Assembly (NCBI GenBank): GCA_016777005.1
Contig: JADHSF010000007.1
Location: forward strand, 1 to 49,748
Direction: 5' to 3'
Source of the DNA: SAR86 cluster bacterium
GTDB lineage: Bacteria; Pseudomonadota; Gammaproteobacteria; Magnimaribacterales; Magnimaribacteraceae
Length of the DNA stretch: 49,748 nucleotides
The notes beneath the pieces are model-generated. The model ran no database searches and was not told the origin of the DNA. It worked only from the letters and a program-made list of their open reading frames with translations. The position numbers and the translations under genes are program-made. Of this stretch, positions 1 to 49,748 are shown piece by piece. The number at the start of each line of letters is the position of its first letter. Position 1 is the stretch's first letter.

Positions 1-534
1 GGTGAAGCAATAATCATAGGAAGCGGCTCGGGGGTAAGCCCTTGGACAGTATTAGCTCAAGGCATCTCAACTCGATCTGATCTGTCTATTGGTATGGCCA
101 CTTTTTTTATTAGCATTGCCATTCTTATTTTTTGGATACCTTTAAAACAGGTTCCTGGTATCGGAACAATACTAAATGCAATAATTATCGCTTCAGCTAT
201 AGATTTAACGCTTCCATATTTGCCCCAACCAGATGACATTACCTTTAAGATAATTCAAGCCTGTTTTGGTATTCTGGTAGTAGGCCTTGGCAGCGGAATA
301 TATCTATGTAGTAATTTAGGTCCAGGACCAAGAGATGGCCTCATGATAGGCCTACAAAAACAAACAAACACTTCACTACCAGCAATTAGGACGATTATCG
401 AACTCTCAGCGGTTATTTCAGGATGGCTTCTTGGAGGAGTTGTTGGGGTGGGGACAATTCTATTTGTTTTTGGTATTGGGCCTTGTGTCGGTATAGGGCT
501 TACTTTAGTAGAAAAGGTTTCAAAGAATTCTTGA
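1..534 (+). CDS. YczE/YitT-like integral membrane protein (5' partial)
   Basis: The reading frame is open from base 1, so the true start lies upstream; 177 codons are visible. The first residues read GVSPWTVLAQGIS and then a hydrophobic stretch, and a later segment reads LGPGPRDGLMIGL. Both resemble the YczE/YyaS/YitT family of multi-pass inner-membrane proteins of unknown substrate. At least four hydrophobic segments are visible. The methionine at base 94 is internal, because the family motif lies before it. A gap of 64 bp follows before the next gene. Function is unknown; assignment is by motif recall only. Confidence 0.75.
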   Translation, partial: GEAIIIGSGSGVSPWTVLAQGISTRSDLSIGMATFFISIAILIFWIPLKQVPGIGTILNAIIIASAIDLTLPYLPQPDDITFKIIQACFGILVVGLGSGIYLCSNLGPGPRDGLMIGLQKQTNTSLPAIRTIIELSAVISGWLLGGVVGVGTILFVFGIGPCVGIGLTLVEKVSKNS

Positions 535-598
535 TCTAAATGACTTGAAAAGTAAGTTATTGTCTCTTCTAATGGACTATTAATAAATTTAAATAACT

Positions 599-1468
599 AT
601 GAAAAGAACTGTAACCATACCAGCCACGATTATCTCAATCCTTTTAGGAGTAATTATTGCCTATGCAGGAAGTCAAGGATCTGAAATTTATAATGGAATA
701 GCATTATTTGCCCTGTGTGCATCTGTCAGTTATTTACTGCATTGGATAATTTTCATACCCTCATACATCTTTCAAACTGAGCATTATTTTGATCTTACCG
801 GTTCAATTTCTTACCTTGCGGCGATAGGTCTAGGGTTTTATCTCAATCCATCCATGGATCCTAGAGATCTATTGATCGGTGCATTGATAGTTATCTGGGC
901 TCTTAGACTTGGGTCATTTCTCTTTATGAGGGTCAAGCAAGATGGAAAAGATAATAGATTTACTGTTATGAAAACACAATTCCACTGGTACATCATGACA
1001 TGGACAATAGGTGGTCTTTGGGTGTTTTTAACCATGGCTGCTGGCTTAGCTGCCATAACTTCGAATGTAAATGTTCCTCTAGGTGGTCTAGCCTATTTAG
1101 GGTTAGCTCTATGGATATTTGGTTTCTCTATTGAAGTCATAGCTGATAGACAAAAAAGAAACTTCAAAAAGCAGCAAAATAAAGATAAAGAATTTATTAC
1201 TAGCGGTCTCTGGGCATGGTCTAGACATCCAAACTATTTTGGGGAAATCACGCTCTGGTTAGGTTTAACTCTAATAGCCCTACCTGTCTTAAATGGCTGG
1301 CAGCTAGTCACGTTAATATCTCCAATTTTTGTATATATATTACTCACAAGAATAAGTGGAATACCTATGCTAGAAAATAGAGGTAAGAAGAAATGGGGAT
1401 CAGACCCTGAATACAACGACTATATAAATAAAACACCCTCTTTAATATTAAAAAAACCAAGTAAATAA
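599..1468 (+). CDS. DUF1295 / steroid 5-alpha-reductase-like membrane protein
   Basis: A 289-residue multi-pass membrane protein. The C-terminal third carries the family signature SRHPNYFGEI followed by two hydrophobic segments, and a tail LENRGKKKWG...EYNDYI typical of DUF1295 proteins. These share the fold of isoprenylcysteine methyltransferases and steroid 5-alpha reductases, where the RHPNY motif lies near the cofactor site. The substrate is unknown. The start ATG has no clear Shine-Dalgarno (SD) sequence. The next gene follows after 16 bp, so the two are probably co-transcribed. A second, more distant member of the same superfamily lies at 22954. Confidence 0.85.
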   Translation: MKRTVTIPATIISILLGVIIAYAGSQGSEIYNGIALFALCASVSYLLHWIIFIPSYIFQTEHYFDLTGSISYLAAIGLGFYLNPSMDPRDLLIGALIVIWALRLGSFLFMRVKQDGKDNRFTVMKTQFHWYIMTWTIGGLWVFLTMAAGLAAITSNVNVPLGGLAYLGLALWIFGFSIEVIADRQKRNFKKQQNKDKEFITSGLWAWSRHPNYFGEITLWLGLTLIALPVLNGWQLVTLISPIFVYILLTRISGIPMLENRGKKKWGSDPEYNDYINKTPSLILKKPSK

Positions 1469-1484
1469 GAATCAAGGAATAAAT

Positions 1485-1907
1485 ATGAGCGAAGATCAAC
1501 AAAGCGGTGGCTGCTTATGTGGAAAAGTTAATTATCAATTCAATAAATCAGAAGCCTTATCAGCGCATCACTGCCATTGTAAGGATTGTCAAAAAAGTAC
1601 TGGTAGCGGAAAGGCCACCATACTCTTAGTTCCCGATAGTTCATTAAATGTCGAAGGAGAATTAAAGTTTTTTACTGTAACTGGATCAGGAGGATCTCAT
1701 ATCTCAAGAGGTTTCTGTGCCGAGTGTGGTTCACCATTGATTTCCTTTGTACAAGAAAACTCAGATGTAAAATTCATAAAAGTTGGAAGCATAGATGATT
1801 CTTCATGGATTAATGCCGATTCAAACTTCTGGAGTTCTACAGCCAGTCAATGGTCTCCCGTTGATGAGGCTATCCATAGCTTCACTCACAATCCAGACTT
1901 CGCTTAA
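1485..1907 (+). CDS. GFA family zinc protein (CENP-V/Gfa-like)
   Basis: A 140-residue protein with the zinc-binding layout of the GFA family: Cys10 and Cys12 (CLCGKVNY), Cys30, Cys32 and Cys35 (CHCKDCQKSTG), and Cys78 and Cys81 (FCAECGSP). The family is named for glutathione-dependent formaldehyde-activating enzyme, but most members are uncharacterised, so a glutathione-adduct role is only a family-level guess. The ATG is preceded by a good SD (AAGGA). zapE starts 3 bp after its stop codon. Confidence 0.9.
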   Translation: MSEDQQSGGCLCGKVNYQFNKSEALSAHHCHCKDCQKSTGSGKATILLVPDSSLNVEGELKFFTVTGSGGSHISRGFCAECGSPLISFVQENSDVKFIKVGSIDDSSWINADSNFWSSTASQWSPVDEAIHSFTHNPDFA

Positions 1908-1910
1908 GCA

Positions 1911-2969
1911 TTGAAACCCTCGGATCTCTACTCCAACTTAATAGAGGATGGACAGTTAAGCTTCGATAAAGAGCAGAGCATTCTCTTAAATAAATTCGAT
2001 GAGTTAGGGCATGCCTTAACAAAACGGTCTAAATCCTGGTTTGGTAATAAAAAAATTAATGGTCTCTACATAAGAGGTGAGGTCGGGAGAGGGAAAACTC
2101 AAATGATGGATATTTTCTTTGAAACTCTTGATGTAGAGAAAAAAAAGAGGGTGCATTTTCATAGGTTTATGAAAAATCTTCATGACGAACTTGATAATAT
2201 CTCCGGACAAAAAGATCCCCTAAAGATAGCAGCTAAAAATATTTCTAAAGAGACTGAAGTGCTGTGTTTTGACGAATTCTATGTCGAAGATATTGGAGAC
2301 GCCATGCTCCTTGGGAGGTTTATTAATGAACTATTTGAAAATAAAGTAACCTTAATAACGACTTCAAATACTCATCCAGATAATCTGTATAAAGATGGGC
2401 TTCATAGAAGTAGGTTCCTATCGGCCATTGAGTCTATTAAAGAAAATTGTGAAATATATGAACTAAATTCTGCACAAGATTATCGATTACGCACACTTGA
2501 ACAATTAGAAATATTTCTCATTGGTAAAAAAGATGGGGGTATAGAGGAGCTTGATTCAAATTTTTCTGAACTAACAAACAATGAATATCAAGAAAATAGG
2601 AATATTCAAATATTGGGAAGAAAAATAAAAACCATCAAACTATCAAAAGGTTCTGTTTGGTTATCTTTTCAAGAACTGTGTGAGGGTCCAAGGAGTGCTA
2701 AAGATTACATTGAGATATGCAGTGAATTCCACACTCTTTTTGTGTCCCATATTCCCATTCTGGGAGGGGAAAATGATGATTCTGCTAGAAGATTTATTGC
2801 CTTAATAGACGAATGCTACGAAAGAAATGTAAACCTGATACTCGCTCTGGAATCTGATCTAGATAGCCTTTATGCTGGTGAAAGACTTATTGAGCCATTC
2901 AAAAGAACGATTAGTAGGCTAGAAGAAATGAGGTCCAGAGAATATCTCTCAAAACCTCATTTAATATGA
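1911..2969 (+). CDS. zapE: cell division protein ZapE (AFG1-like ATPase)
   Basis: A 352-residue AFG1/ZapE-type P-loop ATPase. Walker A is GEVGRGKT (residues 56-63) and Walker B is LCFDEF (118-123), followed by the typical YVEDIGDAMLLGRF. In E. coli, ZapE associates with the Z-ring at late constriction and under low oxygen; the mitochondrial homologue AFG1 acts in membrane-protein quality control. Start is TTG at 1911, because the alignment to the family begins there and no upstream ATG is available. The stop codon directly abuts the stop of the oppositely oriented monooxygenase gene (0 bp gap). Confidence 0.95.
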   Translation: MKPSDLYSNLIEDGQLSFDKEQSILLNKFDELGHALTKRSKSWFGNKKINGLYIRGEVGRGKTQMMDIFFETLDVEKKKRVHFHRFMKNLHDELDNISGQKDPLKIAAKNISKETEVLCFDEFYVEDIGDAMLLGRFINELFENKVTLITTSNTHPDNLYKDGLHRSRFLSAIESIKENCEIYELNSAQDYRLRTLEQLEIFLIGKKDGGIEELDSNFSELTNNEYQENRNIQILGRKIKTIKLSKGSVWLSFQELCEGPRSAKDYIEICSEFHTLFVSHIPILGGENDDSARRFIALIDECYERNVNLILALESDLDSLYAGERLIEPFKRTISRLEEMRSREYLSKPHLI

Positions 2970-3251
2970 TTAAACTGACTCTAGGACTTTAATTTCTGGC
3001 GCACCAGCCATAAAGCCACCCATTTGAGCTCCTAGCTCTTTGAAATAATCAGTTTTACCATGAGCCTCTTGAGCCTCTTGATCTTTATATCTCTCTAAGA
3101 AGACGTAAGTTGTATCATCCTCTTTATATAAATCATAATAAACAACGCCATCTTCATTAGCGTTCACTTTCTCAACTAACTGATTAGCAACAGCCTCAAA
3201 ATCTGCACCTGATCCTTCTTTGATCTTTAAAGTAGCAACGATTCCTATCAT
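2970..3251 (-). CDS. antibiotic biosynthesis monooxygenase (ABM) domain protein
   Basis: A 93-residue single-domain protein with a ferredoxin-like ABM pattern: an N-terminal strand IGIVATLKIKEG, a central DLYKEDDTTYVFLERYKD, and a helix AHGKTDYFKEL. The family includes YgiN-type quinol monooxygenases and heme-degrading enzymes. The residues seen do not separate these, so the function is left as putative quinol monooxygenase or unknown. The ATG has a strong SD (GGGAG, 7 nt spacing). It is divergent from the ferredoxin reductase gene with 75 bp between them, which may hold both promoters. Confidence 0.85.
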   Translation of the reverse strand: MIGIVATLKIKEGSGADFEAVANQLVEKVNANEDGVVYYDLYKEDDTTYVFLERYKDQEAQEAHGKTDYFKELGAQMGGFMAGAPEIKVLESV

Positions 3252-3326
3252 TTTTTTCTCCCTTATTTTTGAATTAGATGTAGACTTTAGATACTTTCAA
3301 AAAAATAATCGAGCACTTTTTTAAGC

Positions 3327-4541
3327 ATGGAAAATTTAGTTATAGTTGGGGCCGGACAATCTGCTATCCAATGCATTACTTCTTTGAGAAAAGAAGACTA
3401 CCCCGGTTTAATCACTCTAGTAGGGGAAGAGGAACATCTGCCCTACCAAAGACCTCCTCTGTCGAAGGGTTTTCTTGAGGATACGGTCAGTAACGAGAGA
3501 CTGTATTTTAAAAAACTAAAATTTTTTATTGAAAATAAAGTCCAACTTAAATTGGGTACTAAGGCTGAAGAAATCGATATTGAAAATAATAATATTCATT
3601 TATCAGATAATACAAAACTATCTTTCGATAAATTAGTATTCGCCACTGGAAGTAGTGTAAGAAAACTAGATTTCCCTGGAAAGGATTTAAATTCTATTCA
3701 CTATCTTAGAGGGCTAGATGACGCCCTATCCATAAAAAAAGACCTACAAACTAGTCAAAATATTGTTGTTGTCGGGGCCGGATACATTGGCCTTGAGGTC
3801 GCCGCAATAGCTGCAAAGCAGAATAAATCTGTCACTGTCATTGAAATGGCTGACAGAGTCATGAATAGAACAGTTGATCCACAAATCTCAGATTACTACT
3901 TAAACTTACATCAAAAAAATGGAGTGACATTTAAGTTTAATACCAGTCTACAAGAGATCATTGGAACAAATAATCCTGAAAAAGTAGTCTGTTCTGATGG
4001 AAGTGAGGTTGCAGCAGATATGGTGGTAATAGGTGCAGGTATTATGCCTAATGTGGAGTTAGCAGAAAATGCGGGATTAAGCTGCGACAATGGAATTGTA
4101 GTTAATGAATTTGGTAAAACTGATCATGCAGATATATACGCATGTGGAGACTGTACCAATCATCCCAATAAGCTTCTTAATAAGAAAATCAGATTAGAAT
4201 CAGTTCATAACGCAATGGAACAATCAAAAACTGTAGCGTCATCAATTATCAATCAATCTATAGCATATAACCAAATACCGTGGTTTTGGTCTGATCAGTA
4301 TGACCATAAACTCCAGATAGTGGGTCTCTCTGGAGATCATGATAAAGTTATAATGAGAGGAGACATGAGCGAAGCTAAATTCATGTTGTTCTATACGAAA
4401 GATGAAAAGTTGATAGCCGTTGACGCCGTTAATAATTCAAAAGAGTTCTTAATTTGTAAGAAGCTAGTGGTAAATAAAGTTACAATAAAACCTGATGAAA
4501 TATCTAATCCAGCCAAGAATCTAAATGATCTAATTGAATGA
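3327..4541 (+). CDS. FAD-dependent ferredoxin/rubredoxin reductase
   Basis: A 404-residue flavoprotein of the putidaredoxin/rhodocoxin reductase type. The N-terminal FAD Rossmann motif is VGAGQSA (7-13), with LPYQRPPLSK (38-47) typical of this class. The NAD-binding motif is VVGAGYIGLE (148-157), and a second FAD motif YACGD is near residue 272. The enzyme moves electrons from NAD(P)H to a [2Fe-2S] ferredoxin or rubredoxin serving a P450 or other oxygenase. No partner ferredoxin or oxygenase is in the window. The stop overlaps the hspQ start by 4 bp (ATGA). Confidence 0.93.
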   Translation: MENLVIVGAGQSAIQCITSLRKEDYPGLITLVGEEEHLPYQRPPLSKGFLEDTVSNERLYFKKLKFFIENKVQLKLGTKAEEIDIENNNIHLSDNTKLSFDKLVFATGSSVRKLDFPGKDLNSIHYLRGLDDALSIKKDLQTSQNIVVVGAGYIGLEVAAIAAKQNKSVTVIEMADRVMNRTVDPQISDYYLNLHQKNGVTFKFNTSLQEIIGTNNPEKVVCSDGSEVAADMVVIGAGIMPNVELAENAGLSCDNGIVVNEFGKTDHADIYACGDCTNHPNKLLNKKIRLESVHNAMEQSKTVASSIINQSIAYNQIPWFWSDQYDHKLQIVGLSGDHDKVIMRGDMSEAKFMLFYTKDEKLIAVDAVNNSKEFLICKKLVVNKVTIKPDEISNPAKNLNDLIE

Positions 4542-4870
4542 AAGAAATAATAAATACTGAATACGCCTTAGGCCAAGTTGTGAAGCATAAATACCTAGAC
4601 TTCAGAGGTGTCATTTACGATGTGGATCCAGAGTTTAATAACACCGAAGAGTGGTATCAATCTATTCCAGCAGCTATCCGCCCAAAAAAAGACCAACCTT
4701 TTTATCATGTCTTTGCGGAAAATGACCAAGTCTTTTATTCGGCTTACGTATCACAACAAAACTTACTCGTTGATGACAGTAAGGTTCCGGTTGAACACCC
4801 TGATGTGCCAGTTTTCTTTGGTGGGTTCGATGGAGCGTCCTACGAAATACTGGAAAACAGTAAGAATTAA
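4538..4870 (+). CDS. hspQ: heat shock protein HspQ (YccV, hemimethylated-DNA-binding family)
   Basis: A 110-residue HspQ/YccV protein, recognised by YALGQVVKHKYLDFRGVIYDVDPEF at residues 9-33, the NTEEWY motif, and DQPFYHVF. In E. coli HspQ binds hemimethylated oriC DNA, affects DnaA stability and acts as a Lon specificity factor. It is translationally coupled to the upstream ferredoxin reductase through a 4-bp ATGA overlap. It ends 2 bp from the stop of the convergent aminotransferase gene. Confidence 0.93.
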   Translation: MKEIINTEYALGQVVKHKYLDFRGVIYDVDPEFNNTEEWYQSIPAAIRPKKDQPFYHVFAENDQVFYSAYVSQQNLLVDDSKVPVEHPDVPVFFGGFDGASYEILENSKN

Positions 4871-4872
4871 AT

Positions 4873-6072
4873 CTATAAATCCGATTGTTCTTGGGCTACG
4901 CCAATGCAGCACAAAAATACATCCATTGCCATATCAAGCTCTTCTAATGTACAAGCGGTTGGTGCTATCCGTATATAAGAATCATCTGCATCGATGCCAT
5001 AAGGATGAGTTGCTCCTGCGGGAGTTAACTTAAGCCCTAATTCAGATGCTAGTGATATGACTTTCTTGGCATTGCCATGCTTTGCCTCATAGAGAATAAA
5101 ATAACCTCCAGCAGGTTTGGTCCAAGTTCCAAAGTCTTGTAACTGGAGCTTTTGATCTACAAGATCAAACTTAGGTTTTAAAATTTCTGCATGTTTTTTC
5201 ATGTGCTCTCTTAGACTATTATCTTGAAAAAATCGGATATGCTTTGCTTGATTCAATTTATCTGGACCAATCATTAGAGATGAATAAAAAGGAAGAAATA
5301 GTTCTTGGTTTAATTTTGACATTGCAATGAAGCCTATTCCGGCACCAGCAAAAGTTATCTTGGAAGTCGATCCAAATTGGATGACAGAATCCTCACAATC
5401 TTTATCTTTAGCTAGGCTGAATATATCAGGCAGTAGGATTTGATCAGATAGATCGTGCACTGCGTAGGCATTATCCCAAAAAATAGTCCCTTTATTTTTT
5501 GATCTGCTAAATATGTCTAACAATCCTTCAATAACTTCTAAGCTATATACTTCGCCTGTAGGGTTAGAATATTTCGGTACGCACCAAATACCTTTAATAG
5601 ACTCATCCGATTCAACCAATGTCCTTACTTCCTCTAAGTCTGGCCCCTCTCCCGTTAAGCTTATGGGGATCATATTAATGCCAAAAGTTTCACATAATTT
5701 GAAATGTCTATCATATCCAGGAACTGGACATAGCACTGAGACTCTCTCTTTATTATTCCAAGGGCCAGATTCATCACCTTGAATAAAAAGAAAGGATAGG
5801 AATTTAGACATCAATGACAGGCTGCTATTTCCTCCAGACCAAATGTAGTCTTCTGAGCATCCTAAAATTTCAGAACCTAGCTTTCTGCAGGCCTCTAAAC
5901 CTTTTACCTCTCCATAATTCCTTATATCTATTCCATGCGATGAAAAACTCTTTTCATCGAAATTGATAAGGCTATTAGATAGATCTAACTGCTCCTCTGA
6001 AGGCTTGCCTCTGGTTAAATCCAGCGAAAGTTCTTTAGATTTAAGGACTTCAAACTGAGAAATATAATCCAT
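4873..6072 (-). CDS. aspartate aminotransferase-like PLP enzyme (class I/II, AspT/MocR-like subgroup)
   Basis: A 399-residue fold-type I aminotransferase. It begins with the DLTRGKPS signature (18-25) of the subgroup represented by Corynebacterium AspT. The PLP lysine is Lys238 in GSTSKITFAG, and NPTGEVY (170-176) and WDNAY (199-203) provide the other cofactor contacts. The likely reaction is L-aspartate:2-oxoglutarate transamination; specificity cannot be read from sequence. The gene stands alone on the minus strand, divergent from the gcv operon across 225 bp, with its 3' end 2 bp from hspQ. Confidence 0.88.
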   Translation of the reverse strand: MDYISQFEVLKSKELSLDLTRGKPSEEQLDLSNSLINFDEKSFSSHGIDIRNYGEVKGLEACRKLGSEILGCSEDYIWSGGNSSLSLMSKFLSFLFIQGDESGPWNNKERVSVLCPVPGYDRHFKLCETFGINMIPISLTGEGPDLEEVRTLVESDESIKGIWCVPKYSNPTGEVYSLEVIEGLLDIFSRSKNKGTIFWDNAYAVHDLSDQILLPDIFSLAKDKDCEDSVIQFGSTSKITFAGAGIGFIAMSKLNQELFLPFYSSLMIGPDKLNQAKHIRFFQDNSLREHMKKHAEILKPKFDLVDQKLQLQDFGTWTKPAGGYFILYEAKHGNAKKVISLASELGLKLTPAGATHPYGIDADDSYIRIAPTACTLEELDMAMDVFLCCIGVAQEQSDL

Positions 6073-6210
6073 TTACTAGTGTTAGATAATTAAAAAAACA
6101 AGATATTAACACTCCATGTTGATATTGGGTGAATAAATATATTTGATTAAATTTTATACAATATAGCCGAGCATCCACTCCAGCAACTTCTCTGAATTTA
6201 ATTAACAACT

Positions 6211-6233
6211 TTATCCACATTTCTAGTGGATAA
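6211..6233. repeat. inverted pair of DnaA-box-like 9-mers
   Basis: TTATCCACA at 6211-6219 is an exact match to the DnaA box consensus. Its mirror copy on the other strand (TTATCCACT, 6225-6233) has one mismatch. Together they form an 8-bp perfect inverted repeat with a 7-nt centre. The pair lies between the aminotransferase and gcvT promoters. It could be a DnaA or other repressor site or a transcript hairpin. There is no other sign of a replication origin here. Confidence 0.4.
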
Positions 6234-6248
6234 TTATCATTAATCCGA

Positions 6249-6277
6249 AAGACAAGAAAGTTTAGAAATAGTACAAT
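6249..6277 (+). promoter_or_regulatory. candidate sigma-70 promoter for gcvTHP
   Basis: AAGACA (6249-6254, 4 of 6 to TTGACA) and TACAAT (6272-6277, 5 of 6 to TATAAT) are separated by 17 bp and lie 20 bp before the gcvT start. The leader would be only about 14 nt. I saw no glycine-riboswitch core in this gap, so glycine control, if any, must come from a protein regulator. Confidence 0.35.
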
Positions 6278-6297
6278 TCTCGTTTAAGTACATAGTT

Positions 6298-7395
6298 TTG
6301 ACTAAAAAAACCTCACTTTACAAAAACCATCTAGACCTAAAAGCAAAAATGGTAGACTTCCACGGGTGGTCGATGCCCATCAATTACGGCTCTCAAATTA
6401 ACGAACACATCAGCGTAAGAGAAGGATGTGGTATGTTTGATGTATCTCATATGACAATTCTTGACTTTAAAGGTGAAGATGTAGAAGTGTTTATCAGGAA
6501 GCTTATAGCTAATGATATATACAAACTTACTGAAGATTTCGAGGGGCTATATTCAGCGATGTTAAATGATCAGGGAGGTGTCATTGACGACTTGATAGCT
6601 TATAAAATGGATTTCGGCTACCGACTAGTGGTCAACTGCGCCACTAGAGGTGAAGACCTTAGATGGATTTCTCAAAATTCAAAAGACTTTAAAGTTGAAA
6701 TGCAAGAACGTGATGATTTATCTATGATTGCAATACAAGGCCCTAAATCAGCCGAAGTATTATCTCAATGCCCTGCCCCTATCTTCAAAGCTCTCGAGTT
6801 AAAAAATAGACAACAAGGTGTCTACGGTAATGATATGTTCGCCGCTAAGACAGGCTATACAGGAGAATTAGGAATTGAGGTCTTACTGCCTCATGAACAG
6901 GCAATTAGTCTTTGGCAAAATGCAATCGAAGTTGGCGCTAATCCAGTAGGCTTGGCTGCAAGAGACACATTAAGATTAGAAGCTGGGATGAATTTATATG
7001 GTTTCGAAATGGATGACTCTATCACTCCATTTGAATGCAATATGTCATGGACGGTTGATTTCAGTGATGAAGAAAGAAATTTTTATGGCAAGGAGGCACT
7101 ACTCAAATCGCGTCTTGAGAAAGATCAGCTTGAACTTGTGGGAATTATGCTCGAAGAGAGAGCCATATTAAGACAAGGAGAGAAGTTATATCTCGATGAG
7201 GCAAAAACTCTTGAAGGTATTATCACTAGTGGTACCTACTCTCCTACGCTCAAAAAACCTATTGGATTAGCCAGGATTCCAAAAAAAGATATCAATAATT
7301 GTTTTGCAGAAGTGAGGGGAAAGAAAATTTTTGCTAAAATTGGTAATCCAAAATTTATCAAAGAAGGCAAAGAAATATTTAAGGAAAGATTATGA
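6298..7395 (+). CDS. gcvT: glycine cleavage system T protein (aminomethyltransferase)
   Basis: A 365-residue T-protein, full length for the family. It opens with LYKNHLDLKAKMVDFHGWSMPINYG (7-31) and VSHM (49-52), the tetrahydrofolate-binding aminomethyltransferase signature, and carries ARDTLRLEAGMNLYG in the middle. It moves the methylamine-derived one-carbon unit from lipoyl-GcvH to tetrahydrofolate, releasing ammonia and 5,10-methylene-THF. Start is TTG at 6298: homology begins here and no in-frame ATG precedes it. It overlaps gcvH by 4 bp, so T, H and P proteins are made from one transcript. Confidence 0.97.
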   Translation: MTKKTSLYKNHLDLKAKMVDFHGWSMPINYGSQINEHISVREGCGMFDVSHMTILDFKGEDVEVFIRKLIANDIYKLTEDFEGLYSAMLNDQGGVIDDLIAYKMDFGYRLVVNCATRGEDLRWISQNSKDFKVEMQERDDLSMIAIQGPKSAEVLSQCPAPIFKALELKNRQQGVYGNDMFAAKTGYTGELGIEVLLPHEQAISLWQNAIEVGANPVGLAARDTLRLEAGMNLYGFEMDDSITPFECNMSWTVDFSDEERNFYGKEALLKSRLEKDQLELVGIMLEERAILRQGEKLYLDEAKTLEGIITSGTYSPTLKKPIGLARIPKKDINNCFAEVRGKKIFAKIGNPKFIKEGKEIFKERL

Positions 7396-7775
7396 GCACA
7401 TCTAATGAAGTCAGGTATCTTGCAAGTCATGAATGGGGAAGAATTGATGAAGAGGGAATACTAACTGTAGGTATTAGTGAACATGCCCAAGACTTATTGG
7501 GCGATATAGTTTTTGTTGAGCTTCCAGATTTAGGAAAATCTTTAGATGCTGAAGAGGAATCTGCAATAGTAGAGTCGGTCAAAGCTGCTTCAGATGTATA
7601 TTCTCCGTTATCAGGTGAAGTCATAGAAGTGAATGAAAAATTATTTGATGAACCCGAAATTGTAAATAACTCACCTTTCGAGGATGGATGGTTCTATAAA
7701 ATTAAACTAGAAGATAGTTCAGCCTTCGAGGATTTAATGACAGAAGATGAATACAATGCTTCATGCGAAGAATAG
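7392..7775 (+). CDS. gcvH: glycine cleavage system H protein (lipoyl carrier)
   Basis: A 127-residue H-protein. The lipoylation site is Lys64 in IVESVKAASDVYSP, with the flanking half-motifs in the expected order (EWGRIDE, LGDIVFVELP). The lipoyl arm shuttles the aminomethyl group between GcvP, GcvT and the L-protein. LipB and LipA, which build this cofactor, are encoded at 39.7-41.3 kb in the same window. The start overlaps the gcvT stop by 4 bp and gcvP begins 12 bp downstream. Confidence 0.97.
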   Translation: MSTSNEVRYLASHEWGRIDEEGILTVGISEHAQDLLGDIVFVELPDLGKSLDAEEESAIVESVKAASDVYSPLSGEVIEVNEKLFDEPEIVNNSPFEDGWFYKIKLEDSSAFEDLMTEDEYNASCEE

Positions 7776-7787
7776 CCAGATTAACCT

Positions 7788-10616
7788 TTGACTAATTTAA
7801 AAAAAAATAACCTTTTCTCTAAGAGACATATAGGAGCTAATGCAAAAGATAATGCTTATATGCTTGAATCTATTGGATTTAGTTCAATGGATGAATTTAT
7901 CAACACCGTCGTTCCTTCAAATATACTTGAAAAAAATAAAGTTGAAATAGGTGAGGAAAAGACCGAGGAAGAGGCTTTAGAAGAACTGAAAAAAATTGCT
8001 AAACAAAATAAAATTTTTAAAAATTATATTGGACAAGGCCACTACAGCACACATACACCAAAAGTTATTCTTAGAAATGTTTTTGAAAACCCTGGTTGGT
8101 ACACTTCGTACACTCCTTATCAGCCCGAGATCTCTCAAGGAAGATTAGAAGCACTGATAAATTTCCAAACCATGGTCAGTGATTTGACTGGAATGGATAT
8201 CGCAAATGCCTCACTATTAGATGAAGCAACAGCTGCAGCTGAAGCTATGACTTTAGCTAAAAGAGTTACTAAATCTAATTCTGATATCTTTTATGTGGAT
8301 GAAAACAGCTTTCAAAATACCATAAATGTCTTAGAAACTAGAGCCAAGCCACTTGGAATAAGACTTAAAATAGGTCCTCTAGAATTAGCTAAGAAAGAAG
8401 ATTGTTATGGTGTCTTTATCCAATATCCAGGGTCAGATGGTCTCATTCAAAACCATGAAGAAATAGTAGAGTCAATTCATGCAAAAAAAGGTATTGCGGT
8501 TTTTGCAACCGACTTACTAGCCCTGACATTAATCAAGCCTCCTGGAGAAATGGGTGCAGATATAGTGATTGGCTCATCTCAAAGATTTGGAGTTCCATTG
8601 GGATGTGGCGGGCCACATGCTGCTTTCATGTCGGTCCGAGAAGACCTCAAGAGATCCCTGCCAGGGAGAATTGTTGGGGCTTCAGTAGATAATGCAGGCG
8701 ATTTAGCTTACAGGCTTGCCTTACAGACTAGAGAACAGCATATAAGGAGAGAAAAGGCCACGAGTAATATCTGTACAGCCCAAGCCTTACTCGCCATCAT
8801 GGCTGGATTCTATTCTCTACATCACGGCAAAGAGGGTTTAATAGAAATAGCAAAAAAGGTAAATATTCTAACGATTATTCTGAAAGAGAATTTATCACTC
8901 TTAGGGCTTGAGTCAAAAAATAAAGACTTTTTTGATACCTTAGTTATTGAAACAAAATCTCTAACTCATTCGATTCACGCAAGAGCAATTGAAAATGAGA
9001 TCAATTTAAGGCGAATAGACTCTGAATCTCTAGGGGTCTCACTCGACGAAACTACAACACTAGATGATATAAAGATATTGGTTGAAATATTCTCCGGGTC
9101 AGCAGTGAATCTTCAAGAAACTCAAACTTCTTCTATTCCTGAAAATCTAACAAGACAATCAACATTTCTTGAACATAAAATTTTTAATCAATTTCACACT
9201 GAAACTGAAATGTTGAGATACATAAGAAAGTTATGTGATAAAGACATTGCACTAGATAGAGCCATGATACCTCTAGGTTCATGTACTATGAAGCTCAATG
9301 CAACTTCTGAGATGATACCTGTAAGTTGGCCAGAGTTTTCTAATATTCATCCTTTTGCTCCCAAAGATCAATTAGTTGGATATGCAAAACTTGTTGAAGA
9401 CATGGAAGAAATGCTTTCCTTGCTAACTGGCTATGCTGCCATCTCCTTACAACCAAATGCTGGATCACAAGGAGAATATGCAGGCCTACTTGCTATCGAT
9501 GCCTTTCATAAAAACAATAATGAAGCACATAGAGATATATGTCTCATTCCAAAATCTGCTCATGGCACTAATCCTGCTTCCGCTCAGATGGTCGGCTTAA
9601 AAGTGGTACCTGTTGATTGCGATGAGCATGGCAATATCGATCTACAGGACCTTAAAGAAAAAACTAAAACATACTCCAAGAATCTATCTTCTTTAATGAT
9701 AACCTACCCCTCTACACATGGAGTCTTTGAAACTTCTGTAACAGAAGTATGTGAAATTATTCATTCCCATGGAGCCTTCGTTTACATCGATGGTGCTAAT
9801 TTTAATGCCATGGTTGGTTTATGCTTCCCAGGAGCTTTTGGCGGGGATGTTTCTCATCTTAATCTACATAAGACGTTCTGCATTCCGCATGGAGGTGGTG
9901 GACCCGGCATAGGACCTATTGGAGTTGTTGAGAAACTAAAAGACTTTATTCCGTCCCATCATATGGAGAATAATGCCGTAGGACCTGTTTCAGGGACAGA
10001 TTGGGGAAGCGCAAGTATCCTACCTATAAGCTGGATGTATATAAAAATGATGGGTACAGAAGGTCTTCTGAATGCTACTCAAAACGCAATACTCAATACA
10101 AATTATATTGCGGCTAGATTGAAAGATCATTATGAAATTCTTTATAAAGGTAAAAATGGTTTAGTCGCGCATGAATGCATCATCGATATAAGACCACTCA
10201 AGGAATTAGCTGGTATTGAGGTCGAAGATGTAGCAAAGAGATTAATCGATTATGGTTTTCATGCACCAACAATGTCTTGGCCCGTGGCAGGAACATTAAT
10301 GATAGAGCCTACGGAAAGTGAATCTTTACAAGAATTAGATAGATTTTGTGAGGCTATGATTAAAATTAGAGAAGAGATAAAAGAGATAGAAAACGGCAAC
10401 GCTTCAGTAGAAGATAATTTATTAAAAAATGCTCCACATACAGCCAAAATGTTAATAACCAATTCATGGGATCATGAATATGATCGCTCACAAGCGGCAT
10501 ATCCAGCTGAAGGTCTTCATGAAAATAAATACTGGCCTCCAGTAGGCAGGGTAGATAACGTTTATGGTGACAGAAATCTTATTTGTAGTTGCCCTTCCAT
10601 GGAAGACTACGAGTAA
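7788..10616 (+). CDS. gcvP: glycine dehydrogenase (decarboxylating), P protein
   Basis: A 942-residue full-length, single-chain P-protein; both halves of the ancestral alpha/beta arrangement are present in one gene. The N-terminal half starts FSKRHIGAN and contains [16 protein letters not shown]. The C-terminal half holds the PLP lysine, Lys695, in [18 protein letters not shown]. It decarboxylates glycine and passes the aminomethyl group to lipoyl-GcvH. Start is TTG at 7788, 12 bp after gcvH. Its last 10 bp overlap the convergent HAD phosphatase gene. Confidence 0.97.
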
Positions 10617-11260
10617 GAGATCCTTGTATCATCGATAGACCATGATCTTTTCTCTGCTTCACTCCTAAGTTTCTTGTCTGGATTTACAACTGTAGATATA
10701 TCGGCAAACTCTAGCAAAGGAAGATCATGTATAGAATCAGAATAGGCGTAAATATTTTTAAATTGTCTTGATTCCATCCAAATTTTTACCCTTCTCACCT
10801 TTTCTTCTGAGAAATTAGGAATCCCGTCTATCTTTCCAGTAAATTGATCTTCAGCGAACTCAGGATCTGTTCCAAAACTATCCTCAATGCCAAAATGATT
10901 AGCAATGTCCTCGACTAGAAAAGACAAAGAACCTGACGTAAGAATTTTTTTATCCCCCGCATGCCTCTTTAAGAGTTTGGTAGTTAAGTCATCGGTGAGT
11001 CTACTAACCACATCAGCTGAAAATATTTTTATTGATTCCTTTAGTTCTGACAGCTTCTTTCCCTTTAGAGGGCTTAAAAGAAACTCTGAATATTCGATGA
11101 CATCTAGCTCTCCCCTTTTATAACTATCTGTAAAAACTTCCATCCTTTCAAAGAAAAGATTGTCAGTAATAAAGCCGTTTTGGTCCATAAACTTCACCCA
11201 CTCTCCTTCGGTATCGCCATCAAAGAGGGTGTCATCTAAATCAAATAAAACTAATTTCAT
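10607..11260 (-). CDS. HAD-superfamily IB hydrolase (SerB-like phosphatase)
   Basis: A 217-residue protein beginning [21 protein letters not shown], with the HAD motif I DLDDT at residues 7-11, motif II serine-threonine in ILTSGS, and motif III/IV around [14 protein letters not shown]. This matches the HAD-IB hypothetical group related to phosphoserine phosphatase. The substrate is unknown. I chose ATG at 11260 because the catalytic motif follows directly; an upstream extension with a poor coding character exists. It is divergent from rppH with 35 bp between starts, and overlaps the gcvP stop by 10 bp. Confidence 0.9.
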
Positions 11261-11295
11261 TTTTTTTATTATTATATGCAGGTAAGGATAAAAGT

Positions 11296-11847
11296 ATGGA
11301 AAAAACATTATACAGACCAAATGCTGGCATAATTATTTTTAATAAAGAAGGTAAACTTCTCTGGTGCAAAAGAAAGACAGGAGATGGATGGCAGTTCCCT
11401 CAAGGGGGAATAGATGAAGGAGAGTCTCCTGAAAAAGCTATTATCAGAGAAACATATGAAGAAGTAGGACTGCACAAAAACCAAATTAAAATCATTAAAG
11501 AAAATAATAGATGGATCAAATACGACGTACCAAAAGAAAAAATTCCAAAATATTTTTCTCTAAAGAATAGAAATTTTAAAGGCCAAACTCAGAAATGGTT
11601 TTTGGCTGAATTCCTTGGACAAGATGATGACATTAACTTAAATCTCCATAGTCAGATAGAGTTTACCGAATGGACTTGGGCAAGCTACTGGCATCCAGTC
11701 GGTTCAGGAGTAGAGTTCAAAAGAGATGCGTACAGGAAGGTTTTAAAAGATTTTCTTCCCTTTTATGCTGATTACATAAAAAATAATCAGCCTTTAATGC
11801 TAAAAGAAAAATCTACACTCGAACCTTCTATTCCTTCTTTTAAATAA
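11296..11847 (+). CDS. rppH: RNA pyrophosphohydrolase RppH
   Basis: A 183-residue Nudix hydrolase starting YRPNAGIIIFN with the full Nudix box GGIDEGESPEKAIIRETYEEVGL split over residues 37-59, and the RppH-specific QFPQGG and KWFLAEF segments. It removes pyrophosphate from the 5' end of triphosphorylated mRNA, starting RNase E-dependent decay. A good SD (AAGGA) precedes the ATG. The C-terminal 20 codons overlap the TANGO2-like gene on the other strand by 61 bp. Confidence 0.95.
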   Translation: MEKTLYRPNAGIIIFNKEGKLLWCKRKTGDGWQFPQGGIDEGESPEKAIIRETYEEVGLHKNQIKIIKENNRWIKYDVPKEKIPKYFSLKNRNFKGQTQKWFLAEFLGQDDDINLNLHSQIEFTEWTWASYWHPVGSGVEFKRDAYRKVLKDFLPFYADYIKNNQPLMLKEKSTLEPSIPSFK

Positions 11848-12560
11848 GTTAGTTCTGAAATAGATACATCGCCCGATGGACTGGAAGTAAATACAGTTGT
11901 GCACCTAGTGCCGTATATCGGAGATCTAATAAATCTATAAGGAATTTCCTCTCCATCTCTTATCTGGAGTTCTTTCTTTGTTTTTTCGTGAAGATTTCCA
12001 TATTCTTTTTTCATAACATTAAAGGCTTTCTCTGCTGTAAAGCCTTCATGCAGAATATCATTTAAGTCATGCTTGATTGCTTCGGCTTTCTTAGTTGAAG
12101 CGTTCAGTGTTAGATTTCCTAAGGCATGTGTGCCTTCTGATATAAAGAAAATTCCTTCTAGTCTATTACATAAATAGAATAAGCCATTTTTGTCACCAAC
12201 AATGAGGTTAAAACCCGCATATTCTTCTTTTTCTGCTGCTAGTTCTTCTAAGTAAGCCTTTGCAGATAATTGAGATTCTAGAAATCCTGTAACAAGCGAT
12301 CCTCTAGAGACCTGATATTTATTATTATTATTTTCTTTAAGATTAGTAATTGCAGCAAACTTTCCTTCTCGGTTTGTGCCAAGCCAAGTACCTCCAGCCA
12401 CTTCATCTCTTCCGGCAAGTATGGACTGATTTGGCCACCAGTGCATACCGGTAGTTTGTCTCTCATGATATTCATCTCTGTTAGCAATAATCTTAAAAAA
12501 ATAAGAATCCTTACCTTGCCAATCTTTAGATTTTTCTACAGATAAAGCAATTAAACACAT
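11787..12560 (-). CDS. NRDE/TANGO2-like protein
   Basis: A 257-residue protein with the defining IIANRDEYHERQT near residues 24-36 and the GTWLGTNREGKFAAITN segment of the NRDE (TANGO2) family. It starts with MCLIALS; the conserved second-position Cys is typical. Human TANGO2 is linked to metabolic disease and heme/lipid handling, but the bacterial role is unknown. The gene ends inside the rppH coding region (61-bp tail-to-tail overlap), the longest convergent overlap in the window. Confidence 0.88.
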   Translation of the reverse strand: MCLIALSVEKSKDWQGKDSYFFKIIANRDEYHERQTTGMHWWPNQSILAGRDEVAGGTWLGTNREGKFAAITNLKENNNNKYQVSRGSLVTGFLESQLSAKAYLEELAAEKEEYAGFNLIVGDKNGLFYLCNRLEGIFFISEGTHALGNLTLNASTKKAEAIKHDLNDILHEGFTAEKAFNVMKKEYGNLHEKTKKELQIRDGEEIPYRFIRSPIYGTRCTTVFTSSPSGDVSISELTYLKEGIEGSSVDFSFSIKG

Positions 12561-12601
12561 AAATTAGAGAGCGAAGAAGGACTTAATGATAAAATTGAGA
12601 A

Positions 12602-13387
12602 TTGGAAATTCTACTCTATTTTTTACTTGGTACATTCTCAGGTGTTTTAGCTGGGTTATTTGGTATTGGAGGTGGAATAATCATTATTCCTACATTCTTT
12701 TATATATTTGCCTATCTTGGATTTCCTGAAGAAATTCTATCACATATGGTTTTAGGAAGTTCTCTTGGTGTCATAGTCTTCAGTTCAATATCTTCTACTT
12801 TCTCTCATCACACCAAAGGAGCCGTAAACTGGAAGCTAATAAGGATAGTAGCACCAAGTATAGTAATTGGATCCAGCCTGGGAGGCATTACAGCAGGCTA
12901 TATAGAAAGCAATACCCTTCAAGGACTAGTTTCCCTTTTCTTGGTTGTTGCATCTATTCAATTAATATTTGAATTTCCCCCTCCATCTCAAAACCCTAAA
13001 ACAAATTTAGCAGGTCCTGTTATAGCGGGCGCAGGTATTGGTTGGCTATCTGGTGTTTTTGGAATTGGAGGTGGTATATTTTCAGTTCCTTACTTCTACC
13101 ACAGGGGGCTTAAGATGATGAATGCAATAGGGACTTCGGCTGCCTGTGGCATTCCAATCGCCTTGGCAGGATCAATCTCTTATATCTTTATTGGATATGG
13201 AAACATTAATTTACCCGAAAATAGTATTGGGTACATCTATCTACCCGCCACAATTATCGTAGGGCTAATGAGCTCCTTAACTGCTAAATACGGAGTAAAT
13301 ATTGCGCACCGTATGAAACAAAAAAAATTAAGAATAGGCTTTGCTTTTTTAGTTATGATAATGGCACTGAATCTCTTGATGCGATAG
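12602..13387 (+). CDS. TauE/SafE family sulfite/anion exporter
   Basis: A 261-residue multi-pass inner-membrane protein with two copies of the family glycine motif: GLFGIGGGIIIIP (N-terminal half) and GVFGIGGGIFSVP (C-terminal half). This internal repeat is diagnostic of TauE/SafE permeases, which export sulfite, sulfoacetate or related anions; the substrate here is not known. Start is TTG at 12602; the ATG at 12586 is out of frame. It is followed with no gap by the symporter small subunit, suggesting an operon. Confidence 0.9.
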   Translation: MEILLYFLLGTFSGVLAGLFGIGGGIIIIPTFFYIFAYLGFPEEILSHMVLGSSLGVIVFSSISSTFSHHTKGAVNWKLIRIVAPSIVIGSSLGGITAGYIESNTLQGLVSLFLVVASIQLIFEFPPPSQNPKTNLAGPVIAGAGIGWLSGVFGIGGGIFSVPYFYHRGLKMMNAIGTSAACGIPIALAGSISYIFIGYGNINLPENSIGYIYLPATIIVGLMSSLTAKYGVNIAHRMKQKKLRIGFAFLVMIMALNLLMR

Positions 13388-13645
13388 ATGAACGAAAAAA
13401 ATAATAAATACTGGAAAGCAAATCTTAAGATAGTTATTTCACTTTTAATAATTTGGTTTATATCGTCTTTTGGTTTTGGAATAATTTTTTCGGATTATCT
13501 TGATCAAATAAAATTTGGCGGTTTTAAATTGGGTTTTTGGTTTGCCCAACAAGGAAGTATCTATATTTTTGTGATACTTGTTTTTCTTTATGTTTGGCTC
13601 ATGAAAAGACTTGATAAGAAATTTTCTGAAGAAGAAGATTCATGA
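13388..13645 (+). CDS. sodium/solute symporter small subunit (DUF4212)
   Basis: An 85-residue protein with two membrane helices (about residues 14-33 and 50-70) and the DUF4212 pattern YWKANLKIV and GFKLGFWFAQQGSIYIFV. The family is always found next to a large sodium:solute symporter subunit, as here. It starts immediately after the tauE stop and overlaps the symporter start by 4 bp, consistent with translational coupling of the two subunits. Confidence 0.93.
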   Translation: MNEKNNKYWKANLKIVISLLIIWFISSFGFGIIFSDYLDQIKFGGFKLGFWFAQQGSIYIFVILVFLYVWLMKRLDKKFSEEEDS

Positions 13646-15390
13646 CTACTCAATTATTAACCTATATCTTTGTTGGAGCCACTTTTACTCTTTATATAGG
13701 AATCGCTTTATGGTCTAGAGCAAAATCAACAAATGACTTCTATATTGCAGGAAAAGGGGTTCATCCTATTGCAAATGGGATGGCTACTGCAGCAGATTGG
13801 ATGTCAGCTGCTTCTTTCCTTTCAATGGCAGGCCTTATTGCCTTTTTAGGAAAAGATGGTTCGGTCTATTTAATGGGTTGGACTGGTGGGTATGTTTTAC
13901 TGGCATTATTGCTAGCTCCATACCTAAGAAAATTTGGAAAATTTACAGTCCCTGATTTCATTGGGGAAAGATATTATTCTTCAACGGCCAGAAAATTGGC
14001 AGTTCTATGCCTTATTTTTATATCTTTTACCTACATAGCAGGCCAAATGAGAGGAGTTGGTATTGTATTCTCTAGATTTTTAGAAGTGGATATCAACACG
14101 GGCGTAATTGTTGGTATGGCGATCGTATTTTTCTATGCAGTGTTGGGTGGCATGAAGGGCATCACCTATACTCAGGTTGCACAATATTGTGTTTTGATTT
14201 TTGCTTATCTTGTTCCAGCAATATTTATTTCAATACTAATGACGGGTAAGGTCATACCTCAGATTGGATTTGGTAGTACGCTCGTTGACAGCCCAATATA
14301 TCTTCTAGATAAACTCGATCAGGTCACAAGAGATCTGGGTTTTGTTGCCTATACTGAAAATGTAAAAACGAATATCGATATATTTTGTATAACTGCAGCA
14401 TTAATGTTTGGAACGGCAGGTTTACCTCATGTCATCGTAAGGTTCTTCACCGTTCCGAGTGTAGGCGCTGCAAGACAGTCAGCAGGGTATGCTTTGATAT
14501 TTATAGCCCTTTTGTATACCACTGCTCCTGCAGTCTCTGCCTTCGCTAGAATGAATTTAATTGATTCCATTCAAGATCAACCTTACAGCACTTCTCCAAA
14601 TTGGTTTAAAAACTGGGAAGAAATAGGATTAATCGCTTGGAAAGACAAAAACGAAGATGGGAAAATAAAATATTCCTCAGGAAGTGCTCTTGAGGATATT
14701 AAACCTAAATATCTAGATGAAAGAGGTGAGTATGGTGAAAGGCTTCTACAGAATAAACCAAATCTCTCTAATGAGAATGAAATCTATATTGATAGAGATA
14801 TCATCGTATTAGCAAACCCTGAAATTGCTCAATTACCTGGATGGGTAATAGCACTAGTTGCAGCAGGAGGTCTCGCTGCAGCCCTATCTACAGCTGCTGG
14901 TTTATTGCTTGTGATATCTTCATCTGTTTCCCACGATCTATTGAAAAAAACTTATATGCCTCAAATTACTGAGAAGCAAGAACTGAGGTATGCAAGGATC
15001 TCTGCTGCTGTAGCTATTGGCATAGCCGGTATATTTGGCATCTACCCTCCTGCTTTTGTAGCTCAGGTTGTTGCTTTTGCATTTGGACTTGCCGCAGCAA
15101 CTTTCTTTCCTGCACTTTTCCTTGGAATATTCTATAAAAGACTCAACAAAGAAGGAGCAATTACGGGAATGCTCCTAGGACTCATATTTACTGCGTCTTA
15201 TATTATCTACTTTAAGTTTATTAACCCTGCAATAAATAATAGTGATTTCTGGTTCATGGGAATTTCTCCTGAAGGAATTGGTAGTGTTGGCATGCTATTA
15301 AATTTTATTATTGCTTTATCTGTCTCAAGCTTGACAAAACCACCTCCAGACGAAGTTTTAGAACTGGTTGATGACATTAGAAGACCTTAA
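13642..15390 (+). CDS. sodium:solute symporter large subunit (ActP/VC2705-like)
   Basis: A 582-residue SSS-family transporter. The segments NDFYIAGKGVHPIANGMATAADWMSAASF and GLPHVIVRFFTVP (shown in pieces here) match the acetate permease ActP and the VC2705 subgroup, which pair with a DUF4212 subunit. It has roughly 13 hydrophobic segments, with a larger loop near residues 310-390. The likely role is Na+-driven uptake of a short-chain carboxylate such as acetate; the substrate is inferred. Its TAA shares one base with the lgt ATG. Confidence 0.92.
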   Translation: MTTQLLTYIFVGATFTLYIGIALWSRAKSTNDFYIAGKGVHPIANGMATAADWMSAASFLSMAGLIAFLGKDGSVYLMGWTGGYVLLALLLAPYLRKFGKFTVPDFIGERYYSSTARKLAVLCLIFISFTYIAGQMRGVGIVFSRFLEVDINTGVIVGMAIVFFYAVLGGMKGITYTQVAQYCVLIFAYLVPAIFISILMTGKVIPQIGFGSTLVDSPIYLLDKLDQVTRDLGFVAYTENVKTNIDIFCITAALMFGTAGLPHVIVRFFTVPSVGAARQSAGYALIFIALLYTTAPAVSAFARMNLIDSIQDQPYSTSPNWFKNWEEIGLIAWKDKNEDGKIKYSSGSALEDIKPKYLDERGEYGERLLQNKPNLSNENEIYIDRDIIVLANPEIAQLPGWVIALVAAGGLAAALSTAAGLLLVISSSVSHDLLKKTYMPQITEKQELRYARISAAVAIGIAGIFGIYPPAFVAQVVAFAFGLAAATFFPALFLGIFYKRLNKEGAITGMLLGLIFTASYIIYFKFINPAINNSDFWFMGISPEGIGSVGMLLNFIIALSVSSLTKPPPDEVLELVDDIRRP

Positions 15391-16160
15391 TGATACTACC
15401 TGAAATTGATCCAGTAGCACTTCAAATTGGGCCTATTGCCATAAGATGGTATGGACTAACTTGGCTGGCCGCATTTTATGCCATTTATTTTCTGATAAGA
15501 CGATATCAAAAGGATTTAAATTTAGATCAAGTCAGTGACTTAATGTTTTATAGCCTTCTAGGAGCAATAATAGGAGGAAGGGCTGGTTATGTATTCTTTT
15601 ACTCTATAGATCAATTCATTAACAACCCTTTCTCTATATTTTTTATTTGGCAAGGCGGTCTATCTTTTCATGGTGGACTAGTTGGCGTATTAATTGCTTG
15701 TTTCTGGTTATCAAAAAGCTGGAAGATAGATTTCTTTTGGTTAATGGATAGAGTAGCTCTTTTTGTTCCCCCTGGTCTTGGGTTTGTTAGATTAGGAAAT
15801 TTTATGAACTCTGAATTACTTGGCAGACCAACTGACTTGAGCTGGGGTATTATTTTTCCCTCTGATCCTCTTGGAATAACTAGACATCCTTCCCAACTCT
15901 ATCAGGCTTTTGGAGAAGGAATTTTACTTTTTATCTATATGCTTTGGATTGCAAAGAAACCCAAACCTACAATGAATATTTCAGGTCATTTTCTTCTAGG
16001 TTATGGCTTGATAAGATTTCTGACTGAGTTCTTCAGGACACCTGATCAACATATTGGCTTTACCGCCTTTGATGTTTTAACTAGGGGACAGATGCTCTGC
16101 TTGCCTATGATAGTAATTGGCATAATTCTAATTTATTATTCATATAGAAAACAAACTTAA
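15390..16160 (+). CDS. lgt: prolipoprotein diacylglyceryl transferase
   Basis: A 256-residue inner-membrane enzyme with the Lgt hallmarks [37 protein letters not shown] and [15 protein letters not shown]. The last contains the arginine and asparagine conserved in the phosphatidylglycerol site. It attaches diacylglycerol to the lipobox cysteine of prolipoproteins. It overlaps the symporter gene by one base (TAATG) and is followed after 4 bp by thyA, the lgt-thyA order common in gammaproteobacteria. Confidence 0.97.
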
Positions 16161-16164
16161 ATTA

Positions 16165-17067
16165 ATGGAACAATATTTAGACTTACTTAAAGAAATTAAA
16201 ACGAAGGGTACCAAGAAAGAGGACAGAACGGGTACTGGGACAATCAGTATTTTTGGCCATCAAATGAGATTCAATTTACAAGATGGTTTTCCACTTGTGA
16301 CTACTAAAAAAGTTAACTTCGATGCAATTCTCCACGAACTCCTATGGTTCATAAATGGAGATACAAACATAAGATATTTAGTTAAAAATAAGGTGAATAT
16401 ATGGAATGAATGGCCTTTTCAGAGTTGGCTAGAAACAACCGGCCAAGCGGATAAAATTACTATGCACTCTAGTGAATGGCAGGCAAAGTTACGTGAATTT
16501 ATAGAGCTTATAAAAGAGGATGATAAATTTTCTGAGAAATACGGAGATCTTGGTCCTGTTTATGGTAAACAATGGAGAGATTTCGAAGGCATAGATCAAC
16601 TCAGTCAAGTCATTGAAGATATTAAAAGTAATCCAAACTCTCGACGACATATAGTTTCAGCCTGGAACCCTAAAGAAATTCCAATAATGATAAAGTCTGG
16701 ACTGCCACCTTGTCATACTTTATTCCAGTTCTACGTAAACGAAAATAAACTTTCCTGCCAGTTGTATCAAAGGAGTGCTGATGTATTCTTAGGTGTGCCC
16801 TATAACATAGCATCCTACGGGCTGCTGACTTGCATGATCGCTTCTGTAACCGGCTTAGAACCTGGAGAATTCGTTCACTCTCTAGGAGATACTCATATAT
16901 ATCTAAACCACTTAGATCAAGTTGAGGAACAGCTTTCTAGAGAACCACATATACTCCCTAAATTAAGAATAAATAAAAAGACTTCTATATTTGATTATAG
17001 TTACGAAGATTTTGAATTATTAAATTATGATTCTCATCCTTTTATTAGTGCGCCGATAGCCGTTTAA
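16165..17067 (+). CDS. thyA: thymidylate synthase
   Basis: A 300-residue ThyA. The catalytic Cys183 lies in [12 protein letters not shown], and [11 protein letters not shown] (21-31) and [17 protein letters not shown] are typical substrate/folate contacts. It methylates dUMP to dTMP using 5,10-methylene-THF. It is longer than the 264-residue E. coli enzyme because of an insertion at about residues 85-127, as in the long-form enzymes such as that of Lactobacillus casei. The stop shares one base with the start of folA, which regenerates the tetrahydrofolate that ThyA oxidises. Confidence 0.97.
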
Positions 17068-17546
17068 TGGAAATTATTTTAATTGCAGCCGTTGATCAAA
17101 ATTTAGCTATAGGAAAAGATGGTGGCATACCCTGGGATATAAAAGAAGATCTTAAGTTCTTCAGAGAAAAGACTCAGAATAGTGCGATCATCATGGGTAG
17201 AGCAACCTTTGATTCTATAGGAAGACCTCTTCCAAATAGAAAAAACATAGTTATGACTAGATCTCCTCAAGACAGAGAAGGTGTTACAGAAGTAACCTCT
17301 GTTGAAGATGCAATAGATGAAGCAAAAATATTTTCACAAACAATAAATATTATAGGTGGAGAGTATATTTATAAAGAATTCCTGCCTATTGCAACAAAAT
17401 TGATTATTACCGAGGTTGGTTTAAATATTAATTCACCGGATGCTTATTTTCCGGAATGGAGCACTGAAGAATGGAAAGAAGTGTCTAGAACGGATAGCTC
17501 TGAGAATGGTATTAAATTTAGTTTCGTAGAATATCTTAAAATCTAA
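17067..17546 (+). CDS. folA: dihydrofolate reductase
   Basis: A 159-residue DHFR with IAAVDQNLAIGKDGGIPWDIKEDLKFF at the N-terminus (split over residues 5-31), including the Met20-loop region and the catalytic Asp26-type acid, then IIMGRATFDSIGRPLPNRKNIVMTR and the NADPH motif INIIGGEYIY. It reduces dihydrofolate to tetrahydrofolate for thymidylate and one-carbon metabolism. It is coupled to thyA (1-bp overlap). The stop interlocks with the stop of the convergent TPR gene in a 4-bp CTAA. Confidence 0.97.
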   Translation: MEIILIAAVDQNLAIGKDGGIPWDIKEDLKFFREKTQNSAIIMGRATFDSIGRPLPNRKNIVMTRSPQDREGVTEVTSVEDAIDEAKIFSQTINIIGGEYIYKEFLPIATKLIITEVGLNINSPDAYFPEWSTEEWKEVSRTDSSENGIKFSFVEYLKI

Positions 17547-19006
17547 ACGCCTAGGGCCTTTCGTTTAAGCTTCAGGGCTTCTACCCTCTCCTCTTCGCCT
17601 TCAGTATAAGTTACCCATTTTCTTGCCTGATCTTGGACTCTTTTCTTTTTCTCTTTCTGTTTCTGTTTCTTGTCATCGAACTGTTTTTCAGCGACATCTA
17701 TGCATTTTCTAAAGGCAGTAATGGCTGATTCCCATTTTTGGTTCTCAAAATTAATTTGTCCTAGTAGCATAAATGCAGCAGCCTCATCCTTAAGTTTCCC
17801 TTTTTTTATTCCCTGTCTTATAGCATTTTCAGCTTCAGAGAATTCATCCAAACTGAAATGCACTTGGCCTAAAAATATATATAGCTCACCTTCTTTAGAT
17901 TTAATGGCAGCCTTTTCATAATAAGGTTTGGCTTTTTCAAGTTCCTTAGAAGCATGCCAATATTGAGCTGCTGCTTTCAGAGTCTTTTCTTCTTTTTTTA
18001 CTATGCCTTGATTTAATCCGTCTTCAATCACCCTTGCAGCTTTGCGAGGATTCTCAAACATGAATAATAATTGGGAGAGAGCAGTAAACTCTCTTTGTTT
18101 GTCTAGAAGCCTGTCATCATAAGCAGCCTCTAAAGCCCCCATCTGATCCATTTGTCTATCTCTCTGACCATAAAGACCCGAAAGGTTTGTCCAATATCTC
18201 TTTTTAGGATAGTGCTGAACTAGAATTTCATAAATGGGTAACACTTCTAAATCTTTCTTCAGCTCAGAATATAAGGCCATTTTTAAAAGATAATGATTTT
18301 CTTTCGCCACTCCTTTTCGTGTTTCCCCAGTCTCAATCATTTCCCCAGTTTCATTACCTTCAGCATCTAGAACTGCTACCTTAATTGCAATATCTTGGGA
18401 TTCTTGAATGTTGATTGCAGTATCAATAGCTTCAACTGATTTTTGGAAATCTTCTAGCTGATAATAAGCTTGTGCCAGCAATCCATATCCATCAGAACTT
18501 GGAAGCTCTTCTAACTCTAACCACTCTAGAAGGTAATTAATTGCTGATCTATAGTCTTCAGCAATATATGAAAGCTGCGATAATGAAAACAAAGCCCCTA
18601 ATCTTTCTTGATCAGTTGAATCTTTTTCAGACATCAGATTCTTATAGGCACCTTCAGCAAGACCATATTTTTCTTGAGAAAAGAAAATGTATCCTTGATA
18701 GTAATACATCTTAGATCGATCAGTACTAGTAAACTTAGAATCGACTACAGCTACTGGCTGTAACGCAAGGAGAGCAGCTTCCCACTGCTCCTCTTCAATC
18801 ATAGGAACCATAGTTTGAAGAATCCTTTGCATCTTCTTACTAGGCAATTTTGTGCGTCTTCTTTTTTTCTCCTTCTTCTGATCGTCTTCCGCTGCTTCTA
18901 CAGAAGCTCCTTTATAATCTAATGGTGAGACTCCTAAAGCAACAGGCAATAAACTTATTACTGTGGCAACTAAAAGTAATTTTAAAGAGTAACTTAATCT
19001 AATCAT
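17543..19006 (-). CDS. TPR-repeat protein of the TonB operon
   Basis: A 487-residue protein with an N-terminal signal or membrane anchor (residues 8-26), a basic stretch KKEKKRRRTK (44-53), then a long series of TPR-like helices (for example YYQGYIFFSQEKYGLAEGAY and GELYIFLGQVHFSLDEFSEAE) and a charged, lysine-rich C-terminal helix. This is the TPR partner commonly found last in DUF3450/ExbB/ExbD/TonB operons of marine gammaproteobacteria. It probably acts as a periplasmic scaffold for TonB-dependent uptake. It follows tonB after 6 bp. Confidence 0.88.
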   Translation of the reverse strand: MIRLSYSLKLLLVATVISLLPVALGVSPLDYKGASVEAAEDDQKKEKKRRRTKLPSKKMQRILQTMVPMIEEEQWEAALLALQPVAVVDSKFTSTDRSKMYYYQGYIFFSQEKYGLAEGAYKNLMSEKDSTDQERLGALFSLSQLSYIAEDYRSAINYLLEWLELEELPSSDGYGLLAQAYYQLEDFQKSVEAIDTAINIQESQDIAIKVAVLDAEGNETGEMIETGETRKGVAKENHYLLKMALYSELKKDLEVLPIYEILVQHYPKKRYWTNLSGLYGQRDRQMDQMGALEAAYDDRLLDKQREFTALSQLLFMFENPRKAARVIEDGLNQGIVKKEEKTLKAAAQYWHASKELEKAKPYYEKAAIKSKEGELYIFLGQVHFSLDEFSEAENAIRQGIKKGKLKDEAAAFMLLGQINFENQKWESAITAFRKCIDVAEKQFDDKKQKQKEKKKRVQDQARKWVTYTEGEEERVEALKLKRKALGV

Positions 19007-19012
19007 AACAAT

Positions 19013-19654
19013 CTACGCACATCCCTCGGGAGTATAATCCGCTGGTTTACCTGGGTCATCAATCTTGAAAACAATAATTGTTCTTACATTAGGCACTTCT
19101 ATAGCTTCACCATCTCTTATTTGAGGTTTATATTTATATTTTAGAGCTGATCTTATTGCAGCACGATCAAAAATTCCTGGAGGTACTGACCATTCAACTT
19201 CAGGTTCTTTGGTAGATCCTACCTTTGTAACGGTGAATTTCAACATTACACATCCTTCTATGCCTCTCTCAAGTGCTCTTCTAGGATAGACCGGTGGTAC
19301 TTGGAAAATAGGAACATAGGATCCATCAGCAAAAACACCAGCTTTTTTTCCCTTGAAACTCAGATTTGGCCTTGCAGAGGAGGCATCTAAATCTGCAGGA
19401 GGTGTCATATCAAACTCTGGTGGCATTGTCTCTGGTGGCGGCTCTTCTTCTTGAGGGCGCTCCATGTCCATCATTAATTCTAGTTCTCTTTCTGGCATCG
19501 TTACATCAGCAATTTTGAAAGACTTATCGTCTAACTCTACATCACCGACATCTATTAATGCTTGCATGACATAAAAAATTACCACTGTTAAAAAAAATGA
19601 TGAAGTTAAGGTTGCCCCTAACATTTTTAAATTTTGTTCAGCAAAAAATCCCAT
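19013..19654 (-). CDS. tonB: energy transducer TonB
   Basis: A 213-residue TonB: one N-terminal membrane helix (about residues 13-32), an acidic proline-rich linker (EEEPPPETMPPEFD near 69-82) and a C-terminal TonB fold with VYPRRALERGIEGCVMLKF and ALKYKYKPQIRDG. It carries proton-motive energy from the ExbB/ExbD complex to outer-membrane TonB-dependent receptors. The gene lies between exbD (5-bp gap) and the TPR gene (6-bp gap) in one operon. The short linker suits the TonB2-type system. Confidence 0.95.
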   Translation of the reverse strand: MGFFAEQNLKMLGATLTSSFFLTVVIFYVMQALIDVGDVELDDKSFKIADVTMPERELELMMDMERPQEEEPPPETMPPEFDMTPPADLDASSARPNLSFKGKKAGVFADGSYVPIFQVPPVYPRRALERGIEGCVMLKFTVTKVGSTKEPEVEWSVPPGIFDRAAIRSALKYKYKPQIRDGEAIEVPNVRTIIVFKIDDPGKPADYTPEGCA

Positions 19655-19659
19655 AAATT

Positions 19660-20070
19660 TTAAAACTTAGGTTCAGATGCTAAGGAGATGGCATAAACAC
19701 CAGCTTCTCTAGATTGATCCATTACTTGGATAATAGCATCAGCTTGAGCCTTCTCATCAGCCTGAATAACCACTGATCCTTGAGGATTATCAGCAAGAAG
19801 TTTTGTTATGTTTGCCTTTACTTGCCTAACATCCACTCTTCTTCCGTCTATCCAAATATCGTTAGTCGCTCCGATAGCAATAAGTATGGCTGCGTTTTCT
19901 TGAATATTTGAAGTTTCTGCATCGGGTCTATTGACTTCTAAACCAGGCTCTTTAATGAAATTCGCAGTTACGATAAAAAAGATTAAAAGAATAAACACTA
20001 CATCTAACATGGGAGTTAAATTGATATCTTCTTCTTCCGCTACTGCACTACTGATTGGTGATCTTCTCAT
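19660..20070 (-). CDS. exbD: biopolymer transporter ExbD
   Basis: A 136-residue ExbD with the diagnostic EDINLTPMLDVVFILLIFF near residues 17-35, holding the membrane aspartate that carries protons, and a periplasmic domain ending in DQSREAGVYAISLAS. It forms the proton-driven motor with the ExbB proteins. I chose ATG at 20070 (MRRSPISS) because it has an AGGA SD at good spacing and matches family starts; a TTG seven codons upstream (20091) would overlap exbB. Confidence 0.94.
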   Translation of the reverse strand: MRRSPISSAVAEEEDINLTPMLDVVFILLIFFIVTANFIKEPGLEVNRPDAETSNIQENAAILIAIGATNDIWIDGRRVDVRQVKANITKLLADNPQGSVVIQADEKAQADAIIQVMDQSREAGVYAISLASEPKF

Positions 20071-20080
20071 AATTAATTTC

Positions 20081-20605
20081 CTATTCTGCAACTAGTCGAT
20101 CGACTAGTAAATCTTTCTCTTTTTGAGCTTTATTCACTAAAAATTGATTGGCTAAAGTTCCTGTCAAAGCTACCGCTAAACCTGCCATAGCAGGAATAGT
20201 TGATCTAGAAACACCACCAGCCATTGCCTTAGCATCTCCCCCACCCGTTACAGCGAGTAAGTGAAAAACCTCTATCATTCCAGTGATAGTTCCAAACAAT
20301 CCAAAAAGAGGTGCTATACCAACACACATTTTTATTAAACTTAGGTTTTGATCAATTCTTATTGTATTCTCAGAAATGAGCATATCTCTTATAGCTTTTG
20401 AATTCCAAGAACTCTTATCCTGTCTTGTTTCCCATTCTGCCACTGAAATTCCTAAATAATTTTTGTGAGTTAGGTAATAAAACCACATTCTTTCAAAAAT
20501 CAGGAACCACATGACAAAAGCTAAAAGTCCAATTAAGTAAAGTACATCTCCACCCCTTTGCATAAAAGCAAAGAGAGCATCTGAGAAGTTATAAAAAAAC
20601 TGCAT
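20081..20605 (-). CDS. exbB: ExbB-like proton channel (second MotA/TolQ/ExbB protein)
   Basis: A 174-residue MotA/TolQ/ExbB protein with an N-terminal helix (about 17-37), then the conserved core IAPLFGLFGTITGMIEVFHLL and AGGVSRSTIPAMAGLAVAL, which form the pore-lining helices with the conserved threonine and glycine residues. It is one of two ExbB homologues in this operon and is the standard short form. It follows the long ExbB after 20 bp and precedes exbD by 10 bp. Confidence 0.94.
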   Translation of the reverse strand: MQFFYNFSDALFAFMQRGGDVLYLIGLLAFVMWFLIFERMWFYYLTHKNYLGISVAEWETRQDKSSWNSKAIRDMLISENTIRIDQNLSLIKMCVGIAPLFGLFGTITGMIEVFHLLAVTGGGDAKAMAGGVSRSTIPAMAGLAVALTGTLANQFLVNKAQKEKDLLVDRLVAE

Positions 20606-20625
20606 TATCTATTTCTTTATAAATA

Positions 20626-22017
20626 TTATTTAGTTCCCTCTGAGCGTTTCGCTGCCATTCCTGTGCTATGTTCTTCTATAGTACCTAATACTCCTCTAGA
20701 AATATTATTGACTGTTGCATACATAAAAGTAGTAGGTATGGCCACCATGAGACCCAACCAAGTCGTTACCAGGGCAGTAGAAATACCACTTGCCATAGTC
20801 TTAGGATCTCCAGTACCAAACAAGGTGATCATAGTAAACGTTTCGATCATTCCTATAATTGTTCCGAATAGACCCATTAGAGGTGCAACTACTGAAACAA
20901 TCTTCAGAACCCAATTCAGTCCTTCTACACTTGGTCTTTCTTTAAGAATTTGTTCAGCCATCTTCAACTCTAAAGTTTCTGTATCAGCTTCTTTATCTTC
21001 TTCAGCAATCCTCAAGATTCTGCCTAGTGCATTGTCATCAGTTAACGTTGCTGATTCAGCTTGTGCTCTAACGGAGCCTCTTATGGCCCAAAGCTCATAA
21101 AATCTCCAAATAAATAGTAATGTTGATAGTGATCCGATAATCATTAATATAGTACCAACAGCGCCACCTTCTTGCATTTTTCCCCATGTACCAGGCATAG
21201 ATATCAAACTTGCAAGCAATGAACCGCCCTGTGGGCCTGTGGGATCAACTGCAAATTGAACTGGGAAGGTGTCTCCACTTAGAAGATCAGAAGACTGAGA
21301 TGTATATCTTCCTGCAGGCTGAGCAGATAACTCAGAATAAGAGCCTCGAGAAGGAGAATATGTTAGATACTGACCGTCGGATACAACATTAAAGTTTCCT
21401 ATCCTTACAACATCTCTATTTTCCACATTACCATCTGTAGTGATAACCTCTGTGTTGAACTTAACCACTTCACCAGAAGCATTTATTTCTCTTTGCAGTT
21501 CATACCAAAGTGTTTCGAGCTCTTCTATAGAAGCCAATTTAATTCCTTCGTTCATTTTTGAACCAAGAGCTGTCATAAACTCTTCTCGGTCTTTACCGAA
21601 TTGAGCAGCAGTGATAGAAGACTCCATTATGTTTCTAGCTTCAGTTGTATTGCCAGCTATGTGTCCAAATATTTCATTCAAAGAGCCTAATCTTTCTCTT
21701 AATTGCTCTTCTGCTACTACTAATAGAGCTTCATTTGCTTCAAACTGTTGTTCCAATCTAGCAGCTTCTCTCTCTAGTCTTGCTCTTTCATCCTTTGCAT
21801 CAGAAAGAAGTTTAGCTTGTTTATTTTTTTCATTACGAAATTCGTTTTCCCTGTCTCTTTGCTGCCTAGTATCTGCAAATTGACCTTGCCTTACTATTTC
21901 TAGAAGCTCTTGAGGGTTGGAAGGTGTTGCAGCTTCTTCTTCAACATCTTCTGCATAGGCAATAAAAGATACAAGACCAAAGCTAATAATAAATATAAAA
22001 AGTTTCATTTTGTTCAT
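20626..22017 (-). CDS. long ExbB/TtpC-type MotA/TolQ/ExbB protein
   Basis: A 463-residue protein in three parts. It has a signal peptide (about 1-22), a periplasmic coiled-coil region (45-130, rich in Glu/Arg/Gln, ARLEREAARLEQQFEAN), and a C-terminal proton-channel domain from about residue 275 with VAPLMGLFGTIIGMIETF and GISTALVTTWLGLMVAIP. The layout is that of Vibrio TtpC, which supports the TonB2 system. It probably couples the periplasmic partner DUF3450 to the ExbB/ExbD motor. It begins 1 bp after the DUF3450 stop. Confidence 0.93.
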   Translation of the reverse strand: MNKMKLFIFIISFGLVSFIAYAEDVEEEAATPSNPQELLEIVRQGQFADTRQQRDRENEFRNEKNKQAKLLSDAKDERARLEREAARLEQQFEANEALLVVAEEQLRERLGSLNEIFGHIAGNTTEARNIMESSITAAQFGKDREEFMTALGSKMNEGIKLASIEELETLWYELQREINASGEVVKFNTEVITTDGNVENRDVVRIGNFNVVSDGQYLTYSPSRGSYSELSAQPAGRYTSQSSDLLSGDTFPVQFAVDPTGPQGGSLLASLISMPGTWGKMQEGGAVGTILMIIGSLSTLLFIWRFYELWAIRGSVRAQAESATLTDDNALGRILRIAEEDKEADTETLELKMAEQILKERPSVEGLNWVLKIVSVVAPLMGLFGTIIGMIETFTMITLFGTGDPKTMASGISTALVTTWLGLMVAIPTTFMYATVNNISRGVLGTIEEHSTGMAAKRSEGTK

Positions 22018-22018
22018 T

Positions 22019-22783
22019 TTAGTTAGTCTCCGTAGGTGCCGGTAAAGGCAGTTCCATTAAATCGACAGTAGCCAATTTATTTGCGATTCTTAAACCTCTT
22101 CGAGTTGGGTTTCTATAGCTGTTATCAAGCTCAACCCAAGATCTTGTTTCGTTGTTCCATGCATGAGTTTGGGTCTCATCAGCCGTCTGAAAAACCATTG
22201 CTAATCTGCCAACTCTCAAGATGTTACCTTCTCTTAATTCACCATCAATTATTATGCTGTCTTTGTATGCATCGAGCTTCCTGCCGTACTCAGCCTCTAC
22301 ATTAAATGCCTCTAAGACCTGTCTTAATCCTTCAGCAGGAGAGACGGTTGGGTTATCCAAAGCAGCCTTCGCAAAAGCTATACGCTCTTTTCTTTCAGAT
22401 AAATGGAATGGTAGATCAAGTTCTATAGAAGTCTCTACGCCCGCAAGCATTCTTCTAGTGAAAGGTGGGATCTGCCTTTGCATTATTTGTGCTTCTTTCA
22501 TTGTTTTATCAATTTCTTTCAGTCTTTCTTCTTGACGTTGAATCTGCTGTTTCATTTGAGCGTTGTAGACTCTTAAACCCTCTATCTGCTTACTAACTGT
22601 TTTAAATTCACTGACAATTACAGATGTCTGATCATCCATTTCATCAATTTTTGATTGAGATGTTTTTTCTGCAACCTGTCTAGCCTGGCCAACATCTAAA
22701 AGAGGTTGAATCTGATCACTAAACATAAGGCCAGAAACTGATATTCCAGCCAGCATGAAAACACATTTATAAAGACGCGTCAT
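22019..22783 (-). CDS. DUF3450 periplasmic coiled-coil protein of the TonB operon
   Basis: A 254-residue protein with a signal peptide (about 1-22), a long coiled coil (38-100, IEGLRVYNAQMKQQIQRQEE) and a C-terminal domain with the DUF3450 features RMLAGVE, GRLAMVFQT and TRSWVELDN. DUF3450 proteins sit first in TtpC-type TonB operons and are thought to work with the long ExbB. The ATG has a GGAG SD (6 nt spacing). The operon runs from here to the TPR gene at 17543, six genes with gaps of 20 bp or less. Confidence 0.92.
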   Translation of the reverse strand: MTRLYKCVFMLAGISVSGLMFSDQIQPLLDVGQARQVAEKTSQSKIDEMDDQTSVIVSEFKTVSKQIEGLRVYNAQMKQQIQRQEERLKEIDKTMKEAQIMQRQIPPFTRRMLAGVETSIELDLPFHLSERKERIAFAKAALDNPTVSPAEGLRQVLEAFNVEAEYGRKLDAYKDSIIIDGELREGNILRVGRLAMVFQTADETQTHAWNNETRSWVELDNSYRNPTRRGLRIANKLATVDLMELPLPAPTETN

Positions 22784-22953
22784 AGCTATCTCCTAACTTT
22801 TCTAATTCCTATAAAATATGTTCGTAAAGTAGATGAAAATTAACAGTATATCAACAACATTTTCACCTTCCCCAAGACGAACGGGTAAACTATAGAGACA
22901 AATAAGATGCAATGCAATGCCAAAAAAGAAACTTACTACCTGAGATTTAGAAG

Positions 22954-23724
22954 ATGTCAAACATTGAATTCTTAACAAGTCTTTACTTTATCAATACTTT
23001 GGTTTTGATTGGCCTTATTTCAAGAAGTATTATTAAAAAAAGTCCAAGATTCTTTTTGAAATTTTTTTTTATATCAATACTGGCATGCACTTTGATAGGT
23101 TCAGCCTTGAAGGGCTTTATGGGCATATCTGAGTTTTCTAATAGACAAATATTAGCAAATACGATGCTTTTTATATGGTGTATTAAATCAATCTCCTCCT
23201 ATAGATCTATAAAAGTCATACTATTGTCTAATTTCCTTGAAGCTCTTAGAGGCGAAATTGCCAGCAAGAATATTTTTAGAATTTTTAGACTTATCCTTAA
23301 AATATCTCTCTTCCAATTTATTTGCTTTAGTTCTTTTATATCAACAAACTACTTATCAGGAGCTTCACATTTAAATTATTTAGATTTACTTGGCTTAGTA
23401 ATATGCCTTTTAGGCATTACGCTAGAACTGATAAGTGAAAAACAGCTTAGATCTCTCTCTTTCAAGAAGACTAGAGTAATAAGCACGGGGCCATGGGCGG
23501 TAAGTAGACATCCAAATCTTATTGGAATATTTATGTTTTTTTTAGGTATGCAGATTATTGCTTTTAGCGCAATCAGCTCGTTATGGTCTATTTTTGGGTT
23601 TTTATTGATTGCCTTTATACTCTTCCAAAATATATTACCTAAGATAGAAAAAAACCTCTTATCGAAATTTACTGAATACAAAACTTATTCAGAAACCGTT
23701 CCTAAAATATTTTATTTTAAATAA
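22954..23724 (+). CDS. PEMT/ICMT-like integral membrane methyltransferase family protein
   Basis: A 256-residue multi-pass membrane protein. The C-terminal part has the isoprenylcysteine/phospholipid methyltransferase superfamily signature STGPWAVSRHPNLIGIFMFF, then a hydrophobic pair and the tail IEKNLLSKFTEYKTYSETVP. DUF1295 membership is the other option. The substrate is unknown, but its stop is followed at once (0 bp) by psd, which makes phosphatidylethanolamine, so a lipid headgroup substrate is worth testing. The gap to the divergent DUF3450 gene is 170 bp and shows no RNA gene or clear operator. Confidence 0.75.
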   Translation: MSNIEFLTSLYFINTLVLIGLISRSIIKKSPRFFLKFFFISILACTLIGSALKGFMGISEFSNRQILANTMLFIWCIKSISSYRSIKVILLSNFLEALRGEIASKNIFRIFRLILKISLFQFICFSSFISTNYLSGASHLNYLDLLGLVICLLGITLELISEKQLRSLSFKKTRVISTGPWAVSRHPNLIGIFMFFLGMQIIAFSAISSLWSIFGFLLIAFILFQNILPKIEKNLLSKFTEYKTYSETVPKIFYFK

Positions 23725-24555
23725 ATGATACAAAAATTTACCCCCCATCTTTTAATAACCTTTTTTATTGGACTCTTGGCAGATAGTAAAAATTATCTTT
23801 TAAAAAATTTCTTAATAAAAACATTTTTGAGAATTTATAAGCCAAATCTTGAAGAGGCAATTTACTCAGATATAAATAAATATCATTCCTATAATGATTT
23901 TTTTACAAGAAAACTAAAGAACAGAGAAGTATCTGAATCGTACAATAGTTTTATCTCGCCAGTTGATGGAGAAATAGTTGACCATGGCTTCGTGGAAGAG
24001 CAACAACTTATTCAAGCCAAAAAATATCTCTACCCTCTGGATGAGCTCATTGGAAAAGATAGTGTGAATAAATACAGCAATGGATACTTTATGACTATTT
24101 ATTTGGCACCTATTGATTACCACAGAATTCATTGCCCCTTTAAAGGTAAGATTATTTCATCTATGCATTTAGGCAAGTCTCTCTATAGTGTCAATAAAAA
24201 TGCCCAAGAAACTATACCAAAACTTTATATTAAGAATGAAAGATCGGTACTGCATATTAACTCGGCAATTATGAACTATGCATTGGTTTCAGTTGGGGCA
24301 TCGGTTGTTGGAAGTATTGTCCCTTTTTGGAGTTCTAAGTCAGCATATTCAAGGCATGACCTAATAGAAGAATGGAATATTGGTCCAAAAGAAGAAGAAT
24401 GCCGTGTCGAAATTGGAGACGAATTAGCCCACTTTAGAATGGGATCAACTGTGATATTGATTTTTGAAGATTCAAAGAAATTAGATTTAGATTCCTTGAA
24501 CGAAAATAAGCGAGTAAAATTTGGTTCTAAATTAATTTCACTTAAAAACTTATAG
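23725..24555 (+). CDS. psd: phosphatidylserine decarboxylase proenzyme
   Basis: A 276-residue PSD. Self-cleavage should occur in HFRMGSTVILIFE between Gly240 and Ser241, where the serine becomes the pyruvoyl group; the usual LGST is MGST here. Other family marks are FFTRKLK, ISPVDGEIVDHG and the metal/proton-relay histidines in PIDYHRIHCPFKG. It makes phosphatidylethanolamine at the inner membrane. It directly abuts the upstream PEMT/ICMT-like gene, and efp follows after 8 bp. Confidence 0.96.
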   Translation: MIQKFTPHLLITFFIGLLADSKNYLLKNFLIKTFLRIYKPNLEEAIYSDINKYHSYNDFFTRKLKNREVSESYNSFISPVDGEIVDHGFVEEQQLIQAKKYLYPLDELIGKDSVNKYSNGYFMTIYLAPIDYHRIHCPFKGKIISSMHLGKSLYSVNKNAQETIPKLYIKNERSVLHINSAIMNYALVSVGASVVGSIVPFWSSKSAYSRHDLIEEWNIGPKEEECRVEIGDELAHFRMGSTVILIFEDSKKLDLDSLNENKRVKFGSKLISLKNL

Positions 24556-24563
24556 GCACTAAC

Positions 24564-25127
24564 TTGGTAACTTATTCAACTAGCGATTTCAAAGTCGGAC
24601 TAAAAATAATCATTGATAATGATCCTTGCGTGATCATAGATGAAGAATTCAATAAGCCTGGTAAAGGCCAGGCCTTTAGTAAGATAAAATTTAGAAACTA
24701 TCTGACTGGCAGAGTTGGAGAAAAAACATGCAAGGTTGGAGAGTCTCTTGAAGCTGCTGATGTTACAGAGCTTGATATGCAATTTCTCTATATTGATGGA
24801 AATACTTGGTACTTTATGCACCCTGAAACCTACGAGCAGATTCCCGTAAATACGGAAATGGTAGGAGAGCTTAATAAATGGGTGACAGAAGAAGATATCT
24901 GTAAAGTACTGTCGTGGAATGATAGTCCTATTTCAGTAGCAGCTCCTACTTTTGTAGATTTAGAAATTATACAAACTGATCCAGGGGTTAAAGGCGATAC
25001 TGCAACTGGAGGCTCTAAACCAGCAACCGTCTCTACTGGTGCAATTATAAAGGTTCCACTCTTTGTATCAGAAGGTGAAATAGTCACTATCGACACAAGA
25101 AACGGCGAATATCAGGGTCGTAAATAA
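24564..25127 (+). CDS. efp: elongation factor P
   Basis: A 187-residue EF-P with the three OB-like domains in order. The modifiable loop reads NKPGKGQAF with Lys34 exactly at the E. coli beta-lysylation position, so EpmA/EpmB-type modification is expected. It rescues ribosomes stalled at polyproline. Start is TTG at 24564, because MVTYSTSDFKVGLKI aligns with family N-termini and no ATG exists upstream in frame. argS follows after 8 bp. Confidence 0.97.
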   Translation: MVTYSTSDFKVGLKIIIDNDPCVIIDEEFNKPGKGQAFSKIKFRNYLTGRVGEKTCKVGESLEAADVTELDMQFLYIDGNTWYFMHPETYEQIPVNTEMVGELNKWVTEEDICKVLSWNDSPISVAAPTFVDLEIIQTDPGVKGDTATGGSKPATVSTGAIIKVPLFVSEGEIVTIDTRNGEYQGRK

Positions 25128-25135
25128 ATTTCCAG

Positions 25136-26878
25136 ATGAAAGAAAAGATTCAAGCAAATCTTATAAAGATACTAGATGACTTATATGGAAAAGAACTAAG
25201 AATTGACGAGCTCCCAGTCACTCTTCAAGAAAATAGCGACAAAAATCATGGTGATTTAGCTTCCAATATAGCACTAATCCTCGCTAAGCCTCTAAAAACT
25301 AATCCTCAAATTATAGCCAATACCATAAAGGATGCATTTATTAATGATGAAGATTTAATCAAAGTAGAGGTAGCAGGACCCGGATTTATAAATTTCTTCC
25401 TATCTACAAAAACACATAACGAAGTACTTAATCAAATCTTTAATGAAAAAGGTTCTTATGGAAAATCTGAACCAAATAATCAAACGGTTTTAATAGAGTA
25501 TGTCTCTAGTAATCCTACTGGACCTTTGCATGTAGGACATGGCCGTGGAGCAGTTTTTGGATCTGTGCTTGCCGCCCTTTTAAGAGAAGCAGGATTCAAA
25601 GTTGACGAAGAGTACTATATCAATGACTTTGGGAGGCAAATGAATATATTAGCCGCTAGTCTGTGGTTAAGATATGCGCAGCTCTTTAACAAAGAAATAA
25701 ACATGATAAAAAACGGTTATCAGGGAGAATATCTAATCTCAATCGCTGATAGCCTAAAACAGATTCAATCCGATAAATTTTATTCTTCTCAAGAGGAAGT
25801 AAGTATTTTGATCAATCCTGAAAAAGAAGAAGATGAAGCATTTACAGATAAAATAGTAGAAGCAATTCACTCAATGCTTGGACAAGATTTTTTCTTTTTA
25901 AGAAATTTTGCCCTTGAAGAGATATTAAAAATAATTAAAAAGGATTTACTAGATTTTGGTGTTAATCATAACTATTGGTTTTCAGAATCTTCGCTTTATG
26001 ATCATGTTGGCTCTGCAAAGAGTAAAGTTGAGAAGGCAATTGAAGAACTTAGTTCCCTTGGTTTTGTTTATGAAAAAGAGGATGCAGTCTGGTTCAGATC
26101 TTCAGATTTTGGAGATGACAAAGACAGAGTATTGAAAAGAAGCAATGGAGAACATACTTATTTTGCATCTGATGTAGCTTATCATGGTGATAAATATGAC
26201 AGGGGTTACGATAGAGTAATTAATATTTGGGGCTCGGATCATCATGGCTACACTCCGCGAGTTAATGCGGCCATGGAGGCAAGCAATAGAGATATTAAGA
26301 AGCTTGAAGTGGTCTATATTCAGTTTGCAAATCTAATAAGGGCTGGCAAAAAAGTAACAATGTCGACAAGAAGTGGGGAATTCATAACCCTCAAAGAACT
26401 GATGGATGAAGTAACGACTGAAGCTGCTAGATTCTTCTATATCAATAGAAAAGCGGACCAGCATTTAGACTTTGACCTAGATCTTGCTAAAGAACAATCC
26501 AAAGACAACCCTCTCTACTACATACAATATGCCCATGCACGCATATGCAGTGTCTTAAAAAAATCTAATACTATTAACAAAAATATAGTTCAGTCTGATT
26601 TATCTCTATTAGACCGGGAAAAAGAAGTTGAAATACAAAAGACCTTAAAACAATATCCGAGTGTCATAGAACGCGCAGCTAAATCTAGTGAGCCTCATCT
26701 TATTTGCTACTATTTAAAGGATTTAGCAGGACTTTTCCATAGCTACTACAATAGTGAGAAATTTATAGTGGAAGATGAGAAGTTGATGAATTCAAGATTA
26801 TTCCTACTTAATGGAGTCAAGCAAGTGCTTTTAAATGGTCTCTTAGTTCTAGGCATCAATGCTCCAGAAGAAATGTGA
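25136..26878 (+). CDS. argS: arginyl-tRNA synthetase
   Basis: A 580-residue class I synthetase. The HIGH motif is HVGH (132-135, in GPLHVGHGRGA). The region GKKVTMSTRSGEF near residue 400 takes the KMSKS place, degenerate as usual for ArgRS. The N-terminal Add-1 domain (NSDKNHGDLASN) and the C-terminal anticodon-binding helices ending NAPEEM are both present, so it is complete. It charges tRNA-Arg. It begins the argS-yggS-proC-yggT run. Confidence 0.97.
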   Translation: MKEKIQANLIKILDDLYGKELRIDELPVTLQENSDKNHGDLASNIALILAKPLKTNPQIIANTIKDAFINDEDLIKVEVAGPGFINFFLSTKTHNEVLNQIFNEKGSYGKSEPNNQTVLIEYVSSNPTGPLHVGHGRGAVFGSVLAALLREAGFKVDEEYYINDFGRQMNILAASLWLRYAQLFNKEINMIKNGYQGEYLISIADSLKQIQSDKFYSSQEEVSILINPEKEEDEAFTDKIVEAIHSMLGQDFFFLRNFALEEILKIIKKDLLDFGVNHNYWFSESSLYDHVGSAKSKVEKAIEELSSLGFVYEKEDAVWFRSSDFGDDKDRVLKRSNGEHTYFASDVAYHGDKYDRGYDRVINIWGSDHHGYTPRVNAAMEASNRDIKKLEVVYIQFANLIRAGKKVTMSTRSGEFITLKELMDEVTTEAARFFYINRKADQHLDFDLDLAKEQSKDNPLYYIQYAHARICSVLKKSNTINKNIVQSDLSLLDREKEVEIQKTLKQYPSVIERAAKSSEPHLICYYLKDLAGLFHSYYNSEKFIVEDEKLMNSRLFLLNGVKQVLLNGLLVLGINAPEEM

Positions 26879-27557
26879 ATCTGTGATATCAAAAAATATA
26901 TTAAAAGTTAACTCAGAAATAAATAGTATTTGTAAGAAGGCAGGCAGGGATCCAAGTAAAATAACTGTTCTTGGTGCAAGCAAGTCCCAATCTATTGAAA
27001 AAATTAGAGAAGCTTATATTGCGGGCATAAATCATTTTGGAGAGAATTACCTACAAGAAGCCGAATCTAAGATAGATTCTATTGGGGGAGATGTAACCTG
27101 GCATTTTATTGGCTCAATACAGTCCCGAAAGGCAAAAAAAATAGCTGAGATCTTCGATTGGGCTCATGCAGTAGATAGTATAAAAATTGCAAAAAAACTT
27201 AATGATGCAAGGCCGCACTACAAAAATGCATTAAAAGTTTGTATCCAATTGAATATTGATAAAGAAACTTCTAAATCGGGCATTGAGGTGAAGGATATTG
27301 AAAATATTTTGTTTGAGATCAAGAGTTTTGAAAATTTAGAAATCAAAGGCTTAATGGTAATACCCAGACCCAGAGATTCTGTCCAAGAACAGCAAAATGT
27401 TTTTAGGGAAGTCAAAGAAATCTTCGATTCACTGAATCAAAAGAGCATGAATATGGACACGCTATCAATGGGAATGTCTTCGGATTATGGTATTGCAATT
27501 AAAGAAGGGTCTACAATGGTAAGAATAGGCACAGGGATCTTTGGTCAAAGAAAATGA
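26859..27557 (+). CDS. YggS family PLP homeostasis protein
   Basis: A 232-residue PLP-binding protein of the YggS/PROSC (PLPBP) family. The cofactor lysine is Lys42 in VLGASKSQ, and HFGENYLQEAESK, WHFIGSIQSRKAK and LSMGMSSDYGIAI are the family signatures. It keeps free PLP levels balanced and has no known catalysis. The listed ATG overlaps argS by 20 bp; a GTG at 26883 (giving VISKNILKV) fits family N-termini better and would leave a 4-bp gap, so the start is uncertain. The stop overlaps proC by 4 bp. Confidence 0.94.
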   Translation: MLQKKCESVISKNILKVNSEINSICKKAGRDPSKITVLGASKSQSIEKIREAYIAGINHFGENYLQEAESKIDSIGGDVTWHFIGSIQSRKAKKIAEIFDWAHAVDSIKIAKKLNDARPHYKNALKVCIQLNIDKETSKSGIEVKDIENILFEIKSFENLEIKGLMVIPRPRDSVQEQQNVFREVKEIFDSLNQKSMNMDTLSMGMSSDYGIAIKEGSTMVRIGTGIFGQRK

Positions 27558-28372
27558 ATGATTTAAACAAAAGAGTTGGTTTTATTGGAGCTGGTAATAT
27601 GGCTACCGCCCTTATATCTGGACTAATCAATAGCAAATATGAGCCTTTAAAAATTATTGCCTCCTCTCCTGAGAAGCAACATCTCCAAAAACTAGAAAAG
27701 GACTTTGGGATCCAAGTAACCGAAAACAACATCGATGTTATAAAAAATACTGATATTATTATCTTAGCCGTTAAGCCAAATATTATTGAAGATGTAGTAA
27801 ATGAAATCAGTGACAGCATCAATCACGAAAACCATTTGATCATTTCTATCGCGGCAGGAATAAAGATTGAAAAAATAGCAGCTTTAATGAGTCCTAAGCA
27901 AAAAATTATTAGGGCAATGCCGAATACACCTGCCAGCATAATGGAAGGCGTTACCGCATTATGTTCAAATAAATTTATTAAACCTGAAGATATAACCGAC
28001 GCCAGAATACTTTTTGAATGTGTTGGAAAAGTCTCAGAAATTAAAGAGAATAATATAGATATTTTTACGGCTCTAATTGGTTCCGGGCCTGCTTATATTT
28101 TTTATCTTATAGAGTCTATGCTGGAAGCCTCAAAAAATTTAGAGCTCTCTGAAGAAGAAAAAGTAAACTTAATATCTTCTATGATCGCAGGGTCAGCCAA
28201 CTTGGCAAATAACTCAATCGATGCGCCTCTTGTATTAAGAAAAAAGGTGACTTCACCTGGCGGTGTTACGGAAAAAGCAATTGAAGGATTTGAAAAACGC
28301 AAGTTGAAAGAAATAATAAAATTATCTATGGATGAGGCTGAAAAAAAATCTATAGAGCTAGGAGATAATTAA
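27554..28372 (+). CDS. proC: pyrroline-5-carboxylate reductase
   Basis: A 272-residue ProC. The N-terminal dinucleotide motif is GFIGAGNMATALISG (9-23), followed by ILAVKPN, IRAMPNTPA and the C-terminal dimer helix LRKKVTSPGGVTEKAIEGFE that carries the P5C-binding residues. It performs the last step of proline synthesis. It is translationally coupled on both sides: ATGA overlap with yggS and a 1-bp overlap with yggT. Confidence 0.96.
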   Translation: MNDLNKRVGFIGAGNMATALISGLINSKYEPLKIIASSPEKQHLQKLEKDFGIQVTENNIDVIKNTDIIILAVKPNIIEDVVNEISDSINHENHLIISIAAGIKIEKIAALMSPKQKIIRAMPNTPASIMEGVTALCSNKFIKPEDITDARILFECVGKVSEIKENNIDIFTALIGSGPAYIFYLIESMLEASKNLELSEEEKVNLISSMIAGSANLANNSIDAPLVLRKKVTSPGGVTEKAIEGFEKRKLKEIIKLSMDEAEKKSIELGDN

Positions 28373-28947
28373 TGTCGGAAGCTACTTTATTCTTATTTAA
28401 AGCCTTGATGGATATTTTCACGATAGGTGTAGTTTTTAATTTCTTATTTAGATTATTAAAAGTTGATTACTACAATCCATTGGTGCAAGGGATTATCAAG
28501 GCCGTTGATCTTCCCAGTCAATTCCTCCGTTCCTTCATAAAACCTTTCCGAAATCTAGACTTTTCATCTTTTTTAGTTGCTATTTTTATTCAAGCTGGAG
28601 CCTTTTACGCAGCCGCAATGACGGGTTCTATTGATTATGTGCCTTCTAAAATTTTGATCTGGTCAACTTACTCTGTAATGCTCTTGACCTTTAAAATGGT
28701 CTGGTGGATTTTATTAGGAGGAATCATTGTGAGTTTTGTAGCGGGTAATAATTTTCATCCAGCAATCGTTCTTATAAGGCAGATGTCTGACCAAATATTT
28801 AAGCCGTTTAGATTATTATTACCTCCAATGGGAGGATTAGATTTTTCGCCAATCTTTGCCTTTATTGCTCTCAACTTCTTACAGGTATTATTTGTTCAAT
28901 TTGCAATAGAGTCAGGATTACCAGTATGGCTCTCTGTTGGATTCTAA
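28372..28947 (+). CDS. YggT family membrane protein
   Basis: A 191-residue protein with two YggT modules, each with hydrophobic helices and an RP-type motif (NPLVQGIIKAVDLPSQFLR in the first, HPAIVLIRQMSDQIFKPFR in the second). Family members lie next to yggS and proC in many proteobacteria and have been linked to membrane or osmotic functions, but the role is not settled. It is the last gene of the argS-yggS-proC-yggT run; the metX promoter begins inside its final codons. Confidence 0.92.
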   Translation: MSEATLFLFKALMDIFTIGVVFNFLFRLLKVDYYNPLVQGIIKAVDLPSQFLRSFIKPFRNLDFSSFLVAIFIQAGAFYAAAMTGSIDYVPSKILIWSTYSVMLLTFKMVWWILLGGIIVSFVAGNNFHPAIVLIRQMSDQIFKPFRLLLPPMGGLDFSPIFAFIALNFLQVLFVQFAIESGLPVWLSVGF

Positions 28948-28965
28948 CCATTGTTCAAATATAAT
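28937..28965 (+). promoter_or_regulatory. sigma-70-type promoter of metX-metW-rdgB
   Basis: A perfect TATAAT at 28960-28965 lies 17 bp after a weak -35 (TTGGAT, 28937-28942). Transcription would start near 28972, which is exactly where the SAM-II-like aptamer begins, as expected for a small riboswitch at the 5' end of the message. The -35 overlaps the last codons of yggT. Confidence 0.65.
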
Positions 28966-28971
28966 AAATCT

Positions 28972-29020
28972 TTCGCCGATTTGTCATAGCTTGCGGGCGT
29001 TTAATTGAAATACAGCTAAT
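28972..29020 (+). promoter_or_regulatory. SAM-II-type riboswitch aptamer upstream of metX
   Basis: The stretch fits the SAM-II pseudoknot by eye. P1 is CGCC (28974-28977) with GGCG (28996-28999). The loop begins GATTTG and holds AGCTTGCG. The 3' strand AAATACAGCTAA (29008-29019) closely resembles the AAAUGUAGCUAA of the characterised environmental SAM-II RNA. ATTT (28979-28982) can pair with AAAT (29008-29011), and TAGC (28987-28990) with GCTA (29015-29018), giving the H-type pseudoknot. The related SAM-V class is the alternative. It precedes metX, the classic SAM-II target. Confidence 0.82.
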
Positions 29021-29025
29021 GCATT

Positions 29026-29064
29026 TAATTAAACCTTCTTAGCGTCGGCAAAAAGGTTTAATTA
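29026..29064 (+). promoter_or_regulatory. SD-sequestering hairpin (riboswitch expression platform)
   Basis: A 12-bp perfect stem pairs 29026-29037 (core AATTAAACCTT) with 29053-29064 (core AAGGTTTAATT), with a 15-nt loop. The 3' arm contains the metX SD (AAGG, 29053-29056) and the first base of the ATG. The same 5' arm (AATTAAAC, 29027-29034) can instead pair with GTTTAATT at 28999-29006, inside the aptamer, so the two structures exclude each other. This predicts repression of translation when SAM is bound. Confidence 0.7.
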
Positions 29065-30173
29065 TGAGTAACTCACTAGAAGCAATAGAAGTAAATACGA
29101 TAACCCTTGACGGTAAACTGGAGCTTGAGTGTGGTCAGGATATTGAAAATATTGACCTAGTTTATGAGACCTATGGAACCTTAAATTCTGATGCTTCAAA
29201 TGCTATTCTTATTTGTCATGCTCTCAGTGGCAATCATCATGCTGCTGGCATATACCAAAATGAAGAAAGACCTGGTTGGTGGGATGCTCTTATAGGACCT
29301 GAAAAAGCTATCAATACAAATAAATTCTTTGTTGTCTGTCCTAATAATATTGGTGGGTGTCATGGCTCTACCGGACCTTCGTCGATTAACAAACAAACAG
29401 GAAAATCTTATGGGCCTGATTTTCCTATCATTACAGTTGCAGACTGGGTTAGATGCCAAAGTATGCTCTCTGATTCTCTTGGAATAAAAGTATGGCATGC
29501 CGTCATTGGGGGAAGTCTTGGTGGTATGCAGGCACTGGAATGGTCATGTCTTTTCCCTAAAAGAATTAAGAAAGCTGGAATCATAGCCGCCGCTCCAAAG
29601 CTAAGCGCCCAAAATATCGCCTTCAATGAGGTCGCTAGGCAAGCAATTGTAAATGATCCTGATTTTATTTCTGGAAGGTACTTAGATGTTGGTAAATCTC
29701 CCAAGCAAGGTTTAAAACTTGCAAGAATGATTGGTCATATCACCTATTTATCTGAAGAAGCGATGAGGAATAAATTTGGAAGAGAGCTCAAAGAAGGTAA
29801 GTTAAAATTTGGATTTGATGCTGAATTTGAAGTAGAAAGTTATCTAAGATATCAAGGTGATGTATTTTCCGAGTCATTTGATGCGAATACCTATCTTCTT
29901 ATGACAAAAATCCTAGATTATTTTGATCCTGCTGATAAATTTGAAGGGAAGTTGGATAAAGCATTTAAAGAAATAGAGGCTCAGTTATTTGTAGTCTCTT
30001 TTTCTACTGACTGGAGATTTTCTCCTGCAAGATCTAAAGAAATAGTCAATGCCCTTATTAAAGCAAAAAAGGATGTAAGTTATATGGAAATTGATAGCCC
30101 TCATGGTCATGATTCATTCTTATTTGCCAATAAAGAGTATGTTAATGGTCTTTCCTCTTTCTTGGAAAATTAA
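29064..30173 (+). CDS. metX: homoserine O-acetyltransferase/O-succinyltransferase (MetX)
   Basis: A 369-residue alpha/beta-hydrolase-fold MetX. The nucleophile is Ser151 in [27 protein letters not shown] (95-107) is the family signature, and the other triad members are in FSTDWRFSP and DSPHGHDSF. It acylates homoserine at the first committed step of methionine synthesis. The acyl donor (acetyl- or succinyl-CoA) cannot be fixed from motifs alone. It is preceded by a SAM-II-like riboswitch and followed immediately by metW. Confidence 0.95.
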
Positions 30174-30761
30174 ATGGACGCTTTAGAAGTTATTAAGAAC
30201 TGGGTAAAAAAGGATTCAGAGGTTCTAGACCTTGGGTGTGGAAAAGGAGAAATCCTGAAAATATTGTCGGAAGAACTCAATACAATCTCATTAGGAATAG
30301 AAATCGATCAAGAAAATATAACTCTTTGTATCCAATCTGGACTTAATGTCATTCAACAAAACATAGATGAAGGATTAAGCAACTTTGGAGATAAAAGTTT
30401 TGATATGGTGATTATGAGCCAGACTATTCAAGTACTTAAAGAGCCTAAAAAAGCCTTACTTGAGGTCACCCGAATAGGCAAAGAATGCATTGTGACAATT
30501 CCAAACTTTGGATATTGGTCTACTAGAGTGAATTTACTCGTCTCGGGGAAAATGCCCGTCACTGGATCATTGCCAAATGCATGGCACGACACACCTAATA
30601 TTCATCTGTGCACGATTAAAGACTTTGAATTACTTTGCATTGAATGCGGCATCAATATAATTGAAAAAAGATTTTTTGATAACTCCGGGATAGAAAACTC
30701 CCTGACCAGGCTTCTACCTAATCTTCTTGGGTCTACCGCTATGTATAAAATTTCTAAATGA
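30174..30761 (+). CDS. metW: methionine biosynthesis protein MetW
   Basis: A 195-residue class I methyltransferase-fold protein with SEVLDLGCGKGEILKIL (motif I), GIEIDQENI, and the MetW-specific FGYWSTRVNLLVSGKMPVTG and WHDTPNIHLCT. MetW is needed for MetX activity in several proteobacteria, and adjacency of metX and metW is standard. It begins directly after the metX stop and overlaps rdgB by 4 bp. Confidence 0.95.
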   Translation: MDALEVIKNWVKKDSEVLDLGCGKGEILKILSEELNTISLGIEIDQENITLCIQSGLNVIQQNIDEGLSNFGDKSFDMVIMSQTIQVLKEPKKALLEVTRIGKECIVTIPNFGYWSTRVNLLVSGKMPVTGSLPNAWHDTPNIHLCTIKDFELLCIECGINIIEKRFFDNSGIENSLTRLLPNLLGSTAMYKISK

Positions 30762-31339
30762 AGATTGCCATTGCTACAAAAAATTTAGGTAAATTAAAAG
30801 AGTTTCAACAACTAACAAAAAATACAAATTTTGAGCTTATTCCCATACCGGAAAGTATTTCAGAACTCCCTCCAGAAACTGGGAAAACATTTTATGAAAA
30901 TGCGCTTATCAAGGCCAAATTCATCTCTAATGCTTTAGAAATACCGGCTATTGGAGATGACTCAGGGCTAGAGGTAGATGCCCTAAATGGAAGGCCAGGT
31001 ATCTATTCAGCCAGATATTCTGAATCAGGTGAAGATAAAGATAATTGCTTAAAACTTCTTAAAAATATGACAGGCCTTAAAGCAGAGTTTAGAGCTGCAA
31101 GATTCAAGTGTTGCTTAGTTGGTTTCTTTGAAGGAAAAATTATTAAAAGCTTTGGAGCTTTAGAGGGAAAAATTTCTGAAGGTTTTAAAGGAGATAAAGG
31201 ATTTGGATATGATCCAATTTTTATTACTCAAAGTGGAATGCATCTTGCTGAGCTTGAGAAAGAAGAGAAAAATGCCATATCACATAGATCCCTGGCTTTC
31301 AGAGAGCTATTAAAGGATTTATCGAAACTAACTAACTAA
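30758..31339 (+). CDS. rdgB: RdgB/HAM1 non-canonical purine NTP pyrophosphatase
   Basis: A 193-residue RdgB/HAM1 protein with IATKNLGKLKEF (4-15), GDDSGLEVDALNGRPGIYSARY, GFGYDPIF and SHRSLAFRE. It hydrolyses ITP, dITP and XTP to monophosphates, keeping deaminated purines out of nucleic acids. It is coupled to metW by ATGA overlap, so it is expected to fall under the SAM-II control of metX. Its 3' end overlaps trmB by 12 bp. Confidence 0.95.
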   Translation: MKIAIATKNLGKLKEFQQLTKNTNFELIPIPESISELPPETGKTFYENALIKAKFISNALEIPAIGDDSGLEVDALNGRPGIYSARYSESGEDKDNCLKLLKNMTGLKAEFRAARFKCCLVGFFEGKIIKSFGALEGKISEGFKGDKGFGYDPIFITQSGMHLAELEKEEKNAISHRSLAFRELLKDLSKLTN

Positions 31340-31996
31340 TTTTTTTAGAATAATTTTTTTTAAATCTCTTTGGGCTTTCAACGCCTTCCTCTCAAAAGAA
31401 GTTATTGGCATTTCCTTTAAAACTGGGTTGAGCTGACTCTCATCTAGTTTTAGCCAGTTGTTATCGTCCAATAAGATCTTAATGGACTCTTGGTAATAAT
31501 GACTCCAATCGGTCTTAAAATAAAAAATTCCATTTTTTTTCAACTTACTATGAATCAGATTTAAGAAATTTGGTTGAAACAATCTCCTTTTATGGTGCTT
31601 GCGCTTGGGCCAAGGATCAGGATAAAACATCAGCACAAGATCAAATGAGTCATCAGAAATTGTTTCTTCTAGAAAAGGGACAATATCGCTGTTAAGAATT
31701 TTAATATTATTTAGACCCTCTTCATTTGACTTACTTAGAGTTGATCCAATTCCTGCAAGATATACTTCAGCACCTAAAACAGAACTCTCAGGCATATTCT
31801 TGGCTAAGTAAGTAGTTGTCTCCCCAGCTCCAAACCCTATATCTAAGACGGAAGATCGATTGAGCAGAAATTTATTAATATCTTCTTTGGTACTTATAAC
31901 ATATTGGTCCCAGAGAGTTTCTATAGCCTGTTTTTGATTAGCGGTTATGCGGCCTTTTCTGAGGACAAAGCTTTTTAGGTGATCTCGAGTCAACAC
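31328..31996 (-). CDS. trmB: tRNA (guanine-46-N7)-methyltransferase
   Basis: A 222-residue TrmB. The SAM motif is VLDIGFGAGETTTYLA, and the catalytic/tRNA-binding signature is MFYPDPWPKRKHHKRRL. It methylates G46 in the variable loop of tRNAs. The start is GTG at 31996 (a TTG follows directly), 1 bp after the rpoH stop, so trmB is the second gene of an rpoH-trmB operon. Its 3' end overlaps rdgB. Confidence 0.95.
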   Translation of the reverse strand: MLTRDHLKSFVLRKGRITANQKQAIETLWDQYVISTKEDINKFLLNRSSVLDIGFGAGETTTYLAKNMPESSVLGAEVYLAGIGSTLSKSNEEGLNNIKILNSDIVPFLEETISDDSFDLVLMFYPDPWPKRKHHKRRLFQPNFLNLIHSKLKKNGIFYFKTDWSHYYQESIKILLDDNNWLKLDESQLNPVLKEMPITSFERKALKAQRDLKKIILKKLVS

Positions 31997-31997
31997 C

Positions 31998-32891
31998 CTA
32001 CTCTTCAGCTGAGAAAGATAGCTTAACTTTTTTCATTGCATTTTTTTCTATTTGGCGGACTCGCTCAGCAGAAATATCATATTTTTCTGCAAGCTCATGA
32101 AGTGTTAATTTTTCATCTGCAAGCCATCTATCTTGTAAAATATCTCTACTTCTGTCATCAAGCTGATTAATAGCCTCGTAAAGTAAGGTTGCATTGTTTT
32201 CATCGAAGCTTTCTTTTTCAAATATATCGGCGGGATCAGCCTCTTTGTCTTCTAGATACTGAGAAGGAGAAAAGGCTGCCTCGTCATCATCTGAATCAGA
32301 CAGAGGATCAAAAGACATATCTATTCCGCTGAGTCTTTTTTCCATTTCTCTGACCTCAGAAGGCTTAACTCCTAAATCTTTAGCCATAGCTTCAACTTCT
32401 TCTTCTGTTAGCCACCCCAGTCCTTTCTTTTTACTTCTTAAGTTAAAGAAAAGTTTCCTTTGAGCCTTAGTGGTAGCGATTTTTACAATTTTCCAATTTT
32501 TAAGGACATACTCATGCATTTCAGCTTTGACCCAATGAACTGCAAATGACACCAGCCTAACACCCATTTCTGGATTGAACTTTCTTATCGCCTTCATTAA
32601 ACCCACATTACCTTCTTGAATAAGATCAGACTCTGGAAGCCCATAACCAGAGTATGTTTTAGCTATGTAAATTACAAACCGTAAATGTGCTAAAACTAGC
32701 TTTCTAGCTGCATCTAAGTCATTTCTATAGTACAAGTCCTCGGCAAGTTTTCTTTCTTCTTCTGGAGTAAGTATTCCAATACTATGCACTGAATTTATAT
32801 AAGCCTGAAGATCTCCTCCAGGCGATAGTGCCTCCATTTCTTGGAGCTCTGTACCAACAGAATTTTCACTTTTTAGGTCTTTTTTAGGCAT
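31998..32891 (-). CDS. rpoH: RNA polymerase sigma factor RpoH (sigma-32)
   Basis: A 297-residue heat-shock sigma factor. Region 2 reads [27 protein letters not shown] and [20 protein letters not shown], the RpoH box is QRKLFFNLR, and region 4.2 is [18 protein letters not shown]. These separate it from RpoD/RpoS. I chose ATG at 32891; a TTG at 32942 would add 17 residues with no homology. No clear SD lies upstream of either. In most gammaproteobacteria rpoH follows ftsYEX; here it leads an operon with trmB. Confidence 0.95.
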
Positions 32892-32954
32892 AATCAATGC
32901 GAATTTTACATTTTTAGCTAATATTGGTGCAAATTTAGTCAAAAAATTAAAAAG

Positions 32955-32969
32955 TTAGCAAAATGCTAA
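32955..32969. repeat. inverted repeat in the rpoH/oxidoreductase divergent gap
   Basis: TTAGCA (32955-32960) and TGCTAA (32964-32969) form a perfect 6-bp inverted repeat with a 3-nt centre. A related TTAGCTAA palindrome lies 34 bp away at 32914-32921. Both sit in the about 100-bp divergent promoter region and could be operator half-sites for one regulator. There is no sigma-32 -35/-10 match in the gap. Confidence 0.3.
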
Positions 32970-32992
32970 TTGTGTTTATAAGTAAGAAAAAT

Positions 32993-33955
32993 ATGAAAGC
33001 AATAAAGGTAATAGAAGATAATTTGGTGATATCCGAAACTCCAGTCCCTCTTCCTAGGGATGATGAAGTCTTAATTAAAGTAAAAGCTGCAGGGATTAAT
33101 AGGGCTGATATCGCACAAAGAAAAGGCCTATACCCACCTCCACCTGGAGCAAGCGAGATATTAGGTCTCGAATGTAGTGGCATAATAGAATCTGTTGGCA
33201 AGAAAGTTTCAGCGAGACAGCCTGGAGATGAAGTAATGGCACTATTGGGTGGTGGTGGATATGGAGAGTATGTTACCTGCCCTCAATTTCATACCTTGTA
33301 TAAACCAGCCAATCTAGATTGGATTGAAGCAGCTTCCATTCCAGAAGTTTATGCCACTTGCTGGCTAAATCTCTTCATGGAGGCTTCAATGAAAGAAGGA
33401 GATAAAGTAGTTTTTCATGCTGGTGCAAGTGGAATTGGAACGGCCGGAATACAACTAGCGAAAGCATTTGGATGTGAGAGCTTTGTTAGCGCTGGATCAA
33501 AAAATAAAATAGATATGTGTATTGATTTAGGTGCCTCTGGTGGCGAAGTGAGATCAAAAGATATCTTCTCAAAGATCAAATCGTGGGCTCCTAATGGAGT
33601 CGATGTAATTCTTGACCCTGTAGGAGCAGAATACTTTGAGAGTAACTTAAATGTTCTTGGAATAGAGGGCAGATTGGTGATAATTGGTTTGATGAGCGGA
33701 GCTCAGACTAATCTTAACTTAGGACATTTAATGATCAAAAGACAAAAGATTATAGGGTCAACGATTAGAGCAAGAAATGTAGAAACTAAAAATATCGTGA
33801 TGGAAGAATTATCACAAAAAGTATTACCTCTTTTTCAATCGGGTGAGCTTACTCCCATTATTCACGAAACTTACCCTTTGTCTGAATCTAAAAAAGCCCA
33901 CGAAATTATGGAAGCAAATGAAAATATAGGGAAAATTATTCTGACTTTAGACTAG
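32993..33955 (+). CDS. NAD(P)H:quinone oxidoreductase (PIG3/TP53I3-like MDR family)
   Basis: A 320-residue zinc-free medium-chain dehydrogenase/reductase. It starts MKAIKVIEDNL, then has GINRADIAQRKGLYPPPPGAS and LGLECSGIIESVG, typical of the PIG3-like quinone oxidoreductases, and the nucleotide-binding HAGASGIGTAGIQLAKAFG. It probably reduces quinones or enone substrates with NADPH. I chose ATG at 32993; a 10-residue extension from 32963 has no homology. It overlaps cysQ at the 3' end by 9 bp. Confidence 0.92.
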   Translation: MKAIKVIEDNLVISETPVPLPRDDEVLIKVKAAGINRADIAQRKGLYPPPPGASEILGLECSGIIESVGKKVSARQPGDEVMALLGGGGYGEYVTCPQFHTLYKPANLDWIEAASIPEVYATCWLNLFMEASMKEGDKVVFHAGASGIGTAGIQLAKAFGCESFVSAGSKNKIDMCIDLGASGGEVRSKDIFSKIKSWAPNGVDVILDPVGAEYFESNLNVLGIEGRLVIIGLMSGAQTNLNLGHLMIKRQKIIGSTIRARNVETKNIVMEELSQKVLPLFQSGELTPIIHETYPLSESKKAHEIMEANENIGKIILTLD

Positions 33956-34756
33956 CTTATTAAATATCATCTGCCAGGGATAGAACTCATCTCCGGCGCA
34001 AAAAAATAATGGATTCTTCTTTTCAGAATTGAATTCATACCTCAAAGCCTCACCGCTCAGATCTGATACTATTCCGCCAGCCGCCTCAACTACCGCATGT
34101 CCTGCTGCAATATCCCATTGATAAGTAGGTCCTAGTCTGTTGTAGATATCAGCTTCACCTTCAGCAACTCTGCATAACTTTAACGAACTTCCAGTGGGTA
34201 ATTCTTGGACGCTACTAAATTCCTCTTTGCATAAATCTATAAATAGCTGATCTTTTTCACTTTTGTGACTTTTGCTTACCGTCACCAAACAAAATTCCTG
34301 CAATTGTTTTCTGGAGGCTATATTGAATTTCTCTTTATTGATTATTTTATAAGCCTGATCGGCAAATCCTATAAAAGTCTCATCTATTGCAGGAGCTGCT
34401 ACAACACCAAGAATAGGTATTCCGTTTTCAACTAAAGCTACATTAACCGTAAATTCTCCATTTCTGTTTATAAATTCTTTTGTTCCATCGAGGGGATCAA
34501 TTAACCAAAATAAATCTGAGTTATTACAGTAACTATCTCCCTCTTCAGACAATATGGGAATATCATCATCAATTAATTTTAAATATGATGAGAGAACTTC
34601 ATGAGAAACTTTGTCTGCAAGAGTTACTGGGGATCCGTCATTTTTATCAACAACATCGAAGTCGTCTAAATCATAGATGTCCATAACTTTTAATGAAGCC
34701 GCATTAACTGCTTCAAGCACAGAATCTGAGATTTTTTTTAATTTTGAAACTTCCAT
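33947..34756 (-). CDS. cysQ: 3'(2'),5'-bisphosphate nucleotidase CysQ
   Basis: A 269-residue inositol-monophosphatase-fold enzyme. The metal-site motifs are LSEEGD, WLIDPLDGTKEFINRNGEFTVN and the C-terminal WDIAAGHAVVEAAGG. The KEFINRNGEF segment is CysQ-specific. It hydrolyses PAP to AMP, clearing the by-product of sulfate assimilation. The gene is alone on the minus strand; an interlocked stop region joins it to the quinone oxidoreductase. Confidence 0.94.
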   Translation of the reverse strand: MEVSKLKKISDSVLEAVNAASLKVMDIYDLDDFDVVDKNDGSPVTLADKVSHEVLSSYLKLIDDDIPILSEEGDSYCNNSDLFWLIDPLDGTKEFINRNGEFTVNVALVENGIPILGVVAAPAIDETFIGFADQAYKIINKEKFNIASRKQLQEFCLVTVSKSHKSEKDQLFIDLCKEEFSSVQELPTGSSLKLCRVAEGEADIYNRLGPTYQWDIAAGHAVVEAAGGIVSDLSGEALRYEFNSEKKNPLFFCAGDEFYPWQMIFNKLV

Positions 34757-34814
34757 TTCTTGAAACTATCTTTTCTTCTACAATACATCATTCTGAGATC
34801 AGATAAAAAAAAAT

Positions 34815-34982
34815 ATGGAAAACAAAGATAAGTTAATAGAGAGCATACAAGAGTTAAAGCAAGGTTTGAATCTTCTTAGCAGGGAAAGAAAGGTAGTCAT
34901 GCCCCATAATAAGACTTTTGATCATGTAGACAAACTAATAACAAAAGTTGATGAAATTATAGATTTAGCAGAAAATAGCTAA
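34815..34982 (+). CDS. small hypothetical protein, 55 residues
   Basis: An ATG-initiated frame of 55 codons that fills the only sizeable gap between cysQ and the crotonase gene and ends 20 bp before the latter. The product starts MENKDKLIESIQELKQGL and ends KVDEIIDLAENS. It is charged, without a signal or membrane segment, and looks like two amphipathic helices joined by a VVMPHNKTFDH turn. I do not recognise a family. A TACAAT at 34779-34784 may be its -10. It may be co-transcribed with the crotonase. Confidence 0.6.
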   Translation: MENKDKLIESIQELKQGLNLLSRERKVVMPHNKTFDHVDKLITKVDEIIDLAENS

Positions 34983-35002
34983 GCAATTTAAAGGAGATCC
35001 CA

Positions 35003-35854
35003 ATGGAATATACATGCTTTGATTTAGATATAAAAGACAAAATAGCACACATAAAAATGTCTAGACCAGACGAGTACAACTCCATGAATAAAGCGTTTTG
35101 GTCAGAATTACCTCATTTGATTGAAGATATCTCAGACAATGCTTCGGCAAGAGTTATCGTTCTTTCAGGAGAAGGAAAACATTTTTGCGCTGGCATGGAT
35201 CTAGCCAATTTTTCACCTTCAGACAAACAACCCAACGCACACATGGGAATGAGAAAAGAGTCAGGATATAGAGTAACTCTAGACCTTCAACATACAATCA
35301 CATGTCTTGAAAAAGCAAGAATTCCAGTCATTGCAGCAGTGCAAGGTGCGTGTGTAGGCGGAGGCGTTGATTTGGCAACTGCTACTGACATGAGATATTG
35401 CACAAAAGATGCCTTTTTCTGTATTCAAGAGATCAATATAGGAATGGCAGCAGATGTGGGTACACTTCAAAGGATACCTAGACTGATACCTGAAGGCGTA
35501 GTCAGAGAGTTGGCATATACGGGCAGAAGATTTCTTCCAGAGGAAGCCATGAAACATGGATTGATAAATGAAATCTTTGAAACTAAAGAGGATATGATGG
35601 AAAAAGTTATGCAAATAGCTAAAGATATTGCCTCTAAAGGTCCTCTTGCTATAGCAGGAACAAAAGAATCATTAAATTACGGTAGAGACCACTCAATCGA
35701 AGAATCATTAAATCATATAGCACTCTGGAATACAGCCGTAGGCATAAGCGACGAAATGTCTGTAGCCTTTAAAGCCAAGGCTGAAAATACAGAACCGGTA
35801 TTTGAAGACATGCTTCCTAGAAGAAAATATCTAGATGGAGAGGTGGGGGTTTAG
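35003..35854 (+). CDS. enoyl-CoA hydratase/isomerase family, dienoyl-CoA isomerase-like
   Basis: A 283-residue crotonase. The oxyanion-hole segments are GKHFCAGMDLANF (58-70) and AVQGACVGGGVDLATA (112-127). EINIGMAADVGTLQRIP places Glu143 and Asp151 at the positions of the catalytic acids of delta(3,5)-delta(2,4)-dienoyl-CoA isomerase (ECH1), so that activity is more likely than plain hydration. It would help degrade unsaturated fatty acids. A strong SD (AAGGAG, 6 nt spacing) precedes the ATG. The stop interlocks with the yaaA stop (TTAG). Confidence 0.9.
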   Translation: MEYTCFDLDIKDKIAHIKMSRPDEYNSMNKAFWSELPHLIEDISDNASARVIVLSGEGKHFCAGMDLANFSPSDKQPNAHMGMRKESGYRVTLDLQHTITCLEKARIPVIAAVQGACVGGGVDLATATDMRYCTKDAFFCIQEINIGMAADVGTLQRIPRLIPEGVVRELAYTGRRFLPEEAMKHGLINEIFETKEDMMEKVMQIAKDIASKGPLAIAGTKESLNYGRDHSIEESLNHIALWNTAVGISDEMSVAFKAKAENTEPVFEDMLPRRKYLDGEVGV

Positions 35855-36624
35855 TTTTTTCTTAAGAAAACTGGTACATTTTCTTTAGAATCCTTTTCGC
35901 TGTAACTATATCCGTCAAGGTCGAAGCCCTGCAATTCTTCAGCTTTCTTAACCTTATTTTGGATAATATATCTTGCCATTGATCCTCGCGCTTTCTTGGC
36001 GAAAAAGCTGATAATTTTATACTTTCCATTTTTATAATCCTTAAATACTGGACTTATGACTGGCAAATTAAGTTCATTCAGCTTCAATACAGAGAAATAT
36101 TCGACAGAAGCAAGATTTACAACCGCTTTAGATCTATTTTCAATACCTAGCTTATTAAGCGAATTTGTTACTTTTGATCCCCAGAACTCATATAGATTAT
36201 CACCACGCTTACTTTTCATCTTGGTACCCATTTCAAGCCTGTACGGGTACATTAAATCCAAGGGTTTCAACATGCCGTAAAGTCCAGATAGGATACAAAG
36301 GTTTTTTTGAGCGTACTTTATTTCCGATCTAGAGAGAGATGTTGCTTCTAGTCCTTGATAAACATCTCCTTTAAAAGCGAAAATAGCTTGTCTTGAGCTT
36401 TCACTAAGCTCAGTTGGCTTAACCCAGTTCATATTTCTTTCAAAATTAAGAAGGGATAATTTTTCACTCAAACCCATTAAAGAAGCAAGATCTTCTGGGC
36501 TCATTTTCTGCAACTCTTTAACAAGAATATTACTATCAGATAAATGAGAAGCTATTGAGAATTCTTTTACTTTTAGCTCAGACTCATAATCTAGAGTCTT
36601 TGCAGGTGAAACAAGAATAAGCAT
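35851..36624 (-). CDS. yaaA: peroxide stress protein YaaA (DUF328/UPF0246)
   Basis: A 257-residue YaaA. It starts MLILVSPAKTLDYES and carries LSGLYGMLKPLDLMYPYRLEMGTK and the basic ISFFAKKARGSMARYII, all family marks. In E. coli YaaA lowers intracellular iron during hydrogen peroxide stress and binds DNA. It lies 3 bp downstream of the acyl-CoA dehydrogenase gene on the same strand, so the two are likely co-transcribed. Confidence 0.94.
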   Translation of the reverse strand: MLILVSPAKTLDYESELKVKEFSIASHLSDSNILVKELQKMSPEDLASLMGLSEKLSLLNFERNMNWVKPTELSESSRQAIFAFKGDVYQGLEATSLSRSEIKYAQKNLCILSGLYGMLKPLDLMYPYRLEMGTKMKSKRGDNLYEFWGSKVTNSLNKLGIENRSKAVVNLASVEYFSVLKLNELNLPVISPVFKDYKNGKYKIISFFAKKARGSMARYIIQNKVKKAEELQGFDLDGYSYSEKDSKENVPVFLRKN

Positions 36625-36627
36625 AAA

Positions 36628-37839
36628 CTATAGGCCAAGAACCAACTTGGCCATAATATTTCTTTGAATCTCATTAGAACCGGCATAAATACTAGCCTTC
36701 CTATAATTGAAATACCTTGGTGCAGCAGTGTTGGCAAACCTACTTCCTATCGGAGGTTCATTATGTCCAATTTCAGGGCCAGGGTTATTAAAAGGAATTC
36801 CGTAATATCCAACTAGCTCAACAGCTAATTCGGTTATAGCTTGTCCTATTTCGGTTCCTCTTGTTTTCAGAAGTGATGACTCTGGTCCTACATTCTGACC
36901 AGCAGTTAAGCTACCGAGTATTCTAAGTTCTGTTGCTTCCATGGCGTTGATTTGAATCTCGAGTTCAGCTACTGATTCCACAAAATTAGATTCTTCAGAT
37001 AATTTACAACCACTTGCATCTTCGATTGCTGCCTTTGCTTTTATCTGTTGAAGTTGTTGATATAGCTCAGAGGAATAACCATTTCCTCTTTCAAACTCTA
37101 GTAAGTATTTAGCATAGGTCCATCCTTTGCCTGCTTCACCAATCAAGTTATCTTTCGGGACCTTAACATCTTCAAAAAAGACAGTGTTCACTTCATGATG
37201 TCCGATAGGCGTATCATCAAGAGTATTGATAGGTTGGACCTCTATTCCCTCCGAATGCATATCGATGAGTAAAAATGAAATACCTTTTTGTCTAATATCT
37301 TCTTGGCTTGTTCTAACCAAGCAAAAAATCATATCGGCATGTTGGGCCATAGTTGTCCAAGTTTTTGCACCATTGACTAGATAATGATCCCCTTTATCTT
37401 CTGCTTTTGTTTTTAGCGAAGCCAGATCTGAACCTGAGCCTGGTTCTGAATAACCCTGACACCACCAAACTTTTGAAGAAAGAATATCGGGAAGGTATTT
37501 ATTTTTTTGTTCATCTGATCCAAAGGCCATAATTACAGGAGCAACCATTGAGATTCCAAATGCAGTGAAACCAGGAGCTCTTGCTGCAGCCATCTCTTTG
37601 CTAAAAATGTATTTTTGAGAAGCCGAGAAAGAAGCACCCCCATATTCTTTAGGCCAATTGATACCAGCCCACCCTTTTGAAAATAGTGCTTGCTGCCATT
37701 GTACGTGTTCTTCTTTAGTTAAATGACCATTTGGAGAGTTGACGTATCTCTCTTTCATATCAGACGGATAATTTTCTTTTATCCAATCCTTAACTTCCTT
37801 TTGAAAATCTAGTTCTTCTTGTGTAAATTGTAAGTTCAT
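36628..37839 (-). CDS. acyl-CoA dehydrogenase
   Basis: A 403-residue FAD-dependent acyl-CoA dehydrogenase. FAD-binding segments are WCQGYSEPGSGSDLASLKT and NGAKTWTTMAQHADMIFCLVRT; the C-terminal half has the QAITELAVELVGYYG and SIYAGSNEIQRNI motifs. It belongs to the large-subunit group used for branched or dicarboxylic acyl-CoAs as well as short-chain ones; the substrate is unknown. I chose ATG at 37839, which has a GAGAGG SD at 5 nt, over an upstream ATG at 37866. It is divergent from dctQ with 54 bp between. Confidence 0.93.
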   Translation of the reverse strand: MNLQFTQEELDFQKEVKDWIKENYPSDMKERYVNSPNGHLTKEEHVQWQQALFSKGWAGINWPKEYGGASFSASQKYIFSKEMAAARAPGFTAFGISMVAPVIMAFGSDEQKNKYLPDILSSKVWWCQGYSEPGSGSDLASLKTKAEDKGDHYLVNGAKTWTTMAQHADMIFCLVRTSQEDIRQKGISFLLIDMHSEGIEVQPINTLDDTPIGHHEVNTVFFEDVKVPKDNLIGEAGKGWTYAKYLLEFERGNGYSSELYQQLQQIKAKAAIEDASGCKLSEESNFVESVAELEIQINAMEATELRILGSLTAGQNVGPESSLLKTRGTEIGQAITELAVELVGYYGIPFNNPGPEIGHNEPPIGSRFANTAAPRYFNYRKASIYAGSNEIQRNIMAKLVLGL

Positions 37840-37893
37840 ATATACCTCTCTGTAATTATAATTCATATTAGCTTTAACAAAAACAGATTCACC

Positions 37894-38391
37894 TTGGAAA
37901 GAATTAGTAAAAATTTAGATAGCTTCTCTGAAATGACAGGGAAAATCTGCTCATGGTTTGTGTTTATGATGGTGGTCGTGACTTGTATTGTGGTCATCAT
38001 GAGATATGGATTAAATATGGGGTCTGTTCTTTTACAAGATGTCGTCTTATATCTTCACGGTAGCCTTTTTTTATTAGGCTCTGCATTTGCTCTAAAAAGA
38101 GGTGCTCACGTGAGAGTAGATATCTTTTATAGAAACTTCTCTGAATCAAGAAAAGCGCTTGTTGATCTTTTGGGTAATATTATTTTCCTTCAACCAGTCT
38201 GCTGGACCATACTTCTGTACTCTTGGGGATATGTAGAATTTTCTTGGAGAATAATGGAAGTTTCTCCAGAACCAGATGGGCTTCCATTTGTATTCATTCA
38301 GAAATCATTATTGATTGCTGTAGCTTTATTATTAGGTCTGCAAAGTCTTTCAGAAATCATAAAATCTTTACTGACAATTAAGCATGGTTGA
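37894..38391 (+). CDS. dctQ: TRAP transporter small permease subunit (DctQ-like)
   Basis: A 165-residue protein with four hydrophobic helices and the DctQ features MRYGLNMGSVLLQDVVLYLHG and LKRGAHVRVDIFYR. It forms the membrane complex with DctM. Start is TTG at 37894, with no usable SD; a later ATG (37936) would cut into the first helix. It overlaps dctM by 8 bp. The matching binding protein gene is at 41321 on the other strand. Confidence 0.92.
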   Translation: MERISKNLDSFSEMTGKICSWFVFMMVVVTCIVVIMRYGLNMGSVLLQDVVLYLHGSLFLLGSAFALKRGAHVRVDIFYRNFSESRKALVDLLGNIIFLQPVCWTILLYSWGYVEFSWRIMEVSPEPDGLPFVFIQKSLLIAVALLLGLQSLSEIIKSLLTIKHG

Positions 38392-39757
38392 GTTTATACC
38401 TCTATTGATGTTCGGAGTGATCTGCATTGTTCTTCTTGTGGGTTTCCCTGTTGCTTTTTCTCTTGCAGGTACAGCTCTTATATTTGCTTGTATAGGAGTT
38501 TTAACAGGTACATTTGAAGGTGCTTTCTTAGGTGCAATACCCAATAGACTGTATGGAGACATGACCAATATGACGTTAGTGGCAGTTCCTTTATTTGTCT
38601 TTATGGGCGTACTGCTTGAGAAATCTAACTTAGCTCAAGACTTACTTAGCAATATGGCTGAGGTCATAGGTGGCTTTAGAGGTAGCCTAGCTTTATCGGT
38701 AATTTTTGTTGGTACTCTTATAGCGGCGAGTACGGGGATCGTAGGGGCTACAGTGATTGCAATGGGACTAATATCTTTGCCTATCATGCTATCCAGGCAA
38801 TATGACCCGAGTCTTGCGGCCGGAACAATTTGCGCTACTGGTACTTTAGGACAAATCATCCCGCCATCTATTGCACTTGTAATTTTAGGTGATGTTCTTT
38901 CAGCTGCTTATCAGCAGTCTCAACTAAGTATTGGAAATTTTTCTGCCCGGACAGTTTCGGTTGGAGATCTTTTTATGGGAGCAATTGTTCCCGGGCTAAT
39001 TCTTGTCTTTTGTTATGCCCTCTATGTAGTTATAAGAGCATACATCTCTCCCCAAATGGCTCCAGCGCAAGAAGTTACAATGGTATCAGGCAGATGGAAA
39101 ATAATGCTTTCCTCCTTATTGCCTCCTTTCGTCTTAATTTCATCCGTACTAGGATCAATACTTCTTGGTATAGCAACACCTACTGAAGCTGCAGGAGTTG
39201 GAGCTTTTGGTGCTGTTTTGTTAGCTGTTAGCAAAAGTAGTTTAACCATAAAGAACCTTACAGACGCTGTTGAAACAACCACAGAAATTACAGCAATGGT
39301 ATTTATGATACTTCTTGGTTCTTCAATTTTTTCACTGGTTTTTAGGGGATTTGGAGGCGATGATCTCATTACAGGAATATTTACAGAGTTACCAGGAGGC
39401 GCCTTTGGAGCTGTTTTGGTTGTGATGATTATCATCTTCTTACTTGGATTTATCTTAGACTTTATTCAGATCACTTTAGTTGTTGTACCCATCGTCGGAC
39501 CTGCATTGCTCATGCTGGGAGTGGATCCCATATGGCTGGGCATAATGATAGCCATCAATCTTCAAACATCATTTCTTACACCACCATTTGGATTTGCTCT
39601 TTTTTACTTAAGAGGAGTTGCTCCGGACAGTCTTGCAACAAAGGATATTTATAGAGGAGTTATTCCTTTTATCTTAATTCAGGTAGGAGTTCTTATTGCC
39701 TTAGCTTTATTTCCCGATCTTGTAACTGCCCTTCCTAGAGCTGTATATGGTAGTTAG
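38384..39757 (+). CDS. dctM: TRAP transporter large permease subunit (DctM-like)
   Basis: A 457-residue permease with about 12-13 membrane helices and DctM signatures AVPLFVFMGVLLEKS, STGIVGATVIAMGLISLP, GTLGQIIPPSIALVIL and SFLTPPFGFALFYLRG. With DctQ and the DctP protein at 41321 it makes a TRAP uptake system; the group is the mannitol/chloroaromatic-compound (FcbT3-like) type, which in practice takes up organic anions. The stop interlocks with the lipA stop (TTAG, 4 bp). Confidence 0.95.
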   Translation: MVEFIPLLMFGVICIVLLVGFPVAFSLAGTALIFACIGVLTGTFEGAFLGAIPNRLYGDMTNMTLVAVPLFVFMGVLLEKSNLAQDLLSNMAEVIGGFRGSLALSVIFVGTLIAASTGIVGATVIAMGLISLPIMLSRQYDPSLAAGTICATGTLGQIIPPSIALVILGDVLSAAYQQSQLSIGNFSARTVSVGDLFMGAIVPGLILVFCYALYVVIRAYISPQMAPAQEVTMVSGRWKIMLSSLLPPFVLISSVLGSILLGIATPTEAAGVGAFGAVLLAVSKSSLTIKNLTDAVETTTEITAMVFMILLGSSIFSLVFRGFGGDDLITGIFTELPGGAFGAVLVVMIIIFLLGFILDFIQITLVVVPIVGPALLMLGVDPIWLGIMIAINLQTSFLTPPFGFALFYLRGVAPDSLATKDIYRGVIPFILIQVGVLIALALFPDLVTALPRAVYGS

Positions 39758-40710
39758 CTGTCAATGAGATGGGCAATTTTATCTGCCCTGTAAGAAGACC
39801 TCACCATAGGGCCTGCAGCTACTTCTAAGAAACCTACTTTATTTGCTAAGTCTTTCAAGTAATTAAACTCATCCGGTGAATACCATTTCTCAACTGGCAA
39901 ATGGTTTACGGTTGGCCTCATGTATTGACCGAGAGTCAGGACATCTACTCCCGCGCTTTTAATATCATAAAAAGCAGTTAGTATTTCGTTTTCACTTTCA
40001 CCTAGACCTAGCATCAAACTGGTCTTAGTAATAATTTTTGAAGAATATTCTTTTGCATAAGACAAAACATCTAAGGTTTGGTTATATCCTGCTCGTGGAT
40101 CTCTCACTTTTTTAGTCAATCTCTCAACAGTTTCTAGATTTTGTGCAAAGACGTCTAAATTAGAATCAATAATTATTTCTATAGATTTTTTATTCCCCAA
40201 AAAATCAGGAACCAAGGCCTCAATCATCACCTTGGGGGATTTTTCTTTAATTGATTTTACGGTTTCAGAAAAATGATTTGCCCCTCCATCACTTAAATCA
40301 TCTCGATTAACAGAAGTTAATACTGCATATTTTAAATCCATATGAGAGATAGAATTTGCAACCTTTAAAGGCTCTTCTTTATCTAATAAGCCTTTAGGAT
40401 TACCAGTATCAACTGCACAAAACTTGCAAGCTCGAGTACAAACGGATCCAAGCAACATAAAAGTTGCCGTACCATGACTCCAACATTCCTGAATATTTGG
40501 ACACATAGCCTCCTGACAAACCGTATGCAATTTCTTTTCAGAAACGATGGTTTTAAGTTCTCTGTATTTTGGTGAGTTTAGAGATTTTATTCTTAGCCAA
40601 GTAGGCTTTCGCTCTATTGGGATCAGCTTATTGGGGTTGGGTTTAATACCGTTCTTGATGGCCACAATACCATTTTCTGTGATAGTTTTTGTAGGTATCA
40701 GATTTTCCAT
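39754..40710 (-). CDS. lipA: lipoyl synthase
   Basis: A 318-residue radical-SAM enzyme. The auxiliary cluster ligands are Cys65, Cys70 and Cys76 (CQEAMCPNIQEC), and the radical-SAM cluster ligands are Cys91, Cys95 and Cys98 (CTRACKFC). The C-terminal RSSYRAD serine motif is present. It inserts two sulfurs into octanoyl chains on carrier proteins such as GcvH. It overlaps lipB by one base and is the last gene of the uvrD-dctP-lipB-lipA run. Confidence 0.97.
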   Translation of the reverse strand: MENLIPTKTITENGIVAIKNGIKPNPNKLIPIERKPTWLRIKSLNSPKYRELKTIVSEKKLHTVCQEAMCPNIQECWSHGTATFMLLGSVCTRACKFCAVDTGNPKGLLDKEEPLKVANSISHMDLKYAVLTSVNRDDLSDGGANHFSETVKSIKEKSPKVMIEALVPDFLGNKKSIEIIIDSNLDVFAQNLETVERLTKKVRDPRAGYNQTLDVLSYAKEYSSKIITKTSLMLGLGESENEILTAFYDIKSAGVDVLTLGQYMRPTVNHLPVEKWYSPDEFNYLKDLANKVGFLEVAAGPMVRSSYRADKIAHLIDS

Positions 40711-41324
40711 TAAGCAGCTTGAATTTGATTAGTTTTTAGCAGATCCATCAAGTCAATCTTGACTTGAGCCATAGTTATCTCTGTAAAGTCCTTAACTTGT
40801 ATAACCTCTAAGGATTCTATGCCGCAGGTAATTATGTTATCAAATGGTTTTAAATCCATATCAATATTAAGACTTATACCGTGATAGCAAAAACCTTTTT
40901 TTATCTTAAGACCTATAGAGGCTATTTTCTTCTGATTGACATAGATCCCTGGAGCGCCTGCCACTCTCTCACCTTGAATTTCATATCTAGATAATAAATC
41001 TATCAGTAGACTTTCTAGCTCAAAAATTAATTTTTTTGGGCCCCATTTAAGCCTTCGTAAATTTAATAAAAAATAGATCATGAGTTGTCCTGGACCATGA
41101 TAGGTCACCTGCCCACCTCTATCCGTTCTTATTATTGGGATATCATTTTCAGAAATAATATTCCCTTCAAAGGCTGCTTGTCCTAATGTATAGATAGGAT
41201 TGTGCTCAAGAAACCATATCTCATCTGGACCGTCATCAGACCTATTAGAGATAGATTGAGACATTAATTTCCAAGCCTCATCATAATCAACAAGACCAAG
41301 ATCTTTTATTTCTGCATTCTTCAA
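40710..41324 (-). CDS. lipB: octanoyl-ACP:protein octanoyltransferase
   Basis: A 204-residue LipB with DRGGQVTYHGPGQLMIYFL (68-86) and the catalytic pair Lys140 (ASIGLKIK) and Cys167 (ITCGIESL). It moves octanoate from ACP to lipoyl domains, the substrate for LipA. Start is TTG at 41324; TTGA overlaps the dctP stop by 4 bp. Its neighbourhood with lipA matches the usual lipB-lipA pairing in gammaproteobacteria. Confidence 0.96.
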   Translation of the reverse strand: MKNAEIKDLGLVDYDEAWKLMSQSISNRSDDGPDEIWFLEHNPIYTLGQAAFEGNIISENDIPIIRTDRGGQVTYHGPGQLMIYFLLNLRRLKWGPKKLIFELESLLIDLLSRYEIQGERVAGAPGIYVNQKKIASIGLKIKKGFCYHGISLNIDMDLKPFDNIITCGIESLEVIQVKDFTEITMAQVKIDLMDLLKTNQIQAA

Positions 41325-42418
41325 TCCAACTCTCGTGTATCTATATAGGCTTTCTCTGAAATTCTATGATAGTTGATTACTTGTTCTTTGAATTCCTTAT
41401 AGGATTTATAAACCTTCTGAGCCATAGGATCGTCTTGAATAAAGTCTTGCATTACATCATCAGTAATTTTCTTAAGCTCTCGCAAGACACTATCAGGAAG
41501 TTTTCTAAGGTCCACATCATGTTTGTCTATAAGTTCAGTAAGTGCCTTGTTATTCCTAGCAGTATATTCATCAAGCATCTCCTGATTTGCAGACTTTGCA
41601 GCATATTTAATAATAGCCTTTAAATCTTTAGGTAAAGATTCATAAGCATCCTTATTAATAATAATCTCCAAAGTAGAACCGGGTTCATGCCATCCAGGAT
41701 AATAGTAATAGTCAGCTACTTGATGAAACCCAAAGGTGAGATCATTGTAAGGTCCAACCCATTCTGCTGCATCTATAACTCCTTGTTGGAGTGATAAGAA
41801 TATTTCATTGCCTGGTAAGGTAACTGTTTCCGCTCCTGCACGAGTAAATACCTCGCCTGCTAATCCAGGTATTCTCATTTTTAAACCCTTTAGATCTTTT
41901 AAAGAATTTATTTCTTTCTTAAACCATCCTGCCATTTGGACACCAGAATTTCCACCAGCCAAAGGAATCAAATTAAAAGGAGCATAAGCCTCTTCCCAAA
42001 GCTCCATCCCTCCTCCGTAGTTTAACCATCCATTCATTTCTTGAGCGGTAAGCCCAAAAGGAACAGCAGTAAAAAACTGAGAGGACTTAACTTTTCCTGT
42101 CCAGTAATAGGAAGCACCATGGCCGAGTTGAACATTACCTTGAGAAACAGCATCGAATACGCCAAGTGCCGGTACAAATTCTCCAGCTCCATAAACTTTT
42201 ATTTGCATCCTTCCACAAGTCATCTCATTAACGTAATCAGAAAAATTTTCTGGACCCATACCAAGTCCAGGAAAATTCTTTGGCCAGGTAGTCACCATCG
42301 TCCATTTGATGGTTTTTTCACCGGTCGAAAAGCATTCCTGATTCTGGACTTGTGAGTTTTCAGAACCAGAACAGGCAATAATAATTGTGGTCAATCCTAT
42401 AGCTAATAATCTTTTCAT
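41321..42418 (-). CDS. dctP: TRAP transporter substrate-binding protein DctP, lipoprotein form
   Basis: A 365-residue solute-binding protein whose leader MKRLLAIGLTTIIIACSGSE ends in a lipobox (IIAC), so it should be an Lgt-processed lipoprotein. The mature part has TWPKNFPGLGMGPENFSDYV, RIPGLAGEVFTRAG and EWVGPYNDLTFGFHQVADYYYYPGWHEPG, typical of the mannitol/chloroaromatic TRAP family. I chose ATG at 42418 (AAGG SD, 7 nt); an ATG at 42436 overlapping the uvrD stop by 4 bp is the alternative. It lies in the uvrD-dctP-lipB-lipA run rather than beside dctQM. Confidence 0.93.
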   Translation of the reverse strand: MKRLLAIGLTTIIIACSGSENSQVQNQECFSTGEKTIKWTMVTTWPKNFPGLGMGPENFSDYVNEMTCGRMQIKVYGAGEFVPALGVFDAVSQGNVQLGHGASYYWTGKVKSSQFFTAVPFGLTAQEMNGWLNYGGGMELWEEAYAPFNLIPLAGGNSGVQMAGWFKKEINSLKDLKGLKMRIPGLAGEVFTRAGAETVTLPGNEIFLSLQQGVIDAAEWVGPYNDLTFGFHQVADYYYYPGWHEPGSTLEIIINKDAYESLPKDLKAIIKYAAKSANQEMLDEYTARNNKALTELIDKHDVDLRKLPDSVLRELKKITDDVMQDFIQDDPMAQKVYKSYKEFKEQVINYHRISEKAYIDTRELD

Positions 42419-42432
42419 TTTCATCACCTTAA

Positions 42433-44598
42433 TCATATTTGTTGTAGTTTAGCGTAAGAAACCATCAGCCATTTAGTTTTACTATTATCGAAGTTTACCT
42501 CTACTCTGGCATTAGCGCCTTGCCCTTCATAATTTAGAATAATGCCTTCTCCAAAGGCCTCATGAAGTACCCTCTGACCCAGTTTAAATTCGGTGTCAGG
42601 AACTTCGCCCGAAGGTTTTTTAGGCACATATTTAGATCGTCTCGGAACGTTTCCACCTGTCCTCACTTCTACTGTCAATTCCTCTGGTATTTCCCTTAAA
42701 AACCTTGAAACGGGATTAAAACTTTCTGATCCATATAAGTTTCTCATCTCAGCATGAGTTACAAAGAGCTTTTCCATTGATCTGGTCACTCCGACGTAAC
42801 ACAACCTTCTTTCCTCTTGCAGCTGGCTAGGATCTTCTATTGATAACTTGTGAGGAAAAAGACCCTCTTCAAAACCAGTGATAAAAACAAGCGGGAATTC
42901 TAGTCCCTTGGCTGAATGCAATGTCATAAGCTGTATTGCTGATTCATGTTCTGAAGCCTGAGTTTCGCCTGCATCTAATGCGGCGTGATCTATAAACATC
43001 TTTAAAGCACTCTCTTCTAATTCTTCAAAAGAATCAGGTTCGAAATCTCTAGCTGCTCCAACTAATTCAGATAAATTTTCTACCCTTGTCCTACCTTTTT
43101 CACCTGCTTCCTTTTTGTGATAGGGAATAAGGCCGCTTCTTTCAATGGCAATATCAACGATATCCCTCAACTGCAAATCCTTTGTCTCGTCTTCGAGGGA
43201 ATCAAAACTAGACATAAAGCCTTGGATTGATTGGGATGCTCTTGGTGTAAGGCCTTCGATATCTATCAATTCCTCACATGACTTCCATAAAGAAATACTT
43301 TTTTCAGCTGCTTTAGCTCTAATGATATCAATCGTCTTAGCCCCTATACCTCGTGGAGGTATATTAATCACTCTTTCGAATGCTGCATCATCTTCTCTGC
43401 CATAGATTAGTCTTAGATAGCTCATAGCATTTTTTATTTCTGCTCTTTCATAAAACCTTAACCCGCCATAGATTTTATAAGGTAGAGATTCTCTCAAAAT
43501 CGCTTCTTCCAAAACTCTGGATTGTGCATTAGACCTATACAAAATGGCTACTTCATCTAAGCTCCTGCCTTGATTTATCCAATTTTGGATACTGCCTACT
43601 ACATACCTTGCCTCATCATCTTCGTTATAGGCCGAGTAAATAGAAATAGGCTCTCCTTCTTTTTGATCTGTCCATAATTCCTTACCCATCCTTCCTTGGT
43701 TATTCTTAATTACAGAATTTGCAGCATTTAAAATAACAGAAGTAGATCTATAGTTCTGTTCAAGCCTGACTATTTCAGTGTCTTTATAGTCAGTAGTAAA
43801 TCTATTAATGTTTTCGCTTTTAGCTCCTCGCCATCCATAAATAGATTGATCGTCGTCCCCTACAGACATGAAATTTGCTCCTCCATCCGCCAGAAGACGA
43901 AGAAATTGATATTGCACTTCATTTGTATCTTGAAATTCATCGACCAATATATGACTAAATCTTCTTTGATAGTGGCTTAGCACTTCTAGGTTAGTTTTTA
44001 ATAATATATATACCCTTAATAGAAGTTCACCAAAATCTACTAAGCTCTCTCGTTCGCAAAGCTCTTCATATGTCTTGTAAACTTCATTCATCTTCTCTAC
44101 GAAATAATCATCGGATACTTCAACATCTTTAGATCTTCTACATTCATCTTTTTGCTTATTAATAAACCATTGGATTTGTCTCGGTGGCCACTTAGTGTCA
44201 TCTAGGCCCATAGATTTAACTACTCGCTTTATCACTCTAAACTGATCCTCAGAATCAAGAATGGCAAACTCCTTTCTGAGACCAGCTTCTTCCCAATGTG
44301 TTCTTAATAATCTATGAGAAATGCCATGAAAGGTTCCACACCAAAAATTTCCCATTTCTTCTTGGACTATATCCTCTATTCTGCCACGCATTTCTCTTGA
44401 AGCTTTGTTTGTAAAAGTTACCGTTAGAATTGAATGTGGGTTAATGTTTTCAGCTTTTATTAACCACGCAACACGATGAGCTATTACGCGAGTTTTTCCT
44501 GACCCTGCACCAGCAAGAACCAGTAAATTCTTCGATTCAGAAGTTACTGCATTTCTTTGGGGTTCGTTTAGGCTTTCAAAAATTTCTGATACATCCAC
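42433..44598 (-). CDS. uvrD: DNA helicase II UvrD
   Basis: A 721-residue SF1 3'-5' helicase: Walker A GAGSGKT (30-36), DEFQDTN (motif II), GDDDQSIYGWRGA (motif III), QNYRST (motif IV), and motif VI in CYVGVTRSMEKLF. The C-terminus carries the UvrD/PcrA Tudor-like domain (LGQRVLHEAFGEGIIL). It works in nucleotide excision and mismatch repair. The start is GTG at 44598; no SD or SOS box is visible upstream. The stop overlaps an ATG of dctP. Confidence 0.96.
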   Translation of the reverse strand: MDVSEIFESLNEPQRNAVTSESKNLLVLAGAGSGKTRVIAHRVAWLIKAENINPHSILTVTFTNKASREMRGRIEDIVQEEMGNFWCGTFHGISHRLLRTHWEEAGLRKEFAILDSEDQFRVIKRVVKSMGLDDTKWPPRQIQWFINKQKDECRRSKDVEVSDDYFVEKMNEVYKTYEELCERESLVDFGELLLRVYILLKTNLEVLSHYQRRFSHILVDEFQDTNEVQYQFLRLLADGGANFMSVGDDDQSIYGWRGAKSENINRFTTDYKDTEIVRLEQNYRSTSVILNAANSVIKNNQGRMGKELWTDQKEGEPISIYSAYNEDDEARYVVGSIQNWINQGRSLDEVAILYRSNAQSRVLEEAILRESLPYKIYGGLRFYERAEIKNAMSYLRLIYGREDDAAFERVINIPPRGIGAKTIDIIRAKAAEKSISLWKSCEELIDIEGLTPRASQSIQGFMSSFDSLEDETKDLQLRDIVDIAIERSGLIPYHKKEAGEKGRTRVENLSELVGAARDFEPDSFEELEESALKMFIDHAALDAGETQASEHESAIQLMTLHSAKGLEFPLVFITGFEEGLFPHKLSIEDPSQLQEERRLCYVGVTRSMEKLFVTHAEMRNLYGSESFNPVSRFLREIPEELTVEVRTGGNVPRRSKYVPKKPSGEVPDTEFKLGQRVLHEAFGEGIILNYEGQGANARVEVNFDNSKTKWLMVSYAKLQQI

Positions 44599-44625
44599 CG
44601 ATGTATTTTAACTAAGAATCGTTTT

Positions 44626-44652
44626 TCATTCTTGAGTTATTGATCATTCTTG
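44626..44652. repeat. direct 9-bp repeat in the uvrD/mazG-like divergent gap
   Basis: TCATTCTTG occurs at 44626-44634 and again at 44644-44652, an 18-bp step, so both copies face nearly the same side of the helix. An inverted partial copy (AAGAAT, 44614-44619) lies just before. This lies in the 125-bp divergent promoter gap and may bind a regulator. It is not a LexA box (no CTG-N10-CAG). Confidence 0.35.
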
Positions 44653-44723
44653 TAAAATAAAATGTTACTTAAAAATTATTTAAAGTCTCTATTAATCTCT
44701 AATTCTTTAGGTATCATTAAGGC

Positions 44724-45137
44724 ATGGAAAATGCCGAAAAATTCTTTGAAACTTATTGCGATTTTGTAACAAAAGTTACAAGCGATCCAAGCCTCAAAAT
44801 AGAAGATTTAAAAAAATCTCTAGATAATATTCAAGAAAATTCTGATATTGATACACCTAGATTGCTGACAGCTGCCCTGGGTCTAGGTAGCGAGACTGGA
44901 GAATTTGTAGAAATAGTGAAGAAAATGATTTTGCAAGGAAAGCCAGCAGATGAGGATAATATTTTTCATATGAAAAGAGAGCTTGGAGATGTCATGTGGT
45001 ATTGGGTAACTGCTTGCATGGCTTTAGGGCTTAACCCTGTTGAGGTAATTACTGAGAACCAGAAAAAACTGGAAGCAAGGTATGGCGAACAATTTACCAT
45101 AGACCAAAGTGAAGTCAGAGTAAAAGGAGACCTCTAA
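44724..45137 (+). CDS. MazG-like nucleotide pyrophosphohydrolase
   Basis: A 137-residue all-alpha NTP pyrophosphohydrolase with the MazG metal-site pattern: GSETGEFVEIVKKMI and KRELGDVMWYWVTACMALGL, i.e. E-x2-E-x3 and E-x2-D groups. The single-domain form resembles phage/cyanophage MazG-like proteins rather than the two-domain cellular MazG. A role in clearing abnormal or alarmone nucleotides is possible. ATG is preceded by TAAGG. Its stop directly abuts that of the 5-aminolevulinate synthase gene (0 bp). Confidence 0.88.
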   Translation: MENAEKFFETYCDFVTKVTSDPSLKIEDLKKSLDNIQENSDIDTPRLLTAALGLGSETGEFVEIVKKMILQGKPADEDNIFHMKRELGDVMWYWVTACMALGLNPVEVITENQKKLEARYGEQFTIDQSEVRVKGDL

Positions 45138-46388
45138 CTAATAAATTCTTGAAAGGGCAGGCTTCTCTTGTCCAATAGTGTCAGATCTTCTCAAATCCAT
45201 TGTATTCCAAACATCATCTAAAGCATTTAAGAAGTTATTTATATCATTAGCTTCGTGACGCGGCGTAATGGTAACTCTAAACCTTTCATCGCCTTTTGGT
45301 ACTGTAGGAAAGAAAATAGGCTGTATATAGATCCCGTGCCTCTCAAGCAGTAAATTAGCTGCTTCCTTACATAGCCTCGGGTCATAAAGATGGATAGGAA
45401 TAATGTGACTATCGTTTTCAAGAAACGGTATTTGAAGGTCTCTTAGACCTTTTCTTATACGGTCCGAGTTTACTCTTATATTTTCTCTCAAGTCTTCAGA
45501 TTCCATTGCTACCTTGATACTAGTTATGGATGCAGCTGCTACGGAAGGATTCATGGAAGATGTAAAGATAAAACCAGGTGCAAAACTTCTGATGTAATCA
45601 ATAATATCTGCACTAGCGGCAACATATCCGCCCATTTGTCCAAAAGCTTTTGAAAGTGTTCCATTGATAATATCTATATCATCCTCTAGTCCTTTCTCTG
45701 CGGTTATGCCCCTTCCTTCCGGTCCATAAAGCCCAACAGAATGAACTTCATCTAAATAAGTGAGAGCACTATATTTCTTCGCTATCTCAATAATTTTTTG
45801 TAACGGAGATCGTAATCCTTCCATTGAATATAAAGATTCGAAAACAATAATTTTTGGAGAATTGGCATTTGCATTATTTATAAGTTCTTCTAGATGCTCA
45901 GTATCGTTATGTCTAAAAACATGACATTCAACATTTGCATTCTTAATTCCCTGAATCAGCGATGCATGGTTTAGTTCATCAGAAAAAATTTCTACGCCCT
46001 CTAGGTTCTTACAAAGAGTCCATAAAGTGGACTGATTAGCAGTATATGCTGAAGGAAAAAGTAACGCTGATTCTTTATTGTGAAGATCTGCCAATAGGTT
46101 TTCGAGATCTTCATGATAAGTTGAAGTACCAGAAATATTTCTAGTTCCACCTGATCCTGTGCCAAGTTCGTTAATAACTTCAATAGAGGTTTTGGTTACT
46201 TCAGGGTGTTGGCTCAGATTTAAATAATCATTGCTACACCAGACTTCAACTTCTCTTTCTTGCCCTTCAAAGCGCTCAGTTGCTTTGGGGAAACTAGATT
46301 TGTTTCTATTTATGGCTCGAAATTTTCTATAAAGGCCTTGTGATTTGAGTGAAACCAGTTCGTCCGAGAAGAATTTTTTATAGTTCAT
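45138..46388 (-). CDS. hemA: 5-aminolevulinate synthase (ALAS, Shemin pathway)
   Basis: A 416-residue alpha-oxoamine synthase. ALAS-specific stretches are [12 protein letters not shown] (51-62), [11 protein letters not shown] (78-88), NHASLIQGI and the C-terminal [20 protein letters not shown]. The PLP lysine is Lys247 in [13 protein letters not shown], with Asp213 in DEVH. The usual Gly before Lys-Ala-Phe-Gly is Ser. It condenses glycine and succinyl-CoA. The C5 glutamyl-tRNA route is the norm in gammaproteobacteria, so this enzyme is notable. BioF or Kbl are less likely given these motifs. It is divergent from hemC. Confidence 0.95.
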
Positions 46389-46435
46389 GAATTAATTATT
46401 GATAAAAGTTAATATAATTAAGGTTGAAGCGGCGA

Positions 46436-46452
46436 GTATTGTAAAACAATAC
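46436..46452. repeat. perfect palindrome in the hemA/hemC divergent gap
   Basis: GTATTGT (46436-46442) and ACAATAC (46446-46452) form a 7-bp inverted repeat around AAA, with outer CG/CG pairs (46433-46434 and 46454-46455) extending it past one mismatch. It sits 48 bp from the hemA start and 47 bp from the hemC start. It may be an operator shared by both genes or a stem-loop in either leader. Confidence 0.45.
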
Positions 46453-46469
46453 CCGATTTTGTGTGTTCT

Positions 46470-46484
46470 TAAGAATTATTCTCA
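46470..46484 (+). promoter_or_regulatory. candidate Fur box upstream of hemC
   Basis: TAAGAATTATTCTCA matches the 7-1-7 Fur consensus TGANAATNATTNTCA at all defined positions but one. It ends 15 bp before the hemC start and would cover the promoter. Iron control of heme synthesis is a known Fur function. A palindrome of the same composition could occur by chance in such AT-rich DNA, so it stays a candidate. Confidence 0.45.
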
Positions 46485-46498
46485 TTTAGTTATAAAAA

Positions 46499-47998
46499 TT
46501 GAAAACCCTAAAAATAGTCTCAAGGAAAAGTCCTCTTGCAAGGATACAAGCTCTTCTTGTGGCTGATAAAATTTCTCAAACCTCTCCAGATATTCAAATT
46601 CAGCATTTATTTAAATCAACTCTGGGTGATACCGACTTAAATACACCTCTTAATAAGATGCAAGATATTGGTGTTTTTACAAATGATATAAGAGATGACC
46701 TTCTTTCTAAAGAAGCAGATATTGCTGTTCATTCATGGAAAGATCTTCCTGTAGAGCTAGCAGAAGGAACTGAAATAATCGGGACTCTAGAAAGAGCAGA
46801 CATGCGAGATATGATTTTCTTAAAAAAAGAGAGCATGCAAAAAAAAGATCTTGTTGTTTTAAGCTCCTCTCCAAGAAGAGAAAAAAACCTATCTAATTTC
46901 TTGCCAATTGCACTTCCTTTTCACGCTGACATTTCGTTTAAAGATGTTAGAGGCAATATCCATACTAGATTAAAAAAACTCATAGAAGGTGAAGAAGATG
47001 CGCTAGTTGTTGCGAAGGCAGCTATAGATAGATTCATTGGTAGTAAAAGTGATGAATTCAAGAATGAAAAGGAAGAATTATTAGAGATGGTCGAATCTTT
47101 AAACTGGATGGTGCTCCCTCTCTCACAAAATCCTTGTGCGGCTGCTCAAGGAGCATTAGCTATTGAAGCTAGGCAAAATGATGGGTCCGTGAAAGAGGTT
47201 ATTGCCAAAATCTCTAATCAAAATGACTTCAATGCAGTAGAGGTTGAGAGAAGCATATTAAAATCTTATGGGGGTGGCTGTCATCAGAAGATTGGAGTAA
47301 GTAATGAGTCTTTAAAAGGCGGCAATGTACTTACTGTCAAAGGAGAAACTGAAAATGGCAAAGAGATTTCGGAAAGATCTTTCAATACTGATGCTAATGA
47401 TGGATATTTCGACTCAGTAAATGTAGAAAACTTCTTTCCAAAAGATAGAAAGGAGCAACAATTTTTCAAGCGGGAGACCCTTTCTGGTGCAAATGAGCAC
47501 ATTAAAACCTTAAAAAATTATGGCATTTATGTAAGCAGATCAAATACTTTAGAGGATCCAGATTTAATCGATAAATCGAATATCATCTGGACAAGCGGTA
47601 TAGAAACTTGGAAGTCTTTGGCAAAAAAAGGGTATTGGGTGAATGGTTCTTCTGACAGTCTAGGAGAAGATAACTCCAAAGAAGAAAGTCCTTTTAAAAA
47701 AATAAGTTGGCTTAAAATTTCACACAAAGATAACTTGGATAATTCTAAAGAATTGCTTGCAACATATAAATTAACACCGCTAGATATTTCTAGTAGGCTG
47801 GATGAATGTGACTATTTTTACTGGATGAGTGCTAGCTCTTTCCAGCTGGCAACCAAACAATATCCTGAAATTATAAATAGAAATCATGCATGTGGTCTTG
47901 GTAAGACTTTTGATATTATTCAGGCCGTAGCGCCTAATACTTCTGTGTTTCTAAGTTATGAAAACTGGAAAGAAGAAATAAGTAAAAAGATAAAATAA
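46499..47998 (+). CDS. hemC: hydroxymethylbilane synthase with C-terminal HemD-like extension
   Basis: A 499-residue protein. Residues 1-315 are a divergent porphobilinogen deaminase: RKSPLARIQ (9-17), HSWKDLP (78-84, catalytic Asp82), SSSPRR (122-127), AAAQGALAIEAR, and the dipyrromethane-cofactor Cys261 in YGGGCHQKIG. The family norm is about 310 residues. The extra 160-185 residues, with LSYENWKEEI near the end, loosely resemble part of uroporphyrinogen-III synthase, as in hemCD fusions, but are short and may be degenerate. Start is TTG at 46499. hemB follows after 47 bp. Confidence 0.9.
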   Translation: MKTLKIVSRKSPLARIQALLVADKISQTSPDIQIQHLFKSTLGDTDLNTPLNKMQDIGVFTNDIRDDLLSKEADIAVHSWKDLPVELAEGTEIIGTLERADMRDMIFLKKESMQKKDLVVLSSSPRREKNLSNFLPIALPFHADISFKDVRGNIHTRLKKLIEGEEDALVVAKAAIDRFIGSKSDEFKNEKEELLEMVESLNWMVLPLSQNPCAAAQGALAIEARQNDGSVKEVIAKISNQNDFNAVEVERSILKSYGGGCHQKIGVSNESLKGGNVLTVKGETENGKEISERSFNTDANDGYFDSVNVENFFPKDRKEQQFFKRETLSGANEHIKTLKNYGIYVSRSNTLEDPDLIDKSNIIWTSGIETWKSLAKKGYWVNGSSDSLGEDNSKEESPFKKISWLKISHKDNLDNSKELLATYKLTPLDISSRLDECDYFYWMSASSFQLATKQYPEIINRNHACGLGKTFDIIQAVAPNTSVFLSYENWKEEISKKIK

Positions 47999-48018
47999 AA
48001 GACACCATTAGCGTAAGG

Positions 48019-48024
48019 TATAAT
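48019..48024 (+). promoter_or_regulatory. possible -10 element for hemB
   Basis: A perfect TATAAT lies in the 47-bp hemC-hemB gap, 21 bp before the hemB ATG. The bases at -35 distance are poor (TAAAAG). A run of nine or more T follows it without a preceding hairpin, so it is not a convincing terminator. It may be an internal promoter adding to transcription from hemC. Confidence 0.35.
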
Positions 48025-48045
48025 TAACTTTTTTTTTCAATAAGT

Positions 48046-49041
48046 ATGAACGCATCGAGAAAATTCCCTCAATCAAGATTAAGGCGCACTAGATTTACAT
48101 CTTCTATAAGAAACCTAGTTGCTGAGAACGACCTAACGGTTAATGACTTAATCCAACCAATATTTGTTAAAGAAGGCCTAGATGGTATTGAAGCCATTGA
48201 TTCATTGCCGGGTATTAATAGGTATGGACTCAATGCGCTAGATTTAGAAATAGAAAAAACTCAGAATAATAAAATTAATGCTGTAGCTATTTTTCCTGTG
48301 ATAGATCCTAGTAAAAAGGATGAGCAAGGGACAGAATCTTTAAATGAAGATAATCTGGTGTGCGAAGCGATAAAACAAATTAAAAAAAACTCGGATCTGG
48401 CTGTGATTGCTGATGTTGCGCTTGATCCTTACACGTCTCATGGTCACGACGGCTTGTTAGATGAATCAGGCTATGTAGATAATGACAGAAGTCTAACTAT
48501 TCTAACTGATCAGGCAATGACTCTGGCCAAAGCAGGGGCAGACATGGTTGCACCATCCGATATGATGGATGGAAGAATTGCTAGCATAAGAGATGCACTT
48601 GAAAATAACGGATTCTCTAATACCATCATTCTTTCCTATGCAGCAAAATATAGTTCTAAATTCTATGGACCTTTTAGAGATGCCGTTGGTTCTTCTTCAA
48701 ACTTGGGTGTAGGTAGCAAGGACACCTATCAAATGTCAGTAGCAAATATTGATGAAGCACTTCACGAGGTAAGGATGGATCTCGAGGAAGGTGCGGACAT
48801 AGTCATGGTGAAGCCTGGAATGCCTTATTTGGATGTCATAAAATCAGTGAAAGAAACTTTTAAAGTTCCTACATTTGCTTACCAAGTCAGCGGTGAGTAT
48901 GCAATGCTTAAAGCAGCAATTCAAAATGAATGGTTGGCTGAAGATGTATTAATTGAGTCACTATTAAGCTTCAAACGTGCAGGTGCAGATTGCGTTTTAA
49001 CCTATGCCGCCAATGAAGTAGCAGTGAAGCTAAACCAATAA
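48046..49041 (+). CDS. hemB: delta-aminolevulinic acid dehydratase (porphobilinogen synthase)
   Basis: A 331-residue PBGS. Schiff-base lysines are Lys201 (AAKYSSKFYGPF) and Lys256 (MVKPGMPYLD). The metal-site segment is DVALDPYTSHGHDG (123-136), with Asp/Ala in place of the zinc-binding cysteines of the E. coli enzyme, which is the magnesium-type arrangement seen in Pseudomonas and alphaproteobacteria. It joins two ALA molecules into porphobilinogen. ALA comes from the divergent hemA, and the product feeds HemC upstream. Confidence 0.96.
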   Translation: MNASRKFPQSRLRRTRFTSSIRNLVAENDLTVNDLIQPIFVKEGLDGIEAIDSLPGINRYGLNALDLEIEKTQNNKINAVAIFPVIDPSKKDEQGTESLNEDNLVCEAIKQIKKNSDLAVIADVALDPYTSHGHDGLLDESGYVDNDRSLTILTDQAMTLAKAGADMVAPSDMMDGRIASIRDALENNGFSNTIILSYAAKYSSKFYGPFRDAVGSSSNLGVGSKDTYQMSVANIDEALHEVRMDLEEGADIVMVKPGMPYLDVIKSVKETFKVPTFAYQVSGEYAMLKAAIQNEWLAEDVLIESLLSFKRAGADCVLTYAANEVAVKLNQ

Positions 49042-49047
49042 ACCACC

Positions 49048-49748
49048 TTGTCAAATACCAAATTTATAAATGCCCTGGAAAGAAAACCTCAGGCATGTCC
49101 ACCAGTCTGGCTCATGCGTCAAGCTGGAAGATACCATGATCATTATCAGAATCTGAAAAAAGACTATACCTTTGAAGAGCTTTGTAAAAAACCAAACCTT
49201 GCGGCAGAAACGGCCATGGGACCAATCAATGAATTTGATTTTGATGTAGCGATTCTTTTTAGTGATATCTTATTTCCGCTAGAGGCTCTTGGTATGGATC
49301 TGTCATATAATCCAGGGCCTCAGTTTGGTCTTCATCTTGATGAAGAAAATGCTGCTAACTTGCTCACAAACTCCAACCCAATAAGTTTTATGGATTTCCA
49401 AGGAGAAGCCATAGAGAGGACATTAGAAAGACTCCCTAGTGATAAATCACTAATAGGATTTGTTGGAGGACCTTGGACTTTGATTGCCTATGCTTGTCAT
49501 ATAGATAAAGAATTGAGAAATATATCTCTAAATAATTTTCAATTTGGTTTGTTGGATAATGTAATCCTGCCTCTTTTAAAAGATAACATTAAATTGCAAC
49601 TCGATGCTGGGGCAGAAATAGTAATGATTTTTGACTCTACAGCTCACCAATTAGCTGATGAAGATTTAATTCTGTACTTAGATAAAACATTTAATGCTTT
49701 AGCTAAAGATTTTCCTAACAAAGTAGGTTATTACGCTAAAGATGGCGT
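49048..49748 (+). CDS. hemE: uroporphyrinogen decarboxylase (3' partial)
   Basis: The frame runs open from a TTG at 49048 to the window end, 233 codons, about two thirds of the usual 350. It starts MSNTKFINALERKPQACPPVWLMRQAGRYHDHYQNL, shown here only by its key parts: PPVWLMRQAGRY, the substrate-anchoring arginines of HemE, and FSDILFPLEALG. It decarboxylates uroporphyrinogen III to coproporphyrinogen III. It begins 6 bp after the hemB stop, so hemC-hemB-hemE form one run. Confidence 0.95.
   Translation, partial: MSNTKFINALERKPQACPPVWLMRQAGRYHDHYQNLKKDYTFEELCKKPNLAAETAMGPINEFDFDVAILFSDILFPLEALGMDLSYNPGPQFGLHLDEENAANLLTNSNPISFMDFQGEAIERTLERLPSDKSLIGFVGGPWTLIAYACHIDKELRNISLNNFQFGLLDNVILPLLKDNIKLQLDAGAEIVMIFDSTAHQLADEDLILYLDKTFNALAKDFPNKVGYYAKDG

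Follow-up and report, generated by a model that had tools for sequence, protein, structure and literature searches.

What controls metX in this SAR86 genome, and at which level, is the question raised by the leader that lies between a yggT-family gene (28372-28947) and metX, with metW and rdgB behind, in the 49,748-nucleotide stretch of DNA that was analysed (the window). An earlier note on this DNA, made from the sequence alone, had read the leader as a SAM-II-like aptamer with a two-state switch acting on the metX ribosome binding site. Judged by comparison with related genomes, the leader is most likely a SAM-responsive OFF switch with a change in its level of control and a retuned ligand reading. 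We consider it probable that this is an OFF switch of the SAM-II family on metX, with metW and rdgB following, which moved from transcription to translation in the window's lineage. The features are collected in Table 1.

Table 1. Features of the metX leader and of the genes that follow it, in window positions
Feature	Position	Strand	Basis or detail
Likely promoter	28937-28965	+	weak -35 TTGGAT 28937-28942, 17-nt spacer, -10 TATAAT 28960-28965
P1 helix	28974-28999	+	28974-28977 with 28996-28999, enclosing GAUUUG 28978-28983
P2 pseudoknot	28989-29022	+	28989-28994 (GCUUGC) with 29015-29022 (GC-U-AA-U-GC)
Antisequestor/antiterminator	28999-29034	+	pairing of 28999-29006 and 29027-29034, which in the window can grow to 11 pairs
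U replacing the ligand-contacting third A of GCUAAA	29020	+	sequence comparison
SD-sequestering hairpin	29026-29064	+	3' arm contains the SD AAGG (29053-29056); TTTAATT occupies the former T-tract (29057-29063)
metX, homoserine O-acyltransferase	29064-30173	+	NF047916 597 bits (cut-off 560); NF001209 535.8 bits (cut-off 331)
metW	30174-30761	+	TIGR02081 and PF07021 above cut-off
rdgB/HAM1 family NTP pyrophosphatase	30758-31339	+	TIGR00042 and PF01725 above cut-off

The metX locus and its aptamer

Protein family models confirmed that the leader precedes metX-metW-rdgB, as had been claimed, and metX and metW are the methionine-pathway genes 3' of the aptamer. The best-scoring model for MetX was the homoserine O-succinyltransferase exception model (597.3 bits; cut-off 560); the protein also exceeded the cut-off of an O-acetyltransferase model (535.8 versus 331 bits), and metY of the same genome passed the O-acetylhomoserine sulfhydrylase model TIGR01326. 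The perfect -10, the SAM-II-like pseudoknot order and the alternative partners of AAUUAAAC described earlier were all present in the sequence. The hexamer TATAAT at 28960-28965 was identical in 20 of 20 distinct leaders of genus g1, to which the window belongs, and genus g4, and was also found in 4 of the 9 remaining rows of our leader alignment (A1). The promoter scan made no call on the metX leader promoter, because the -35 hexamer, which was identified by eye, is weak.

The earlier note had pointed to the Rfam SAM-II and SAM-V covariance models as a check, and the window matched neither: Rfam release 15 at the gathering score gave no SAM match in the window, and with the limit relaxed to E 10 (4227 families), 401 bases spanning the leader yielded no SAM family, SAM-V included. 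We also used a model, R1, made from 28 SAM-II RNAs of other orders of Gammaproteobacteria, each above the RF00521 cut-off. R1 matched 28963-29042 with 35.5 bits and an E-value of 2e-8, which is rough, as are all R1 E-values, owing to a short calibration; the next match in the window scored 16.1 bits. All 33 metX leaders of the window's family were matched by R1. When RF00521 was run against 13 related loci, L032 scored 35.6 bits and L034 28.0 bits (gathering score 36), with GAUUUG, GCUUGC and GCUAAA in register in both matches. Some SAM-II copy scored above the RF00521 cut-off in 6 of 35 family genomes, and a match at E 0.01 or less was found in 34 of 35; at E 1 the model also matched 10 of 14 control genomes, so only stronger matches are informative. 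The RF00521 search matched the metX leader in none of the 24 g1 and g4 genomes. Because the relatives and the independent model R1 do match, the null result obtained with Rfam on the window alone is reversed, and by sequence comparison the metX leader aptamer is of SAM-II descent: this part of the earlier reading stood, even though the Rfam model itself misses the window. In this marine lineage, metX is preceded by a SAM-II that escapes the Rfam model.

In the order's three other families, 17 metX loci were fetched from 94 genomes having a metX match, and the best R1 match among them reached only E 0.044. By eye, the end of a yggT-like gene abuts metX in 15 of these 17 loci, and the two loci of family f4 have a different gene before metX.

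The SAM-II order of elements is kept in the window, with P1, GAUUUG (28978-28983), UUGC (28991-28994) and GCUAA (29015-29019). Alignment A1 comprised 29 of the 33 family metX leaders, the near-copies L008, L009, L012 and L013 being omitted; the two family genomes that contributed no leader were G034 (no metX match) and G023 (partial metX match). The four P1 pairs of the window formed in 29 of 29 rows, and the pair 28975-28998 showed a compensatory double change (GC in 25 rows, AU in 4). A fifth, outer pair of P1 (28973-29000) fails to form in 22 of 29 rows, and the window has U-U there; double changes occurred in two P1 pairs, one of them this outer pair absent from the window. In P2, 96.6% of cells were paired, 4 of 6 pairs were invariant and none showed a double change. 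Over the 29 distinct leaders, P1 and P2 together were paired in 91.2% of cells, compared with 26.6-44.5% when slid. Covariation in the leader helices, which had been named as a check, was found in P1 and was absent from the largely invariant P2; it was weak in both of the mutually exclusive helices described below. GATTTG, TTGC and GCTAA were invariant in 29 of 29 rows, and the pocket uridines and the U-A-A after GC were kept. In the P2a region, the GC/GC adjoining the core was paired in 25 and 27 of 29 rows; reading the alignment by eye showed no long P2a, and P2a looks short in the window.

This apparently short P2a, the pocket that the two classes have in common and a translational mode of control would suit a SAM-V riboswitch, but no SAM-V family appeared among the 4227 Rfam families at E 10, a model made from SAM-II RNAs only gives the match at E 2e-8, and relatives in the family match RF00521. 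A SAM-V identity is accordingly very improbable and was dropped. The loss of function by decay also has little probability. Decay would fit the absent Rfam match together with the lost T-tract and the changed contact base, both treated below; however, mean pairwise identity over the 20 distinct g1 and g4 leaders was 0.964 in the aptamer, against 0.460 in the seven adjoining bases before it (28966-28972) and 0.605 in the first codons, and the downstream stem has been lengthened rather than broken.

Other SAM riboswitches occur in the family. In the window's genome, L202 carries at 3744-3933 (-) a tandem of SAM-II, which at 25.3 bits stays below its cut-off, and SAM-I/IV, which at 52.2 bits passes its cut-off, before an ORF for an OmpW-family outer membrane protein (3051-3704, -). 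SAM-I/IV was found in 6 of 35 family genomes, and 5 of the 6 loci also had a SAM-II core and an OmpW match. This tandem order has already been published, with seven examples (PMC9481103); an OmpW protein is an odd target for SAM control. L202 also holds SAM-II (35.1 bits) at 2930-3005 (-), with a plain terminator and a free SD, before metY, and similar metY leaders are present in many family genomes. A third, divergent SAM-II-like form with a GUCGU-type P1 (R1 24-31 bits) lies near 1500 in L233, L234, L236 and L237; in L236 it precedes an ORF related to homocysteine S-methyltransferases, below curated cut-offs.

The changed pocket base at 29020

At the place of the third A of GCUAAA (29020 in the window), the 33 family metX leaders had U in 23 cases, C in 1 and A in 9, and the 24 leaders with U or C are those of g1 and g4. 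The A is kept at the equivalent site in the SAM-II copies before metY and ompW in the window's genome, in all 28 rows of alignment A2 (SAM-II RNAs from other orders) and in 17 of 17 distinct other family cores, one coding match having been set aside. This match, seen in L060 and L228 with T as the third base, is a single coding stretch that was picked up because the search expression was loose. Among the genome-contig matches listed, 109 of 111 core sites had A; the exceptions were one SAR86 metX leader and the L060/L228 coding match. The pattern GATTTG..GCTTGCGG..GCTAAA occurred in 120 of 369 sampled Gammaproteobacteria genomes and GCTAAB in three, namely the window, G400 and G489. The G400 site has no SAM-II surroundings and looks like chance, as does the pattern match in G235. 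In G489, metZ (O-succinylhomoserine sulfhydrylase; 668 bits against a cut-off of 522) is preceded by a GCUAAU core and an ordinary terminator, and another site in G489 reads GCUAAC. Because of the GCUAAU core before metZ, the third-A change has arisen elsewhere too, ahead of a methionine gene.

The ligand binding sites of Pelagibacter SAM-II include U46, A47 and A49 (PMC11508383). The corresponding A of SAM-V touches both the amino and the carboxyl group of the ligand, and binding fell severely when it was changed to inosine (PMC6061858). By spacing from the U, we equated the third A of GCUAAA with A49 of Pelagibacter SAM-II and A50 of SAM-V. On this analogy, U, like inosine, would present a hydrogen-bond pattern opposite to that of A, and weaker or altered binding would therefore be expected unless something compensates. 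Judged from the aligned sequences, the metX aptamer is a SAM-II pocket variant with a fixed change at a predicted ligand-contact base, and since that base is changed, SAM binding is not to be taken for granted.

The variant may then sense another ligand, or SAM at a different threshold, through its changed aminoacyl contact, a reading to which we give a modest chance. It is favoured by the presence of U or C in 24 of 33 metX leaders and of A in the other family cores, by the 120 sampled genomes with A as against 3 with another base, by the inosine result in SAM-V and by the strong conservation of the variant leaders. Another ligand is, however, disfavoured by the gene, which is still metX, by the remaining pocket bases, which are kept, and by G489, where GCUAAU with an ordinary terminator before metZ fits SAM. 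SAM-I variants that sense spermidine indicate that close riboswitch variants can take other ligands (PMC10853860). We tentatively put forward that two SAR86 genera carry a metX aptamer variant without the known reading of the amino-acid end of SAM and with a threshold, or a SAM-like ligand, unlike that of the metY copy in the same cell, and that one lineage recently went from a terminator to an SD hairpin by two base changes. Among the titles listed in a literature search on riboswitch variants (15 of 35), none concerned a SAM-II pocket variant, and a search on riboswitches with SAR86 found no title reporting SAM-II in SAR86; further searches likewise gave no such title. The changed base in 24 of 33 metX leaders and the unchanged sister copies in the same genomes provide a clean natural comparison.

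The downstream hairpin and its alternative partner

Downstream of the aptamer, 29026-29037 and 29053-29064 form 12 contiguous pairs covering the SD AAGG and the A of the ATG, which agrees with the 12-bp stem proposed earlier over the metX SD and first start-codon base. The hairpin (-13.6 kcal/mol, z -5.15) was equalled by 0 of 200 shuffles and is beyond chance. The earlier note had read the SD pairing correctly but missed both the terminator origin of this hairpin and the changed base at 29020. An intrinsic terminator, made of a G+C stem and a run of 7-9 T, stands here in 30 of 33 family leaders, and in 23 of these 30 it lies directly before an ATG. Only in the window's lineage (G000, G001 and G014) is the T-run reduced to 3 (TTTAATT), with a tail score of -4.0 versus -5.6 to -6.1. 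The two T-to-A changes created A residues that pair with U29029 and U29030, so that a longer stem covers the SD; the positions of these two U are unpaired in 22 of the 28 rows with letters. One stem G-C pair also became U-A by a double change, and an ancestral stem U-A became C-A at 29038/29052, as read from the sequence. An error in a single assembly does not explain the loss of the T-tract, because other leader positions differ among the three genomes; the genomes are close and represent one event. The metY copies of the same three genomes kept nine T and have a separate SD-like AGGAG further down. An intrinsic terminator is most likely the ancestral state of the hairpin, to go by these relatives. 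Covariation in the terminator stem was weak (31, 142, 51, 311 and 16 of 500 shuffles reached the five measures). The terminator scan found none in the window, which is no evidence because the T7 terminator of L019 likewise escaped it.

The terminator form of the 30 family leaders, and the plain terminator type of the metY copy in the same genome, would agree with a hairpin that still acts mainly as a weakened intrinsic terminator and gives the lineage a leakier switch. We regard this as unlikely, in view of the shortened T-run (3 versus 7-9) and the tail score, and because pairing of the new A leaves no U-tract after the stem. Translational control is the better reading for the window's lineage because the T-tract is gone.

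The 5' arm of the hairpin has an alternative partner, since GTTTAATT (28999-29006) is complementary to AATTAAAC (29027-29034). The helix of AAUUAAAC with GUUUAAUU was paired in 91.7% of cells over 29 rows, and relatives for the most part retain both of the mutually exclusive pairings. Support from shuffles was weak (8, 52, 62, 45 and 7 of 500 reached the five measures), and the helix slid by -1 scored equally on double changes. The antiterminator pairing that is usual in other members, GCUAA/UUAGC (29015-29019 with 29039-29043), paired at 92.4% in the 29 rows, showed no covariation and had a probability of 0.00 in the window ensemble; it was rejected.

Folding of nascent RNA from 28972 at 37 degrees, in ensembles that cannot represent the pseudoknot, gave an antisequestor probability of 0.91-0.99 for 3' ends 29036-29075, with the SD 0.47-0.72 unpaired for 3' ends 29056 to 29075. 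The antisequestor probability was 0.58 at 3' end 29090, and at 3' ends 29110 and 29140 the SD hairpin reached 0.94-0.95, even with the aptamer left free. As isolated hairpins, the SD hairpin had -12.8 kcal/mol versus -4.8 kcal/mol for the antisequestor. For RNA ending where the T-tract ends, the terminator had a median of 0.80 and the antiterminator one of 0.10 over 29 rows, with widely scattered values; the window had 0.00 and 0.99, respectively. The two-state switch described earlier is thus borne out for nascent RNA to about 29075 and not for longer RNA, in which the SD hairpin wins even without ligand. Since the antisequestor wins early and the SD hairpin in longer RNA, the switch would not be a slow equilibrium; the folding model suggests that it could be workable during transcription and early ribosome loading.

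In the translational reading that we prefer, SAM would close the P1/P2 pseudoknot and release 29027-29034 from its partner at the aptamer flank, whereupon the downstream hairpin would form and the switch would be OFF. In the ancestral form, represented by 30 of 33 family leaders, this hairpin would terminate transcription. In the window's lineage, the two T-to-A changes would have removed the T-tract and let the new A pair with the 5' arm, and the altered hairpin would hide the SD and the first start-codon base, placing control at translation. Close relatives that differ by a terminator turned into an SD hairpin make it possible to test how a riboswitch changes its level of control.

Distribution and comparison with known systems

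The presence of SAM-II had been thought unusual for this group, a view contradicted by the frequency of the core pattern in the 369 sampled genomes and by earlier surveys (PMC1273637, PMC2704228). Corbino et al. (2005) described a few members outside the alphaproteobacteria, with Coxiella and Bordetella among those shown, and placed the SAM-II promoter just before P1, with many terminators (PMC1273637); Meyer et al. (2009) reported SAM-II in Alpha-, Beta- and Gammaproteobacteria (PMC2704228). A full SAM-II core was present in 101 of the 120 pattern matches listed (at least 119 genome-contig loci), and a MetX- or MetY-like match lay within 900 bases downstream of 64 of 111 core sites among the matches listed. 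The separate external hairpin had also been called unusual, and this did not hold either: a terminator occupies that place in 30 of 33 family leaders, and Huang and Lilley (2018) described the majority of SAM-II as transcriptional (PMC6061858). Among the matches listed, L088, L104, L131 and L141 (titled Alcaligenaceae, Bordetella, beta proteobacterium and Candidimonas) have GCTAAAGAGGTCCGT or a near form nearly abutting the ATG, a layout that looks as if P2 itself hides the SD.

The metXZ RNA element of Leyn et al. (2014) resembles the window's leader in its place before metX or metZ, its possible pseudoknot and its downstream terminator (PMC4239095). That study found SAM_alpha only in two alphaproteobacterial orders and reported metXZ as a new element of beta-proteobacteria (PMC4239095). 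Because the listed beta-proteobacterial records carry the SAM-II core, the metXZ element may be SAM-II itself.

SAM-V shares with the window the kind of pocket and the translational mode, and differs in that the window lacks a SAM-V match and scores with a SAM-II model. The metX SAM-II of 2QWY has been called a rare translational SAM-II (PMC6061858, PMC10907184); it shares metX and, for the window putatively, translation as the controlled step. In 2QWY the RBS is embedded in P2, as described for that structure, whereas in the window it lies in a separate hairpin about 30 nt after P2. With SAM-II (RF00521), the window has in common P1 and the H-type pseudoknot, GAUUUG, UUGC, the U and first two A of GCUAAA, a promoter a few bases before P1, the position upstream of metX and, in 30 of 33 family leaders, the terminator. 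It differs in the U for the third A, the missing Rfam score, the lack of a visible long P2a and the terminator turned SD hairpin. On these sequence features, the window's riboswitch is a member of the SAM-II family, ordinary in kind and place.
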